Positions 1 through 64,000 of a stretch of 64,000 nucleotides of DNA are shown one piece after another. The number at the start of each line of letters is the position of its first letter. The stretch's first letter is position 1. The DNA comes from Actinomycetes bacterium (GTDB lineage: Bacteria > Actinomycetota > Acidimicrobiia > Spongiisociales > UBA5794), in NCBI GenBank assembly GCA_024638645.1, contig JAHEJX010000002.1, forward strand, positions 22,573 through 86,572. Direction: 5' to 3'. Below the pieces are notes generated by a model, which worked only from the letters and a program-made list of their open reading frames with translations, did no database searches and was not told where the DNA came from. Made by a program: the position numbers and the translations under genes.

Positions 1-873
1 GAGCTGAGCGCCAACGATGTCGGGCAACTCCTTGTGCTCGGCGGCGTAGCGGGCCTCGTTGGCGCTTGCCCGAATCGGGTCGAGCAGGATCTCTCCGATC
101 GATCCGAGTCCGCCGCCGATTACGACACGATCCGGATCGAATATCGAGATGACTGAAGCGAGACCCTGGCCGAAGTTGCGTCCGACCTGCGAGATCAGAG
201 CAATGGCCTGCGGGTCTCCTGCCGAAGCGGCTGCAGAGATGGCCGGACCGCTCGGCGCGACATCGTCAACAACAGTTGCCAAGGAACCACGCGGATCGTC
301 CGAGATCAACTGCCGAGCCAGGCGTTCCAGCGCAGGCCCGGCCGCTTCGGTCTCCCAACAACCCCGTTGGCCACAATCGCAAACGTGCTCGCCACGGGCG
401 AATCGGGCGTGCCCGAACTCGCCGGCGAAGCCTCGCCCCCTGTACAGAGAGCCACCGAAGACCATCGCACCGCCGATGCCGGTGCCAAGCGTCAACATGA
501 CCATGGCCTCACTCCCCTGCCCCGCTCCGAGCCGATACTCAGCGAAGGCGGTGGTGTTGGCGTCGTTGTCGACCGCAACGGGCAGCCCGAGCTCGGTGGA
601 CAGCTCGTCGCGCACGCGGATGTTTACGCCGTCGACGTGTGGCCCCCAGGCGAAAGTGCCCGTCTCGAAGTCGACCAGCCCAGCAACGCCGACGCCGATC
701 GCAGCAATCTCATGACCCTGCGCCAGCTTGTTGAACGCGGCAACGATCCCTTCAATCATCACGGCGCCATCGTCGGGCTTCGACGTCTTGAACTCGTCGG
801 CGAGGTTGCCGTCTTCGAGACGAACCGCCAGCAGCTTGGTGCCACCGATATCGACGCCGATTGCCGAGTTCAT
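1..873 (-). CDS. ROK family sugar kinase (glucokinase-like), 3' end truncated by window edge
   Basis: Reverse-strand translation begins MNSAIGVDIGGTKLLAVRLEDGNLADEFKTS... and contains a ROK Cys motif (GEHVCDCGQRGCWE); ATG at 871-873 on complement. Confidence 0.88.
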   Translation of the reverse strand, partial: MNSAIGVDIGGTKLLAVRLEDGNLADEFKTSKPDDGAVMIEGIVAAFNKLAQGHEIAAIGVGVAGLVDFETGTFAWGPHVDGVNIRVRDELSTELGLPVAVDNDANTTAFAEYRLGAGQGSEAMVMLTLGTGIGGAMVFGGSLYRGRGFAGEFGHARFARGEHVCDCGQRGCWETEAAGPALERLARQLISDDPRGSLATVVDDVAPSGPAISAAASAGDPQAIALISQVGRNFGQGLASVISIFDPDRVVIGGGLGSIGEILLDPIRASANEARYAAEHKELPDIVGAQL

Positions 874-883
874 CTTGGCGCCA

Positions 884-1090
884 TCACTCGACCTCGATCC
901 GCTGCGACCGCGGACCGTCTTCCTCGGCCTCCGAAGAGCTGCCCCCTACGGCCTCGAGGAATGCACTGACGCCCGCCAACAGCTCTGAGCCGGCGCGCAT
1001 TACGTGGTATCCCGCGCGACGCAACCCAATTCGCACTGCCTCGGTCAGCTCCGGATTTTCATCGACGAAGTCGCCGTTTTCGTCAGTCAT
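884..1090 (-). CDS. hypothetical small protein, overlaps downstream end of ArsA-like gene
   Basis: 68-aa ORF, 8-nt overlap with the ArsA-like CDS, same strand and tight spacing to ROK gene. Confidence 0.55.
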   Translation of the reverse strand: MTDENGDFVDENPELTEAVRIGLRRAGYHVMRAGSELLAGVSAFLEAVGGSSSEAEEDGPRSQRIEVE

Positions 1091-2252
1091 CGAGGCCGAA
1101 CGTTACCCGTAGCTCCGCTTCAACCAGCTGCGCGCGACGCACGTGGCGGCGCTTCAACGAATCCGGCAGCACGAAGGAACGGCGATAGGGCCCGACCGTG
1201 ATGAAGAGCTCGTCGCCGTGGCGCAGCACGTCGACGTCTGCTTTGTCCACGAAAGGGACGGCAAGTACCAGGACTACGTTGTCTCCCTCGTCCTCCACGC
1301 GGAACGGGCGGCCCTCTGAGAAGTGGTCCGTCGGATCACGTCCCGCATACAGCTCCTCGCCCACGAGCTGGAGACGGTCAATGCCCACCATCTCCTCGTC
1401 GAATAGGCGAAGCTCCCGGATGTCGACATCGGCGAACCCCTCGTACACAGATTCGAGGTGATCCTTCTGGATCTCGTGCCACCGATGGAAATATGGATCG
1501 GTGACGGTGTCCGGCAGGACTCGGTTGACAACGGCGGTGTCGACGGCATATCCGAACAATCCGAGGTATGTGTATGTTCGCCTCGCCTCGGAAATGACCA
1601 TTTTTTCCGGGTTCATGACAAGCCGAGCGCTGGTGATTTCTGGGTCGGCGAGGATGTCACGAATGCCGTCGAGCCGTTCATAGAACGAAGCCACTGCGGC
1701 GAATACCTTGTCGTCGGCAACCGGGAGGCTGGTGACTTTGTTGAGCACAGGACGAACAAAACTCGCCACCCTCCTCCCAATCGGGAAGATCTTCTCCATG
1801 TACCAGGAAAGCACCTCGGGCAGGCTCAGCAGGCGCAGCGTTTCTGCGGTCGGAGCGCAGTCGACAACGATGAAGTCGTAGTCCCCGGAGCTGGCATGGT
1901 CACGGACGCTGGCGAGCGAGAAGATCTCGTCCATGCCTGGGAATACAGTCAGCTCTTCGGCTTCGATGCCCTTCAGCCCCGACCAGTCGAATAGCTCCGT
2001 GAGATGATCCCGGACATCTCCCCATGATTCCTCGAGTCGTTCTTGTGAATCGATCTGTTGGGCATGAAGTCGGTCGACCACCAGCGTTGGATTGTCGCCG
2101 AGCTTCACCTGGAAGGCGTCGGCAAGGCTATGGGCTGGATCGGTTGACGTTACGAGCGTGCGATAGCCCATCTCGGCGGCTCGCACCGCGGTCGCAGCAG
2201 CGACAGTGGTTTTGCCCACGCCACCTTTGCCGGTGATGAGCAGAATCCGCAT
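1083..2252 (-). CDS. ArsA/Get3-family ATPase
   Basis: MRILLITGKGGVGKTTVAAATAVRAAEMGYRTLVTSTDPAHSLADAF: deviant Walker A and ArsA signature; C-terminal Hsp20-like ArsA domain. Confidence 0.93.
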   Translation of the reverse strand: MRILLITGKGGVGKTTVAAATAVRAAEMGYRTLVTSTDPAHSLADAFQVKLGDNPTLVVDRLHAQQIDSQERLEESWGDVRDHLTELFDWSGLKGIEAEELTVFPGMDEIFSLASVRDHASSGDYDFIVVDCAPTAETLRLLSLPEVLSWYMEKIFPIGRRVASFVRPVLNKVTSLPVADDKVFAAVASFYERLDGIRDILADPEITSARLVMNPEKMVISEARRTYTYLGLFGYAVDTAVVNRVLPDTVTDPYFHRWHEIQKDHLESVYEGFADVDIRELRLFDEEMVGIDRLQLVGEELYAGRDPTDHFSEGRPFRVEDEGDNVVLVLAVPFVDKADVDVLRHGDELFITVGPYRRSFVLPDSLKRRHVRRAQLVEAELRVTFGLDD

Positions 2253-2692
2253 TAGCTGCCTTCGGCGCGCTTCTTCAGGCCACGCAGAGCGCTGGACACG
2301 ATCTGCTTCTCGGCCTGGCGGCGGAGGAAGCCGGGCACTGTGAACGCAGGGTCGACGCGCAACGCGTAGAGCACTTCTGTGGAGCCATCCTCGAGTTCGT
2401 TGAACTCGTAGCTACCGTCCATCGCCGTTATGTCATCTCCCGGCTCGGCCGTCCAGGAGAATCCATTATCCATCTCGTACGAGTAGACCAACGTGTAGTT
2501 GATCTCCTTGATCATGGCATCGGCACGAAACTCCACTCGCAGCGGCCGGCCGTGTTCGTCCTCTTCGAGAATCTCGACTTCCTTGACCGCGTTGGTCCAC
2601 TCTGGGTAGGCCTCTAGATCGAGTGCGACTTCGTAGATGTGCTGCGGCTCCGCAGACACCTCGATCCGCTGCACTGTTCCTTCCATTGCCAT
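2252..2692 (-). CDS. SRPBCC / polyketide cyclase-like (START fold) protein
   Basis: VQRIEVSAEPQHIYEVALDLEAYPEWTNAVKEVEILEEDEHGRP is typical of the family; 1-nt junction with ArsA-like gene. Confidence 0.85.
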   Translation of the reverse strand: MAMEGTVQRIEVSAEPQHIYEVALDLEAYPEWTNAVKEVEILEEDEHGRPLRVEFRADAMIKEINYTLVYSYEMDNGFSWTAEPGDDITAMDGSYEFNELEDGSTEVLYALRVDPAFTVPGFLRRQAEKQIVSSALRGLKKRAEGS

Positions 2693-2757
2693 GTGGCGGC
2701 CTTTCGGTCATCTAACGCCCCGGCATGGCGGCGTTCCTCATCTACCGGAAAGGGTAG

Positions 2758-3510
2758 TCACGGGTGGTTGGTAGCCCGTCCTGTGGCCCGGAAATACCCG
2801 ACGTTGCGACAAACCGTTGCTCCGACGCGCCAAGTGAAGGCCTGCGGTTGATGAACATCGCCGTAGTAGTGGAATGGAGGCTGGTACTCCTTGATGTAAT
2901 CCAGCACGGCGGCAGAGCCCTTGGCGCGCCCCGCTATTACGTCTTTTTGGAGCGCGTCCACAGCGGGTGGGACGTGGGTACAGAGCATGTCGACGGGTCC
3001 GAGTTTGGCGAGTTTGGCCGCCATGTCCGGCTCTGAGACCTCGCCGGGAGTGTTGATAGAGACGATGCCGCCGCCGGCGAAGCCGACTCTGATGCCCTCT
3101 ATCTCGATCACTTCGCCGTCGACGAAGCGGGCGCTCTGCGGCAGTTTGGACTTGAGCAGCTCGGGCGAGTCGACGTTGCCGTAAGTGGCGTAGACCTCAG
3201 CACCCTCTAGGACGGGAAGGATGTCGTCGTAGGCCGCTTCTATGGCCGAGGTGTATGCACGGCGCAGCTCCTCTTCCCTTCCTTGGCGATAGTCGTTCCA
3301 GAGCGCTCCGGCGGCAACGGCTTCCCCGGCGGTTCGCAACGCCACCATTTTGTCGGTGAAGTCCCTGCCGGAAACGTCTGTCACAATGCCATCGTTGGTC
3401 CTGTAGTCGATGAAGTTGATGAAGTCACCGAGGATCAGCAGTGGTCCGGGCTGCTGAGCTACGAGCCGCAACGCTTCGGTGGCACCGTGGACGTCGGCGA
3501 TGAGTCTCAC
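2758..3510 (-). CDS. metallophosphoesterase (calcineurin-like)
   Basis: MRLIADVHGATEALR..., YATYGNVDSP, LCTHVPP, YYGDVHQP metal-ligand motifs. Confidence 0.85.
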   Translation of the reverse strand: MRLIADVHGATEALRLVAQQPGPLLILGDFINFIDYRTNDGIVTDVSGRDFTDKMVALRTAGEAVAAGALWNDYRQGREEELRRAYTSAIEAAYDDILPVLEGAEVYATYGNVDSPELLKSKLPQSARFVDGEVIEIEGIRVGFAGGGIVSINTPGEVSEPDMAAKLAKLGPVDMLCTHVPPAVDALQKDVIAGRAKGSAAVLDYIKEYQPPFHYYGDVHQPQAFTWRVGATVCRNVGYFRATGRATNHP

Positions 3511-3788
3511 TCGTCGTCCGCCGAGTCGCCGAAGTCACCGACAGGGGCATAACGAATTCCGAGGTAACCAAGCGCCGCTGCGCCGGCCAGCGCGGCGACC
3601 GCCGCGAGGCCGGCCGACCATCCGGCAAAGGACGCTGAGATGCCGGCAATGCCAAACCCGAAGACGGCCAAGACGCCGACGCGGATTCGGCGCGGCAATG
3701 GGGGCCGTTCCGGATTCATCGACAGGCCGACGGCGAGCAGCATTCCAAGGGCGCCGACAAAGACTGTGATTCCGTAGATCGCATTCAT
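3507..3788 (-). CDS. small membrane protein of unknown function
   Basis: 93 aa with about three hydrophobic segments; 4-nt overlap with metallophosphoesterase gene. Confidence 0.6.
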   Translation of the reverse strand: MNAIYGITVFVGALGMLLAVGLSMNPERPPLPRRIRVGVLAVFGFGIAGISASFAGWSAGLAAVAALAGAAALGYLGIRYAPVGDFGDSADDE

Positions 3789-3800
3789 GACGGCAGAACG

Positions 3801-4895
3801 CTAGGCGGATGCGGCGAGCGCGGCTTCGATTTCGGCGCGGACGTCGTCGTCTTTCTCCGCGACGACCGCTGCTTCCAGCCCGGCTCGTTCCAGGCCGAGC
3901 TCGCCAAGCGCCCATGCCGCATGGACGCGCAGCATCGGGTCGTCGCTTCCCAGATAGTCGACCAGCGGACCGGCGGCGGCTTCGTTACCTGAGTTGCCCA
4001 ACGCAACGAGGAGGTTGCGGCGAAGATACGAAGCGCGACGCCGGGGCACGTAGAAGTGGTCGAAGCGGGCGAGCAAATCGTCGTCGGAGAGCGCCAACAG
4101 CTCCAAGAGGTCGTAACGCGGCGTCGCAGCAGCAATGTGCAGGAGCTTGTTTCCCGGCGGGCAGGCATCGAGGCAGTCGTCGCACCCGTAGATGCGGTCG
4201 CCGCTCGCTTTTCGCAGCTTCCGAGGTATCCAGCCTGGCGCCTGCAAGAGATGGGCAAGGCACAATCGCGCATCGAGGACGCCGGGCTCGACGAGAGCTC
4301 CAGTAGGACAGGCAGGAAGACAAGCACTACATGTACCGCAGTCGCGCACCATCGGTTTGGTCGGCTCGAGAACAGCGTCCGTGACAACGGAGCCAAGCAG
4401 CATCCATGGCCCGGAAGCTGGTGAAAGCACCATCGTGTTCTTGCCCCACCAGCCGAGGCCGGCTCGTACCGCGGCCGCCCTGTCGACCAGCCGGTTGTCG
4501 TCAACGACCATCTCTGCCTCGCAGCCCGCCTCCCGCAGCGCCTGGACGGCAAACGTCAGCGCCGCCCGCAGCGGCCGGTAGTGATCCTCGGTTGCGAACC
4601 GCGCAATGCGACCATGGTTGGGATTGTCCTCCCCCGGCGATCCGGACGCCGGCAAGTACGCGTACCCCGCAACAAGCAGCGACGCCGCCCACGGAAACGA
4701 CCGCCGGATGTCCGCAGAGCGTGCCGGATCTCCAAACGTGAAGTGCATGTCGCCGTGCATGCCGCCGGCCTTGCGCTCTTCGAGGTTGGAACGCACAGAT
4801 TCAAACGGCGCAGCTGAGGCGGCCCCGACCGCGGCACACCCTGCGTCGAGCAAGATCGACCGCAGAGTTTCTAGTGACGGTGGAGTGTTTTCCAT
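3801..4895 (-). CDS. queG: epoxyqueuosine reductase
   Basis: DCGTCSACLPACPTGAL and CDDCLDACPPGNK [4Fe-4S] motifs, DNRLVDRAAAVRAGLGWWGKNTM, C-terminal HEAT-like repeats. Confidence 0.9.
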   Translation of the reverse strand: MENTPPSLETLRSILLDAGCAAVGAASAAPFESVRSNLEERKAGGMHGDMHFTFGDPARSADIRRSFPWAASLLVAGYAYLPASGSPGEDNPNHGRIARFATEDHYRPLRAALTFAVQALREAGCEAEMVVDDNRLVDRAAAVRAGLGWWGKNTMVLSPASGPWMLLGSVVTDAVLEPTKPMVRDCGTCSACLPACPTGALVEPGVLDARLCLAHLLQAPGWIPRKLRKASGDRIYGCDDCLDACPPGNKLLHIAAATPRYDLLELLALSDDDLLARFDHFYVPRRRASYLRRNLLVALGNSGNEAAAGPLVDYLGSDDPMLRVHAAWALGELGLERAGLEAAVVAEKDDDVRAEIEAALAASA

Positions 4896-4978
4896 ACACG
4901 AAGGCTAAGCCGCCAGCTCTCCGGGCTCGACAGCTCGAGCCATTTTGCGCATGATGACTCATCGCATTGAGGTCTTGT

Positions 4979-5641
4979 ATGAATGGGGAAAAGCGCGCGG
5001 AGCTCGCCAGGCGGGCACTCGCCGGGTACGTGAGTGGGCCCGGTGCCCCGGCAAAGGCAACGGAGCTCGCTTTGAGAAAGGTAGAGACGGCGCGGGCCGT
5101 AATCGTGGTTGAGGGGATCAGCGATCAGATTGCCGTCGAGACGCTGGCGATCCGACGGGGAAGAGATCTCGATGCAGAAGGTGTCGCCGTGCTACCGGTC
5201 GGAGGTGCTCAGGCAGTGACTCGGTACCTAGAGAGATTCGGGCCGGCCGGCGAGGACCTCAGACTGGCCGGCTTGTGCGACTCGGACGGAGTGGAGACCT
5301 TTCGTCGCGCGCTCACCCGAGCCGGCGTCGGCAAACCAATCTCCATCGGCGACATGGCGGGCCTGGGGTTCCACGTCTGCGTAAGGGATCTCGAGGACGA
5401 ACTCATCCGCGCCGTCGGCTCGGAGGGTATTGAATCCGTTATCGACTCCCAGGGCGATCTCGGGTCCTTCAGAGCACTCCAGAACCAGCCCGAGTGGCGG
5501 GGACGACCTGTTGCCGACCAGCTTCATCGGTTCTTTCGTAGCCACTCGCGCCGGAACCTGCGCTACGCCCGCTTGCTGATCCAAACGCTAGAGCCGGCAA
5601 AGGTCCCTTCTCCGCTGGATGCGGTTCTCGCTGCGGCCTAG
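4979..5641 (+). CDS. stand-alone TOPRIM (OLD-nuclease-type) domain protein
   Basis: ARAVIVVEGISDQIAVETLA (TOPRIM Glu) and LRLAGLCDSDGVETFRRAL (DxD-like). ATG at 4979 preferred over track TTG at 4967. Confidence 0.75.
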   Translation: MNGEKRAELARRALAGYVSGPGAPAKATELALRKVETARAVIVVEGISDQIAVETLAIRRGRDLDAEGVAVLPVGGAQAVTRYLERFGPAGEDLRLAGLCDSDGVETFRRALTRAGVGKPISIGDMAGLGFHVCVRDLEDELIRAVGSEGIESVIDSQGDLGSFRALQNQPEWRGRPVADQLHRFFRSHSRRNLRYARLLIQTLEPAKVPSPLDAVLAAA

Positions 5642-5771
5642 CACTCGACCCAAGAGGGAACCTGGCGAAACCGAGGCCGGGACCGAATGCAGGACCGCCA
5701 ATTCCCACCTGCACTCGACCCCGGCGCCGCGTGACCTGCGGTCACGTTCTGACGCTGCGGCCGCTGATCTG

Positions 5772-5996
5772 TTAGCTCGCCGCAGCCTCTCCCCCAGCGG
5801 GCAGCTGTTCCCCTTTGTTGAGGGGAACGAGTCGCAGCGGCGCCACCATCCCGGCATCCGCCAGGTTCTCCAACGCCTCATGCTCCTCGCCCGACAGAAC
5901 GACCGGCTCGCCCATTTTGTGAAGTAAGACGTTGACGACACAGTCGGAACACGCAGACGTGTGCTGCATCTCGCACTCGTTGCAATCGATGATCAT
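5772..5996 (-). CDS. small Cys-rich protein of unknown function
   Basis: MIIDCNECEMQHTSACSDCVVNVLLHKMGEPVVLSGEEHEALENLADAGMV...; the track ORF 5772..6758 has a non-coding-like N-terminal extension antisense to the LLM gene, so I use the internal ATG at 5994-5996. Confidence 0.7.
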   Translation of the reverse strand: MIIDCNECEMQHTSACSDCVVNVLLHKMGEPVVLSGEEHEALENLADAGMVAPLRLVPLNKGEQLPAGGEAAAS

Positions 5997-6170
5997 GAGC
6001 CGCACCGTGCCATTGTCTCGCCCTTTCCCTAGCCGTCCGTCCTTGGCCTGAGGTGAAAGTAGAACTCGGGTGTGACAGAAAATGCTGTGGCTCGCATCTG
6101 CTATCTCGTATCTGGTGGTCGAGATACGAGATACCGGATAACGGCTACCGTCATCCGGTAGGAGGACACA

Positions 6171-7193
6171 TTGAAACTCGGACTGAATCTCGGCTATTGG
6201 GGCGCTCGCCCGACGACGGACATGGAGATGGTGCAAGCCGCCGAGGATGCCGGCTACACCCACGTGTGGGCTGCGGAGTCGTGGGGCTCGGACGCGGCAA
6301 CTGTGCTGGCTTGGATCGGCGGCCAGACCAGCACGATCCGCCTCGGGGCCGGGATATTCCAGATGCCGGCGCGCACTCCGGCGATGACCGCCATGACCGC
6401 GGTCACGCTCAGCGAGCTGAGCGGAGGTCGTTTCGACCTCGGCCTCGGCCTGTCGGGGCCTCAAGTCGTCGAGGGATGGCACGGCCGTCCATACGGCAAG
6501 CCGATAGGCAAGACTCGCGAGTATGTCGAGATCGTTCGCAAGATCATCGCCCGTGAAGAAGCGTTGACTCATGAGGGCGAGCACTATCAGATTCCGTACA
6601 CCGGTGAGGGCGCCACCGGGCTGGGCAAGCCCCTGAAGCTGATTACACACCCCCACCACGAAATCCCGATCTACCTCGCCTCGATCGGGCCCAAGAACGT
6701 GGCACTGACGGCCGAGATTGCAGATGGCTGGCTGCCGATCTTCTATTCGCCGGAGCACCCGGAGTTCCAGGAGTCACTCGAAAAGGGATTCGCCGCGTCT
6801 GGCGACCCCGACCGCCGATCCAAGTTCACCGTCGCACCCGGTGTGCAGGCCGTCGTCGACGAAGACTTCTCAGCTGCTCGCAACGCAATGCGTCCCATGT
6901 TGGCCTTGTACATCGGAGGGATGGGAGCGAGAGGCCGCAACTTCTATCACACGCTGGCAAGCCGCTACGGGTTCGAGAAAGAGGCGGACGAGATTCAGGA
7001 CGCCTTCCTCGGCGGCAAACGTATGGCAGCCGCTGTGGCGGTCCCCGACGGTCTCATCGACCTGGTCTGCATCGCCGGCCCCCGTGGGCACGTCAAGGAG
7101 CGTCTGGCAGCGTGGCGAGAATCCGGCGTCGATCTCCTCAACATCAGCACGAATGACATCGACACCGTGCGAGCCATATCGGAGCTGATCTGA
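6171..7193 (+). CDS. LLM-class F420-dependent oxidoreductase
   Basis: [74 protein letters not shown] start preceded by GTAGGAGGACACA. Confidence 0.9.
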
Positions 7194-7238
7194 CGACGAC
7201 TCTGCTACGCATGGGACGTCCACGAGAAGGAGGAACTC

Positions 7239-7607
7239 GTGTCAGATGACGCAACGCCGCTGATGATTGCGGCAACGATCGACGTGTCCGACCTCGAGCT
7301 GGCCGCCCAGTTCTATTCCAATCTCCTCGACCTGGAGGTGCGGGGCATCATCGATCCCTTCGCGTTCTTGAGTGCGGCCGAGGATCGCAAGGTTGCCATC
7401 TGGCTGCAGAAGGTGCCCGAGGAGAAAGCAGGAAAGAACCGCTGCCACCTCGACTTCGTCTCAAATGACCTCGAAACGACAGAGCGACGGGTTACCGAGC
7501 TCGGCGGATCATTGGGTGATCGGCAGACTTGGCAGGATCACAAATGGCGGACCTGCCGCGATCCCGACGGCAATGAGTTCGACGTGATGCAGGCACAGAA
7601 CGTCTAG
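7239..7607 (+). CDS. VOC family (glyoxalase-like) protein
   Basis: ATIDVSDLELAAQFYSNLLDLEVRG ... CRDPDGNEFDVMQ; GTG start with GAAGGAGGAACTC upstream. Confidence 0.82.
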   Translation: MSDDATPLMIAATIDVSDLELAAQFYSNLLDLEVRGIIDPFAFLSAAEDRKVAIWLQKVPEEKAGKNRCHLDFVSNDLETTERRVTELGGSLGDRQTWQDHKWRTCRDPDGNEFDVMQAQNV

Positions 7608-8113
7608 CCGGCCGCTTCTCCACCGATCTTCTCGATGAGTGGGCCAATACGGCGCGGCACATGCTGCACGAGGGAAATCGACGTCGATGTCCGTTGCACT
7701 GCCGGTGACTTCAGCGCCTGCTCGATCGTATAGAAGAGGTCATCGGTCGACTTGGCGGCCAAATAGACGAGCACGTCGCCGTCGCCCGTGACGGTGTGGG
7801 CCTCCAGCACCTCAGGGATGTCCGAAAGGCTGCTGGCGACCTCCGCGATGCTCCCCTGGCTGATTGCCAACGTGGCGAAACCCGCGATCGGATAGCCGAC
7901 GGCTGCCATGTCCAACGACACGTCGAGCTTCACGATGCCGTTGTCGAGCAGCTTGTTGAGCCGAGCCTGCGCCGTGCCACGGGCCACGCCCAATCGACGG
8001 GCGAGTTCCATCACGCCAATACGTGGGTCGTCGATCAACTCGGCAATGAGCCGAGCATCGAGCTCGTCGATCTGCTGGTCAGTACTCACAGTCTGCTCCG
8101 ACCTAGACAGCAT
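7604..8113 (-). CDS. Lrp/AsnC family transcriptional regulator
   Basis: LDARLIAELIDDPRIGVMELARRLGVARGTAQARLNKLLDNGIV HTH plus RAM-like C-terminal domain. Confidence 0.9.
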   Translation of the reverse strand: MLSRSEQTVSTDQQIDELDARLIAELIDDPRIGVMELARRLGVARGTAQARLNKLLDNGIVKLDVSLDMAAVGYPIAGFATLAISQGSIAEVASSLSDIPEVLEAHTVTGDGDVLVYLAAKSTDDLFYTIEQALKSPAVQRTSTSISLVQHVPRRIGPLIEKIGGEAAG

Positions 8114-8199
8114 GAACTATGCAAATTGTACAACCGAACAGGAATCAATTGACGAAGTCACCAGTCGAACCCACAATCTCTATTCATACGGAGGTTTAG

Positions 8200-9297
8200 A
8201 TGACTGACTTGATGCCACTTCTGGGCTACGACTACATCGAGTTTTACGTCGGCAACGCCCGCCAGGCGGCCCACTACTACCGGACGGCATATGGCTTCGA
8301 CGTCGTGGCCTACGCAGGTCCCGAGCACGGCGTGCGAGACCGGTGCTCGTATGTCCTCCAGCAGGGCAACATCCGGTTTGTCATGACGGCCGGCCTGCTC
8401 CCCGACTCAGAGATCGTTCGGCACGCCGCCCTGCACGGCGATGGCGTCAAGGACGTCGCGTTTGCAGTACCTGATGCCGAAGAAGCGTTCCGCGTCGCTG
8501 TGGAGCGCGGCGCCGAGCCATACCTCGAGCCGTGGGTCGAAGAGGACGAGCACGGCAAGATCGTGAAGTCAGCCATCAAGGCTTACGGCGAGACCATCCA
8601 CACCTTCGTCGACCGCACCAACTACTCGGGCGTGTTCATGCCGGGGTACAAGCCAACCCAACATCAGGTGCCTGCGCAACCTGCCGGCCTCACCCTCGTC
8701 GACCACGTTGTGTGCAATGTGGACCTCGGCGATATGGACAAATGGGCCAATTATTACGCTGACATCATGGGTTTCACCCAGCTGCACCACTTCAACGATG
8801 AGCAAATCTCCACGGAGTTCACGGCGCTCATGTCGAAGGTCCTCTGGGACGGCACTGGTCGCATCAAGATGCCGATCAACGAGCCGGCCGAAGGCAAGAA
8901 GAAGAGCCAGATCGAGGAGTACCTCGACTACTACCAGACCGCCGGCGTACAGCACATGGCTCTGGCAACCGACGACATCGTCGAAACGGTTCGCCACATG
9001 CGCCAAGCGGGAGTCCGCTTCCTGACGACTCCGCGTACCTACTACGACGAGCTGAGGGATCGCCTCGACTGGTCGACCATCGATGCCAACCTCGACCAGC
9101 TCGCCGAGCTGGGAATCCTGGTTGACCAGGACGACGAGGGTTACCTACTGCAGATCTTCACCAAATCTGTGCAGGACCGGCCGACCGTCTTCTACGAGAT
9201 CATCGAACGTCACGGCTCGAGGGGTTTCGGCATCGGCAACTTCCAGGCTCTGTTTGAAGCCATCGAGCGGGACCAAGAGGCGCGCGGCAACCTCTAG
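8200..9297 (+). CDS. hppD: 4-hydroxyphenylpyruvate dioxygenase
   Basis: Two VOC halves; DHVVCNVDLGDMDKWANYYADIMGF, GVQHMALATDDIVET, LLQIFTKSVQDRPTVFYEIIERHGSRGFGIGNFQALFEAIERDQEARGNL. Confidence 0.95.
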   Translation: MTDLMPLLGYDYIEFYVGNARQAAHYYRTAYGFDVVAYAGPEHGVRDRCSYVLQQGNIRFVMTAGLLPDSEIVRHAALHGDGVKDVAFAVPDAEEAFRVAVERGAEPYLEPWVEEDEHGKIVKSAIKAYGETIHTFVDRTNYSGVFMPGYKPTQHQVPAQPAGLTLVDHVVCNVDLGDMDKWANYYADIMGFTQLHHFNDEQISTEFTALMSKVLWDGTGRIKMPINEPAEGKKKSQIEEYLDYYQTAGVQHMALATDDIVETVRHMRQAGVRFLTTPRTYYDELRDRLDWSTIDANLDQLAELGILVDQDDEGYLLQIFTKSVQDRPTVFYEIIERHGSRGFGIGNFQALFEAIERDQEARGNL

Positions 9298-9337
9298 CTG
9301 CGCGGTGACCGTTGCTTGCGGCCGATGAAGCCGCTGG

Positions 9338-9700
9338 TTAGGAGTCGGAATCTGGGTCCACGACTGAAAACGGCCAGTTCAGCTCGTAGCTGTCACCCTG
9401 GCTGACGACAGTCAGCGGCAGCTCGTAAGCGCCCCGGGGTACATCCTCGGCAACGGCAAGGTGAACTGTGACGTCGTTGGTGACGAGGTTCCTCTCGACA
9501 GTCGCATCGACACCACTCGGGGCGGCGCCGACGGTCAACTCCATCTCGGCGGTCATTGGTACCGTCAGCGAGAAAGAATTGCCCGCCTGGATCTGAGCGC
9601 TGACATCCAGACCGAGACTCTGGAGGCTGGGTGGCTCAGAGCCGTTGCTGCATGCCCCGACCAGCAGTGCGGCGGCTAAGAGCGCGAGCAACTTGTTCAA
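9338..9700 (-). CDS. putative lipoprotein
   Basis: TTG start at 9698-9700 gives MNKLLALLAAALLVGACSNGSEPP (lipobox LVGAC) with AGGAAAG upstream; the longer track start at 9787 hides this signal peptide. Confidence 0.7.
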   Translation of the reverse strand: MNKLLALLAAALLVGACSNGSEPPSLQSLGLDVSAQIQAGNSFSLTVPMTAEMELTVGAAPSGVDATVERNLVTNDVTVHLAVAEDVPRGAYELPLTVVSQGDSYELNWPFSVVDPDSDS

Positions 9701-9866
9701 TGAGTTCGACTTTCCTATGTGCGTGCATGACGCGATCTGAGATCTGCCCGTTGTGCGGACGGGCTGATGGGCGGGTAGAACATACATCCCGACAAAGCTT
9801 TAGGTCAAGATACTTCTTGGGGTTCGGCATCAACAACAGACAGCGCTCGGAGAAGGCGCTGCGGTC

Positions 9867-10982
9867 TCAGCGCTTGGGCGTGTCCTCGTCCACCTTGAGT
9901 ACACGATCGACGGATGCTCGCAGTGGCATGGTCGAGATCTCGTAGGCGGCGCCCACGATTTGGGCGGGCGCCCGCGCAGCCTCGATCAGGCCACGCCCCA
10001 GCACTGCCCCGGCGCGCCGCCCTGATGGCCGGCGCATCCATCCGAGCGAAACGAAGATGCCGAGCGATACGACCGCGATGACTGCCATCACGACGGTCAC
10101 GACAATCCAGCCGCTGCTCGATTCAACCCCCGGCAGATTCGTGAAGTTCATTCCGAAAAAGCCTGCTATCAACGAGAGCGGCAACATGATGGCCGCATAG
10201 ATGGTCAGCACTTTGGTGACGTCTGTCGCCTCTCTGGCCTCGGCTCCTCTATAGGCATCGAGGATTTCGGCAAGGCTGGCGCGAGCTGAGTCAAGACCTT
10301 CGGCGGCTCTCGCCGCCACGTCGAAGACGTCAGAGAATCGACGCCGCCCCGCGTCGCTCAGGAGCGGAGAACTCGAACTGCGCAATACGTCGAGCGCCTC
10401 TCGCTGCGGATTGACGATCTTGCGCACTGCTACGACATCAGAGCGCACAGCGACTAGATCGGTAACGAGCGTCGGATCCGCAGATAGCGCTCCCGCGATC
10501 AGGTCGTTGCTGCGGTCATCGAAGGCGTCGAGAACTGCAAGCAATCGCCGCGTGAGGGTGTCGGCAAGCCGTGCCAACAGTTCGTCGACTCCACCGATTG
10601 CGAGATCGGGAACCTCGAGCGCCCGCAGCCACATTGCATCTATCGAAGGCGACTGATCCGAATGGACCGTCACGAGGATGTCACTGGTCATGAACGCGTC
10701 TACCTCGTACGTTGCGACTCGCTCGCTACTCAAGCCGTGAAGGATCACGACGAGGTGGTGACTGAAGTCGTCGACCTTGGGAAGATCGATCTCTTCCACA
10801 GCGTCTCGGACGGCCATTGGGTCGAAGCTCAGCTGCGTGGTGAGCTCGAGCAAGGCGTCGGTGTCGCCCTCTCCAATTCGGATGTCGATCCAGACCCACT
10901 CCCCTGAACTCCATTCGTCGGGGAATTCATCGACCACTAGGACGTCGCCGTTGGCGCGCCTGTGCATCATCCGAATCTCCAT
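9867..10982 (-). CDS. corA: CorA-family Mg2+/divalent cation transporter
   Basis: C-terminal TM pair with FGMNFTNLPG motif. Start placed at MEIRMMHRR; the track start at 11126 would overlap the ilvB promoter. Confidence 0.88.
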   Translation of the reverse strand: MEIRMMHRRANGDVLVVDEFPDEWSSGEWVWIDIRIGEGDTDALLELTTQLSFDPMAVRDAVEEIDLPKVDDFSHHLVVILHGLSSERVATYEVDAFMTSDILVTVHSDQSPSIDAMWLRALEVPDLAIGGVDELLARLADTLTRRLLAVLDAFDDRSNDLIAGALSADPTLVTDLVAVRSDVVAVRKIVNPQREALDVLRSSSSPLLSDAGRRRFSDVFDVAARAAEGLDSARASLAEILDAYRGAEAREATDVTKVLTIYAAIMLPLSLIAGFFGMNFTNLPGVESSSGWIVVTVVMAVIAVVSLGIFVSLGWMRRPSGRRAGAVLGRGLIEAARAPAQIVGAAYEISTMPLRASVDRVLKVDEDTPKR

Positions 10983-11087
10983 GTGGATCATGATGCCGCA
11001 CCAGGCCGCTGCAACAAACGACCCCGGCTGCAAACGTGTGCCAACCAACCGCGACTCGGCACGGGTGCAGCCATCGAATGTCATACC

Positions 11088-11116
11088 TTGACAGCACGTC
11101 GGAACCATTCGATACT
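11088..11116 (+). promoter_or_regulatory. predicted sigma-A-type promoter of the ilvBNC-leuAB operon
   Basis: TTGACA (11088-11093), 17-nt spacer, GATACT (11111-11116); predicted TSS about 11122-11126. Confidence 0.65.
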
Positions 11117-11125
11117 CGTTGCCCA

Positions 11126-11158
11126 ATGACCACTGACACCCTGGTACTTATCGATTAG
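11126..11158 (+). CDS. branched-chain amino acid attenuator leader peptide MTTDTLVLID
   Basis: ATG ACC ACT GAC ACC CTG GTA CTT ATC GAT TAG: four consecutive Leu/Val/Leu/Ile codons, directly after the predicted TSS and followed by a terminator 5' of ilvB. Confidence 0.8.
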   Translation: MTTDTLVLID

Positions 11159-11190
11159 GCGCCCCGGAGAGATCCGGTTCGTGCGCCATG

Positions 11191-11214
11191 CCCTCCGCCG
11201 ACGGAGGGTTTTTT
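11191..11214 (+). terminator. intrinsic terminator / attenuator upstream of ilvB
   Basis: CCCTCCG-CCGA-CGGAGGG followed by TTTTTT. Confidence 0.9.
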
Positions 11215-11275
11215 CGTATCAAGGGCAAGTACCGCCAGATCCGCGTCACCAACTTCCATTAAACAGGAGCCGTCC

Positions 11276-13027
11276 ATGAGCCAAACGATGACAGGAGCCC
11301 AAGCTCTCATCTATGCCCTCGAGCGTCAGGGCGTAGACATCATGTTCGGCGTTCCCGGCGGCGCAATCCTCCCTGCGTATGACCCGATTCTCGACTCGAA
11401 GATCCGTCACGTTCTGGCCCGCCACGAACAGGGCGCCGGTCACATGGCGTCGGGATACGCACATGCCACCGGACGAGTAGGTGTGATGGTCGCCACGTCT
11501 GGTCCTGGAGCGACCAACCTGATCACTCCTCTCCAGGATTGCTACATGGACTCGATTCCGGTTGTGGCGATCACCGGTCAGGTAGCGACTCACGCCATCG
11601 GCAACGACGCGTTCCAAGAGGCTCACACCTGGGGCATCTCGATGCCTGCGACCAAGCACAACTATCTGGTGACGGATGCCAACGACATACCCGAGGTCAT
11701 CAACGAAGCTTTCCACCTCGCCGCGACCGGGCGCCCCGGTCCCATCTTGGTCGACCTCCCCAAGGACGTCCTGGCGGCGACGATGACTTGGCACGAACCA
11801 GAGGAGATAAAGCTCCCCGGCTACAAGCCGTCCGTCAGGGGCCATCCCAAACAAGTCAAGGCGGCAATCGAACTGATTCAGGAGTCAGCGCGGCCCGTCC
11901 TCTATACCGGCGGCGGCGTTATTCGCGCCGAGGCCTCTGCCGAACTGACGAGGTTCGCCGAGATGGCGAACCTCCCGGTAGTAACGACGCTCATGGCCAG
12001 GGGTGCCATTGCGGATTCGCATCCGCTCACTCTCGGTATGAGCGGAATGCACGGCTGCTACACCGCAACGACCGCCATTCAGCAGTCAGACCTGCTCATC
12101 GCCATGGCCGCGAGGTTCGACGATCGCGTGACAGGGGACGTTGCGGCCTTTGCCCCGCACGCCAGAGTCATTCATGTCGACGTCGATCCTGCCGAGATCG
12201 GCAAAGTGCGCAATCCGGACGTGCCGATCGTTGGCGATGCCAAGGTCGTTCTCGAGCAGTTGCTCGAAGAGCTTGAGAAGAAACTGGCCGGAGGAGCCGC
12301 ACCTGAGCGCGCCGAGTGGTTCGATCAGCTTGCCCGCTGGCAGCGTGACTACCCCTTGGCCTTTGACCAGGACCCACATGGTCCCATCCAGCAGCAGTAC
12401 GTCATCTCCGAGATCAACCGTATCTCGGGCAAAGACACAATCGTTGTCGCCGGCGTAGGCCAGCACCAGATGTGGGCGGCCCAATTCTGGGGATTCGAGA
12501 AGCCGAACACCTGGATCAACTCGGGCGGCCTCGGCACGATGGGCTATGCAGTGCCTGCGGCGGTAGGAGCTCAGGCCGGGATGCCGGAAGAGACTGTATG
12601 GGCGATCGACGGCGACGGCTGCTTCCAGATGACCATGCAAGAGCTGATCACGGCCAGTGTCGAGGGTATCCCGGTCAAGATTGCCGTGATGAACAACGGA
12701 GCGCTTGGGATGGTCAAGCAGTGGCAGAAGCTCTTCTACCACGAGCGTTTCTCGGCCGTCGACCTCACCGACCACACCCCCAACTACGTGAAGCTGGCGG
12801 AGGCGATGGGTTGCGTTGGCATTCGTGCGGAAAAGCCTGAAGAAGTCGCGCCCGCCATCGAGAAGGCCATGGCGACAAAGGACCAACCCGTCGTGGTCGA
12901 GTTCGTGTGCGATCCGGAGGCGATGGTTTTCCCGATGGTCGTCGCCGGAGGCAGCAACGACAACGTGATCATGCGCCCCGAAGATCTTCCCGATCCGAGA
13001 GGACCGCAACCGGAGGACGAGATTTGA
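11276..13027 (+). CDS. ilvB: acetolactate synthase large subunit
   Basis: [31 protein letters not shown]..., ThDP motif [20 protein letters not shown] upstream of ATG. Confidence 0.97.
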
Positions 13028-13533
13028 ACCACGTCATAAGCGTTCAGGTTGAAAACAAGCCCGGCGTGCTGGCGCGGGTTGCATCCATGTTTGCCGGTCG
13101 CGGATTCAACATCCATTCGTTGGCCGTTGGACCGACTGCAGATCCGACATTGTCACGCATGACCGTCGTCGTCGACGGGCCGGAGATGGAGCAGATCATC
13201 AAGCAGCTCTACAAGCTCGTCCACACCGTGAAGGTCACGGAGCTGCCCGCAGGCCAAGGTCTCGAGCGCGAGATCATGATGCTGCGAGTGAACGCCGAAG
13301 CATCGCGCCGTGGCGAGATCATGGAGTCGGCGGCGATTTTCAAAGCCAAGACCGTTGATGTTGGCGTTTCCACTTTGACCTTCGAGTTGTCGGGCGACCC
13401 GGACGCTCTTGCCGACTTCCTGGAGCTGATGCGGCCCTATGGCATCGTCGATCTCGTCAAGTCTGGGCGTATTGCAATGGCCCGCGACACCAAGAGCAAA
13501 GACGGAAACAAAGCACGGCTGCGATCGGCTTGA
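13024..13533 (+). CDS. ilvN: acetolactate synthase small subunit
   Basis: [38 protein letters not shown] (ACT domain); TTG start 13024-13026 overlaps ilvB TGA. The longer track ORF start is wrong. Confidence 0.96.
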
Positions 13534-13579
13534 ATGTCGTCTTTGCAGAGTCAATGAACCGAGAGAAGGCACCCACCCG

Positions 13580-14593
13580 ATGACAACCGTCTACTACGAA
13601 AAGGACGCCAACCCGGCGCTGATCGCACGCCGCAAGGTGGCTGTAATCGGCTTCGGCAGCCAGGGCCACGCCCACTCGATGAACCTCAAAGACTCCGGCA
13701 TCGACGTCGTGGTCGGACTTCGTGAAGGCAGCCGTCGCGAACCCACCGCATCAGCGGCGGGAATCAAGGTCGTGACACCGGAGGATGCGGCCGACTGGGC
13801 TGACGTGATAATGGTTCTGGTACCCGATCAACATCAGCGCGACCTGTACTCGGACGTGATCGCGCCCCGCCTCAATAGCGGCGATGCGCTGTTCTTCGCC
13901 CACGGCTTCTCTGTTCACTTCGGATTCGTCAACGCGCCGCCGGACGTCGACGTCGCCATGGTCGCCCCCAAGGGGCCCGGCCACCTCGTAAGGCGCCAGT
14001 ACGTCGAAGGCAGTGGCGTGCCGGCTCTCGTCGCCATCCACCAAGACGCCACCGGCGAAGCCAAGCCGCTCGCACTGTCATATGCGCATGGAATCGGTGG
14101 CACAAGGGCAGGTGTGATCGAGACGACGTTCAAGGACGAGGCGGAGACGGATCTCTTTGGCGAGCAGGTCATCCTCTGTGGTGGGCTCGATTCGATGATC
14201 CTTGCGGCATTCGAGACGCTTACCGAAGCCGGGTATCCAGAAGAGATGGCCTACTTCGAGGTCCTCCACGAGCTCAAACTGATTGTCGATCTCCTGTTCG
14301 AGGGTGGAATCTCCTGGATGCGCCACTCCGTGTCGGACACTGCCGAGTACGGCGACATAAGTCGTGGCCCGCGCATCGTGCCACCAGAGACAAAGGCGAC
14401 GATGAAGGAGATACTCGACGAGATCCAATCCGGCGCGTTCGCCCGCGAGTGGATGGCCGAGAACGAAGCGGGTGCGCCGAAACTGCTGGCCGCACGCGAA
14501 GCCGTGGCCAATCATCCAATCGAATTGGTAGGACGCCAACTACGAGCGATGATGCCCTTCCTCAACGAGAAGTCTCCGGAGGATGACATTTGA
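13580..14593 (+). CDS. ilvC: ketol-acid reductoisomerase
   Basis: [40 protein letters not shown]...; class I KARI features. Confidence 0.97.
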
Positions 14594-14643
14594 GCTCCTC
14601 CAACAGTCCCGGCGTAGCAAGCGGACACCTGCTCCTTACGTAG
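14590..14643 (+). CDS. putative leucine leader peptide [17 protein letters not shown] upstream of leuA
   Basis: TTG start overlapping ilvC TGA (ATTTGA, same arrangement as ilvB/ilvN); CTG CTC CTT ACG TAG at its end, immediately followed by a GC-rich hairpin. Confidence 0.62.
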
Positions 14644-14671
14644 CCGGACCGGCCTGCGCGGCCCGTCCGGC
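14643..14671 (+). promoter_or_regulatory. hairpin after the Leu leader ORF, possible leuA attenuator element
   Basis: GCCGGAC (14643-14649) pairs with GTCCGGC (14665-14671), inner GGCC/GGCC; no U-tract. Confidence 0.5.
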
Positions 14672-14712
14672 AATCCGAACGACCCTCACCGCATTTCCCG
14701 TTAGGAGCACCC

Positions 14713-16236
14713 ATGTCCGACCGCCTACTGATCTTCGACACAACCCTGCGCGATGGCGAGCAAGCGCCGGGTATCGCGCTCTCCCCAGATGACAAGGTCG
14801 CCATCGCCCACCAGCTTGCCCGTCTGCGCGTAGACATCATCGAGGCGGGATTCGCCGCCTCTTCGCCCGGCGACTTCGAAGCAGTTTCTCGGATTGCGCG
14901 TGAGGTAAAGGGCCCGAAGATCGCGACGCTGGCTCGCACCCACCCCGATGACATCGACCGGGCGGCGGAGGCGATCCAGGACGCTGCGCAGAAGCGGATC
15001 CACGTGTTCATCTCAACATCCGCCATCCACATGCAGTCCATGCTGCGAATGACCGAAGACGAGGTCATGAAGGCGATTGTCGAATCCGTCAAGCGCGCCA
15101 AGGGCTACGTCGATGACGTCGAATTCTCTCCACAGGATGCAACGAGAACCAACCCCGACTTCGTAATTGCAACGTGCCAAGCCGCAGTCAAGGCCGGGGC
15201 GACCACCATCAACATCCCCGACACGGTCGGATATGCGATGCCGGCCGACTTCGTCGACCTCATGGCGCGGGTATACAAGGAGGTCAGAGGCGGTAACGAA
15301 GACGTCGTGATCTCGACCCACTGTCATAACGATCTGGGGATGGCAGTCGCCAACTCGCTGTCGGCAATCCACGCTGGTGCCCGCCAGATCGAGGGCGCCA
15401 TCAATGGAATCGGCGAGCGCGCCGGCAACACTTCGACGGAAGAGATCATCATGGCGGTCAAGACACGCGAGGACTACTTCGGTGTCGAGATCGGCGCAGA
15501 CACGACGGAAATTGTCGAGACGTCGCGCTTGGTGTCACGCCTCACCGGATACCCCATCCAATACAACAAGGCCGTCGTCGGGCGCAATGCATTTGCCCAC
15601 GAGTCAGGCATCCATCAGCACGGCGTGCTGCGCGATCGCCTGACCTACGAGATCATGGATCCGGAGTCTGTCGGCCATGCCTCGAAGATCGTGCTCGGCA
15701 AGCACTCCGGCCGAGCCGCCTTCGCAGACGCGCTCGACAAGATGAACATCAAGCTGGAAGACGAAGACTTCAAGCGGGCATTCGAGCGCTTCAAGGAGCT
15801 GGCCGACCGTAAAGGCGAGATCGGTGAGGAGGGGCTGCGCGCCATCGTCGATTCGGAGTCTGGGCTCGTAACTGGAGAGATTCAGCTTCTCGGCATCCAT
15901 CTGTCTGGCGGAGACCACGAAACTCCCCTCGCCCAAGTGCGGGTGATGCACCGCGGCGAGGAGAAGGAGTTCGAGGCAAGCGGCGACGGCATGGTCAACG
16001 CAGCCTTCGTGGCCATCCAGGACGCATTCGCCATAGCTGCGACGCTACTGGACTATCGCGTCTCACCGATCACCTCCGGGGCAGACGCGATGGCGGAAGT
16101 GAACGTGATCATCCAGATCGACTCTGAGACATACAACGGTCGCGGTGTTTCGACCGACGTCGTCGAGGGTTCGGCGCGCGCATTCGTGGCAGCTCTCAAC
16201 AAGGCGGCGGGAAACGCGCCGGTGGTGGGCAAGTAG
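14713..16236 (+). CDS. leuA: 2-isopropylmalate synthase
   Basis: [69 protein letters not shown]-terminal LeuA dimer domain. Confidence 0.97.
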
Positions 16237-17300
16237 TGCAGGCGCGCTTCGTACTCTTGCCGGGCGACGGGATCGGTCCGGAGGTAACGGCCGAGGCTCG
16301 CAAGGTCCTCACTGCGGTCGCAACTCTGCACCGTCACGAATTCTCATTCGAAGAGAAGCCGATGGGCGGCATCGCGATCGACGAATTCGGCGATCCCCTG
16401 CCGGCGTCGACGGTGGTGGCCTGCCGTGCCGCAGACGCTGTGATCTTGGGTGCCGTAGGCGGACCGAAGTGGGACGATCCGACTGCCAAGACGAGGCCGG
16501 AGGCAGGGCTGCTCGCAATCCGTCAGGAGCTCGGCCTGTTCGCCAATCTCCGCCCGGTCAAACCCAATCGGCACCTCATCGAGGCTTCGCCGCTGCGACC
16601 CGAACTCGTCGAGGGAACGGACATTCTGTTCGTTCGCGAGCTCACCGGGGGCATCTACTTCGGGCCGAGCGGCGTCAGCGATGACGGTCGCTCCGCGTTT
16701 TCGACGATGGTTTACTCAGTCGGGGAGGTTGAGCGCATCGTCCGAATCGCCGCCGAGGCAGCGCGAAGCCGCAAGGGTCACCTGACCTCGGTCGACAAAG
16801 CCAACGTTCTCGAGGTATCGCGGCTTTGGCGGCGGGTTGCCGCCAAAGTCATGGAAGAGGAATACCCGGACGTGCACTACGAGGTGGTCCTCGTCGACGC
16901 CATGGCGATGCACTTGATAGCGCGTCCCCGCGACTTCGACGTCGTGGTCACCGGCAATATGTTCGGCGACATACTCACCGACGAAGCATCGATGCTGCCG
17001 GGCTCACTAGGGCTTCTTCCTTCAGCATCGCTCGGTGATCCGGGGCCGGGCCTATACGAGCCGATCCACGGCTCGGCACCGGACATTGCCGGTCGTGGCA
17101 TCGCCAATCCCCTGGCCACGATCCTTGCCTCAGCCATGGCTCTGCGGCATTCCCTAGGACTCGAAGCCGAGGCGCTGAGCGTGGAAGCGGCCGTCGATTC
17201 TGCTCTCAATGACGGGCTACGGACCGTCGACATCGCGGCCGGGGCCAAAGGCGTCAGTACGGTTGCCATGGGCGACGCCGTGGTGGCCCGGATCAACTGA
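16236..17300 (+). CDS. leuB: 3-isopropylmalate dehydrogenase
   Basis: [19 protein letters not shown]..., [55 protein letters not shown] start overlapping leuA stop. Confidence 0.97.
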
Positions 17301-17438
17301 CAGGGCACTTCGCCCACTCGATGAGCGGCCCGCAGCGGGCTTGGACCCCGGCCGTTTTGGTCGAGATCGAAAAGGTGCAGTCGTTGCAGGATTCGGCTTC
17401 TTTCATCCACAAGGCGCGGCGGACCTAGTCTTCTCGCC

Positions 17439-18968
17439 GTGACATGGTCACCCCGCACCTTGCCCCTTGCCGCCGTGCTCATCCTGAGCCTGCTGGCGGC
17501 AAGCTGTTCTGGCACAAATGGGGCCCCCACCACAGCTTCCACCGAGACCCCGACAACAACGAGCCAGACGTCAACGACAACGACAACGACAACAACGGCT
17601 CCAACCACAACCGCAGACGCCTTCTCCGGCCTCATCGCGCCGGAGGCGCAAGCGCTCGGAATTGGCGATGAATACTTCCCGACTCTGGGCAACCCTGGAT
17701 ATGACGTCGATCACTACACGATCGACATGGTGTTTCAGCCAGATACGACGACACTCGACGCCGTCACCACGATCGAGGCGACGGCCACCGTCGAGCTGAC
17801 ATCCATCAATCTGGACTTCACGAAGCTGGAGGCGACCAGTGTCCACGTCGACGGTGTCGAGGCAGCGTTCCTTGCGGTCGAAGAGGATCTCGTCTTGACA
17901 CCATCGTCCGCGATTGCGCCGGGGGAGGGCTTTGTGATGGATATCACCTATGGAGGGACTCCTGGCCGGGCGCGGTCGGCCGCGGTGCCATTCGGTATCG
18001 GCTGGCAGACGGTCGATGGACAGAACTACGTCGTAGCTGAACCCGATGCCGCTCACAGCTGGTTTCCGAACAACGACCACCCGCTCGACAAGGCGACGTA
18101 TACCTTCCGAATCAACGTTCCTGACGGCACCACGGCCGCAGCAAACGGCAACCTCGTGGAACGCATCACCGACCTCGGACGCGAGATATTCGTGTGGGAG
18201 GTGACCTCGCCTATGGCTGCCTATCTCGCCACCGTCGTCATCGGTGACTTCGATATCTTCGAGGACCCCGCCGCCTCGGCCGAGTCCGGAGTGCCGATCC
18301 GTCACGTGCTGCCGGCCGGCACGACCGTCGCCGATTATCCAGGCCTGGAACGCACCGGCGAGATGATTGCCTTTCTGGAAGACCGCTTCGGTCCTTACCC
18401 GTTCGACACGTACGGCATTGCGATCGTCGATGGATTTGGAGCAGCGCTCGAGAACCAGACCTTGTCTCTCTTCGACTCGAACATCGCCATGTCATTCTTC
18501 TTCGAAGATGTACTCATCCACGAACTGGCGCATCAGTGGTATGGCAACAGCGTCAGCCCGGGGGCCTGGCAGGACATCTGGCTCAACGAGGGATTCGCTT
18601 CGTATGCGGAATGGCTGTGGATCGAACGAGAGTCATCCCGTGAAATCTTGGAGCAGGAGATTGCGCTCGAACGAGAAGACTTCGCGGGCGCCGGATTCCC
18701 AGCGCCGGGCCGGCCGCCGGTTTTCGAGCTTTTTGGCCCTGCGGTCTATCGCGTCGGAGCTATGGCGCTGCATGCTCTGCGCCTTACGGTCGGCGATGAG
18801 GCCTTCTTCGACATCATGCGAGAGCACGCGTCCCGATTCGCCGACAGCACGGCCCGGACGGCCGACTTCATAGCGGTCGCCGAGGAGGTATCCGGCCAAG
18901 ACCTGAGCGACCTCTTCAACGAGTGGCTCTTCGAGCGCCGCGTCCCGGAATTCCCGGCAGCAAGCTGA
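17439..18968 (+). CDS. M1-family metallopeptidase, predicted lipoprotein
   Basis: HELAHQWYGNSVSPGAWQDIWLNEGFASYAEWLW (HExxH-18-E); LSLLAASCSGTNG lipobox; Thr-rich linker. Confidence 0.92.
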   Translation: MTWSPRTLPLAAVLILSLLAASCSGTNGAPTTASTETPTTTSQTSTTTTTTTTAPTTTADAFSGLIAPEAQALGIGDEYFPTLGNPGYDVDHYTIDMVFQPDTTTLDAVTTIEATATVELTSINLDFTKLEATSVHVDGVEAAFLAVEEDLVLTPSSAIAPGEGFVMDITYGGTPGRARSAAVPFGIGWQTVDGQNYVVAEPDAAHSWFPNNDHPLDKATYTFRINVPDGTTAAANGNLVERITDLGREIFVWEVTSPMAAYLATVVIGDFDIFEDPAASAESGVPIRHVLPAGTTVADYPGLERTGEMIAFLEDRFGPYPFDTYGIAIVDGFGAALENQTLSLFDSNIAMSFFFEDVLIHELAHQWYGNSVSPGAWQDIWLNEGFASYAEWLWIERESSREILEQEIALEREDFAGAGFPAPGRPPVFELFGPAVYRVGAMALHALRLTVGDEAFFDIMREHASRFADSTARTADFIAVAEEVSGQDLSDLFNEWLFERRVPEFPAAS

Positions 18969-19016
18969 CTGGTCGCAAGTGCCGGGCAATTCCGTAGGGC
19001 TCGGAAAAGGACCTAG

Positions 19017-20705
19017 CTAACGACAGGACATGACGACGATGCCGACTCGGTTGTGAGCACTGGCATCGATTTCACGCCACCAGCCGCGAATCCTCACTTC
19101 TTGACCAGGTGAGTTGTATCCGCTCGGCAAGGTGTAGACCCCCGCCGTCTGCACCTCAGGATCGACGTCCACCGTGCCGCCGCCTGAGGGCCACATGACA
19201 AGCTCATCGGCATTGTTCGACTTCGTGATGGTTACGTTCATCGGATTCGTGGTCGGCGCCGTGTTCTTCATCCACCAGCGCACAATCGGAGTGCCCCCGC
19301 TGCAGTCTTGACCTGCCACGAAAGCGGGCCCGCGCGCCGGTTGCGGCAATCCGGCCTGGCAGATCGACGCTCTCATCAGCAGGGTGGGAGCTTCCGAACC
19401 GGACACGCCAACCCAGCTCGCGATGACAGGCTTGGGATCGTTGCTGCCGCCGGTCCCTGTGAACGTACCCCACTTGCTCTGTCCACCGCTGACAGAGACC
19501 GAGTCCACTCTTGTGGATCCGTTGAATGTGATCTTCAACGTCTGAGTCGTGTTGTTGTTGTTGGTAACCCGATATCGAATGAATGCGCCATTGCCACTGC
19601 AGTCGGCGCCTGCCAGAAACACCGGAGCTATGGCATCGGACGGCGCTGCCGTAGTTGTCGTTGTCGTCGGCGGCCTCGTGGTGGTTGGTGAACCAGGAGG
19701 CTGTGACGTCGTGCTTCCTGGAGATTGCGTCGTTGTTGTTGTCGAAGGCGACGCCGTCGTCGAGTTTCCAGGCACGGTGGTCGTCGTCTGGCCGGGCACC
19801 GTCGTCGTCGTCTCTCCCGGCTCGGTGGTTGTCGTGGTGCCATCAACCGCGCCTGCTGTCGTCGCGACCGGCGGCGGTGTGGCAAGAACCTGGTTGAGCG
19901 GATCTCCCGTGGTTGCCGAGCCACCCTGGCCGACAAGCGTCGTCGCGGCGTTGCCGCCTGCGAGAATCTGCGTGTCCGGCGCACAAATGGGAATCACCAT
20001 CTGCGTCCACGTCTCGGCAATGCCGCCGCTACCTTCTGCCCAACCGGACACCCGAATGTTGCCACCCAGGTCGTAGTCCGCAGGGATGTCGTTGACACCA
20101 CTGGTTTGGGATCCGGCAAACATGAGCTCGGCGGCGCCGTCAGCCGGCCAGATCGTTTCGCCGAGCGTGCCTTCTTCGTCACTGATCGAGACGTAGATGT
20201 TGCGGTGCTCCTCTGCGGAGTTGGACAACCACCAGCGGACGACCGCCACATCGTCTCTGCAATCTGTCCCTGCCATGAATGATGGGCCCGTAAAATCGCT
20301 GGCCGACACCGTCACGCAAGGATTCGGGGCCACGGTGATCGAGCTGGCCGGTGCGTCGGTGTTTGTGGCCCACTTGGCTTCGAGAACGACAGATTTCGCC
20401 GCACTGCCGCTCCACTCGATCCGTCCACGCTTGGTCTCTTCGGCCCCGAGGCGGGCGGATCCAATGACGGCCTGCTCGTCGATCGAGATGGCAAGGGTTT
20501 CTTCGCCTGGCGTCTCGTTGGTTACCCGATACTGGACGAATGGTCCGTCTTCGTCGCAGTCGGAACCGGCCAGCAATAGCGGTCCAGGCACTTGCTCAGC
20601 GCTCGCCGGAGAAGATGAGACCACGGCGACCGCTGCCCAGGTGAGGGCGAGCGCGACAATCGCCACCAGCCCATAACGGATGCGCGAGTCACGCCGCCTA
20701 CGCAA
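19017..20705 (-). CDS. secreted protein with four AGxDC repeat modules and a Thr/Pro linker
   Basis: N-terminal signal/TM; modules LLAGSDCDEDGPFVQYRVTN, FMAGTDCRDDVAVVRWWLSN, FLAGADCSGNGAFIRYRVTN, FVAGQDCSGGTPIVRWWMKN; central TTTT/PG linker. Confidence 0.8.
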   Translation of the reverse strand: MRRRRDSRIRYGLVAIVALALTWAAVAVVSSSPASAEQVPGPLLLAGSDCDEDGPFVQYRVTNETPGEETLAISIDEQAVIGSARLGAEETKRGRIEWSGSAAKSVVLEAKWATNTDAPASSITVAPNPCVTVSASDFTGPSFMAGTDCRDDVAVVRWWLSNSAEEHRNIYVSISDEEGTLGETIWPADGAAELMFAGSQTSGVNDIPADYDLGGNIRVSGWAEGSGGIAETWTQMVIPICAPDTQILAGGNAATTLVGQGGSATTGDPLNQVLATPPPVATTAGAVDGTTTTTEPGETTTTVPGQTTTTVPGNSTTASPSTTTTTQSPGSTTSQPPGSPTTTRPPTTTTTTAAPSDAIAPVFLAGADCSGNGAFIRYRVTNNNNTTQTLKITFNGSTRVDSVSVSGGQSKWGTFTGTGGSNDPKPVIASWVGVSGSEAPTLLMRASICQAGLPQPARGPAFVAGQDCSGGTPIVRWWMKNTAPTTNPMNVTITKSNNADELVMWPSGGGTVDVDPEVQTAGVYTLPSGYNSPGQEVRIRGWWREIDASAHNRVGIVVMSCR

Positions 20706-20855
20706 GATGCCTTCCCCTTGACGATGCCCTACTCGATGGAGGCCCTCTACTGCTTCACCATCGGTCCCAACCCACCTGTGGCGGGATCATAAATCAGCCG
20801 GCCGCCTAGCAAAAGAGGGAGGTGGCGAAGTTCGCGATGACTAGCGCATATCGAC

Positions 20856-21551
20856 TCAGCCATCGCTGCGAACGTCGACAACACCCGCAATGAATTCGCC
20901 GTTCGGGATGTCAACGGATCTGCCTTCAGAGACTTCAATGCGTGTAGTCGACAAGCCAATCTCGGCGATCGTGCCGTCGATGTCGCCCACACGAATCCGG
21001 TCGCCCGGGCGATAGCGATTGTGGACGTGGCGGCCGGCGGCAACATGGCGAGCGATCGGGACAGAGCCGAGACCGATGCTGAGCGCCATCGTCAGCGTAA
21101 ACCCGAACGCCAGAGCGGCCACCAGGATCAAGATGATGTTGGTGGAGATCCCGACCTGTTGGAGGGCGATCACCACTCCGATGCCGAGGATCATCGACGA
21201 CACGATCAACCTGCCGCGGCTCGCCAGCGCCGGGGAAACCCTGCGCAGCGCCGTCTCGACCAGCAGGCCCGCGATCTTGCCGAGAGCCTGAGCAATGACG
21301 ACGAGCAAGACTCCGATTGTGATGGACACGACTGCACTAGGCACTGAGTCGGTGAGTGCAGATGCCTGGCCTGGGTCGATGACGGTCAATGCCCCGAACA
21401 CGAGCACGGCGAAGACCAGGACCGGCATCAACTGGCTGACCAGCTCCTTCCACTTGTCGCCCACCCTGGCCTTGATGATCTTGGCGATCAGCCAAATCAG
21501 GATCGCAACACCGATGGCGACGGCTGCGGCCGTAATCCGTTCTTGAGTCAT
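20856..21551 (-). CDS. mechanosensitive ion channel (MscS family)
   Basis: TM helices followed by NRYRPGDRIRVGDIDGTIAEIGLSTTRIEVSEGRSVDIPNGEFIAGVVDV. Start at MTQERITAAA (21549-21551). Confidence 0.87.
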   Translation of the reverse strand: MTQERITAAAVAIGVAILIWLIAKIIKARVGDKWKELVSQLMPVLVFAVLVFGALTVIDPGQASALTDSVPSAVVSITIGVLLVVIAQALGKIAGLLVETALRRVSPALASRGRLIVSSMILGIGVVIALQQVGISTNIILILVAALAFGFTLTMALSIGLGSVPIARHVAAGRHVHNRYRPGDRIRVGDIDGTIAEIGLSTTRIEVSEGRSVDIPNGEFIAGVVDVRSDG

Positions 21552-21555
21552 GGCT

Positions 21556-21879
21556 CTACTCCGTGTCGGCCGATTCGTCGGAATCGGGTTGGTTGGAATC
21601 CAAGACTTCGGCTGCGCCGGGACTGTATTCGACGACCGCCCTTCCCATGGCCGCGGCGACATCTGCTCCGAAGCGGGCGACGTGCGCCACGAACTCCGCA
21701 AGCCTGATTCGCTCCATCACAGGCTCGGTCAGGTCCGCCGTCAACTCGCCCTGCCACAGCTCGGCTAAGAAAGCCTGGCATTCGTCACAGTCGACCACAT
21801 GTTCGTCGAGGCTCTCGTCGAGCCCATCGACGAACGCAAAGAGGAGGTCGTCGGTGGTCTGGCAGGACCTCATTGCCAC
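21556..21879 (-). CDS. putative zinc-finger anti-sigma factor
   Basis: DEHVVDCDECQAFLAEL (HxxxCxxC), overlaps the 3' end of the sigma factor gene. Confidence 0.65.
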   Translation of the reverse strand: MAMRSCQTTDDLLFAFVDGLDESLDEHVVDCDECQAFLAELWQGELTADLTEPVMERIRLAEFVAHVARFGADVAAAMGRAVVEYSPGAAEVLDSNQPDSDESADTE

Positions 21880-22409
21880 TCCTCCATAGCTGTGCGCAAG
21901 GAGCGCCTCGCTCGCAAGATTCTCGTGCGGACCGTATTGAGCGGCATGTCGAGGTCGTCTGCAATCTCTTGATAGGGCATACCGCCGTACTCCCGCATAA
22001 CCAACGGAATCCGCAGGTCATCGGGTAGAGCTTCGATGGCTGCCCTGAGGTCTGCTGCCATCTGCCCCCGCATGGCGTCGCGCTCCGGTCCCGACGCGGC
22101 GGGAGTCTCGGGAAGGGCTTCCGCGGGATACTCCCTACGGCGCTGCACGGCATTCAGCGCAAGGTTGGTCGCAATGCGATACAACCAGCTGCGGACTGCG
22201 GCTTGGCCGCGAAAGTCCGCAAGAGCCTTGTATGCCCTCACGAATGCGTCTTGTGCCACGTCTTGTGCGAGCACTGGGTTCCTCACCACTCTCAATGCGG
22301 CTCCATAGACAAAGTCTTGGTGCCGTCTGATCAATTCGCCGAAAGCCTCCAAATCCGACTCGACCGCAGCAACGAGTTCAAGGTCCGTCATATCTCGGTA
22401 GTCAGCCAT
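21870..22409 (-). CDS. RNA polymerase sigma factor, sigma-70/ECF family
   Basis: VRNPVLAQDVAQDAFVRAYKALADFRGQAAVRSWLYRIATNLALNAVQRRR and YQEIADDLDMPLNTVRTRILRARRSL. Start at MADYRDMTD (22407-22409). Confidence 0.92.
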   Translation of the reverse strand: MADYRDMTDLELVAAVESDLEAFGELIRRHQDFVYGAALRVVRNPVLAQDVAQDAFVRAYKALADFRGQAAVRSWLYRIATNLALNAVQRRREYPAEALPETPAASGPERDAMRGQMAADLRAAIEALPDDLRIPLVMREYGGMPYQEIADDLDMPLNTVRTRILRARRSLRTAMEEWQ

Positions 22410-22770
22410 GGCCGGCCTTCCCCGAGACGGGGACCCCCTTAGGTTTGTACTCATCGCTTGTGCGCGATCACTTTCGTTTTTGACACCGGTGAACGGCGAG
22501 AGTTCCCGGAGATTGCCGCGTTGCGGGCTCCAGCCGGGATTATGGCCCATCGATACCCAGAAACCGTTGCAACAGGCCGTTTCAGGCTGCCGCGGATAAA
22601 GACTCCAAGGATTTCCGATCTCGGAGAACTTTCGTCGTACTGCCGTGTCATATCTTCGAAACTCAATTCCTCGCCAGGGGTCGCACCGCCCCCGGCAGGA
22701 TGGCGTCCGACGGGTGATCGTCTGTACCAACCCCCTCACGGATCTGCTCGTAGGGGCGCCGCTAGCGGTT

Positions 22771-22793
22771 AGGGGCCTGCATTGCAGGCCCCT
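22771..22793. repeat. near-perfect palindrome upstream of pntAA
   Basis: AGGGGCCTGCA-T-TGCAGGCCCCT, 11-bp arms, 1-nt centre. Confidence 0.7.
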
Positions 22794-22833
22794 GACTGCG
22801 TCTGCGAGCTGATTTCGGGTAGCGTCTCACGCT

Positions 22834-23958
22834 ATGCCCACAGTCGGAGTGCCAGCGGAGGTTGCCGAAGGCGAAAGACGAGTCGCACTCGTTCCCGCCA
22901 CGGTGGCCAAACTCACCTCTTCGGGCTGGAATGTCAATGTCGAGAGCGGCGCCGGGACGGCTGCCGGGTTCCCAGACGCGCAATACTCCACGGCCGGGGC
23001 GACAGTTACGGATCGGGCCGCGGCCCTTGCGTCAGAGGTGGTTGTCGGTGTCTCCCCTCCACCAGCCGACTTGGTCAGGTCATTACAACCCGGGTCCACG
23101 GTTGCCGGATTCCTGGAGCCGTACGTCAACGAAGAGCTGATGCGGGCCACCTGTGAAAGCGGCCTCACGGCAATTGCCGTCGAGGCGATACCGCGAACAA
23201 CGCTGGCGCAGTCGATGGATGCGCTCTCCAGCCAGACCAACCTCGCCGGATACGCCGCAGTGCTGCTCGCGGCACACGACGCCCCGAAGGTGTTCCCGAT
23301 GATGGTCACCGCAGCCGGCACGATCGCCCCCGCCCGCGTCCTCATCTTGGGTGTTGGAGTGGCGGGCCTGCAGGCAATAGCCACTGCACGCCGGCTCGGG
23401 GCAGTAGTGCACGCCTACGACATTCGTCCAGAGACGGCCGAACAGGTGGAGTCCCTCGGGGCCAAGTTCGTTGCCGCTCCCACTGCCGACGCCGATGCGG
23501 GCGGATATGCCGTAGAGGTCGAAGAAGACATCCAGGCAAGACAACACGCGGCGCTCGCCCCATACGTCGCCCAGGCGGACATCATCGTCACCACCGCCCA
23601 GATCCCTGGTCGCCCGGCTCCCCTTCTCGTCACCACGGAGATGGTGAGCACCATGCACGCCGGTTCGGTGATAGTCGACATGGCAGCCGGCACGGGCGGC
23701 AACGTCGAGCCGTCGCGGCCGGACGAGGTGATCGATGTCGGAGGGGCCCGGATCCACGGTCCGACCAACCTGGCTGCGCACGTGCCCGGCGACGCTTCAC
23801 GGATGTACAGCCGCAACCTCGAAACGATGCTCGAGCGGTTGGCGAGTCTCGAGGACGCGCTCACTGAAGATGCGATCTTCTCAGAGGCAGCCGTGATCGT
23901 CGAAGGCAAGGCGCAGCACCCGCGAACCAGAGCATTGCTCGGATTGGACGAAACGTGA
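22834..23958 (+). CDS. pntAA: NAD(P) transhydrogenase subunit alpha part 1
   Basis: MPTVGVPAEVAEGERRVALVPATVAKLTSSGWNVNVESGAG..., VLILGVGVAGLQAIATARRLGAVVHAYDIRPETAEQVESLGAKF. Confidence 0.95.
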   Translation: MPTVGVPAEVAEGERRVALVPATVAKLTSSGWNVNVESGAGTAAGFPDAQYSTAGATVTDRAAALASEVVVGVSPPPADLVRSLQPGSTVAGFLEPYVNEELMRATCESGLTAIAVEAIPRTTLAQSMDALSSQTNLAGYAAVLLAAHDAPKVFPMMVTAAGTIAPARVLILGVGVAGLQAIATARRLGAVVHAYDIRPETAEQVESLGAKFVAAPTADADAGGYAVEVEEDIQARQHAALAPYVAQADIIVTTAQIPGRPAPLLVTTEMVSTMHAGSVIVDMAAGTGGNVEPSRPDEVIDVGGARIHGPTNLAAHVPGDASRMYSRNLETMLERLASLEDALTEDAIFSEAAVIVEGKAQHPRTRALLGLDET

Positions 23959-24254
23959 GCGCCGTATTCATCTCGGGCATCGTGGTTTTCGTTCTCGCCG
24001 CCTTCGTCGGGCTCGAGGTCATCTCCAAAGTGCCACCCACGCTGCACACGCCACTCATGTCGGGAGCGAACGCCATCTCGGGAATCACAATCGTGGGCGC
24101 CGTCGCCGCCGCGGGCATCGGGGAGGGCACCGTTGCCGCCGTGCTCGGGTTCCTGGCCGTGACAACTGCGACGATCAACGTCGTAGGTGGGTTCATGGTG
24201 ACGGACCGCATGCTCGAGATGTTCAAGAAGAAGCCGAGCAAGCCCAATGGTTGA
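23955..24254 (+). CDS. pntAB: NAD(P) transhydrogenase subunit alpha part 2
   Basis: FVGLEVISKVPPTLHTPLMSGANAISGITIVGA; GTG start overlapping pntAA. Confidence 0.94.
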   Translation: MSAVFISGIVVFVLAAFVGLEVISKVPPTLHTPLMSGANAISGITIVGAVAAAGIGEGTVAAVLGFLAVTTATINVVGGFMVTDRMLEMFKKKPSKPNG

Positions 24255-25602
24255 GCTTCTCTACCTGGGCGCGGCAGTCCTGTTCATTGTCGGGTTGAAG
24301 ATGCTCGGCTCGCCGCGCAGTGCCAGGCGCGGGAACATCCTGGCGGCGCTGGGGATGCTCCTCGCCATCGTGGTAACGATGGTCGATTCCGAGATCCTGA
24401 GCTGGCGTACGGTCGTGGCCGGCCTTGTCGTCGGCAGCGTCGTTGGTGCAGCTCTCGCCATTCGAGTCCAGATGACCGCAATGCCACAGCTGGTCGCGGC
24501 GTTCAACGGATTCGGCGGAGCAGCCTCCGCCCTCGTCGCGGCGGCCGAGCTAGAACGTACCGGCGGCAATTTCTCCGCCGAGATCGGGTCGGTCGTGGCC
24601 GCATCGATTGCGATCGGCACCGTCACTTTTTCCGGATCATTCGTAGCATTCGGCAAGTTACAGGGCCTCATCCCGGGCCGGCCCATAGGCCTCAAGGTCC
24701 AGCAAGCGATCAATGCCCTACTGGCGGCCAACGTCATAGCGTTCAGCGCCTGGGGAATAGCGAGTGGGTCGCTTCCGCCCTATTGGCTCGTGGTAGCCGC
24801 TGCGTTCTTGCTCGGCATATTCGGTGTGCTCCCCATAGGCGGCGCCGACATGCCCGTCGTCATCTCACTGCTCAACTCCCTCTCCGGAGTTGCCGCAGCC
24901 ACCGCCGGCTTCGTAATTGGCAATTCTGCTCTGATAATCGGCGGCGCGCTTGTGGGCGCGGCAGGTCTGATCCTCACCATGCAGATGGGCGAGGCGATGA
25001 ATCGCAGCCTGGCCAACGTGCTCTTCTCCGGATTTGGCGGCACGAGCACTGCCGGCGAGATGTCGGACAAACCGGTCAACCGAGCAACGCCGGACGACGT
25101 TGCCATCGCGCTCGGCTATGCCGATAGCGTCGTGGTGGTTCCTGGATACGGGCTGGCAGTTGCTCAGGCTCAGCATGCAACCCGCGACCTCGGCGAGGCT
25201 CTCGAAGAGCGAGGGGTGAAGGTGACCTACGCAATCCATCCCGTAGCAGGGCGAATGCCCGGACACATGAACGTCCTTCTCGCAGAAGCAGACGTGCCAT
25301 ACGAGCAACTTCTCGACCTCGACCAATCCAATCCACAGTTCCCACAGACCGACGTCGTGCTCATCGTGGGCGCCAACGATGTGGTCAACCCGACGGCGCG
25401 CGACGACGCAACGAGCCCGATCTACGGAATGCCGATTCTCGAGGTCGATGAAGCCCGCACGGTCGTCGTGATCAAACGTTCGTTGTCGCCCGGATTCGCC
25501 GGCATTGACAACCCACTCTTCTATTTCGACAAGACAATGATGTTGTTCGCCGACGGCAAAGCCGCCATGGAGGCCATACTGAAAGCTCTCAAGGATGTCT
25601 GA
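24247..25602 (+). CDS. pntB: NAD(P) transhydrogenase subunit beta
   Basis: Multiple TM plus VVVPGYGLAVAQAQHATRDLGEALEERGVKVTYAIHPVAGRMPGHMNVLLAEADVPYEQL. Confidence 0.96.
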   Translation: MVELLYLGAAVLFIVGLKMLGSPRSARRGNILAALGMLLAIVVTMVDSEILSWRTVVAGLVVGSVVGAALAIRVQMTAMPQLVAAFNGFGGAASALVAAAELERTGGNFSAEIGSVVAASIAIGTVTFSGSFVAFGKLQGLIPGRPIGLKVQQAINALLAANVIAFSAWGIASGSLPPYWLVVAAAFLLGIFGVLPIGGADMPVVISLLNSLSGVAAATAGFVIGNSALIIGGALVGAAGLILTMQMGEAMNRSLANVLFSGFGGTSTAGEMSDKPVNRATPDDVAIALGYADSVVVVPGYGLAVAQAQHATRDLGEALEERGVKVTYAIHPVAGRMPGHMNVLLAEADVPYEQLLDLDQSNPQFPQTDVVLIVGANDVVNPTARDDATSPIYGMPILEVDEARTVVVIKRSLSPGFAGIDNPLFYFDKTMMLFADGKAAMEAILKALKDV

Positions 25603-25672
25603 CCCATCGGTCCCCGTCTGCGAGGGATGAGTCAGCGGTAGGCAGTCAAATCTGCAATCTGAGGTTGGTCCT

Positions 25673-26272
25673 GTGGAGTTCTATGAGGCTGTTCGACAGC
25701 GCAGGATGATCAGAAGCTACCGCGCCGATCCGGTGGATTCTGCCGCGATCGACCGCATCCTCGATTCGGCGCGACGAGGACCTTCGGCGGGATACTCACA
25801 GGGCATCGAGTTCGTGGTGGTCACTTCCATCGCAGGTCGCCGGGCGATCGCGAGTGCCGCCGGCGAGGACTCATACTCCGAGCGTGGATTCACGCCTTGG
25901 CTGTCCGGCGCACCGGTCCACGTTGTCATCGCCGTAGACATCGAACGGTATCGCGAGCGCTACGCCGAGGCGGACAAGAGCGGCATCGACCACTGGAGCG
26001 TCCCCTACTGGTGGGTGGATGCTGGGGCGGCGCTGATGCTCATGTTGCTTGCGGCCGTCGACGAGGGCCTCGCGGCCGGGTTCCTCGGCAGCCACGCCAT
26101 CAATGAGTTGGCGGAGACTGTCGGCTTGCCCGATCGATTCGAAACACTGGGAGTTGTCACGATCGGGCATTCCGAGGCGGCGGAGGTGGTCGGGAGTGCA
26201 GAGCGGGGTCGCCGGGACCGATCGGACGTGGTTCATACCGAGCTGTGGGACGAGGCAGCCGGGATCGACTAG
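25673..26272 (+). CDS. nitroreductase family protein
   Basis: FYEAVRQRRMIRSYRADPVDSAAIDRILDSARRGPSAGYSQGIEFVVV; GTG start. Confidence 0.87.
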   Translation: MEFYEAVRQRRMIRSYRADPVDSAAIDRILDSARRGPSAGYSQGIEFVVVTSIAGRRAIASAAGEDSYSERGFTPWLSGAPVHVVIAVDIERYRERYAEADKSGIDHWSVPYWWVDAGAALMLMLLAAVDEGLAAGFLGSHAINELAETVGLPDRFETLGVVTIGHSEAAEVVGSAERGRRDRSDVVHTELWDEAAGID

Positions 26273-26306
26273 CCCGGGAGGCGATACCGGTAGGCTCACC
26301 CGGCTC

Positions 26307-27200
26307 ATGCTTCAAGTCAGAGAACTCACCAAGGCCTACGGCGAGATCATCGCGCTCCGGGGCGTAAGCATGAATGTCCACAAAGGTCAGCTGCTCGGCT
26401 TTCTCGGACCCAATGGAGCAGGCAAGACAACGACTATGAGGTCGGTCTTCGGTCTCGTCGAACCGGACTCAGGTGAGGTCCTCTGGAACGGCGATCCAAT
26501 CGCAGCAAAGGATCGCCTCGGCTTCGGATACATGCCAGAAGAACGCGGCCTCTATCCCCGAATGCGCAACCTGGAACAGGTTGCGTACTTCGGCATGCTG
26601 CACGGCATGAGCCGCCAGGCCGCCTACCTCGAGGCCGGTCGCTGGCTCGCCGAATTCGGTCTCGCCGACCGTGCCGAAGGAAGGCTCGAGGAACTCTCCC
26701 ACGGCAACCAGCAGCGGCTTCAGCTCGCAGCCGCGCTCGTTCACTCCCCCGAGCTTCTGGTCCTTGACGAGCCGTTTGCCGGGCTCGATCCCGTCGGAGT
26801 CGGCGCAATGGGCGAGATCCTGGCCGCTCAGGCTGCGGCCGGCACAGCGGTCGTCTTCTCGAGCCATCAGCTGGACCTCGTCGAAGACCTATGCGACGAC
26901 GTCGTCATCATCAACGAGGGAGCCGTTGCGTTGGCCGGCGCGGTTCGCGAGCTGAGGACAGGCGCGGCGCACCGGCATGTGACTGTGGAAGTGCGCGACG
27001 GTGATCCCGGATGGGTTCAGGCTGTGCCCCAGGCCGCGGTGCTGCGTCGTGACGGGGATCGAGTCTTGCTCGACGTGAGCAACGGGATACAGCTCGACGC
27101 CCTCCTGGCTGCGGCCCAAGCTGCCGGCGAGGTCGTCGAATTCTCCTATGAGCCGCCGAGCCTCAACGAGGTCTTCCTGGACGCAGTTGGCGGATCGTGA
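26307..27200 (+). CDS. ABC transporter ATP-binding protein (NatA-like)
   Basis: FLGPNGAGKTTTMRSVFGL, LSHGNQQRLQLAAALVHSPELLVLDEPFAGLDP; ATG at 26307, upstream extension rejected. Confidence 0.93.
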   Translation: MLQVRELTKAYGEIIALRGVSMNVHKGQLLGFLGPNGAGKTTTMRSVFGLVEPDSGEVLWNGDPIAAKDRLGFGYMPEERGLYPRMRNLEQVAYFGMLHGMSRQAAYLEAGRWLAEFGLADRAEGRLEELSHGNQQRLQLAAALVHSPELLVLDEPFAGLDPVGVGAMGEILAAQAAAGTAVVFSSHQLDLVEDLCDDVVIINEGAVALAGAVRELRTGAAHRHVTVEVRDGDPGWVQAVPQAAVLRRDGDRVLLDVSNGIQLDALLAAAQAAGEVVEFSYEPPSLNEVFLDAVGGS

Positions 27201-28384
27201 ACGACTGGCGGACCCTCTTGTTGGTCGGCAGGCGCGACTTTGTCGAGCGACTCAAGTCGCGGGCGTTTCAGATTTCGACCGCCCTGACGATCGTGCTTGT
27301 TCTCGCCGCAGTGGTTCTCCCGCAGCTTTTCGACAATGGCCCGAACGAGTGGGAAGTCGGGGTGGTTGGCATCGATCCGAGCCAGTTGGAGATCACCATG
27401 CAGGCGCTTCAGGCTTCAAACGACGCCGTCGCGGTGAATGTGCGCACCGCAGTCTCCCGAGACGATGTCATCGTCCTCTTGGAAGACGGTGAGATCGACG
27501 TCGCTGTCGTGCGAGGTGAGGGAGTGATCGCGGGTGACGGCACGTCGCGGGCGCTTTCCACACTCGCGGCGGCCGCCGTGACGGCAGTTGAGCTCACCAG
27601 CCGGGCCGAGCAGCTTGGGCTCTCGCCTGAACAGGTTGCCGGCCTCCTCGGCATCGAGCAGCCGCCAATTCGCTCGATCGGCGGAGACGAGGAACCCGAC
27701 GACCGCGGCGCTGAGACCCTTGCTCTTTTTGCGACCATTCTCCTATTCGTCTCCATCGTGACCTATGGCCAATGGATTCTCATTGGTGTCATCGAAGAGA
27801 AATCGAACCGCGTCGTAGAAGTTGTCGTCGGCACCGTCTCTCCCCGGACCCTGCTCACAGGCAAGGTATTCGGTATTGGGCTGCTCGGTCTCATCCAGCT
27901 GGTTGTCATTGCGATCGTGGCGTTTGCCGCCCTGCGGGTCACAGGAGCAGGCGACCTACCTGACACGACCGGCGCCGTGGTCTTGGCGAGCGCTTTTTGG
28001 TTCCTCGGCGGTTTCGCTTTCTACGCAACGGCGTACGCAGCCGCCGGCGCTCTGGTGTCACGCCAAGAGGAAGCCCAGAACGCAGCTTTTCCGCTGACCC
28101 TCGTGCTGATGGCCGCTTACTTCGTCGCCACGTTTTCGATAAGCGGCGATAACCCCGTGATCCGGGTGGCTTCGCTGCTTCCACCATTCGCCCCAATGAC
28201 CATGCCGCTACAGATTGCCCTTGGCAGGGCATCTACCACCGAGATCCTCATCTCGTCCGCCCTCATGGTGCTCGGGGTCTACTTCTTGCTGCGGGTCGCG
28301 GCTCGGATCTATCGCGGCGGCATCCTCCGTTCAGGAGGCAAGATCCGGATAAATGAGGCGTGGCGATCGGCAGAGGGGCGATGA
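27197..28384 (+). CDS. ABC-2 type transporter permease (NatB-like)
   Basis: Predicted TM architecture, [33 protein letters not shown], overlaps the ATPase gene. Confidence 0.88.
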
Positions 28385-28424
28385 TCAGATTCTTGGTCGT
28401 ATTCACTCTCTAGACTGCCGCTTC

Positions 28425-29621
<1,197 letters not shown>

Positions 29622-29640
29622 AGAGCGCAGTTCGAAGCGG

Positions 29641-30546
29641 CTAGTGGCCGCGAATGTCGAAAACCGCAGTCTTCGCTCCGTACTTTGGTGCGGAGGCGCC
29701 CGAACGCTTGAGCATCGTTACAACTCGTCGTCTATGAGGGCGAAATGGCTCGAGCAACTCGAGCATCCTGGTGTCGTCTGCTCGAGCCTCACCGGCGAGC
29801 GTCCACGCGATCGTGTTCGGCAAATGGAAATCTCCGATCGGCACGGCGTCCCTATCGCCCCATGCGACTCCCATTACGTGCCCCGAAGTCCACGGCCCAA
29901 TGCCTCTGATCGCATGGAGCCGAGCGTAGGCGGCGTCCTTGTCCATGGTCAGTATCTCTTCGAGGCGTTTGGCGCGGCGAGCTGCTTCGCGCAGTACATC
30001 GGCTCGGCTGCGTTCGATGCCGTGGCGATGGAAGTCTTCGTAACTGAGGCTCGCGATCGCCTCTGGGGTGGGCGGCAGCTTGAGACCCGCCGGGCCTGGT
30101 GCCGGCTCCCCGTACGTATGGACGAGGCGCTGATAACCCTGCTTGGCCTCGCCGCTCGTTATGCGCTGCGCCAGAATCGTGGGTGCAGCCACTTCCCAGA
30201 CCCGCTGCGTCGAACCGAGCCGAAGGCCCCGCAGCCTGCGCGCCACCGCGCGGACGGCTCCTGGGGGCGGCTTGAATTCCGCCGGATCATCGTCGAGGCC
30301 CAACAATCGGGGCAACGCTTCGAGCTCACTGCCGGCGCCCAGTCCCCAAGCCCTAGCTACGATTCCCTTGTTTTCGCGACGAACGACAAGCTGAACGGGA
30401 CCATCTGCGTTGCGGCAGGCCACGTGGAAGTCGCCGCCCGAACGGCGCGTCGTATGCCCTCCCGGCCCGAGAAGCGCGAACATCACGGCCGCCAAGTCGA
30501 ACGGACCGGCAACGTCTATTTGTCGGGTTGCCACCATGACCTCCAA
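29641..30546 (-). CDS. AlkA-like DNA-3-methyladenine glycosylase (HhH-GPD)
   Basis: LHAIRGIGPWTSGHVMGVAWGDRDAVPIGDFHLPNTIAWTL: HhH plus catalytic Asp. Confidence 0.85.
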   Translation of the reverse strand: MEVMVATRQIDVAGPFDLAAVMFALLGPGGHTTRRSGGDFHVACRNADGPVQLVVRRENKGIVARAWGLGAGSELEALPRLLGLDDDPAEFKPPPGAVRAVARRLRGLRLGSTQRVWEVAAPTILAQRITSGEAKQGYQRLVHTYGEPAPGPAGLKLPPTPEAIASLSYEDFHRHGIERSRADVLREAARRAKRLEEILTMDKDAAYARLHAIRGIGPWTSGHVMGVAWGDRDAVPIGDFHLPNTIAWTLAGEARADDTRMLELLEPFRPHRRRVVTMLKRSGASAPKYGAKTAVFDIRGH

Positions 30547-30642
30547 CGCTAATGGCCGACCTACCTGTGCTAAACCTCTGCGGAGTGTGCGCCGAAACCA
30601 TTAGTCGCGTACGAGAACGCTCAGAATCGAGGGGGCCCACCC

Positions 30643-31374
30643 ATGACCGATCGCAACGATGGCACCGACGCCGCTAGCAGCGAGGACCTGATCAGGCAGG
30701 CTCGCGAGGCCTACGTCGCGCCAAGCGACGCTCCTCCGGCGCCCGCTGCCGACGCCGAGACGTGGGCTGCAGCTGAGACTCCCTCGCCGGCCGCGACGGA
30801 GACCGTTCCTCGGCCTTCCGACTACGTACGTGCCGAGTACCAGGATTCCGTCGCTGCCCCCGATAGCGCTCCCCCTGCCGGAGCCGTGACCTATGAGGCG
30901 CAACGCCCGTCGTTCCTTCAGCGGTTCGGCGGTCTCTTGGTGGGTCTTGCCGTGGTTGGCGGCTTCATCGCATTCGCCGCCTTCGATCGGACTACGAGCG
31001 TTGATGATCTGGCCGTCGGTGACTGCCTGCGGATGCCAAACGCCGAGGAGATCAGCTCGGTCGAGTCTGCATCATGCGCAGAGGATCATGAGCTGGAGGT
31101 CTTCGCCCTCGTGACTCTCGCCGAGAGCACAGTCGCTCGCTATCCGGGCGAGGATGCTGTCGCCAACGCCATCTTCGACCTGTGCCTGCCCCGCTTCGAG
31201 CCATACATCGGCGCCTCTTACGACACGTCGGCGTGGTACATCAACGCCATCTTCCCAACCCAGGAAAGTTGGGAAGAGGCAGACGACCGTCAGGGAACTT
31301 GTGTTGTCTACCAGCCCGGAGCGAACGATGAGGCAGTCACCCTCACCGGAACCGCCCGCGGCTCCAACACCTGA
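30643..31374 (+). CDS. membrane protein, septum-formation-domain-like
   Basis: Acidic/Pro/Ala-rich N-terminus, one TM, extracytoplasmic domain beginning SVDDLAVGDCLRMPNAEEISSVESASCAEDHELEVFALV with paired Cys. Confidence 0.65.
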   Translation: MTDRNDGTDAASSEDLIRQAREAYVAPSDAPPAPAADAETWAAAETPSPAATETVPRPSDYVRAEYQDSVAAPDSAPPAGAVTYEAQRPSFLQRFGGLLVGLAVVGGFIAFAAFDRTTSVDDLAVGDCLRMPNAEEISSVESASCAEDHELEVFALVTLAESTVARYPGEDAVANAIFDLCLPRFEPYIGASYDTSAWYINAIFPTQESWEEADDRQGTCVVYQPGANDEAVTLTGTARGSNT

Positions 31375-31594
31375 TAGCTCCACCCCCGGTGGGTCGGCGC
31401 GCGATATGGGGGATGTTCGCGGTGCCAATGACCGGGTCCCGCAGCGGCCGCAGAGCATTGCCGGGGGACATGTAGTACCGCAGGCGGCCGGTCGTTCGGT
31501 ATTCGGTCGAGGCATTGTTGGCCCCGAGACCGGGCAGAAACGGTCGGCAATTGCGGCGGCGCTCTCGCCGGCAGCGCCCGCTAGCGTTGCGGCT

Positions 31595-33883
31595 ATGCGC
31601 CGAACCATCACTTTTCTAGCCGCCGCCCTGACGATGCTGATGGGCCCGGCAGCCTTAGCCCAGCAGACCAACTTCGATTGCGGTGAATACCGCGGCGTCG
31701 TTTGCGCAGGGTTCTTCACCGACTCAGCCGACATAGTGGACGACGATCAGCGGATCGAGGACGCAGTCGACCGGGTGGTGACCAGGTATGGCAATCAGAT
31801 CGCCGTGGTGACGGTGGCCGACAGTTCCCCGGAGAGCCCAGCCGACTTCGCGGACAACCTCGGCAACGACTGGGGAGTCGGCGGGCCCGATCAGGACGGC
31901 ATCGTGGTGCTCGTCGACATTGCCAATCGACGCACCGAGGTTCGGACAGGTCAAGGGCTATCGATCAACGCCAGCCGGATCGCCGGCGCCGGCGACTCGT
32001 TCTTCGGGGTTGGCGATTTCGAAGGTGGCTTGGTCGCCATCATCGGGAGCATTCAGACGGCATTGGAGGACGAAGAAGCAGGCATCACGGGGTCCGCAGG
32101 CAATGCCGACACCGACGACTCGGGTGACCGGAGCTATCTGGGGCTGATCCTCGCTGCCGGTGCCATTGCTGGTGGCGGGTTCCTAATCAACCGCAACCGC
32201 CAGAAGCGCAAGGACGAAAGGCTCGCCGTGCGCATCCAGCTCGTCGACGATCAGCTGCGACGGCTCGACGTGCCCGGCCACGAGTTGCCGCAACTGGCGG
32301 AGTACACGATTGCCCCACAACAAGGCAGGGGCGACATCTCGACGGCAGATGCCGTCGCTGCGCTGCGCGATTTGGAGGTAGGCAAGGCACCGTCGGATGA
32401 TTCGATTCCTCCCCTCCAGATTGCCGGTTTGGTTGCCGTGATCGATCGACAAAGGCTCCTTGCCGAGACGGCAATCCCGCTGGAGCTCGCCGCATCCGAC
32501 GAACGCGACATCCTGGAAAATGCTGTACAGAACGCAGCCCGACGCGCACAGGATCGCGAGATCTCAGATGAAGCCTTCGAGGTCAATCTGCAAGAGGTGA
32601 AGCGCCTTGTGGAGTCGCTGCGGCCACATCGAGTCGCCGCCGATCGTCGTCGCTTCGGGATTGCAATGGCGGACCGGTCGGTAGCGACAGGTCACGGAGC
32701 AGCGACACTGACTGAATCTGCCGACCGGTTTCTGGAGGCGGCGCCGGCGTTCGACGGCAGCCTCCCCCTCGCCACCAGTCTCGAAGAGTTCGCCGACATC
32801 TACAGCGTGGCGGCAATGAAGACCGACCGGATGGCAGAGCTGATGGACCGTTTGCCCGACACGACCGCCCGTGTTGCCGTGGCCGCAGCACTCGCCGACG
32901 TGAGTGACGACCTCGATGCATCCGTCGAGGAGTACGAGGCCCTCCGCCACAAGCTGGAACGTGAGGGAACGGCACTCGCCGCCGACGGGCTGGACGTCCC
33001 AGCCATCGCTGCGCTCCTCCTGATGAACCACGACGAGACCAACGCAGGCGAGTTCATCGAGGCGTACAACGCAAACCGCCAACGCGGCCTCGACCCCGGC
33101 GAAGCAGTCGAATTGGCGCTAGCTGGGCTGCGCCATCCCAGCGACATCAAGCTGGTGCGAGCCGAGGCCACCCGTCTTGGACTACCCGTTTCGATCACAA
33201 CCGCGCTGCTGCGACGGCGTGATGACGGTCCGGACGTGTACCAGGGACTCCTGCGCGAGCTCGCTAGTGAAGGCGTCGAGGGCGACACCCGGCGGACCGT
33301 TGCTGGAATCCTCGCCGTTTCCCTCGAACCGTCACAGGCCGTCGTTCGTTGGCTCGAGGCCCGCAAAGCGCTCGCCGACCTGGGCCTCCAGGGGGCTTAC
33401 GCAGATGTGGCTGCCGCCTTTGGAGCCTCGGACCACCGCGGCCCCCGCAAGTTTGCTCTGGCATACGCGGCCCAACGGCAAGCGCTGGCTCGCAGCGATA
33501 TCGAGGGCGGCGACCGGTTCGCGCCCGAACTTGCGCACGACGGCACATCGCGCCAGACGGACAGCTGGACCCGAAGTCGTATCCCTCCGGGCCTCTATGA
33601 CTTCGATCCGTTCACGCTGCTTTATTACCACTGGGTCATAACCCGCGGCCATCACGGCTCGTTTGGCTGGGAACCGATCTACAGAGACCAGAGCTGGGCC
33701 GGAGACCGTAACTCGTGGTGGGGCGGCGGATTCAGCGGCTGGGGTGGTGGCGGCGGCTTCGGCGGATCAGCCGGTGGATCCGGCGGCGGATCCAATTGGG
33801 GCGGGAGTTGGGGCGGCGGAGGATTTGGGGGCTGGAGCGGCGGCGGCGGATTCAGTGGGGGCGGCGGCGGTTCTGGCTGGTGA
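31595..33883 (+). CDS. TPM-domain protein with TM segment and Gly-rich C-terminus
   Basis: Signal peptide MRRTITFLAAALTMLMGPAALAQ; DRVVTRYGNQIAVVTVADSSPES...VGGPDQDGIVVLVDIANRRTEVRTGQGL is TPM-like; Trp/Gly-rich tail. Start at 31595 rather than 31154. Confidence 0.85.
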   Translation: MRRTITFLAAALTMLMGPAALAQQTNFDCGEYRGVVCAGFFTDSADIVDDDQRIEDAVDRVVTRYGNQIAVVTVADSSPESPADFADNLGNDWGVGGPDQDGIVVLVDIANRRTEVRTGQGLSINASRIAGAGDSFFGVGDFEGGLVAIIGSIQTALEDEEAGITGSAGNADTDDSGDRSYLGLILAAGAIAGGGFLINRNRQKRKDERLAVRIQLVDDQLRRLDVPGHELPQLAEYTIAPQQGRGDISTADAVAALRDLEVGKAPSDDSIPPLQIAGLVAVIDRQRLLAETAIPLELAASDERDILENAVQNAARRAQDREISDEAFEVNLQEVKRLVESLRPHRVAADRRRFGIAMADRSVATGHGAATLTESADRFLEAAPAFDGSLPLATSLEEFADIYSVAAMKTDRMAELMDRLPDTTARVAVAAALADVSDDLDASVEEYEALRHKLEREGTALAADGLDVPAIAALLLMNHDETNAGEFIEAYNANRQRGLDPGEAVELALAGLRHPSDIKLVRAEATRLGLPVSITTALLRRRDDGPDVYQGLLRELASEGVEGDTRRTVAGILAVSLEPSQAVVRWLEARKALADLGLQGAYADVAAAFGASDHRGPRKFALAYAAQRQALARSDIEGGDRFAPELAHDGTSRQTDSWTRSRIPPGLYDFDPFTLLYYHWVITRGHHGSFGWEPIYRDQSWAGDRNSWWGGGFSGWGGGGGFGGSAGGSGGGSNWGGSWGGGGFGGWSGGGGFSGGGGGSGW

Positions 33884-34695
33884 GCGACGCCGTGCGTCGT
33901 ATCGACTCATCATCCAACTCGAAGGTCAAAGCCTGGCGAGCGCTCCACCAACGCAGAGGACGCGACGAATCGCAAATGTGCATAGTCGAGGGCGCGAGGG
34001 AGCTAGGAAGGGCTCTAGGTGCCGGACAGCATGTGGAAAGTGTCCTCGTCGGCGACTCCCCGGCTCCTTCCATCAGCGAGCTGGCTTCGGTTGCACAGCT
34101 AGGCGGCGCCGGCGTATTCGAATTGAGCGAGGCAGCATTCGCCAAAGTCTCGCTGCGGCGACATCCCGCCGACATCATCGGCATCGTCGAAGTGCCGGGC
34201 AGTTCGGTGCAAGCCATGACCGCACAGTCGCCGGCTCTGGTCCTAGTCGCCGACGCAATCGAGAAGCCGGGCAACCTCGGCGCCATGATCCGCTCCGCCG
34301 ACGGTGCAGGCGCCGACGCCGTGATCGCGTCCGACTTGGCGACCGACCTCGGCAATCCGAACATCATTCGCGCCTCGCAAGGCGCCGTCTTCGGGTTCCC
34401 TTGCGGTACCGGATCGGCGCCAGAGGTCACGGACTGGCTCGACGCGAACGGAATCACTCCCCTGGTTGCCACAGACGAGGCCGGCGAGGCGTTCTGGGAT
34501 GCCGACCTCACCGGACCGACGGCAATCGTCATTGGCAGCGAGGACGGCGGCGTCTCCCGGCACTGGCGCACCCACGGGTCTGTGTCGATCCCGATGCACG
34601 GTATGAGCGACAGCCTCAACGCCAGTGTCGCGGCGGCGCTCATTCTCTATGAAGCAAGGCGTCAGCGCCGGTCCGGCGCTGACGGTATCCGGTAG
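33880..34695 (+). CDS. SpoU/TrmH-family RNA 2'-O-methyltransferase
   Basis: VLVADAIEKPGNLGAMIRSADGAGADAVIAS, AIVIGSEDGGVSRHW, IPMHGMSDSLNASVAAALILYEARRQR; GTG start overlapping TPM stop. Confidence 0.92.
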   Translation: MSDAVRRIDSSSNSKVKAWRALHQRRGRDESQMCIVEGARELGRALGAGQHVESVLVGDSPAPSISELASVAQLGGAGVFELSEAAFAKVSLRRHPADIIGIVEVPGSSVQAMTAQSPALVLVADAIEKPGNLGAMIRSADGAGADAVIASDLATDLGNPNIIRASQGAVFGFPCGTGSAPEVTDWLDANGITPLVATDEAGEAFWDADLTGPTAIVIGSEDGGVSRHWRTHGSVSIPMHGMSDSLNASVAAALILYEARRQRRSGADGIR

Positions 34696-34777
34696 TCAAT
34701 AGGCAGCGGTATCGCGGTATCGGTAACCGAGTAGGGAACATTCGCTACCGGCTGCAGTAGCTACCTCCTATCCTTGA

Positions 34778-34793
34778 TCGAACATATGTTCGA
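34778..34793. promoter_or_regulatory. LexA/SOS box (TCGAAC-N4-GTTCGA)
   Basis: TCGAACATATGTTCGA, perfect palindrome matching the Gram-positive/actinobacterial LexA consensus. Confidence 0.85.
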
Positions 34794-34836
34794 TGCTACG
34801 TTACTTGGCTTACAACGACGAAGGGCCAACTTCCCA

Positions 34837-36465
34837 ATGCTCGGCCAGCGGAGCTTCGACGAACTCGGCACACCTCTCTTCGACGTGACGTTCGTTGTGC
34901 TCGATCTGGAGACAACCGGGGCGACTCCCAAATCTTGCGAGATCACTGAGATTGGTGCGGTGAAGTATCGGGCTGGAGAGCTACTCGGCACGTTCCAGAC
35001 ACTTGTGAATCCAGGAGCACCAATCCCGCCAACCATAACTGTGTTGACGGGCATCACTCAGGCCATGGTCGTCGACGCGCCCAAAGTCGAGGAAGCTCTC
35101 CCCTCGCTCCTCGAGTTCATTGGCGGCGCAGTCATCGTCGGGCACAACATCCGCTTCGACATGTCATTCCTGAACGCCGCAGCGCAGCGGCTCGGATATG
35201 GGCGCCTACCCAACCGAACGTCCGACACGGTGGCGTTGGCACGACGTCTTGTCCGCACCGAGGTTCGCAACCTGCGCTTGTCGAGCCTGGCGCGACATTT
35301 CCGTTCCCCGACCAAGCCGAACCACCGCGCCCTCGAGGACGCCAGGGCGACCGCGCACGTCTTCTTTCAACTCCTCGAGCGCGCCGGCGGTGTCGGGGCA
35401 ACCTACCTCGAAGACTTGTTGCGTTTGCCGACGGCCAAAGGACAGCCGCACTACGACAAGATCAACCTGACCGACCGCCTGCCCCGGCGGCCGGGCGTGT
35501 ACCTCTTCCACGACCTCGACGACAACGTCATCTATGTGGGGAAGGCCAAGAACCTGCGAGAGCGAGTCCGTTCTTACTTCTACGGCGACAAACGCCGCAA
35601 TGTCACCACCATGCTCCGCAATCTGGCGAGAGTCGATCATCGCGTCTGCCCAACCGAGCTCGAAGCAGAGATCACCGAACTGCGCCTCATCCACGCCATG
35701 GCACCTCGCTACAACCGCAAGTCGCGACCCCCAAAGACCACCCATTGGCTAAAGCTGACCAAAGACCGTTACCCCCGCCTTTCGATTGTGCGCGCCTACA
35801 AAGAAGACGGGGCTGCGTACCTGGGGCCATTCCGGTCAAAGCGCCATGCCGAAACAGTCATGACCGCGATCTGGGATGCAGTGCCCATTCGGCGTTGCAC
35901 CAACTCCAGGAAGGGCCGGAGCGTCGCCTGTAACTACTCCCAGCTCGGACTTGCCATGTGTCCATGCGACGGCGACATCGACGAATCTGCGTACACCGAG
36001 GTAGTACGGACGGTGCGCAACGGCATTGCGACCGATCCGGAGCTGCTCCTTGCTCCACTGGTGGAGCGCATGAGGGAGCGGGCGACCCAGGAGCGGTTCG
36101 AGGAGGCGGCTGCGGCCCGCGACCGTTATCAGGCCCTTGCCGGGGCACTCGAGCGAAGACGCAACTGGCAGACGCTCCAGGCGGCGGGCCGACTGTGGGC
36201 CGAGGCCCCGAATGGTGACGGTGCGTTTGTCGACCAGGGTCGTCTCGTCTCGACATGGCTCGGCGGCGACCGCCCTCCGCTCTTCAACGTGAGCGGTCGC
36301 AACGAGTTGGATCCGACGCAGGTACCAACCTCAGTCGCCCTCCAGGAGGAGGCCCATCTCATCTGGCGATGGCTGACCCGAACCGGCGTGCGCGTCATGG
36401 ACTCGCGTGCCCCCCTGGTGTCGCCGTCCAATCCGGTGCCCAAGCTGGAGGCATTGGCGGGCTGA
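34837..36465 (+). CDS. DnaQ-like DEDDh exonuclease fused to a UvrC-type GIY-YIG nuclease domain
   Basis: VVLDLETTGATPKSCEITEIGAVKY...VGHNIRFDMSFLN (exonuclease), RPGVYLFHDLDDNVIYVGKAKNLRERVRSYF (GIY-YIG). Start set at ATG 34837 because the track TTG at 34774 lies across the SOS box. Confidence 0.92.
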   Translation: MLGQRSFDELGTPLFDVTFVVLDLETTGATPKSCEITEIGAVKYRAGELLGTFQTLVNPGAPIPPTITVLTGITQAMVVDAPKVEEALPSLLEFIGGAVIVGHNIRFDMSFLNAAAQRLGYGRLPNRTSDTVALARRLVRTEVRNLRLSSLARHFRSPTKPNHRALEDARATAHVFFQLLERAGGVGATYLEDLLRLPTAKGQPHYDKINLTDRLPRRPGVYLFHDLDDNVIYVGKAKNLRERVRSYFYGDKRRNVTTMLRNLARVDHRVCPTELEAEITELRLIHAMAPRYNRKSRPPKTTHWLKLTKDRYPRLSIVRAYKEDGAAYLGPFRSKRHAETVMTAIWDAVPIRRCTNSRKGRSVACNYSQLGLAMCPCDGDIDESAYTEVVRTVRNGIATDPELLLAPLVERMRERATQERFEEAAAARDRYQALAGALERRRNWQTLQAAGRLWAEAPNGDGAFVDQGRLVSTWLGGDRPPLFNVSGRNELDPTQVPTSVALQEEAHLIWRWLTRTGVRVMDSRAPLVSPSNPVPKLEALAG

Positions 36466-36499
36466 TCGCAGGTTGGTGGCCCCAGCTAGCCTCACCGGC

Positions 36500-38500
36500 A
36501 TGAAGTTCATCGTGCGTCACGGATCCGATCCGCAGGCCAGGGCCGACAAGGCCCTCCTCGCCGCCATGGGACTGCCGGGCGGCGGGATCATCAGAATCGG
36601 CCGCACCCACGCCATCGTCGTGCCCGGCGACGTCGCCACTACGAACACGATCGCAGTAGGAGATCGTGTTCGTAACAACGCCGGACTCGGAATCGGCGAC
36701 TCAGTCGACGTTAAGCGAGCCATCCTGCCCGAGGCGAAGAGGGTGGTCGTCGGCGGCAGTGACGTCGAGCTCGACGCCAGACACCTCGCACGCTCCCTGC
36801 AGGGAAACCCTGTCACAGAAGGCGACATGATCCGCGTTCGCACCTCATACGGCGCAGACAAGGATCCCCAGGAAGTCGAGCTGCGGGTGCTCGAAGTCGA
36901 ACCGGACGGAGCCGGCGTGTTCGGCGGCGCCACGGTGGCTCACGAGGAGGGCGAAGAGCCGCCTGAGGTCATCACCCACCCGGCCGGGCAACCCGGTGGC
37001 GAAACACCTTCGACCGCCGCAGCTTTGTTGGCGGGCCTCGACACGGAGCTCGAAACCCTGACCGGCTGGCTATCGCTGCTGACAAGCCCGGATGACCTGG
37101 CGGGAGCATGGAACCTGCCCAAAGTCGCAGGAGTCCTCCTGGCGGGGCCGACGGGCAGCGGCAAGTCGGAACTGGTGGCGGCTGCGGCTGACAAGGCGCG
37201 GGCCGACGTCATCGAGATCTCGCTGGAGCTCGTGTTCAAGCCGGACAAACTGCTGGAGCGCCTCGAAAAGGCAGTCACGTCCACAGTGGGACCGGCCGTG
37301 ATCTTCGTCGATCGCCTCGATGCAGTTGCCGGTGACGACGCCATGTTTCGCAACCAGGTCACTGCGATTCTGCGCTGGTTTCTCGACGCGGTCGCAGACA
37401 AGCCGAGGGTGGCAACAGTGCTCGCCATCACTTCGGTGGGCAAGCTATCGCCCACAGTCAGCGGGTCCGCCCTGTTGCCGAGGACGTTGACGATCCCTCC
37501 GCCAGATCTCGAGCGTCGAACCAAGCTGTTCGCGGCGGCCCTGGCATCGGTACCGAGCAAACAAATCGACTTCGCGCGTCTCGCTTCGAGAACTGCCGGG
37601 TTCTCCGGCGCCGACATCATTGCGGCCGTCGTTCACGCCTCAGCCCTGATTGCCGGCTCGGGGGAAGAGGTCACTGACGAGCTCCTAGATCGCGCCATAC
37701 AAGACACGACTCCCTCTCTGGGAACGGCGTCGCTCGGCGAGCTACCGACATATGGCTTCGAGCGGGTTGCCAACCTGGAAGAAGTGAAGCAGCGTCTGAC
37801 AGAAGCTGTCATCTGGCAGATGGAGGAGCCTGAACGCTTCACCCGGCTCGGTATCGAACCTCCCAGGGGCCTTCTGCTCTATGGGCCGCCCGGAACCGGA
37901 AAGACCTTCGTCACCCGAGCACTCGCTCATGAGTCTGGTGCCGCATTCTTCACCATCAAAGGAGCCGAGCTGCTCGACAAGTACGTTGGCGAGTCGGAGC
38001 GAGCGGTTCGGGAAGTCTTCGCCAGGGCCCGTGCCGTGGCGCCTGCGATCCTCTTTTTCGACGAAGTCGATGCTCTGGCGCCGACGCGCGGAAACTCGTC
38101 CAACTCAGTGACTGACTCGGTCGTTGCGGCCTTGCTCACGGAGATGGACGGCGTCTCCGATCGCGGCGACGTCTTTGTCATCGGAGCTACCAACCGGCGT
38201 GACCTCGTGGACGCCGCCCTGCTACGCCCGGGCCGCCTCGAAACGCATCTTTACCTGGGCCTTCCCGAGCTGGAGTCGCGCCGAGCCTTCTTCGGAATCC
38301 AGGACATACCGTTCTCTGATGATGTCGACGTCGAGCACTACATCGCGTCCACCGACGGCCTGTCGTTCGCAGAGATGAGCGGGATGTTGCGCGAGGCCGC
38401 CCTCCAGGCACTACGGCGCGACCAGACGGCGATCGAGGTGACGAGAGGCGACATGGACTTTGCACTCGGCCGCTACCAGAACGAGCCAGAAGTCAACTAG
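36500..38500 (+). CDS. Cdc48-like tandem AAA ATPase (Cpa-like)
   Basis: Cdc48-N-like beta domain, D1 GPTGSGKS, D2 GPPGTGKT with FFDEVDAL and ATNRRDLVDAALLRPGR. Start ATG 36500. Confidence 0.88.
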   Translation: MKFIVRHGSDPQARADKALLAAMGLPGGGIIRIGRTHAIVVPGDVATTNTIAVGDRVRNNAGLGIGDSVDVKRAILPEAKRVVVGGSDVELDARHLARSLQGNPVTEGDMIRVRTSYGADKDPQEVELRVLEVEPDGAGVFGGATVAHEEGEEPPEVITHPAGQPGGETPSTAAALLAGLDTELETLTGWLSLLTSPDDLAGAWNLPKVAGVLLAGPTGSGKSELVAAAADKARADVIEISLELVFKPDKLLERLEKAVTSTVGPAVIFVDRLDAVAGDDAMFRNQVTAILRWFLDAVADKPRVATVLAITSVGKLSPTVSGSALLPRTLTIPPPDLERRTKLFAAALASVPSKQIDFARLASRTAGFSGADIIAAVVHASALIAGSGEEVTDELLDRAIQDTTPSLGTASLGELPTYGFERVANLEEVKQRLTEAVIWQMEEPERFTRLGIEPPRGLLLYGPPGTGKTFVTRALAHESGAAFFTIKGAELLDKYVGESERAVREVFARARAVAPAILFFDEVDALAPTRGNSSNSVTDSVVAALLTEMDGVSDRGDVFVIGATNRRDLVDAALLRPGRLETHLYLGLPELESRRAFFGIQDIPFSDDVDVEHYIASTDGLSFAEMSGMLREAALQALRRDQTAIEVTRGDMDFALGRYQNEPEVN

Positions 38501-39204
38501 CCCGTAGCCGCAATAGCTTCGGCCACGCTGAAGCGGCCCTCATAGATAGCACGCCCGACGATCGCCCCCGCCAGTCCCAGATCGCGGACCGCGATTAGGT
38601 CATCGAGTGAGCTGATGCCGCCGGAGGCGATCACTGCCAAGCCTGCGTCACTCACCGAAGCAAGCAAGGCGAGGTCAGGGCCGGTCAACATGCCGTCTCG
38701 AGCAATTGCGGTCACAAGCGCCTGCCCGATGCCGCTGGCGACCAGGCCGGCGACGACTTCCTCCAACGGTTGGCCTTCGTCGAGCCAACCGGCACCGCGA
38801 GCACGACCGTCTGCGACGTCGACCGCAGCGACGAGCCTGGCAGCCCCGACCAGATCGACCATGGCCGCCAATTCGGCCGCATCCCAGACTGCTGCGGTGC
38901 CCACGACGGCTCGAGCCGCCCCGTCTCCGATGGCTTCGGCCACCGCGATTGCCGTCCGTAGCCCTCCCCCGGTCTGAAATGGAACCCCCGAGGACCCGAG
39001 GCGCCGCCGCAACTCTCTATTCGGCTCGCCTCGGCGCGCCCCGTCGAGGTCGACGATATGGAGAAGCGTTGCACCCGCTGCCACAAACTCTTCTGCGACG
39101 GCGATCGGGTCATCGCCGTAGACCGTTACGGCGTCGTACTCGCCTCGCTCCAGGCGCACCACCTTGCCGTCAAGCACGTCGATTGCGGGTAGTAGCTGGA
39201 ACAT
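38497..39204 (-). CDS. hisA: HisA/PriA phosphoribosyl isomerase
   Basis: LLPAIDVLDGKVVRLERGEYD..., HIVDLDGAR, VIASGGISSLDDL, GAIVGRAIYEGRF. Confidence 0.94.
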   Translation of the reverse strand: MFQLLPAIDVLDGKVVRLERGEYDAVTVYGDDPIAVAEEFVAAGATLLHIVDLDGARRGEPNRELRRRLGSSGVPFQTGGGLRTAIAVAEAIGDGAARAVVGTAAVWDAAELAAMVDLVGAARLVAAVDVADGRARGAGWLDEGQPLEEVVAGLVASGIGQALVTAIARDGMLTGPDLALLASVSDAGLAVIASGGISSLDDLIAVRDLGLAGAIVGRAIYEGRFSVAEAIAATG

Positions 39205-39245
39205 TTGAGGTTGCGCTTCTTCCTGGTGTGGGATATGTTGCTGTT

Positions 39246-39273
39246 TCTGTGTTTTAGCATGTTAAAACACAGA
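39246..39273. promoter_or_regulatory. 28-bp palindromic operator candidate between hisA and yerC-like gene
   Basis: TCTGTGTTTTA-GCATGT-TAAAACACAGA: perfect 11-bp arms, 4 of 6 central bases also symmetric. Confidence 0.8.
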
Positions 39274-39299
39274 TACGCACAAACAACCGGGAAACCACG

Positions 39300-39632
39300 A
39301 TGACAACAGCCGCCAACCCAGACAATTGGCGCAGCGAGGAAACGGCGCAACTCTTCGAAGCCATCCTCTCGCTGCCGACCCAGGACGAAGCAGCGGCGTT
39401 CTTTCGCGATCTCTGCACCAGGCGCGAGCTCGAAGAAATGAGCCGTCGCTGGCAAGTAGTGCTAATGCTGGCAGAGGGAACTCCATACCGACGGATCGCC
39501 TCCACAACCGGAGCATCGACGGCAACGGTCACCCGCATCAACCAATGGCTGCGTCATGGACGTGGCGGCTATGTGGCGGCGCTCGAGCGGCTGGGGCTTG
39601 GTACCAACGAGCTGAGCGAGGAATCAAGATGA
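39300..39632 (+). CDS. TrpR-like protein, YerC/YecD family
   Basis: AAAFFRDLCTRRELEEMSRRWQVVLMLAEGTPYRRIASTTGASTATVTRINQWL. Confidence 0.9.
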   Translation: MTTAANPDNWRSEETAQLFEAILSLPTQDEAAAFFRDLCTRRELEEMSRRWQVVLMLAEGTPYRRIASTTGASTATVTRINQWLRHGRGGYVAALERLGLGTNELSEESR

Positions 39633-40480
39633 ATCCGATGAGGTTTGCCGTGCCCAAGAAGGGCCGGCTCGAAGAACCGTCGACACGTCTGCTCCAGCAG
39701 GCAGGATTCCAGTACGAACGCGGAGAACGGACGCTCGCCGTGCCTGTCCGCGGACGCAACGTGGAACTTCTCCTCGTGAGAGCCGACGACATCTGCGAAT
39801 TGGTGACGGACGGCGTGGCCGACCTGGGCATAACCGGCTTCGATCTGGTTGCAGAGAGTGGCGCCAACATCGAGGTGCTCGCTGAGCTCGGGTTCGGTCA
39901 GTGCCGGTTGACGGCGGCCGTCCCCAACGCCAGCGATATCGCTGCTATCGAGGACCTCGCCGGCATGAGGGTTGCCACCTCCCACCCGAGGGTTACCGGC
40001 GAGTTCTTCGCTGAGAAGGACATCTCCATACAAACTGTGCCGCTGCGAGGTTCCATCGAAGTTGCTCCCAAGCTCGACGTCGCAGACGCCATCGTCGACC
40101 TGGTGTCGAGCGGATCCACGATGATGCTCAACGGACTTCGCCCGGTTGCCGACGTCCTGTCGAGCCAGGCCGTCTTGGTGCGAGATCGCGCTGCCGAGCA
40201 GATGGACGAGGTCGATGCGGCGGTCACTCTGATTGCTTCGGTCGTCGCCGCCAGGCGCCGCAAATATATTCTGATGAACGCACCGCAATCGGCGGTTGGC
40301 GAGATCAGAGACCTGATTCCAGGTTTCGACGCACCATCAGTCGTTCCGCTCGCTGATCCCACCATGGTGGCCATCCACAGCGTCGTCGACGTCGACGCCG
40401 TCTGGGACGTCATCCCCCAACTGCAGGCGGCGGGAGCCTCCGGGATCCTCGTCCTTCCCATCGAACAGCTCTTGCTCTAG
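39629..40480 (+). CDS. hisG: ATP phosphoribosyltransferase (long form)
   Basis: MRFAVPKKGRLEEPSTRLLQQAGFQYE..., DAIVDLVSSGSTMMLNGLRPV; C-terminal ACT-like regulatory domain; ATGA overlap with yerC-like gene. Confidence 0.95.
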   Translation: MNPMRFAVPKKGRLEEPSTRLLQQAGFQYERGERTLAVPVRGRNVELLLVRADDICELVTDGVADLGITGFDLVAESGANIEVLAELGFGQCRLTAAVPNASDIAAIEDLAGMRVATSHPRVTGEFFAEKDISIQTVPLRGSIEVAPKLDVADAIVDLVSSGSTMMLNGLRPVADVLSSQAVLVRDRAAEQMDEVDAAVTLIASVVAARRRKYILMNAPQSAVGEIRDLIPGFDAPSVVPLADPTMVAIHSVVDVDAVWDVIPQLQAAGASGILVLPIEQLLL

Positions 40481-40490
40481 GAAACGCCTC

Positions 40491-41786
40491 GTGATCCGCA
40501 CTATCGAGCTGTCCGAGCTGTCTTCCGTCACCAGACGAGAGTTGACCCGCCGTTCCCCCGTTGCCGACCCGGCGGTGCGCGACGGAGCGAGAGCCATAGT
40601 GGCTGCGGTCCGAGCGGGTGGCGACGCCGCTCTGGCTGATGCTTCTGCTCAGTACGGCGGTGCCCTTCGTGACGGATCGTTCTCCATCGACCCGGCCCAG
40701 TTCGCCGCGGCCGCCTCCCGACTCGATCCGGCGCTTCTCGCCGGCCTCGAAGCGGCCCATGCCGCTATTACAGCTGTGCACGGCTCACAACTCCCAGCCC
40801 CGACCCGGGTATCTCCCCTACCCGGCGTCGCCGTCGAAAGACGATGGTCGCCGATGCGGCGAGTCGGCATCTATGCCCCGGGCGGGCTCGCCGCCTACCC
40901 GTCCTCTGTGCTGATGGGAGCCGTCCCTGCCGCAATTGCCGGAGTGGACGAGATCGTCGTCGCCAGCCCGGCGGGACCCGACGGTTCCGTTTCTGATGTG
41001 GTGCTGGCAGCATGCGCCGTGGCAGGAATCACAGAGTTCTACGCGATGGGGGGCGCCCAGGCTGTGGCCGCTCTCGCCTATGGCACCGAGTCCATCGCTC
41101 CAGTCGACAAGATCGTTGGCCCCGGCAACGCCTGGGTCACGGCCGCCAAGCTGGAGGTATTCGGCGTATGCGGCATCGACCTGCCGGCGGGACCAAGCGA
41201 GGCCCTCGAGATCGTCGACTCTTCTGCGCAGCCCAGAGCGGTTGCCGCCGACCTGATCAGCCAGGCAGAACACGGTCCGGACTCGGTCGCAGTCATGGTC
41301 GCCGTAGGAGCGCCCGTCGCTGCTGCCGTCACGGCCGAGATCGAGCCGCTACTTGGTCGGCTCGACCGCTCTGAGATCATTCGATCCGCGTTGAAGAAGA
41401 ATGCCCTCATAGCCATTGCCGAGGACCTCGAACAGGCGTGCTCCTTTGCGAACGAGTTTGCCCCTGAACACTTGGGGATCCACACCAGCGACCCGGAGAA
41501 GGTGATTGCCGCAGTACCGTCCGCCGGATCCGTGTTTGCAGGACACTTCGCTCCGCATGCGGCGGGTGACTACGCCACGGGCGCCAATCACGTGCTACCC
41601 ACAGGCGGCCTGGCCCGGGCATACGGCCCGCTGGGCGTTGCCGACTTCGGCTCGTTCCGTCAGGTGCAGCGGATCACTCGCGTGGGCCTTCGTGCGCTTC
41701 AGCCGACCGTCGCGGCCCTTGCCGACGGTGAGGGTTTGACTGCCCATCGGCTAGCCGTTGACATCCGCTTCGAAGAGCTGCGATGA
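40491..41786 (+). CDS. hisD: histidinol dehydrogenase
   Basis: RRVGIYAPGGLAAYPSSVLMGAVPA, VDKIVGPGNAWVTAAKLEVFG, DLPAGPSEALEIVD. Confidence 0.97.
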   Translation: MIRTIELSELSSVTRRELTRRSPVADPAVRDGARAIVAAVRAGGDAALADASAQYGGALRDGSFSIDPAQFAAAASRLDPALLAGLEAAHAAITAVHGSQLPAPTRVSPLPGVAVERRWSPMRRVGIYAPGGLAAYPSSVLMGAVPAAIAGVDEIVVASPAGPDGSVSDVVLAACAVAGITEFYAMGGAQAVAALAYGTESIAPVDKIVGPGNAWVTAAKLEVFGVCGIDLPAGPSEALEIVDSSAQPRAVAADLISQAEHGPDSVAVMVAVGAPVAAAVTAEIEPLLGRLDRSEIIRSALKKNALIAIAEDLEQACSFANEFAPEHLGIHTSDPEKVIAAVPSAGSVFAGHFAPHAAGDYATGANHVLPTGGLARAYGPLGVADFGSFRQVQRITRVGLRALQPTVAALADGEGLTAHRLAVDIRFEELR

Positions 41787-42835
41787 CTATTCCCCGCTAC
41801 AAATGGCAGCCGACTACAGCGGAAATCGCTACGGCCGCAGGCATCGAACCGAGCGATGTGGTCCGTTTCGACCACAACACGACGCCATGGCCGACAGAGT
41901 GGACCGTCGAGCTGGCGACGGCCGCCGCCATGTCTCTCAACGAATACCCCGGCGCCAGCTACCTGCCACTGCGCCGGGCCGCTGCCGATCGCCACGGCCT
42001 CGAGCCAGAGCAAATCGTGCCCGGGGCGGGCGCCGACGAGTTGATACTGTTGGCGGCTCGCGCCTTCCTCGGCACCGACAAGCGGGCCGTGACCATGGCA
42101 CCGACATACCCTCTCTACAAGATCGCGTGCGCCCAGGTGGGCACCAACTTGCGGGAAGTCGCAGCCCAGCCGCCGAACTTTGCCGCCCCAACCGCCGAAT
42201 TGATCGCGGCCGCCAGAGATGCCGATGTCGTGTGGCTGTGTGTGCCGAACAACCCGACGGCGGTCGAGCTCCCCCGGACCGACATCGAAGCGATCATTGC
42301 CGCCGCAGACGGAGTCGTCATCATCGACGCCGCCTATGCGGAGTTCACAGGAGACGACTGGGCCGAGGAAGTGAATCGCTATTCGAACCTGCTCGTGTTC
42401 CGCACGATGTCGAAAGCATTTGCGCTTGCCGGAGCCAGGGTCGGATACGCCATGGGCCATCCTGCGCTCATCGACAAGATCGACGGACTGCGCCCCCCCG
42501 GCAGCATCGCAACTCCGTCCGCCGAGCTCGCTGCAGCCGCCCTGGGCAGAGTCGACCGCGCCGAGCAGGCAGTGGCCGCCCTCGCCCACGCACGGACATG
42601 GCTGACCGCGAGTCTCGGCGAGATGAGCTTCAGGGTCTTGCCGTCTCGGGTCAACTTCCTCCTCTGCGAGGTAGGCCCTCACGCCGCGGAAACGGCTGCT
42701 GCCCTGCGAGCGCAGGGCATTGTCGTGCGCACCTTTCCCGCCGAGACGGGGCTGGGCCAGTATCTGCGATTCACCGTGCGTAGCGCCGAACAGAACCAAA
42801 GGCTGATCACAACCCTCAAGGAGGTGCTGCCGTGA
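41783..42835 (+). CDS. hisC: histidinol-phosphate aminotransferase
   Basis: VVRFDHNTTPWP, VVWLCVPNNPTAVELP, FRTMSKAFALAGARVGYAMG (PLP Lys). Confidence 0.96.
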   Translation: MTIPRYKWQPTTAEIATAAGIEPSDVVRFDHNTTPWPTEWTVELATAAAMSLNEYPGASYLPLRRAAADRHGLEPEQIVPGAGADELILLAARAFLGTDKRAVTMAPTYPLYKIACAQVGTNLREVAAQPPNFAAPTAELIAAARDADVVWLCVPNNPTAVELPRTDIEAIIAAADGVVIIDAAYAEFTGDDWAEEVNRYSNLLVFRTMSKAFALAGARVGYAMGHPALIDKIDGLRPPGSIATPSAELAAAALGRVDRAEQAVAALAHARTWLTASLGEMSFRVLPSRVNFLLCEVGPHAAETAAALRAQGIVVRTFPAETGLGQYLRFTVRSAEQNQRLITTLKEVLP

Positions 42836-43416
42836 GCCGCAGCGCGACTGTCTCCCGCCAGACAACGGAAACCAACGTGAAGCTGTCGGTTGAGCTCGAC
42901 GGCACCGGCGCCGCGGCGATCGACACCGGCGTCGGTTTCTACGACCACCTTCTGGAGTCTTTTGCTCATCACAGTCTCATCGATCTCGACATCAAGACTG
43001 AAGGCGACCTTCACATCGACGAGCACCACTCCGTCGAAGACACGGCGCTCGTCCTTGGTATGGCCCTTGCCGAGGCGCTTGGCGAACGCGCCGGTATTCA
43101 GCGCTTTGGGAACGCAACGGTTCCGATGGATGAAGCGCTCGCTACTGCAGCTGTCGATGTCGGGGGCCGACCATACGCCGTCGTTGACATCGCCTTCGCA
43201 ACAGAGCGCCTTGGGCAACTCGGCACTCAGATGATCCCGCACGCCCTCGAAGCATTGGCACGTGCGGCCGGCTTCACGATCCACCTGAAGGCGAGGGGGA
43301 ACAACGACCACCACATCGCCGAAGCGGCGTTCAAGGCGCTGGCGAGGGCCGTGCGGGCGGCCGTCGAGTCCGATTCCCGCCGTACCGGCATTGCGTCGAC
43401 CAAGGGGACGACTTGA
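42832..43416 (+). CDS. hisB: imidazoleglycerol-phosphate dehydratase
   Basis: TGVGFYDHLLESFAHHSLIDLDIKTEGDLHIDEHHSVEDTAL, GNNDHHIAEAAFKALARAVR. Confidence 0.97.
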   Translation: MSRSATVSRQTTETNVKLSVELDGTGAAAIDTGVGFYDHLLESFAHHSLIDLDIKTEGDLHIDEHHSVEDTALVLGMALAEALGERAGIQRFGNATVPMDEALATAAVDVGGRPYAVVDIAFATERLGQLGTQMIPHALEALARAAGFTIHLKARGNNDHHIAEAAFKALARAVRAAVESDSRRTGIASTKGTT

Positions 43417-44027
43417 CCCGGATCGCCCTTATCGACCACGGAGCGGGCAATCTCGTGTCCGCGGCACGCGGCCTGGAACGCTGCGGCGCTCGAGTGACCG
43501 TCGTCCAATCCGCTGCCGGGCTCGATGTCGCCGACGGCGTCGTGCTGCCCGGGGTCGGCACCACCGGTGCGGCAATGGCCCGACTTCACGAGCAAGGCCT
43601 CGTCGCCGCTTTGGAGCAGTGGTCCAAACCGCTACTCGGAATCTGCGTTGGCCTGCAGCTGTTCTTTGCGGCCTCGCAAGAGGACGACACCCGCTGCCTC
43701 GGTTTCATCGAGGGTGAGGTAGCGCGGCTGCCGGCTGCACCGCTTCTCCCCCACATTGGATGGAACGACGTCGAGTTGCTAGATGACCCCCTGTTCGACG
43801 GCCTCGGCCCGAGTGAGCTGTTCTACTTCGTGCACAGCTACGCGCCTGTGCCACACGACGAAGCGGCTGTCATCGGATGGGCTGAGTACGGGTCTCGGTT
43901 CGTGGCTGCGGCCCGTTGCGGCAACCGGGTTGGCGTGCAATTCCACCCCGAACGGTCGGGGGCCGCCGGACTCGCAGTTCTCGCCAACTTCGTTGCCGGC
44001 TGCAAAGAGGCGCGCCGTGCTGCGTAA
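43413..44027 (+). CDS. hisH: imidazole glycerol phosphate synthase glutaminase subunit
   Basis: [43 protein letters not shown]. Confidence 0.96.
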
Positions 44028-44778
44028 GCGTGTGATTCCGTGCCTCGATGTGACCGACGGGCGGGTCGTCAAAGGGGTGCAGTTCGTCGACCTCGTCGAC
44101 GAGGGCGACCCGATCGAACTCGCCGCTCAATACGCTGCAGGCGGTGCCGACGAGGTGTGTCTTCTCGACATCACGGCATCGAGTGACGATCGAGCCACCA
44201 TGCTCGACGTCGTGAGGCGAGCAGCCCAGAACGTGTTTGTTCCACTCACCGTGGGCGGCGGAGTACGTTCAGTCGAGGACATGCGCGCAACACTGCGGGC
44301 GGGGGCCGACAAGGTCACCCTCAATTCAGCGGCGCTGGCCAGGCCCGAGTTGATCAACGAGTGTGCAGCGGAATTCGGCAGCCAGTGTGTCGTTCTCGCC
44401 ATCGACGCCAAGCGAGCCGGTGCGGCGGCCCTCTGGGAGGTCTACACCCACGGCGGCCGCAACCCGACGGGACTGGACGCCGTCGAGTGGGCAGCAGAAG
44501 GTGCCGCTCGCGGCGCCGGCGAGTTGCTCGTGACCTCAATGGATCGCGACGGCACGTACGACGGCTACGACATCGACCTGCTTCGCGCCATGAGAGCCGC
44601 GGTTTCAGTGCCTGTGATCGCATCGGGCGGTGCGGGCTCTATCGACGACTGCGTCGCGGCCCTTGACGAAGGCCTTGCCGACGCAGTGCTGGCTGCGTCT
44701 ATCTTCCACCGCGATGAGATCAGCGTTGCTGTTCTGAAAGCAGGCCTGGCCGACGCCGGCGTGGCTGTTCGACTATGA
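44017..44778 (+). CDS. hisF: imidazole glycerol phosphate synthase cyclase subunit
   Basis: [58 protein letters not shown] start 44017. Confidence 0.97.
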
Positions 44779-45389
44779 GCCTCGACTGGGACAAGATTGT
44801 GTTTGACGACGCCGGGCTGATTCCTGCGATCGTCCAAGACGCGACCTCAGGCCAGGTGCTGATGCTCGGCTACATGAACCGGCAAAGCCTCGAACTGACG
44901 CACACAGAGGGTCTGGTGACGTTTTGGAGCCGGAGCCGCAACGAGCTGTGGCGCAAGGGGGACTCGAGCGGCAACCGCCTAGAGGTGCGCAGCGTCTCGC
45001 TCGACTGCGACGGCGACGCTCTCCTGGTGCAGGCAGTTGCAACGGGACCGACGTGCCACACCGGGACGATTTCGTGCTTCTCCGCCGAGCCGACTCAAGG
45101 GTTCCGACGGCTCGAGGGCTTGTGGAAGGTAATTGCCACCCGTGCCGCCGAACGACCCGAAGGGTCATACACCGCGGACCTGATCGCCGGAGGAGTCAAC
45201 GCCACAACCCGCAAGGTCGCAGAAGAAGCCACCGAGGTGTTGCTGGCGGCCAAGGATCACGCAGCCGGGCGAGATGCCGGTGAACTTGCCGAAGAGACAG
45301 CAGACCTGATTTACCATCTGCTCGTTGTGCTGGCTGAACGAGGCGAATCTCCATCTGCATTCCTTGACGCTCTCGAGCGGAGGGCATGA
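44775..45389 (+). CDS. hisIE: bifunctional phosphoribosyl-AMP cyclohydrolase / phosphoribosyl-ATP pyrophosphatase
   Basis: HisI ([42 protein letters not shown]...) fused to HisE ([18 protein letters not shown]...[14 protein letters not shown]). Confidence 0.95.
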
Positions 45390-45880
45390 CACGCCTATTG
45401 CCGCTCCTTGTTGTGGCTGCGCTGCTGATCGTCTCCTGCGGCGGGACATCCCCAGACATCGCAGGCATCCCAGACTTGCCGGAAGCAACTACTGCAGACC
45501 TCGTCGCATCGATCGAGGCAGGGCAGCTGCCTGCCGTCGTGAACGTGTGGGCTTCATGGTGCGGGCCCTGCCGGTCCGAAGCACCGCTGTTGTCTGCAGC
45601 AGCAGGGGAATTCGCGGATCGAGTCACGTTCATCGGGCTCAACGTCCGTGACAGCCAGAACCGTGCCAAGGGGTTCATTGTGGAGTTCCTCGACGATGCT
45701 CCGATTGAACATGTCTTCGATCGTGACGGCTCGACGGTGGCCGACCTGGGGGGCACCTCGGGAGTACCGCTCACGATCTTCATGAACGCCGACGGAACCG
45801 TGTCCAAGATCCACTTCGGCGTGATCGACGAGCGCACTCTCGCCCTCGAAGTCGACGAACTCGTGCAGGCCGGCGCCTGA
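45386..45880 (+). CDS. TlpA-like thioredoxin-fold lipoprotein with intact WCxxC
   Basis: VVNVWASWCGPCRSEAPLLSAAAGEFADRVTFIGLNV; lipobox LLIVSC. Confidence 0.92.
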   Translation: MTRLLPLLVVAALLIVSCGGTSPDIAGIPDLPEATTADLVASIEAGQLPAVVNVWASWCGPCRSEAPLLSAAAGEFADRVTFIGLNVRDSQNRAKGFIVEFLDDAPIEHVFDRDGSTVADLGGTSGVPLTIFMNADGTVSKIHFGVIDERTLALEVDELVQAGA

Positions 45881-46558
45881 TTGGAGTTCACACTTCTCTT
45901 CGCGGCTGCAATCGGCGTCGGCTCCGGCGCCATCGCGCTGCGCTGGGAAGCAGCAAGGGGTAATGCAGCGGATTGCGCCGCGGACCTGTGGGACGTGTTG
46001 ATCTCAGGACTCGTCGTTGGATTGTTCGTCGGCAGGTTGGCCGCAATGGTTGGTGCTGGAATCAACCCGTTGACCAGCCTCGGGGACATACTGATCATTC
46101 GCGGCGGTGTGGCTACCGGGCCCGCAACGGTGGCGGGTCTGTCCACCGTCGCCGTGCTGGCTAGGGGCGAGATCGTCGCAGTGGCAGACGCCTTGGCAGT
46201 CGCGGCTCTGGCGACCTTGGGCGGCTGGCATCTCGGTTGCCTGGCACGGGATGCCTGCCTCGGCACCCCCACCGATGTTCCATGGGCAATGGCCCAGGCC
46301 GGCAGCCAGGTCGGCCGACATCCTGTCGAGCTCTATGCAGCTGCGCTCTTTCTCGTGGCGGCCCCGGTTCTCGCCCTCTATCGCAAGCGGCATATCGCCA
46401 CGGGCGTTGCGGCATCCACAGCACTGCTGATTGCTGCCGGCGGGCGGCTCGTGACCGAGCCATACCGGCTCAGCCTCAGCGGCGGGCCCGTCTGGTGGTA
46501 CGGGCTCGGCGTCGTCGTCGCGTTGGTCGGCGTCGTGATGGCATCACGACGCGCTTAG
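45881..46558 (+). CDS. Lgt-like (prolipoprotein diacylglyceryl transferase family) membrane protein
   Basis: Polytopic; FVGRLAAMVGAGINPLTSLGDILIIRGGVATGPATVAG and GRHPVELYAAALFLVAAPVLALYR resemble Lgt blocks; TTG start. Confidence 0.6.
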   Translation: MEFTLLFAAAIGVGSGAIALRWEAARGNAADCAADLWDVLISGLVVGLFVGRLAAMVGAGINPLTSLGDILIIRGGVATGPATVAGLSTVAVLARGEIVAVADALAVAALATLGGWHLGCLARDACLGTPTDVPWAMAQAGSQVGRHPVELYAAALFLVAAPVLALYRKRHIATGVAASTALLIAAGGRLVTEPYRLSLSGGPVWWYGLGVVVALVGVVMASRRA

Positions 46559-46560
46559 CC

Positions 46561-49287
46561 CTACTGCTTGCGCTTGCGTTTCAGCAACTGCGCCAGGGTC
46601 TCTTCCTCTGGCAGCGCCTCGCGACGTGGGGCCACTTGATCGGGTTGCGGAGTGACGCTCTTGGGCTCAGCCGTGGGCTCACTGGTATCTAGTGCGGTCA
46701 CCGGCTCCTTCGCCTGGGGACGCACGGCTTCCCGCCACACTTCGAAGTCGCCCTTGGCCAGGACGAGACGGCGCAAGGCGACGTCGAGCATGAACAGGGC
46801 AAGCGCCACGGCAGCAAGCCACGGCCACATCGGCAGCGCGGCATCCCCCCGCGAGGGTGCCGGGTCGAACGTCTCCGCCGCAAGCGGGTTGACCCTTCCT
46901 GATGTCGTGTCTGCGATGTCGGAGGCGAGGTCGGGGTCGGGATCACGGAAAGCGAATTCGTCGGCATAACCGGCGACGACTCCCCCGCTGCCCGATGCAA
47001 CGGTGCCCGTGGCGTCCTCGACTTGCACCGCAACCCAATAGGCACCGGCAGCGGGGACAGGAACCCTGGCCTGGAAGGTCGTCTCATCGGTGCGTTGCAG
47101 CGGCAGCATCGTGACGACACCTGCAGCGTTGCGGATCGTGGCAATGGCCACTGCGTCCAATGGCACCGTTGCCTGGTATTCGATCTCCAATGTGCCGCCG
47201 TCGAGGCGTACGGATGGCGGCGTGTCGCGGCCGGGTGGCAGGACGTCCGACACCATGCGGCCCCAGAAATCGGAGAAGCCCTCCCAACTGACCCAATCGG
47301 CCGACCACCGCGTTGTTGCATCGGATGTCCACACGGCGGCTCGACCCAAACCACGCTGCCAGGTCGCGAACAGAGGGTCGCCCGGCCCCAACTCGAGCGG
47401 CACGGCTGCGGTCGGCTTGCTCTTTGTCAGCACGTAGCCACGCAACGCCGGAGTCGCCGTGAGGCCCACCGTGACCTGGGAGACGGCTCCGAGGCTTGGC
47501 AGAAACGCGCCCTCCGCGATCAGCGGCCTGGCCACTCGCAGCGTCTCTTCGATGAAGATGTCGGGGATGGCCTGGAGGTCACGGCCGGGGTAGAACTGGC
47601 CTCCGCCGAGGGCCGCGGCACGGCGTAGGTTCTCCCCGCTCCCCTCTCCTGTGCCAAGGACGGATAGCGTGATGCCGGCGTCGGCGATCTCCTGGCTCAC
47701 CGAAAGGAGGTTGGTGTCGTTGCCCCACCCGTCGGTGAACAGGACGATGTGGCGTATCTCCTCCGGAGCATTCTTCAGCTCTTCGAGGGCCACCCGCAGC
47801 GCTTGGGTTATCTCGGTATCACCCTCCGGGGTGAGTGAGTTCAACGCTTCGGCCACAGTGGACTGATCAGGCTTGGCGGCGAGCGGTAGCGCCCACCGGG
47901 TACCGGATGTGAACGCAAGTACACCCACCCGATCGCTGTCCTGTAGCGCGGAGATGGCGAGGCCGGCGCCGGCGCGGGAAATGTCCGTCTTGTTGACTCC
48001 GCCCTGCTGGGAAGGGTCGTGCTCCCCACCTCCACAGTGGCAATCAGCCATCGAGCCGGATGTATCGATGACGAGGACTTCGGCGACCGGCTGGCGCCGG
48101 ATCAGATCGTCCGGGTCGCTGCTCACAGGCAGGATCTCTTCGAGCTTGGTTGAGGAGTAGTCGCCAAGGCCGAAGGCATTGTCGCCGCCGACAACGAGCA
48201 GGCCCCTCCCCAGATCCTCGACAAAGGAAGCCAAGTCGGCTGCCTGAACGTCCGCCGGGGCCGGCACGTTGACGAGGACCACCGCGTCATAGTTCAAGAG
48301 CTCGGCGGCAGAAGGGACGGCCGCGAGAGTGTCCACCGCCATGTCGGCCGCTTCGAGGGCTCTGGCGAGCTCACCACCATCGCCGACGGTTCCCTCGACA
48401 ATTGCAACGGCTGCCGGCCCCAGGACCTCGACGATGACTTCGCTCGAGTTGTTCTCAACCACCGCATCGAACCCGGCACTCACTTCAGCCCTTATCGGAA
48501 GCGTTCCCTTCTCTCCCGCAGGCACCTCAAAGGTTATGCGGTTGGCGCCAACGAGCAGCTCAGTCTGGATTTCGAAGACTTGCTCCCCCGACGTGACGGT
48601 GACAGTGCCGGGACCTGAAGCCGTGGCTTGGACGGTCACCTCAACGGGGACCGTTTCGCCGGCGCGAACGACGACGGGGGCGTCGATCCGCGTCACCAGA
48701 GCGTCGCTGGCGCGTCCCGTGTCGAGCTGTATCACATCCACCGCAATTCCCTGGTCGGCGAGCTCACGGGCAGCCGTCCTCGCGTTGCCCGTTGTTTCAA
48801 CAGCGTCTGTGAGCACGACGATGCGCCTGGAGCCTTCGGTTGGGAGCACGGCGGCCGCCCCGCGCAACGCGCCCGCCAGGTCAGTCGAAGAAGAGTCGAC
48901 AATCGTGCGCACGCGGTCGAATGCAGGATTGCTCGAGAGCGCCGTGTCGAGACGAAGCTCGCTGCCGAATACGGCCACAGCCGACGAGTCCTCGTCGCCG
49001 GAAGCCTCGAGTGCCCTGGCCACAAACGCCTCCTGGGCGGCTCTGGCGTCTGCCGTAACCGATGAAGATCGATCCAAGAGGAACAAAACGGAACGTTCAG
49101 GTGAGCTGCGAACCAGCAGCGGCTGGGTCAAGGCCAGCACAAGCAAGGTCACGCCGATCATTCTCAGCCACACGGCGAATCGCAGCTGCCTGGCTGATAC
49201 CACGCGGCGGCCCTTGCGAGCGACCAGGTAGACCATCACGAGGGCGATCGGCAGGGCGAGCAGCCACCAGGGCTGTTGGAGACTCAT
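46561..49287 (-). CDS. large membrane protein with two VWA-like MIDAS motifs and a GATase1-like segment
   Basis: MSLQQPWWLLALP..., VLFLLDRSSSVTAD, VLVIDTSGSMADCHCGGGEHDPSQ, IVLFTDGWGND; start at 49285-49287. Confidence 0.88.
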   Translation of the reverse strand: MSLQQPWWLLALPIALVMVYLVARKGRRVVSARQLRFAVWLRMIGVTLLVLALTQPLLVRSSPERSVLFLLDRSSSVTADARAAQEAFVARALEASGDEDSSAVAVFGSELRLDTALSSNPAFDRVRTIVDSSSTDLAGALRGAAAVLPTEGSRRIVVLTDAVETTGNARTAARELADQGIAVDVIQLDTGRASDALVTRIDAPVVVRAGETVPVEVTVQATASGPGTVTVTSGEQVFEIQTELLVGANRITFEVPAGEKGTLPIRAEVSAGFDAVVENNSSEVIVEVLGPAAVAIVEGTVGDGGELARALEAADMAVDTLAAVPSAAELLNYDAVVLVNVPAPADVQAADLASFVEDLGRGLLVVGGDNAFGLGDYSSTKLEEILPVSSDPDDLIRRQPVAEVLVIDTSGSMADCHCGGGEHDPSQQGGVNKTDISRAGAGLAISALQDSDRVGVLAFTSGTRWALPLAAKPDQSTVAEALNSLTPEGDTEITQALRVALEELKNAPEEIRHIVLFTDGWGNDTNLLSVSQEIADAGITLSVLGTGEGSGENLRRAAALGGGQFYPGRDLQAIPDIFIEETLRVARPLIAEGAFLPSLGAVSQVTVGLTATPALRGYVLTKSKPTAAVPLELGPGDPLFATWQRGLGRAAVWTSDATTRWSADWVSWEGFSDFWGRMVSDVLPPGRDTPPSVRLDGGTLEIEYQATVPLDAVAIATIRNAAGVVTMLPLQRTDETTFQARVPVPAAGAYWVAVQVEDATGTVASGSGGVVAGYADEFAFRDPDPDLASDIADTTSGRVNPLAAETFDPAPSRGDAALPMWPWLAAVALALFMLDVALRRLVLAKGDFEVWREAVRPQAKEPVTALDTSEPTAEPKSVTPQPDQVAPRREALPEEETLAQLLKRKRKQ

Positions 49288-51101
49288 GTGACCACCTCTG
49301 CGTTGTCGCGGCGCAGGCTGGGCAAGGGACGCCCAAATGCCACCCACCACTCGAGCAAAATGATTGCGAGCAGCGCAGCGAGTATCTGTGGAGCCCACTC
49401 CCGCAGGAGGCTCCCCTCGTCTGCCTCGGCGACGTCCGGCTCGGTTGTCGAGATCTGGCGGGCACTTCCTGTGGACTCTGCCGCAACGAACTGGCGAGCG
49501 GCCACAGCTGTACCGACCGTGACACCTTCTGAGTCGCGATATTCGATCGAGTAGATCCCGGGTAGCTCCGTCGCCACAAACGTCGTGGCCTCTGCTTGGA
49601 GAGTGGACACTGTGTCATTGGGTGCGGTGACAACGGATATACCGGCTGCGGGAGGAGTGAGCCCGATCGGAGTGCCGGCGGGCGCAGTCGAGGTGGCGGC
49701 AACGCGATTGCCCCCAAGCCACTCGAGCACGCGTGCCCCGAGGATCGGGAAAGTGACCTGAACCGGCAGATTGGAGCGAACGAGATCGAAAGTGAAGTAC
49801 ATCGCGCGGTGACCATCGACCTCGCCCAGCAATACGAGCGGGACGTCGCCGGCTCTGACGAGCGGCAACCATCCCGGGGCGTCCACGATGTCCGCTTCGG
49901 CAATGGCGATCGAGGACAGGTCGAGACCATCGAGTATCGGTTCGCCGGGACGCTGGTAGGTGATGATGGGCTCTTCGAGACGACCCATCAGAGTCACACC
50001 GGTGGGCGGCGTCTCGGGGGCGATGATCCACGCCGGCCGATCCACGATGCGTGCATCTCCACCGTCGACTATGAGGACATCCGGTGGCGCGCCTGCGGCG
50101 GGTCGGAGTCCCGGCACCGAGTCGACAAGGGCATCGAGGAACGGAGAACCGGCGCCGGTCACCGTGACCGTAAGGTCGGTCCCGGCAGACAGCACCAGGC
50201 TGGCGGTGTTATCGAGCGTATTGGCATCCTCGAAGGAGGCGAGCACTGCGGTCACGGCCTGGCCCGGGCCGGCGTCGACCGAAACGACATCTTGGCGCCG
50301 CTGTCCCGCCTCGAGGTCGAAGTCGACCGATCCCACCTCGAGACCGTCGACTAGGAGGCTGACACGGACCGTCTCAGGCCCGACGGAGAAGTTGGCAACC
50401 TCGAGGAACAACCTCGTAGCCCCCTCTCCCGGCACGCCCGTGCCGAAACCCGTGATCGCAACGTTGTCCCCGCCGGCGTCGTAGAGCACATGCCGGGCGT
50501 CGGCGACAGGCTCACTAACTGCTCCTGGAATGCCGCCGTCGCTGAGAATGAGCAGCGTTGTCGGCCGGTCGGGTGTCGCCAGACCTCGCGCCAGACGCAC
50601 CGCTCCTTCGAGGTTCGCAGATGTGCCGCCTGCCCGGATCGTATCGATTGCAGTCAGCACGGCGTCCGGTTCTCGGGCAAAAGCTGCCAGCACCCGCGGC
50701 TGGGCGCCGGCTTCGACAACCGATACGAGCTGTGCATCGCTGGCATCACCGGCCAGTTTGCGCGCTTGATCGAGAGCGGCATCCAAACGCCCGGCCGTCG
50801 CCATCGAGCCCGAGCTGTCAATCACCATCACCGTATGCGGGCCGAGAAGAGTCTGCTCCCGGAAAAAGGGCCGGCCGAGCAGAACGGCGAAACCGACGAT
50901 GGCAAGCAGTTGGAGTAGCAACGCCCCGGTGATCTTGAGACGCTGCCAAGGAAGGGCGGCAGATACGAACTGTTCCTCACCCTGCCACATGAGAACGGAG
51001 GGCACTTCGAGCCGCTGCCGGCGGCTGCGCAGCATGTACAACACTACGAGCGGCACCGAAAGTGCGAGCAAGCCAAGGGCGGCCGGGGCCAGGAAGCTCA
51101 T
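49284..51101 (-). CDS. BatA-like N-terminal membrane domain plus VWA protein
   Basis: FLAPAALGLLALSVPLVVLYMLRSRRQRLEVPSVLMW, HTVMVIDSSGSMATAGRLD. Confidence 0.9.
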   Translation of the reverse strand: MSFLAPAALGLLALSVPLVVLYMLRSRRQRLEVPSVLMWQGEEQFVSAALPWQRLKITGALLLQLLAIVGFAVLLGRPFFREQTLLGPHTVMVIDSSGSMATAGRLDAALDQARKLAGDASDAQLVSVVEAGAQPRVLAAFAREPDAVLTAIDTIRAGGTSANLEGAVRLARGLATPDRPTTLLILSDGGIPGAVSEPVADARHVLYDAGGDNVAITGFGTGVPGEGATRLFLEVANFSVGPETVRVSLLVDGLEVGSVDFDLEAGQRRQDVVSVDAGPGQAVTAVLASFEDANTLDNTASLVLSAGTDLTVTVTGAGSPFLDALVDSVPGLRPAAGAPPDVLIVDGGDARIVDRPAWIIAPETPPTGVTLMGRLEEPIITYQRPGEPILDGLDLSSIAIAEADIVDAPGWLPLVRAGDVPLVLLGEVDGHRAMYFTFDLVRSNLPVQVTFPILGARVLEWLGGNRVAATSTAPAGTPIGLTPPAAGISVVTAPNDTVSTLQAEATTFVATELPGIYSIEYRDSEGVTVGTAVAARQFVAAESTGSARQISTTEPDVAEADEGSLLREWAPQILAALLAIILLEWWVAFGRPLPSLRRDNAEVVT

Positions 51102-51961
51102 CGCACCACACCCGACGCAACCATGGCACGGAGAGCCCGGTCAAGGGCTGCTTCGTCGGCGGTCGCCTGAACATACTCCAAGCCGACGCGGCGGCAACGA
51201 CGGGCAGCGTCCAACACAAAACCTCGCATCCGGTCCCGGTAGCGATCTATCGCATCACCGCTCATGGAAACCGGCACTTCGGTACGGGTCTCGATGTCGC
51301 GCAACGTCAGATCTCCAGTCAGATCGGGATCGAGCTCAGCGGGACTCAGGACATGCAGTACCAATCCACCCCTGGCCGTGCCGAACAGGTCAACGGCCTG
51401 CTGCCAGCCGTCCTGCATCAGGTCCGATATCAGGACGATCGGACCCCGGGACACGGTTGAGGCGACGATGCGGGAAGCTGCGACCAGATCCGTGCCGCCC
51501 GATGGCTCGAGGTTCTCGAGCCAGGTCTCCAGTTTGGGCCACGATCCAATATGGCGAGCCCAAGGACCGATCAAACCTGTGCTGCCCGGTCCGGGCACAG
51601 TGGCCAGCCGCACACGCTCCCCCGAAATCAGCGCCAAATAGGTGACCATGGCGGCAAGGCGCTGAGCCGTCGGAAACTTGTCCCCAAAATCCATGGAACG
51701 ACTGGTGTCGACGACGATCTGCAAGGGCATCTCGTCTTCTGCCTCGAACAGCCGAATGAGTACGACGCCGAGACGAGCCCATAGGTTGTAGTCGATGCGC
51801 CGGTAGTCGTCTCCGGGGTTGTACTCGCGGTAGTCCGCAAAGTCGAGACTCTCTCCGAGCCGAGTTGAACGGTGCCGCCCCCCCCAGACGCCGCGCAACC
51901 GGGTGCGGTTGGCGAGGGCCAACCGCTCAAGGCGCGCCCGGAGTTGCGGGTCGAGGAGCAT
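51098..51961 (-). CDS. DUF58 domain protein
   Basis: GESLDFADYREYNPGDDYRRIDYNLWARLGVVLIRLFEAEDEMPLQIVVDTSRSMDFG. Confidence 0.94.
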   Translation of the reverse strand: MLLDPQLRARLERLALANRTRLRGVWGGRHRSTRLGESLDFADYREYNPGDDYRRIDYNLWARLGVVLIRLFEAEDEMPLQIVVDTSRSMDFGDKFPTAQRLAAMVTYLALISGERVRLATVPGPGSTGLIGPWARHIGSWPKLETWLENLEPSGGTDLVAASRIVASTVSRGPIVLISDLMQDGWQQAVDLFGTARGGLVLHVLSPAELDPDLTGDLTLRDIETRTEVPVSMSGDAIDRYRDRMRGFVLDAARRCRRVGLEYVQATADEAALDRALRAMVASGVVR

Positions 51962-52929
51962 TAGCTCGCGACGGTCGGAGCGGGATTGGCGGCAAGCAAC
52001 TCGTCGATGATGCTGTCCGCGTCGACGCCATCAGCTGCTGCTTCGTAACCGAGTACTAGGCGGTGGCGTAGCGCCAACTTGGCGACGGCTCTGACGTCGT
52101 CACCGCTCAGGTTGTAACGGGCTTCGGCGAGCGCCATTGCCTTGCCGCCGAGGACCATCGCCTGAGCCGCTCGGGGGCTGGCACCGAAGCGAACGTACTC
52201 CTTGACGCGCGGCGTGGCACTCTGGTTCTCCGGGTGGGTGGCCGCAACCAGCGAAGCCGCATAGCGCAGCACGTGGGAGGCGGCGGGCACCTCGCGCACC
52301 ATTGCAATCATCTCACTCAATTCGCTTGCGTCCGAGATGTCACTCACTGATGGAGTGATGTCAGCCGTCGTTCGCTCCAGAATCTGGACGATGTCATCGG
52401 CCGATGGGAACGGAACCAGCACCTTGAAGAGGAAGCGGTCGAGCTGCGCTTCTGGCAGCGGGTACGTGCCCTCCATCTCCAATGGGTTCTGGGTGGCCAT
52501 CACGAAGAACGGACGGGGAAGGTTGTGCGACTCGCCTCCCAGCGTCACCCGGCGCTCCTGCATGGCCTCGAGCAGAGCCGACTGCGTTTTCGGTGTGGCT
52601 CGGTTCACCTCGTCCGCCAAAACGACATTGGCGAAGACGGGCCCCCGGTGGAATGAGAATCCGCCGTCGCTCAGCACGTTGGTGCCGACGATGTCGGCCG
52701 GCATGAGGTCCGGGGTGAATTGAACTCGGCCAAACTCGACATTCAGCGCTTCGCCGAGGGTCCGCAACAGCAATGTCTTTCCCAACCCGGGAACTCCCTC
52801 GAGCAGAACGTGGCCCTCGGCAAGCATGCCGAGAACAACGGCTCGTACCAGATCCTCCTGACCCACTATCACCTTGCCGAGCTCACCCTCGATAGCGGCG
52901 ACGCGGGCTGCGAACTCTTCTGGTGTCAT
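51961..52929 (-). CDS. MoxR-family AAA ATPase
   Basis: GQEDLVRAVVLGMLAEGHVLLEGVPGLGKTLLLRTLGEAL, FANVVLADEVNRATPKTQSALLEAMQERRVT. Confidence 0.96.
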   Translation of the reverse strand: MTPEEFAARVAAIEGELGKVIVGQEDLVRAVVLGMLAEGHVLLEGVPGLGKTLLLRTLGEALNVEFGRVQFTPDLMPADIVGTNVLSDGGFSFHRGPVFANVVLADEVNRATPKTQSALLEAMQERRVTLGGESHNLPRPFFVMATQNPLEMEGTYPLPEAQLDRFLFKVLVPFPSADDIVQILERTTADITPSVSDISDASELSEMIAMVREVPAASHVLRYAASLVAATHPENQSATPRVKEYVRFGASPRAAQAMVLGGKAMALAEARYNLSGDDVRAVAKLALRHRLVLGYEAAADGVDADSIIDELLAANPAPTVAS

Positions 52930-54479
52930 TGACCTAGCTCCGTGAAATAGATGCGGACGATGTCTCTCAGGGAGGCTGGAATCGATATCCGATCCAACGC
53001 ATCCAAGGCCTGCTGTTGGTACGCGGCATAGCGGTCGATATATGGCACGAGCGCATCGTTGGAGATGCCTTCACCCTGGGTGCGTCCCAGCGGATCGCCA
53101 CTCGGATCTGAGGTGTCGAAGTCCACCCGATGCTCGTCGCCACGTTGAAATGGTGAGGGGTCGAAGACTCGGCCGCGCGCGGGATCGGCCTCCGGATCGT
53201 TGTCGTTGCCGCCTGCGGGTTGGCCTGGATTCCCCTGACCGCCCGACACGGGATCGGGGTTGTTGGCCCCACCGCCGGAGCCTCCTCCGCCACCCTGTCC
53301 TTGACCTTGGCCCTGACCCTGACCCTGGCCCTGGCCCTGCCCCTGACCCTGCCCCTGACCCTGCCCCTGACCCTGGCCCTGGCCCTGGCCCTGGCCCTGG
53401 CCCTGAGCATTCCGAGCATCCGCCAATCGCTGCTGGGCGTCGCGCACCTCGCCGCGCGCGGCGGCCAGATCGGAGGCATCAGCAACCTGCCCGGCTGCCT
53501 GCTGCAAAGCGCCCACTGCCTGTTCGAGTGCCCCCGCCACGTCGCCGGCGCTCGAAATCGCCGCTGATGCATTGTCCAGGGCCTGGCCGAGTTCGGGGGC
53601 CGTGCCCTCCAGTTCATCAGCCAGTTCGCTCAGACGACGGGCAGCTTCGGCGCGCTCGGCCTGATCAGCCCCTTCGAGCTCTTCAGCGAGGTTCGCCAGC
53701 TGGCTCTGGGCATCAGCACCCTCCGCCAGTGGATTCTGCGCAAGCTTGGCCTCGAGGCCAGACAGGGCGGTCTTGAGGGGAAGGGCCTCGGGATCCGACT
53801 GCGATGCCAAATCCTGGCGAGCGTCACCGAGCTGCTGGATGGCATCGTCAAGGGACTCGGCATTACGAAGCTCCTCCGCCTCACGACGCAGCTGATCCGC
53901 AAGCTCTTCGTCTTGGAGCTTCTGGGCCAAGTCTTCCAGCACCTTCGCTTCGGCTTCGACAGCCTCGGCAACCTCCTCGCGGCGCTGCTGCTCGGCGTCG
54001 GCCGGTGACGCAGGGAGCGCCAGCACGAATGCGGCAGCCAACGCCAGAGCGGCGAGCGCTATGAGTTGGCGACGCGGCATCACGGATCCGAGTTGCGCAT
54101 TCTCTCGGCCCTCAGCCCATGCCGCGCTATGGGAGATCTGGCTATCGGCGAGACGCGAGCGGGGAGACATGAGCGACAGCTCGAGGGCCGTCGAGACTCG
54201 GTCCTTACCGCCAAGCCTTTGATCGATTTCCAGCGCAGCTCTTGCATCGCTTGGCTGCCTGAAGATGCTCCAGGCGATGGCGGCGATGACGGTTAGTCCA
54301 ATCGCCCCGAACACGGCCGGCTCGGCCCAGGGCAGCACGACATAGCGGGCAACCCCGAGAATGAGCGCACCAGCCGCGGCGACGACGCCGATACCGGTTA
54401 CGACTCGACGCAGCATGTCGCGAGTACGCAGGTGGCGGCGAGCCGCCCTGATGACCTTCTGAATCGACTCAGGAGGCAT
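52926..54479 (-). CDS. membrane-anchored coiled-coil protein with (Gly-Gln)n tract
   Basis: Two N-terminal TM regions, Ala/Glu/Gln-rich helical region, GQ tract, conserved-looking C-terminus YIDRYAAYQQQALDALDRISIPASLRDIVRIYFTELGQ. Start at 54477-54479. Confidence 0.8.
   Translation of the reverse strand: MPPESIQKVIRAARRHLRTRDMLRRVVTGIGVVAAAGALILGVARYVVLPWAEPAVFGAIGLTVIAAIAWSIFRQPSDARAALEIDQRLGGKDRVSTALELSLMSPRSRLADSQISHSAAWAEGRENAQLGSVMPRRQLIALAALALAAAFVLALPASPADAEQQRREEVAEAVEAEAKVLEDLAQKLQDEELADQLRREAEELRNAESLDDAIQQLGDARQDLASQSDPEALPLKTALSGLEAKLAQNPLAEGADAQSQLANLAEELEGADQAERAEAARRLSELADELEGTAPELGQALDNASAAISSAGDVAGALEQAVGALQQAAGQVADASDLAAARGEVRDAQQRLADARNAQGQGQGQGQGQGQGQGQGQGQGQGQGQGQGQGQGQGQGGGGGSGGGANNPDPVSGGQGNPGQPAGGNDNDPEADPARGRVFDPSPFQRGDEHRVDFDTSDPSGDPLGRTQGEGISNDALVPYIDRYAAYQQQALDALDRISIPASLRDIVRIYFTELGQ
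53293..53406 (-). repeat. 19-unit hexanucleotide tandem array encoding the (GQ)n tract
   Basis: CCCTGN/CCTTGN-type 6-mers repeated 19 times on + strand, in frame with the CDS. Confidence 0.9.
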
Positions 54480-55551
54480 GCGCCCTCCTCCTTCGGAATA
54501 GACCGCGTGAGGGCACACGCGGCACCTGGATCTTTCTCTGTGCTCCCCAGAGCGCAAGAGCGCTGAGCAGCGCTTGGAAGAGCAGCGTGCGGGGCCAGAC
54601 AGCACCGCGTATTGGCGTCACATTGGCTCGGGTCTGGCTGGTGATGACGGGGACACCGCCAAAGCCACGGTCGAAGCCTCCAAATTGATCGAATTGCCTT
54701 ATCTCCAGTCGCGCAAGCTCGGACGGATCGAACCCTTGTCTGGCGACAAGTGGGCCTTGGAACACCCGGTACGGCGAAGTGACGATCTGGGTGCGGAAGT
54801 CGGTGGCGTCGGCGCTGGCGTCAACCATGCCGATGATCGGATTGATCCATGTCGAGTACAGCTCGCGCCCTTCGTCGCGCTGGAGCCCCGCCACGATTCG
54901 AGTCGAGCCCGTGTCCTCTGGTTCCAGAAGGAAGAACTCGGCAATGAGGAGACCCATTGCCCCCATCACGATGACCACAGTCCATACATAGGCCCCAAGC
55001 ACCGCGCCCTGCATGGAGCTGGATCGAGCGGATAGCCACAGCGACACCGCACCGACCATGACCGCGGTGACTGCCACCATGCCAAGGCCTGAGAGAACGT
55101 TGCCGATCGTTACGCCGCCCAGCAGCACGGGAATGACGAGCAATGGCGTTGTTGCGATCAGCAACAGAGAGATGTACGCAAGCGCCGACCACAGTTTGCC
55201 GAAGATGATCCGCCATGCGCTGAGCTGGCTCACCTGGAGCAGTTGCAGAGTCTGCCGTTCTCGCTCGCCGACGACTGCCACGGCAGCTTGCCCGGGAACT
55301 ACGAACAAGATCGCGACGATCATGCCCAGCAGCAACGAATGGAGAACGAAGCGCCCGATCGAAGATGCCGCGGCCACCGAGCCGAGCCCGCTGGCACTCA
55401 CGTTCTCGAGCTGGCTACTCGCCGCGTTGGATGCCACCACAAATGCAAGGAAGGTGACGACGCCGGCGGCGAGCACCCACACGCTCAGGACGAGTGGTGA
55501 GCGAATCGTCCGGAACCGCTCCTGCAACTCCCGGCGGGCGACAGGGTTCAC
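54469..55551 (-). CDS. ABC transporter permease
   Basis: Polytopic ABC-2 membrane protein beginning MNPVARRELQERFRTIRSPLVLSVWVLAAGVVTFLAF, ERERQTLQLLQVSQLSAWRIIFGKLWSALAYISLLL. Confidence 0.88.
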   Translation of the reverse strand: MNPVARRELQERFRTIRSPLVLSVWVLAAGVVTFLAFVVASNAASSQLENVSASGLGSVAAASSIGRFVLHSLLLGMIVAILFVVPGQAAVAVVGERERQTLQLLQVSQLSAWRIIFGKLWSALAYISLLLIATTPLLVIPVLLGGVTIGNVLSGLGMVAVTAVMVGAVSLWLSARSSSMQGAVLGAYVWTVVIVMGAMGLLIAEFFLLEPEDTGSTRIVAGLQRDEGRELYSTWINPIIGMVDASADATDFRTQIVTSPYRVFQGPLVARQGFDPSELARLEIRQFDQFGGFDRGFGGVPVITSQTRANVTPIRGAVWPRTLLFQALLSALALWGAQRKIQVPRVPSRGLFRRRRAHAS

Positions 55552-56576
55552 TGTCCACTCTCCTCAGTCGGTGCCTCAGGGCGGTTTGCGATCGACTCCG
55601 CTGGCGGCTGGGGAGCGGGCGGCGCAACACCGCCGTTGGCGGCCGTACGGGCCATGTCTTCCGTGAGCTCGAGAAACAGCTGTTCGAGGCCGGCCCCGTC
55701 GATGCGCCACTCGCCAACGCCGACACCGGCGCCCACGAGTTCCGCAACGAGGGCAGCCGACTCTTCTTCCCCGCCGAGTAGCGCAAAGCCCATGCTGTCG
55801 CGAAAGACCTCGAGCTCCTCGACCGAGTCGCGGCTGCGGAGAACAGACTCGGCGGCCGCCATGTTGTCCCCGACGATGCGCAGCTTCACTCGCTGCCGTC
55901 CAAACATGGCGGACTGCACCTCGTCGATGTCACCCATTGCCATGATCTTGCCGTGGTCGACGACGGCGAGGTGCGAGCACAATCCCTCGAGCTCGGAGAG
56001 GATGTGTGACGAAATGACAATGGTGCGTCCCATGCGGCTGAGCTCGGAGATGAGCTCGCGCAGCTGCACCCGGGCACGCGGATCGAGTCCCGATGCGGGC
56101 TCGTCGAGCACCAGCAGTTCTGGGTCATGAATCAGCGCTCTGGCCAATGAGAGTCGCTGCTTCATTCCTCGCGACAACGTGTTGACATCGGCGTCTGCCT
56201 TGTCTTCGAGATCAACCAAAGCCAACAGATCGGCCACCACCGCCGGCCTGGCGACCGGTCGTATCTTCTGGGTGGCGGCGAAGAACTCGAGGTATTCGGT
56301 TGCACGGAGGCCTTCGTAAACCCCGAAGAAGTCCGGCATGTAGCCGACGTGGCGGCGTACAGCAACCGGATCTCGCTGCGGGTCGATACCGCCGATGCGG
56401 ACCCGACCGCTGTCGCGTCCGAGAAGGGCCGTGATAATGAGCATCGACGTTGTCTTACCGGCACCGTTGGGTCCGATCAGGCCCATGACGGCTCCCTGCG
56501 GAACGCTCAAATCTGCGTCCTTGAGAGCGTCTACTTTGCCGTAGCTCTTGCTCACCGAGTCGAATTCGACAATCAC
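55548..56576 (-). CDS. ABC transporter ATP-binding protein
   Basis: GLIGPNGAGKTTSMLIITALLGRDSG, LSRGMKQRLSLARALIHDPELLVLDEPASGLDPRARVQLRELI. Confidence 0.95.
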   Translation of the reverse strand: MIVEFDSVSKSYGKVDALKDADLSVPQGAVMGLIGPNGAGKTTSMLIITALLGRDSGRVRIGGIDPQRDPVAVRRHVGYMPDFFGVYEGLRATEYLEFFAATQKIRPVARPAVVADLLALVDLEDKADADVNTLSRGMKQRLSLARALIHDPELLVLDEPASGLDPRARVQLRELISELSRMGRTIVISSHILSELEGLCSHLAVVDHGKIMAMGDIDEVQSAMFGRQRVKLRIVGDNMAAAESVLRSRDSVEELEVFRDSMGFALLGGEEESAALVAELVGAGVGVGEWRIDGAGLEQLFLELTEDMARTAANGGVAPPAPQPPAESIANRPEAPTEESGQ

Positions 56577-56578
56577 CG

Positions 56579-58768
56579 TCAGCCCCAGTTCATCGAGAAT
56601 CGGGAAAGATTCAAGCTCTCGTCAAAAAACTGATCATCTTCGGCGCGGGCCGCTTTGATCACTACCTCTCCGGTCGGTGATGTGACCCGATTGAAATCGA
56701 GTGTGTCGCCCCACTCGAAGGCAACGTAATCGCCCACAACCCAGTCGTATACAGATGAATTGGAGAGACGAGTGAAGCCCGGCTCAACGGAGCCTCCATT
56801 TGCCGAGTTCGGCACGACGTAGTGGAGGTACACCGCCTCGGCCCCATAAGCGTAGATCTCTTCGTAGTACTGCTCGACACTCGCCGAACCTTCGACTCCG
56901 AGCAGCCGGGGCCGCGCTGAAGTCCGCGCGGCGAGAATGCTGCCGTCGTCGGGAACTTCTGCCACCAGCAGTGTGGAGCCGGTAGAGGCGGCCGAATCGC
57001 CATTGACCTCAATCGGATACTCCTCGTCCTCCGTAAACCCGAAGAAGTGGATTCCGTTCTCTTTCAGGCCCGGAGCCATTTGCTCGGCGAAGACCGCCAT
57101 CGGGAATATCTGCTGGTACTCGGTTGCGTAGAAGTTCTCGTCGAAGAACCCGCGCCGTTCAACCGCCTCCATGATCACCGGCTGAAATCGGTTACTGCGG
57201 CGGTTGGTGATTCTGGCCTCGACCGACCCCTCACCCTGCGCCACCAGGGGCTCAGAAGCCAAGAACCCAAGCCCGTCGACGACGAAGCCCCACGTCTGGA
57301 AGACGTTGCTCGTGGGATTGCTCGCGTTGATCGTGAAGCCGTTATCCGTCGCGGCAACGGTGAATACAAGCTCGGTAGTTGTGTCCTCAGCCCAAGCGCC
57401 TTGTGCTGTTCCGACGCCGAGGTCTGCGAGGTCATAAGAGATCACGGTCCGGCCTGCGCTGTCTGTGCTCGTGACTCCAGACTCGGCACCAGGGAAGGCT
57501 TGTCCTTCAGAGTTCCATCCATCGCCGAAACGCAGGTCGTGATCGCCGCCCGACTCAACCTGAAGCACAAACGCGGTCCGCCCTTCTGCGCCAAATTCAG
57601 ACTGGACGACTACCGAAGTGTGGGTCACAGTGAACGGTTGCAACTGCGACCGGCCCACGATCCAGAACCCGGCCACGAACACAGCACTGAGCAGGGGAAC
57701 CGTGAGCCACGCCCACTCCGGTTTGCCGAAGCCGCGCAGCACGATGAAGTTGACCGGACCGACTAGAACCACAAAAAGCAAAATGCCCAGCAGGAGCCAT
57801 GGGAGAGCAGGCACAGATGCAGAGCGGCCCGACAGGGCGGCGCTGATCAGCGAGCCCGATCCACCGTCCTCCTGTATGCGGACAATGCCCGGCTGCGGCA
57901 CCGAGCGAATCAGTTCGCTCCAATCGGCGGCGTCTAGGGAGTCAAAATCGTTGACGGCAGTCACCTCGCCGGCTCCGAGAGTCACTGCGACGGCATCTGC
58001 GGTTCGGAAAGCCTTGCCGCCCGCCGGATCGACGAGTCGGCTTACATTGGTACCAGACGCAACAAGGCGTCCGCCGTCGTCGACCCAACGTCGCACCGTC
58101 TCGACCGCATCCGCGGACAGGTCGGCCATCGCACCTGTCGGTAGGACGAGGTAGCTGACGGCAGAATTGAGGTTGGCTACGTCCGCGCCGGCCAGTCGGA
58201 CGACGGCAACTTCCTGCGCCAGCGGTTTGGGAGTTGCGCTGCGAATGGTCGATTCATAAGGCGCAGCGTCGACAACTGCAACGACGATTTCGTCGGCAGG
58301 GACACGCAGAGAAACCTGCGCCGTTTCGAGAATCGTCTCTTCGGTGCCGCTCTCATCCGTGAGCTGAACCCGCAGCTGGCGGCGCTGCCCTGGGGTACCG
58401 GCTTGGATGAAGTAGTCCTTCACGCCCCCGGCGGGAATCTCTACGGCCTGCGAGGTCGTGACCCCACCGATCGAGACGTCGATGCGTCCGACTAGGAGCA
58501 AATCGGAGCTCAGGTTCACCCGAAGGGGCAGAGGCTCGTTGGGGGAAACCCAGCCGTCCACGCCGGCAACGACACTCATCCGCCAAGTGGCGGGCACCTC
58601 GGCAGGCGCCTGCTCAACAGGTTCGTCCTCGGCCGGAATCTCGGTCTGAGGTGGGGCCTCCTGGATGAGAGCCACGTCGAGAGCCGCAGCAGGCACAACT
58701 GACAAGCCGAGTGCTGCCAGCAGCCCGACAACGAAGATAAGCGCAACTCTCCTCATGCCCACATCCAT
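56579..58768 (-). CDS. large predicted exported membrane protein of unknown function, first gene of the MoxR/VWA/ABC operon
   Basis: 729 aa, signal sequence, long extracytoplasmic region, internal TM cluster (VPALPWLLLGILLFVVLVGPVNFIVL). Confidence 0.8.
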   Translation of the reverse strand: MDVGMRRVALIFVVGLLAALGLSVVPAAALDVALIQEAPPQTEIPAEDEPVEQAPAEVPATWRMSVVAGVDGWVSPNEPLPLRVNLSSDLLLVGRIDVSIGGVTTSQAVEIPAGGVKDYFIQAGTPGQRRQLRVQLTDESGTEETILETAQVSLRVPADEIVVAVVDAAPYESTIRSATPKPLAQEVAVVRLAGADVANLNSAVSYLVLPTGAMADLSADAVETVRRWVDDGGRLVASGTNVSRLVDPAGGKAFRTADAVAVTLGAGEVTAVNDFDSLDAADWSELIRSVPQPGIVRIQEDGGSGSLISAALSGRSASVPALPWLLLGILLFVVLVGPVNFIVLRGFGKPEWAWLTVPLLSAVFVAGFWIVGRSQLQPFTVTHTSVVVQSEFGAEGRTAFVLQVESGGDHDLRFGDGWNSEGQAFPGAESGVTSTDSAGRTVISYDLADLGVGTAQGAWAEDTTTELVFTVAATDNGFTINASNPTSNVFQTWGFVVDGLGFLASEPLVAQGEGSVEARITNRRSNRFQPVIMEAVERRGFFDENFYATEYQQIFPMAVFAEQMAPGLKENGIHFFGFTEDEEYPIEVNGDSAASTGSTLLVAEVPDDGSILAARTSARPRLLGVEGSASVEQYYEEIYAYGAEAVYLHYVVPNSANGGSVEPGFTRLSNSSVYDWVVGDYVAFEWGDTLDFNRVTSPTGEVVIKAARAEDDQFFDESLNLSRFSMNWG

Positions 58769-58821
58769 CAGACGTACTGGAGCGCTAGGAGGTTCCCCGG
58801 CGCGAGAAAACCCTAACCGGG

Positions 58822-59448
58822 CTAAGTGTTGCTACCTGCCAATTGGTCGAGTGCACTGCGGATGTCCGCTTCTGCAGACAAACCGAACCAGTTGGCGACG
58901 AGAACATCGTCGTGAGATATCAAGAAGGTGACTGGCTGGCCGAACACTTCATACGCTTCCCAGATGCTCTCGTCGAGCGTCCACACGATATTGCCGCTCG
59001 GAATGAGTTCATTGGCCCGAGCGGCGGTTGCATCGAGGCTCGCTTTACCGGCGACTGCAAGAAACGTAACGTCACCCTGGTAGTCGGCTGCAATCGATTC
59101 GACGACGGGCAACTCCCGCCGGCAAATGCTTCACCACTCAGCCCAGAAGATCAGGTATACCGGATTGGCCTCTTCTGCGAGCGAGAAAGCGGTCCCGTCG
59201 GAAAGAACCGTGTTGATGGCGGGGGCCGCCGGGCCTTCGGTAGGGGGACGTTGCGCATTGGGAGTTTCAGTTGCTGGCGTTTGCGAACCCTGCGTCGCCC
59301 CGGACTCGGTCGTCGCCGGGGGCTCGCTCGTCCCAATCGCATTACTCGGAGGCGCTCCGGTCGGTGCCGAAGATGACGTGGATTCTGCCGCGCCTCCACA
59401 AGAGGCGGCTACCACGGCGACAATTGCTACTAGAAGGCGGAAACGCAT
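58822..59448 (-). CDS. TlpA/thioredoxin-like lipoprotein with in-frame TGA at the active site; candidate selenoprotein
   Basis: Same-frame fragments 59131..59517 and 58822..59112 join through one TGA (59131-59133): ...PVYLIFWAEW[TGA]SICRRELPVVESIAADYQGDVTFLAVAG...GQPVTFLISHDD. N-terminus MRFRLLVAIVAVVAASCGG (lipobox) from ATG at 59446-59448. Confidence 0.7.
59103..59121 (-). promoter_or_regulatory. putative bacterial SECIS hairpin
   Basis: CGGCGGG-AGTTG-CCCGTCG: 7 contiguous pairs (one G-U), 5-nt loop with G in second position, loop beginning 17 nt after the TGA (16 intervening nt). Confidence 0.6.
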
Positions 59449-59523
59449 TAGGGGGAAATGTAACTCAGGTTGGTCGGTAGCAGAACTCCACTCTCGAGGA
59501 GTTCTCTGAATGTTCATGTTCGC

Positions 59524-60555
59524 CTAGCTCTCGGCGAATTCGGCGCTGAAGCTGACAACTCGCTCGAGTACGGCCGCAGCTGCTCCACTGTCAACGGCCT
59601 GTTGCGCTAGGAGAATGCCGTCTTCGAAACCATCGGCGAGCCCGGCCACGACGATGGCGGGGGCGGCGTTGATGACAACGATGTCGCGGTGCGGGCCGCT
59701 ATCGCCCGCAATGACGGACCTGGTGATCCGTTCGTTGTCCGCGGCATCGCCTCCTTGAATCTGGTCAAGCGTCGCCCGCGGCACGCCGAGGTCGGAGGGC
59801 TGGAACTGGGCTGTGGTGATTTCGCCTTCCCTAATTCGATGGACCGTCGAGACTCCGGTCGTCGAAAGCTCGTCGAGACCGCCGTGACCATGAAAGACAA
59901 AGGCGTACTTGGCGCCTCGTCGCGCCATGACGCCGGCCATCCGCTCAGCCATTGCGGCATCTGACACTCCAATCGCCGCCCGTTTCGTGTTCGCCGGATT
60001 GCACAAGGGGCCGAGGAAGTTGAAGACGGTGCGAACACCCAGCTGCCTGCGTACCGGTCCGGCAAAGCGCATAGCGGGGTGATAGGCAGGAGCAAAGAAG
60101 AAGCCGAAGCCGATTTCACGAATCATGGCGACCGTCGCATCCGGCGGTAGATCCAGCTTGAGGCCAAGCTGCTCGAGCAAGTCGGCACTTCCGGTCTTCG
60201 ATGAGGCTGCCCGGTTGCCGTGCTTGGCGATCTTGACTCCGGCGCCTGCTGCCACAAAAGCCGCGGTGGTTGAGATGTTGAACGTCCCCGCTCTGTCACC
60301 CCCCGTGCCCACCAGGTCGACGACGTCATCGCCGGCGTCAACTGTCACAGCGGCGTCATACATGCCGTCGACGAGTCCGGCCATTTCATCGACCGACTCG
60401 CCTTTGGTCCGTAAGGCGATGATGAATGCTGCGATCTGAGCTTCACTTGCCCTGCCTTCCATGATCTCATCCATGGAAGCTCGGGCGAGATCACGGCCAA
60501 GGTCCTGCCCATCGATGAGAGCAGATATGACATCGGGCCAGTTGAATCCAGACAT
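59524..60555 (-). CDS. trpD: anthranilate phosphoribosyltransferase
   Basis: DLVGTGGDRAGTFNISTTAAFVAAGAGVKIAKHGNRAASSKTGSADLLEQLG. Confidence 0.96.
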   Translation of the reverse strand: MSGFNWPDVISALIDGQDLGRDLARASMDEIMEGRASEAQIAAFIIALRTKGESVDEMAGLVDGMYDAAVTVDAGDDVVDLVGTGGDRAGTFNISTTAAFVAAGAGVKIAKHGNRAASSKTGSADLLEQLGLKLDLPPDATVAMIREIGFGFFFAPAYHPAMRFAGPVRRQLGVRTVFNFLGPLCNPANTKRAAIGVSDAAMAERMAGVMARRGAKYAFVFHGHGGLDELSTTGVSTVHRIREGEITTAQFQPSDLGVPRATLDQIQGGDAADNERITRSVIAGDSGPHRDIVVINAAPAIVVAGLADGFEDGILLAQQAVDSGAAAAVLERVVSFSAEFAES

Positions 60556-60654
60556 GCCGCAAGACGTTAGCTGCGCAGTCCCTCAGGTGAAGAGGGGCAC
60601 AGCCACCCACTGCTGTCGTATCGTTAGGACGGCACCATGCGGCAGGCGAGCCCC

Positions 60655-60954
60655 CTAGCTCGCAATAGCTCCGGCACCACGTCTGACGAGACGCCGACGT
60701 TGCTTCTCGGTCATTCCGCCCCATATCCCGAAGCGAATGTCGGCCTCGAAAGCGTATTCGAGGCAGTCGTACTGAACGGGACACGTGGCGCAGATAGCCA
60801 GTGCTTCCTTTTCTTGCGACCTGTTTTCGGGGAAGAAGATATTGGCGTCTTTGTCCCGACAGGCGGAGAAGACGACCCAGGGCCGCTCCTCAGTGATCGG
60901 CACCGGCAAGATTTCCGACCCACTAGAGCGGGTGTTGGTTCCTTGATATGTCAT
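60655..60954 (-). CDS. WhiB-family iron-sulfur transcriptional regulator
   Basis: SACRDKDANIFFPENRSQEKEALAICATCPVQYDCLEYAFEADIRFGIWGGMTEKQRRRL: four Cys and GIWGG. ATG at 60952-60954. Confidence 0.95.
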   Translation of the reverse strand: MTYQGTNTRSSGSEILPVPITEERPWVVFSACRDKDANIFFPENRSQEKEALAICATCPVQYDCLEYAFEADIRFGIWGGMTEKQRRRLVRRGAGAIAS

Positions 60955-61003
60955 GGTCCTGGCACCTCCATGAGGTGTGGCGGGTGGTCGCCCCATCACC
61001 CAT

Positions 61004-61567
61004 ATGACGTCTCAGCCCCCCGATGAGTTCCCGGAGAACCGACGGATAAGTGCCCTGTTCAGAGCGCTACAATTGTGGTCTCCACCAGGTGTGTGGTTGG
61101 TTCAACGCAAGGAGGCACCTCTGCTCTACTTCGCGTATACGGCGCGGATATCTCCAGACGAGATGGCGAACGTCGCCCCTGGCGCCGAATTTCAATTCAT
61201 TGCCCATCTTCCACAATGGGGCCTCGACTTTCCTATGAAGAACCGCACGTGGAACGGCGGTCTGCCCACTGTGAAGCCCGAGGAGGGAAGCACCGTATGG
61301 GGAGCCGTCTTTGACGTACCAAGCGAAGAGTTCGAGCAGCTCGACGCTGTGGAATCAAGTGAGAAAAGGACCGCAACAACCGTCGAGGCGATGGATCGCA
61401 CGGGCAAGAGGCATCAGGTCACAGTGCACGTGCACAACGGTAGGCGCAACGGCAGCCACGACCCGTCTCCTGAGTACCTCCAACTGATGCTGGCCGGCTC
61501 CAAGCACTGGAGTCTGCCGGCGGGTTGGATTGCAGGGCTGGAAGAGCACCTCCGCAACGGCCACTGA
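61004..61567 (+). CDS. gamma-glutamylcyclotransferase-like (GGCT fold) protein
   Basis: LLYFAYTARISPDEMANVAPGAEFQFIAHLPQWGLDFP...EGSTVWGAVFDVPSEEFEQLDAVE. Confidence 0.6.
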   Translation: MTSQPPDEFPENRRISALFRALQLWSPPGVWLVQRKEAPLLYFAYTARISPDEMANVAPGAEFQFIAHLPQWGLDFPMKNRTWNGGLPTVKPEEGSTVWGAVFDVPSEEFEQLDAVESSEKRTATTVEAMDRTGKRHQVTVHVHNGRRNGSHDPSPEYLQLMLAGSKHWSLPAGWIAGLEEHLRNGH

Positions 61568-61958
61568 TATCAACTGGGGAGCCGTCGCCCTCGGCGCAAT
61601 GGGCGGTCTGGGCTTGGCCCTCGTCGCTTTTCTCGTCCTGGGAATCACAGGCGTCGCCGACGCCACCGCCGGAGCGGCCGCGCTGATCTTTCTCCAGTAT
61701 TCCGCCCAGATTGCGGCCGGCTACATCGGTGGCCGAATGGCCGGCCAATCGCGCGTTGCCCATGGTGGCCTCGCCGGGCTGCTGATGGCTGCAATCGGGG
61801 CCGCCATCGGGCTCGGCTTTTCCGCTGCCGAATCGAATCTGGGCCTGATAGTCCTGGCTCTGCTAATCGCTCTGACGACGGGTAGTGCGGGCGGAGCCCT
61901 CGCTCAATACCTCGATGAGGGTGGCCAATCTGTGGCACCCCCTTCCAACGAGGCTTGA
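61530..61958 (+). CDS. small integral membrane protein (TIGR04086-like)
   Basis: Four predicted TM helices; GYIGGRMAGQSRVAHGGLAGLLMA. Exact start uncertain. Confidence 0.6.
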   Translation: MQGWKSTSATATDINWGAVALGAMGGLGLALVAFLVLGITGVADATAGAAALIFLQYSAQIAAGYIGGRMAGQSRVAHGGLAGLLMAAIGAAIGLGFSAAESNLGLIVLALLIALTTGSAGGALAQYLDEGGQSVAPPSNEA

Positions 61959-61977
61959 TTTGATGTACGTTTTCATT

Positions 61978-62319
<342 letters not shown>

Positions 62320-62331
<12 letters not shown>

Positions 62332-62377
62332 TTTGAGCCCGGAGGCGTTGGCCTCCGGGCTCAAATCGTACGAGTCC
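62320..62377. repeat. about 26-bp interrupted inverted repeat overlapping rnpB 3' end
   Basis: GGACTCG-A-GCGATTTGAGCCCGGAGGC-GTTG-GCCTCCGGGCTCAAATCGT-A-CGAGTCC. Confidence 0.85.
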
Positions 62378-62476
62378 GGTGTCCCGCATCCCTTATCCGC
62401 AAGCCAACAAACAGATCGGAAAGGGAAGAGCGCCCGGCGCCGCACCATTGCGGAGCAACAGCTTCAGAGCTGAGGA

Positions 62477-62505
62477 AAAGCTCGCAGCAAGCCTGCTTGC
62501 TGCGA
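62477..62505 (-). terminator. intrinsic terminator of the response-regulator gene
   Basis: On the - strand TCGCAGCAAG-CAGG-CTTGCTGCGA followed by GCTTTT, just 3' of CDS 62511..63401. Confidence 0.8.
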
Positions 62506-62510
62506 AACAA

Positions 62511-63401
62511 TCAACCCCAGTCGCTCATGACTACGTAAGCGCCGGTGCTGACTGTGCCTTCTTCGTGACGAGCGGTGAATGTGGCCACGATGGCACCGTC
62601 ACGATCGCCGAGGGCGGCGACATGTTTGGCGCTGACTCGGAAGTAGATGGGGTGGCCGGAGGGGTGCAGGAATCGAACGTCGGCCGGACCGGGCTCGCCG
62701 GCAACTAGCTTCTTCCAATCGACCATGTCGTTCGGGTGCAGCATCTCGTCAATCGCTGTTGCGGCGACTTCTTCGAGGGACCGTCCCAAGGCGTGAGCTA
62801 CGGCAGGCTCCATGAAGATAATGTGTTCTTCGTCGATTACGGCTACGCCGACCGGCTTGTTCGTGTCGTCCAACGCGGCCGCAGCCGGCTGGGAGACGGC
62901 AGCCGATTCAACTGCCGAGGCCACCGGCTGGTTGGTCGGCCAGGGCGTGACGCCCGGCATCTCGGCAACCTTCTGGCGCTCATGATCTTTGCGCCCCATC
63001 GCAAACGCAACGGACCGCTCGAGGTCGTCGGGATTGACTGCGCCCTTTACGAGGTAGTCCTGGGCGCCCCCGGCGATTGCTTTGCGGGCAACCTCGGCGT
63101 CCTCGTGTGAGGACAACACGACGATGGGCACTAGAGGGTCGGCGTTGCGAACACCGTGGAGCGAATCCATACCATCAGCGTCGGGGAGGACGAGGTCGAG
63201 GAGCACACATGCCGGAGGATCAGCCTTGATCGCGGCAACCGCCTCTTCGAGGCTGCGGGCATGACGGACTTCGGCCACCTCGTTGGGGGGCCACACGTCA
63301 GCAAGCATCGACTTGACGAGCCGCAGATGGAGTGGGTTGTCCTCCACCAGCAGCAGATCCGGCATCAGGCGATGCCGTTTGCGAGCTGGATCCTCGGTCA
63401 T
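62511..63401 (-). CDS. response regulator receiver plus PAS-domain protein
   Basis: DLLLVEDNPLHLRLVKSMLADV...CVLLDLVLPDADGMD...VVLSSHEDAEVARKAIAGGAQDYLVKGA; C-terminal PAS-like region. Confidence 0.9.
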   Translation of the reverse strand: MTEDPARKRHRLMPDLLLVEDNPLHLRLVKSMLADVWPPNEVAEVRHARSLEEAVAAIKADPPACVLLDLVLPDADGMDSLHGVRNADPLVPIVVLSSHEDAEVARKAIAGGAQDYLVKGAVNPDDLERSVAFAMGRKDHERQKVAEMPGVTPWPTNQPVASAVESAAVSQPAAAALDDTNKPVGVAVIDEEHIIFMEPAVAHALGRSLEEVAATAIDEMLHPNDMVDWKKLVAGEPGPADVRFLHPSGHPIYFRVSAKHVAALGDRDGAIVATFTARHEEGTVSTGAYVVMSDWG

Positions 63402-63584
63402 TCAGTTTCTCCCCAGATAGCGGCAACAAGTCGACCGCCTAACTAGTTCTTCGGCGCGTATTGGCTGGTTCTTGAAGATAACTATTCGACAAATAGGCGC
63501 GTTGGTCCATGCCCAAACGGGCCACTATTCCTTCCCGATCGACGCCGGCCGGCTGGTCGCAATGACCCCCGTCGCTGCACGAAT

Positions 63585-64000
63585 TCAGTCGAGATCGAAG
63601 CGGTCGTTTTCCATGACCTTCACCCATCCGGAAACGAATGCATCGAGGAACAGCTCGTCGCCGCCGACAGCACCGTACTCCTCGGCGATGGCACGCAACT
63701 GGCTGTTGGAGCCGAAGAGCAGGTCGACCCGCGTTCCGGTCCACTTCAGCTCGCCGGTCGCTCGATCGTGCCCTGCGAAGACATCCTCCGCCTCACCGAC
63801 CGCAGACCACTTGACCGTCATGTCGAGCAGGTTCGTGAAGAAGTCTGCCGTCAACTGACCCGCGCGGTCGGTGAAGACACCGTGGCCATTGGAGCCGACA
63901 TTGGCGTTCAGCACCCGGAGGCCTCCGACGAGGGCGGTCATCTCGGGCGCCGACAGATTCAGCATGAATGCCTTGTCGATCAGGAGATGCTCGGCCGGGA
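63585..64000 (-). CDS. katG: catalase-peroxidase, C-terminal part (5' end beyond window)
   Basis: [63 protein letters not shown]...[28 protein letters not shown]. Confidence 0.94.

Follow-up and report, generated by a model that had tools for sequence, protein, structure and literature searches.

A Predicted Selenocysteine-Containing Thioredoxin-Like Lipoprotein Conserved in an Order of Actinomycetota

Organization of the Locus and Its Reading Frame

The window, by which is meant the whole stretch of 64,000 nucleotides that was analysed (contig JAHEJX010000002.1 of assembly GCA_024638645.1, positions 22,573 to 86,572), comes from an actinomycete of the class Acidimicrobiia and carries on its minus strand, at 58822-59448, a single reading frame that is broken by one TGA codon alone (59131-59133) and holds no other in-frame stop. 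The translation of this frame is MRFRLLVAIVAVVAASCGG...NPVYLIFWAEW-TGA-SICRRELPVV...FGQPVTFLI...LAGSNT-stop. Under translation table 11, the gene is called as two separate ORFs, at 59131-59517 and 58822-59112. When the TGA is read through, the product has 208 residues, with the TGA at residue 106 in FWAEW-U-SIC, where it would encode selenocysteine (Sec106) at the first position of a U-S-I-C active site, and with the resolving Cys109 of the UxxC motif encoded at 59122-59124 and invariant in the alignment of homologues. An earlier note on this DNA had described two minus-strand ORFs in the same frame parted by this one TGA, with no further stop down to 58822 and with the thioredoxin-fold domain retained, and had expected ORF callers to split the gene; translation, Pfam and the ORF calls bear out each of these points. 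Although the upstream ORF extends back to an ATG at 59517, both the homologues and the signal peptide point to 59448 as the more likely ATG start, and the note had given this same end of the gene.

The N-terminus comprises a signal peptide with a lipobox (59398-59448 on the minus strand; MRFRLLVAIVAVVAAS-C17, lipobox VVAAS-C17, with the Cys17 codon at 59398-59400). Cys17 is present in at least 90% of aligned family members, and the lipobox motif marks the product as a putative lipoprotein. Between the lipobox and a C-terminal thioredoxin-like domain (residues about 74-205) runs a low-complexity linker, some 55 residues long, in which Ser, Thr, Pro, and Ala are abundant.

The upstream neighbour on the same strand (59524-60555) is trpD, encoding anthranilate phosphoribosyltransferase (Pfam Glycos_transf_3), which lies near the gene in 49 of the 72 family loci. 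Directly downstream, also on the minus strand, 56579-58768 encodes a predicted exported protein of 729 residues with no Pfam match, and at a locus of the same genus (L145) a protein of equal length (729) likewise follows the selenoprotein gene. A WhiB-type transcription factor, whose gene assigns the genome to Actinomycetota, is encoded nearby (60655-60999, minus strand), and the window also contains a bacterial class A RNase P RNA at 61983-62330 on the plus strand (231.6 bits). Promoter and terminator scans returned nothing above chance.

The position of the TGA within the fold was assigned with the help of a cysteine-containing paralogue on the plus strand (45386-45880; Pfam and translation), which reads NVWASWCGPCRSEAPLL and has VWASWCGPC at its active site. 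Aligned with this WASWCGPC motif, the TGA occupies the position of the nucleophilic Cys, which confirms the placement proposed in the earlier note. The in-frame TGA with an evident sense meaning could in principle reflect a genome-wide change of code in which TGA specifies an amino acid. TGA terminates 29 of the 42 long ORFs in the window, where it is the commonest stop, and is thus the normal stop here, as the note had also held; moreover, the codon occupies the place of a Cys, and TGG encodes the Trp that immediately precedes it. A change of code was rejected on the stop usage in the window and is vanishingly improbable.

Conservation of the TGA Codon Across the Order

A search of the nearest relatives with the read-through protein found that most genomes of the order carry TGA at the same place. 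In the first 72 copies of the FWAEW family extracted from the loci of relatives, the codon at the selenocysteine position is TGA in 70, TGC in one, and TGT in one, the 70 TGA copies in FWAEW-U-x-x-C being distributed over 68 independently assembled genomes of the order. A search of the class brought the homologues with a Cys codon (TGC or TGT) to six in all, four of them from that search, and also yielded further TGA copies; 86 TGA copies enter the hairpin count given below. The homologues with TGA or a Cys codon that the earlier note had proposed as a check were thus found, and among the family members examined no other codon occurs at this position.

Homologues from the same genus, with TGA at the same place, are 54-59% identical to the read-through protein, while a sample of the family shows 37-54% identity to it; in the alignment of this sample, P96, FWAEW, U/C106, C109, E112, P114, W156, P172, and G189 do not vary. 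Within the order, FWAEW copies reach 139-270 bits, and outside the order, in a class sample and in 398 genomes across the phylum, nothing exceeds about 103 bits; six such outside matches were fetched, of which four read FWASWC and two have no recognisable motif.

The TGA could also have arisen as a Cys codon mutated in a decaying gene or as a miscalled base, since TGC and TGT are one change away from TGA and the genome is a draft. The same TGA nevertheless recurs in 70 copies from independent assemblies, far more often than chance would allow, and the half of the gene downstream of it bears the marks of function. In 61 pairs of sequences that are 70-95% identical, the mean differences per site downstream of the TGA are 0.48 at synonymous and 0.11 at nonsynonymous positions, which indicates that amino-acid replacement is suppressed and that this part is under purifying selection as protein. 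Additional stops are nearly absent from the family, and the decay of pseudogene type that was sought in the relatives was absent. Pseudogene and miscall were rejected on the conservation of the TGA and on purifying selection, and either is extremely unlikely.

The Predicted SECIS Hairpin

Shortly downstream of the TGA, at 59103-59121 on the minus strand, lies a predicted bacterial SECIS hairpin of 19 bases and 7 bp, CGGCGGG-AGUUG-CCCGUCG, which is indicated by folding, codon bias, covariation, and the bSECIS model. Its apical loop of 5 nt, AGUUG (59110-59114), has G at loop position 2 and is separated from the UGA by 16 nt, and its folding energy is -11.6 kcal/mol. The bSECIS model describes a loop of 3-9 nt with G in its first two bases, a stem of 4-16 bp, a distance of 16-37 nt from UGA to loop, and an energy of -7.5 kcal/mol or lower (PMC13188914), and the hairpin satisfies its loop, stem, spacing, and energy limits.

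Folding was compared with a null in which the protein is kept and synonymous codons are resampled, in 9-codon windows along the 70 TGA genes. The window starting three codons past the TGA has a mean z of -1.76 over the 70 genes, against -0.63 to +0.24 for the 36 other windows. The family consensus of the hairpin is (C)G(A/G)CGGG-AGUUG-CCCGUC(G), and its codon usage is strongly biased: the Leu codon is TTG in 54 of 70 genes (15% elsewhere in these genes), the Pro codon CCC in 66 of 70 (37% elsewhere), and the Arg codon CGG in 65 of 69 (34% elsewhere), the binomial values on this bias being indicative only because the genes are related. The seven pairs are formed in 90.3% of cells, with 18 cells changed on both sides, and the covariation exceeds that of all 500 shuffles and all slid controls. 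In G073 and G060 (L108, L120), a C-G pair is replaced by A-U, a change accompanied by the substitution of Leu for Val in the protein.

The five-pair core of the hairpin is present in 79 of the 86 TGA copies versus none of the six Cys copies (Fisher p = 2e-6, relatedness ignored), although the amino acids are for the most part retained in the Cys copies. Among the seven TGA copies without the core, one tandem copy in each of L169-L171 and the copy in L087 appear to form a shifted hairpin; the Sec copies L123 and L124 have no hairpin at the usual place and no shifted version.

Selenocysteine Machinery

The genome that carries the window is a draft of 4.13 Mb with an estimated completeness of 84.7%. 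It contains selA and selB adjacent in an operon on contig C184 (420 and 332 bits) and selD on contig C211 (411 bits), all above the curated cut-offs. The selD gene (G000:C211:29214-30137; L018, L051) itself has an in-frame TGA followed by a hairpin, at SHGAG-U-ACK, the known Sec/Cys site of SelD, and SelD is therefore predicted to be a selenoprotein as well.

A search of the draft assembly (84.7% complete) with the Rfam covariance model and a same-genus gene query did not find tRNA-Sec; those of the Rfam tRNA-Sec matches that were checked proved to be tRNA-Ser, tRNA-Leu, and tRNA-Gly. The gene is present in two genomes of the same genus (G001 and G002, 73 bits), and ARAGORN calls the G002 gene tRNA-SeC with anticodon TCA (UCA in RNA). 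In three drafts (G002, G018, and G022; L086, L072, and L084), no more than about 140 bases separate the tRNA-Sec copy from a contig end, which makes it plausible that the gene was lost from the window's own assembly at a break, as if it stood at a site where assemblies tend to fail. With regard to the set of genes that the earlier note had asked for in the same genome, selA, selB, and selD were found there, while tRNA-Sec was found in two genomes of the same genus.

Across the relatives, SelB scores above its cut-off in 83 of 99 genomes. Of the 69 genomes that carry the TGA form, 61 have such a SelB, and the eight others are all drafts, 56-95% complete. Five genomes have only the Cys form (G076, G212, G248, G257, and G293), and four of them lack a SelB match, compared with eight of the 69 TGA-form genomes (p = 0.002, relatedness ignored), G257 being the Cys-only genome that still has SelB.

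These data also bear on a reading in which the UGA is a true stop, either with separate translation of the downstream part, for which a TTG start past the TGA is available (ORF 58822-59112), or with low-level readthrough by a near-cognate tRNA that would insert Trp or Cys. The codon never turns into TAA or TAG, its only replacements being Cys codons; a fragment beginning after the TGA would be without the nucleophile and the opening strands of the fold; a hairpin that fits SECIS disappears where Cys appears; and SelA, SelB, and SelD are present. A true stop or near-cognate readthrough is accordingly very unlikely. Insertion of selenocysteine at the UGA to give a USIC active site, the central proposal of the earlier note, is strongly supported by the conserved TGA, the SECIS hairpin, and the presence of selA, selB, and selD.

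Fold and Probable Function

The read-through protein matches the Pfam models Thioredoxin, Redoxin, and AhpC-TSA above their gathering scores, and an AlphaFold model computed from the alignment has a mean pLDDT of 85, with values above 90 through most of the domain. The closest fold in the PDB is ResA (TM 0.87 by target length, 25% identity), followed by Mycobacterium tuberculosis DsbF (TM 0.86 by target length), CcmG, and the pneumococcal Etrx lipoproteins, with identities in the structure matches of 18-26%. The thioredoxin fold is present with its UxxC site and cis-Pro loop, in which P172 is invariant, and the Glu three residues past the resolving Cys is likewise invariant (E112); judged by the motif CxxCxxE, this Glu takes the place of ResA Glu80, known from an E80Q structure.

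On this sequence and model evidence, the product is most likely a Sec-dependent thiol-disulfide oxidoreductase of the ResA/TlpA/DsbF type, anchored to the membrane and facing outside. In the proposed mechanism, SelB with Sec-tRNA(Sec) would bind the hairpin and decode UGA106 as selenocysteine, and the product would be exported and receive a lipid anchor on Cys17, the long low-complexity linker keeping the thioredoxin-fold domain outside the membrane. Sec106 would attack a disulfide, or alternatively a peroxide or sulfenic acid, and the resulting selenenylsulfide would be resolved by Cys109. Glu112 may tune the active site together with the cis-proline loop (Gln171-Pro172), as in ResA, and thiol-disulfide exchange on exported proteins is the probable main task.

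Selenocysteine provides a low-potential, strongly nucleophilic site. Reduction of exported proteins appears more likely than oxidation, because such a nucleophile favours fast reductive attack and because some relatives have the gene beside ccmH-ccmG. A selenoprotein with another main role, acting as an exported oxidase like Mt-DsbF or Mt-DsbE or as a peroxidase, is less probable but far from negligible. By sequence, the PDB entry most similar to the protein is M. tuberculosis DsbF (E = 2e-9), and the Redoxin and AhpC-TSA models match as well. Mt-DsbE and Mt-DsbF are described as helping oxidative folding in vitro (PMC3853704). Against such a role stand the nearest fold, that of ResA, which is a reductant, the ccmH-ccmG neighbourhood, and the chemical character of selenocysteine, although none of these is decisive. 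The gene neighbours vary: the f2 genomes have ccmH-ccmG nearby, other genomes have lgt, aminotransferase genes, and a Cys paralogue of the TlpA type next to the gene, and these neighbours do not fix the function or the substrate. Taken as a whole, the locus is very probably best explained as one gene for a predicted exported selenoprotein, a thiol-disulfide oxidoreductase with SECIS-directed Sec106.

Relationship to Known Families

Selenoproteins with a UxxC site of the thioredoxin, TlpA, and redoxin types have been catalogued (PMC13188914 Table 1; PMC2398784 Table 2), in classes that include the thiol-disulfide isomerase-like cd02966 and the UGC-containing TlpA family (PMC13188914 Table 1) as well as Trx-like 1 COG0526 of the GOS survey (PMC2398784 Table 2). 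They share with the window's family the thioredoxin fold, Sec in place of the first Cys, and a bacterial SECIS past the UGA, but they are either broad groupings or UGC proteins, whereas the family described here is characterized by FWAEW-U-xxC-xRELP and is confined, in the genomes searched, to one order. PMC13188914 lists MGB1650493, MDE0950781, and HEU0032618 as TlpA-like and redoxin selenoproteins, and the present family may lie hidden within one of the broad catalogued UxxC entries.

The window's protein does not score above the cut-off of any NCBIfam model. The Rcas_1661 family (NF041057) is similarly composed of lipoproteins with a thioredoxin-like domain and Sec or Cys, but membership was rejected at 24.4 bits against a cut-off of 190, and 3 of 34 family members match the model at E 1e-5. 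NF041054, the ResA-like WAxxUGC motif protein, also has Sec after a WA motif; the motif here is WAEW-U-xxC in the family and U-S-I-C in the window's protein, and membership was rejected at 16.9 bits against a cut-off of 300. ResA, TlpA, DsbE/CcmG, and M. tuberculosis DsbF/DsbE resemble the protein in fold, in export, and in the conserved Glu and Pro that come after the active site, but these are Cys enzymes, whereas the window's protein has predicted Sec, and its scores against the curated NCBIfam models are far below the cut-offs, for example 40.6 bits with NF002854, the curated model for ResA, whose cut-off is 170.

Evolution of the Family and Related Sec Genes

In a tree of 104 domains, one branch divides the family from the Cys paralogues as well as from a second Sec type (FWAP[HWYF]-U-xxC). 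Within the family, Cys members are nested among Sec members at about four places, with many forks unresolved and some Cys rows on long branches, and this nesting favours Sec as the ancestral and Cys as the derived state. An independent-pairs test on the tree has three pairs on well-supported branches, too few to reach significance.

In genus g47 of the same order (L168, L169, L170, and L171), three tandem copies occur, each with TGA at FWAEW-U, and in three of these genomes one copy has a shifted hairpin in which CAG (Gln) replaces GAG (Glu). The chances seem evenly balanced that the order has an order-wide family of exported selenolipoproteins with ancestral Sec, retained while the order diversified, in which Cys replaced it at three or four places, mostly in lineages losing selB and with the hairpin decaying each time, and in which some lineages tripled their Sec copies in tandem.

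In one genome (G079; L119, L098), a TGA copy of the family occurs together with a divergent copy that has Cys (FWAEWCHTC). The second UxxC type, FWAP[HWYF]-U-xxC with TGA, was observed in other families of the order and class (L131-L135, L172-L178), with hairpins such as UCGGGAGGCUCCCGA, and in G131 (L172) a TGA copy adjoins a Cys copy.

Implications

Annotations for an order of Actinomycetota may be missing a conserved redox protein, because gene callers break its gene into a pair of hypothetical ORFs and no model in NCBIfam covers the protein. Regular use of selenocysteine is indicated in a group, the class Acidimicrobiia, for which the literature searched contained no selenoprotein study. 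The family further offers a natural experiment on the replacement of Sec by Cys with and without loss of selB, in which the SECIS element lends itself to scoring against the protein code at every base, and a family profile combined with the hairpin would let annotation pipelines rejoin the two halves of the gene.
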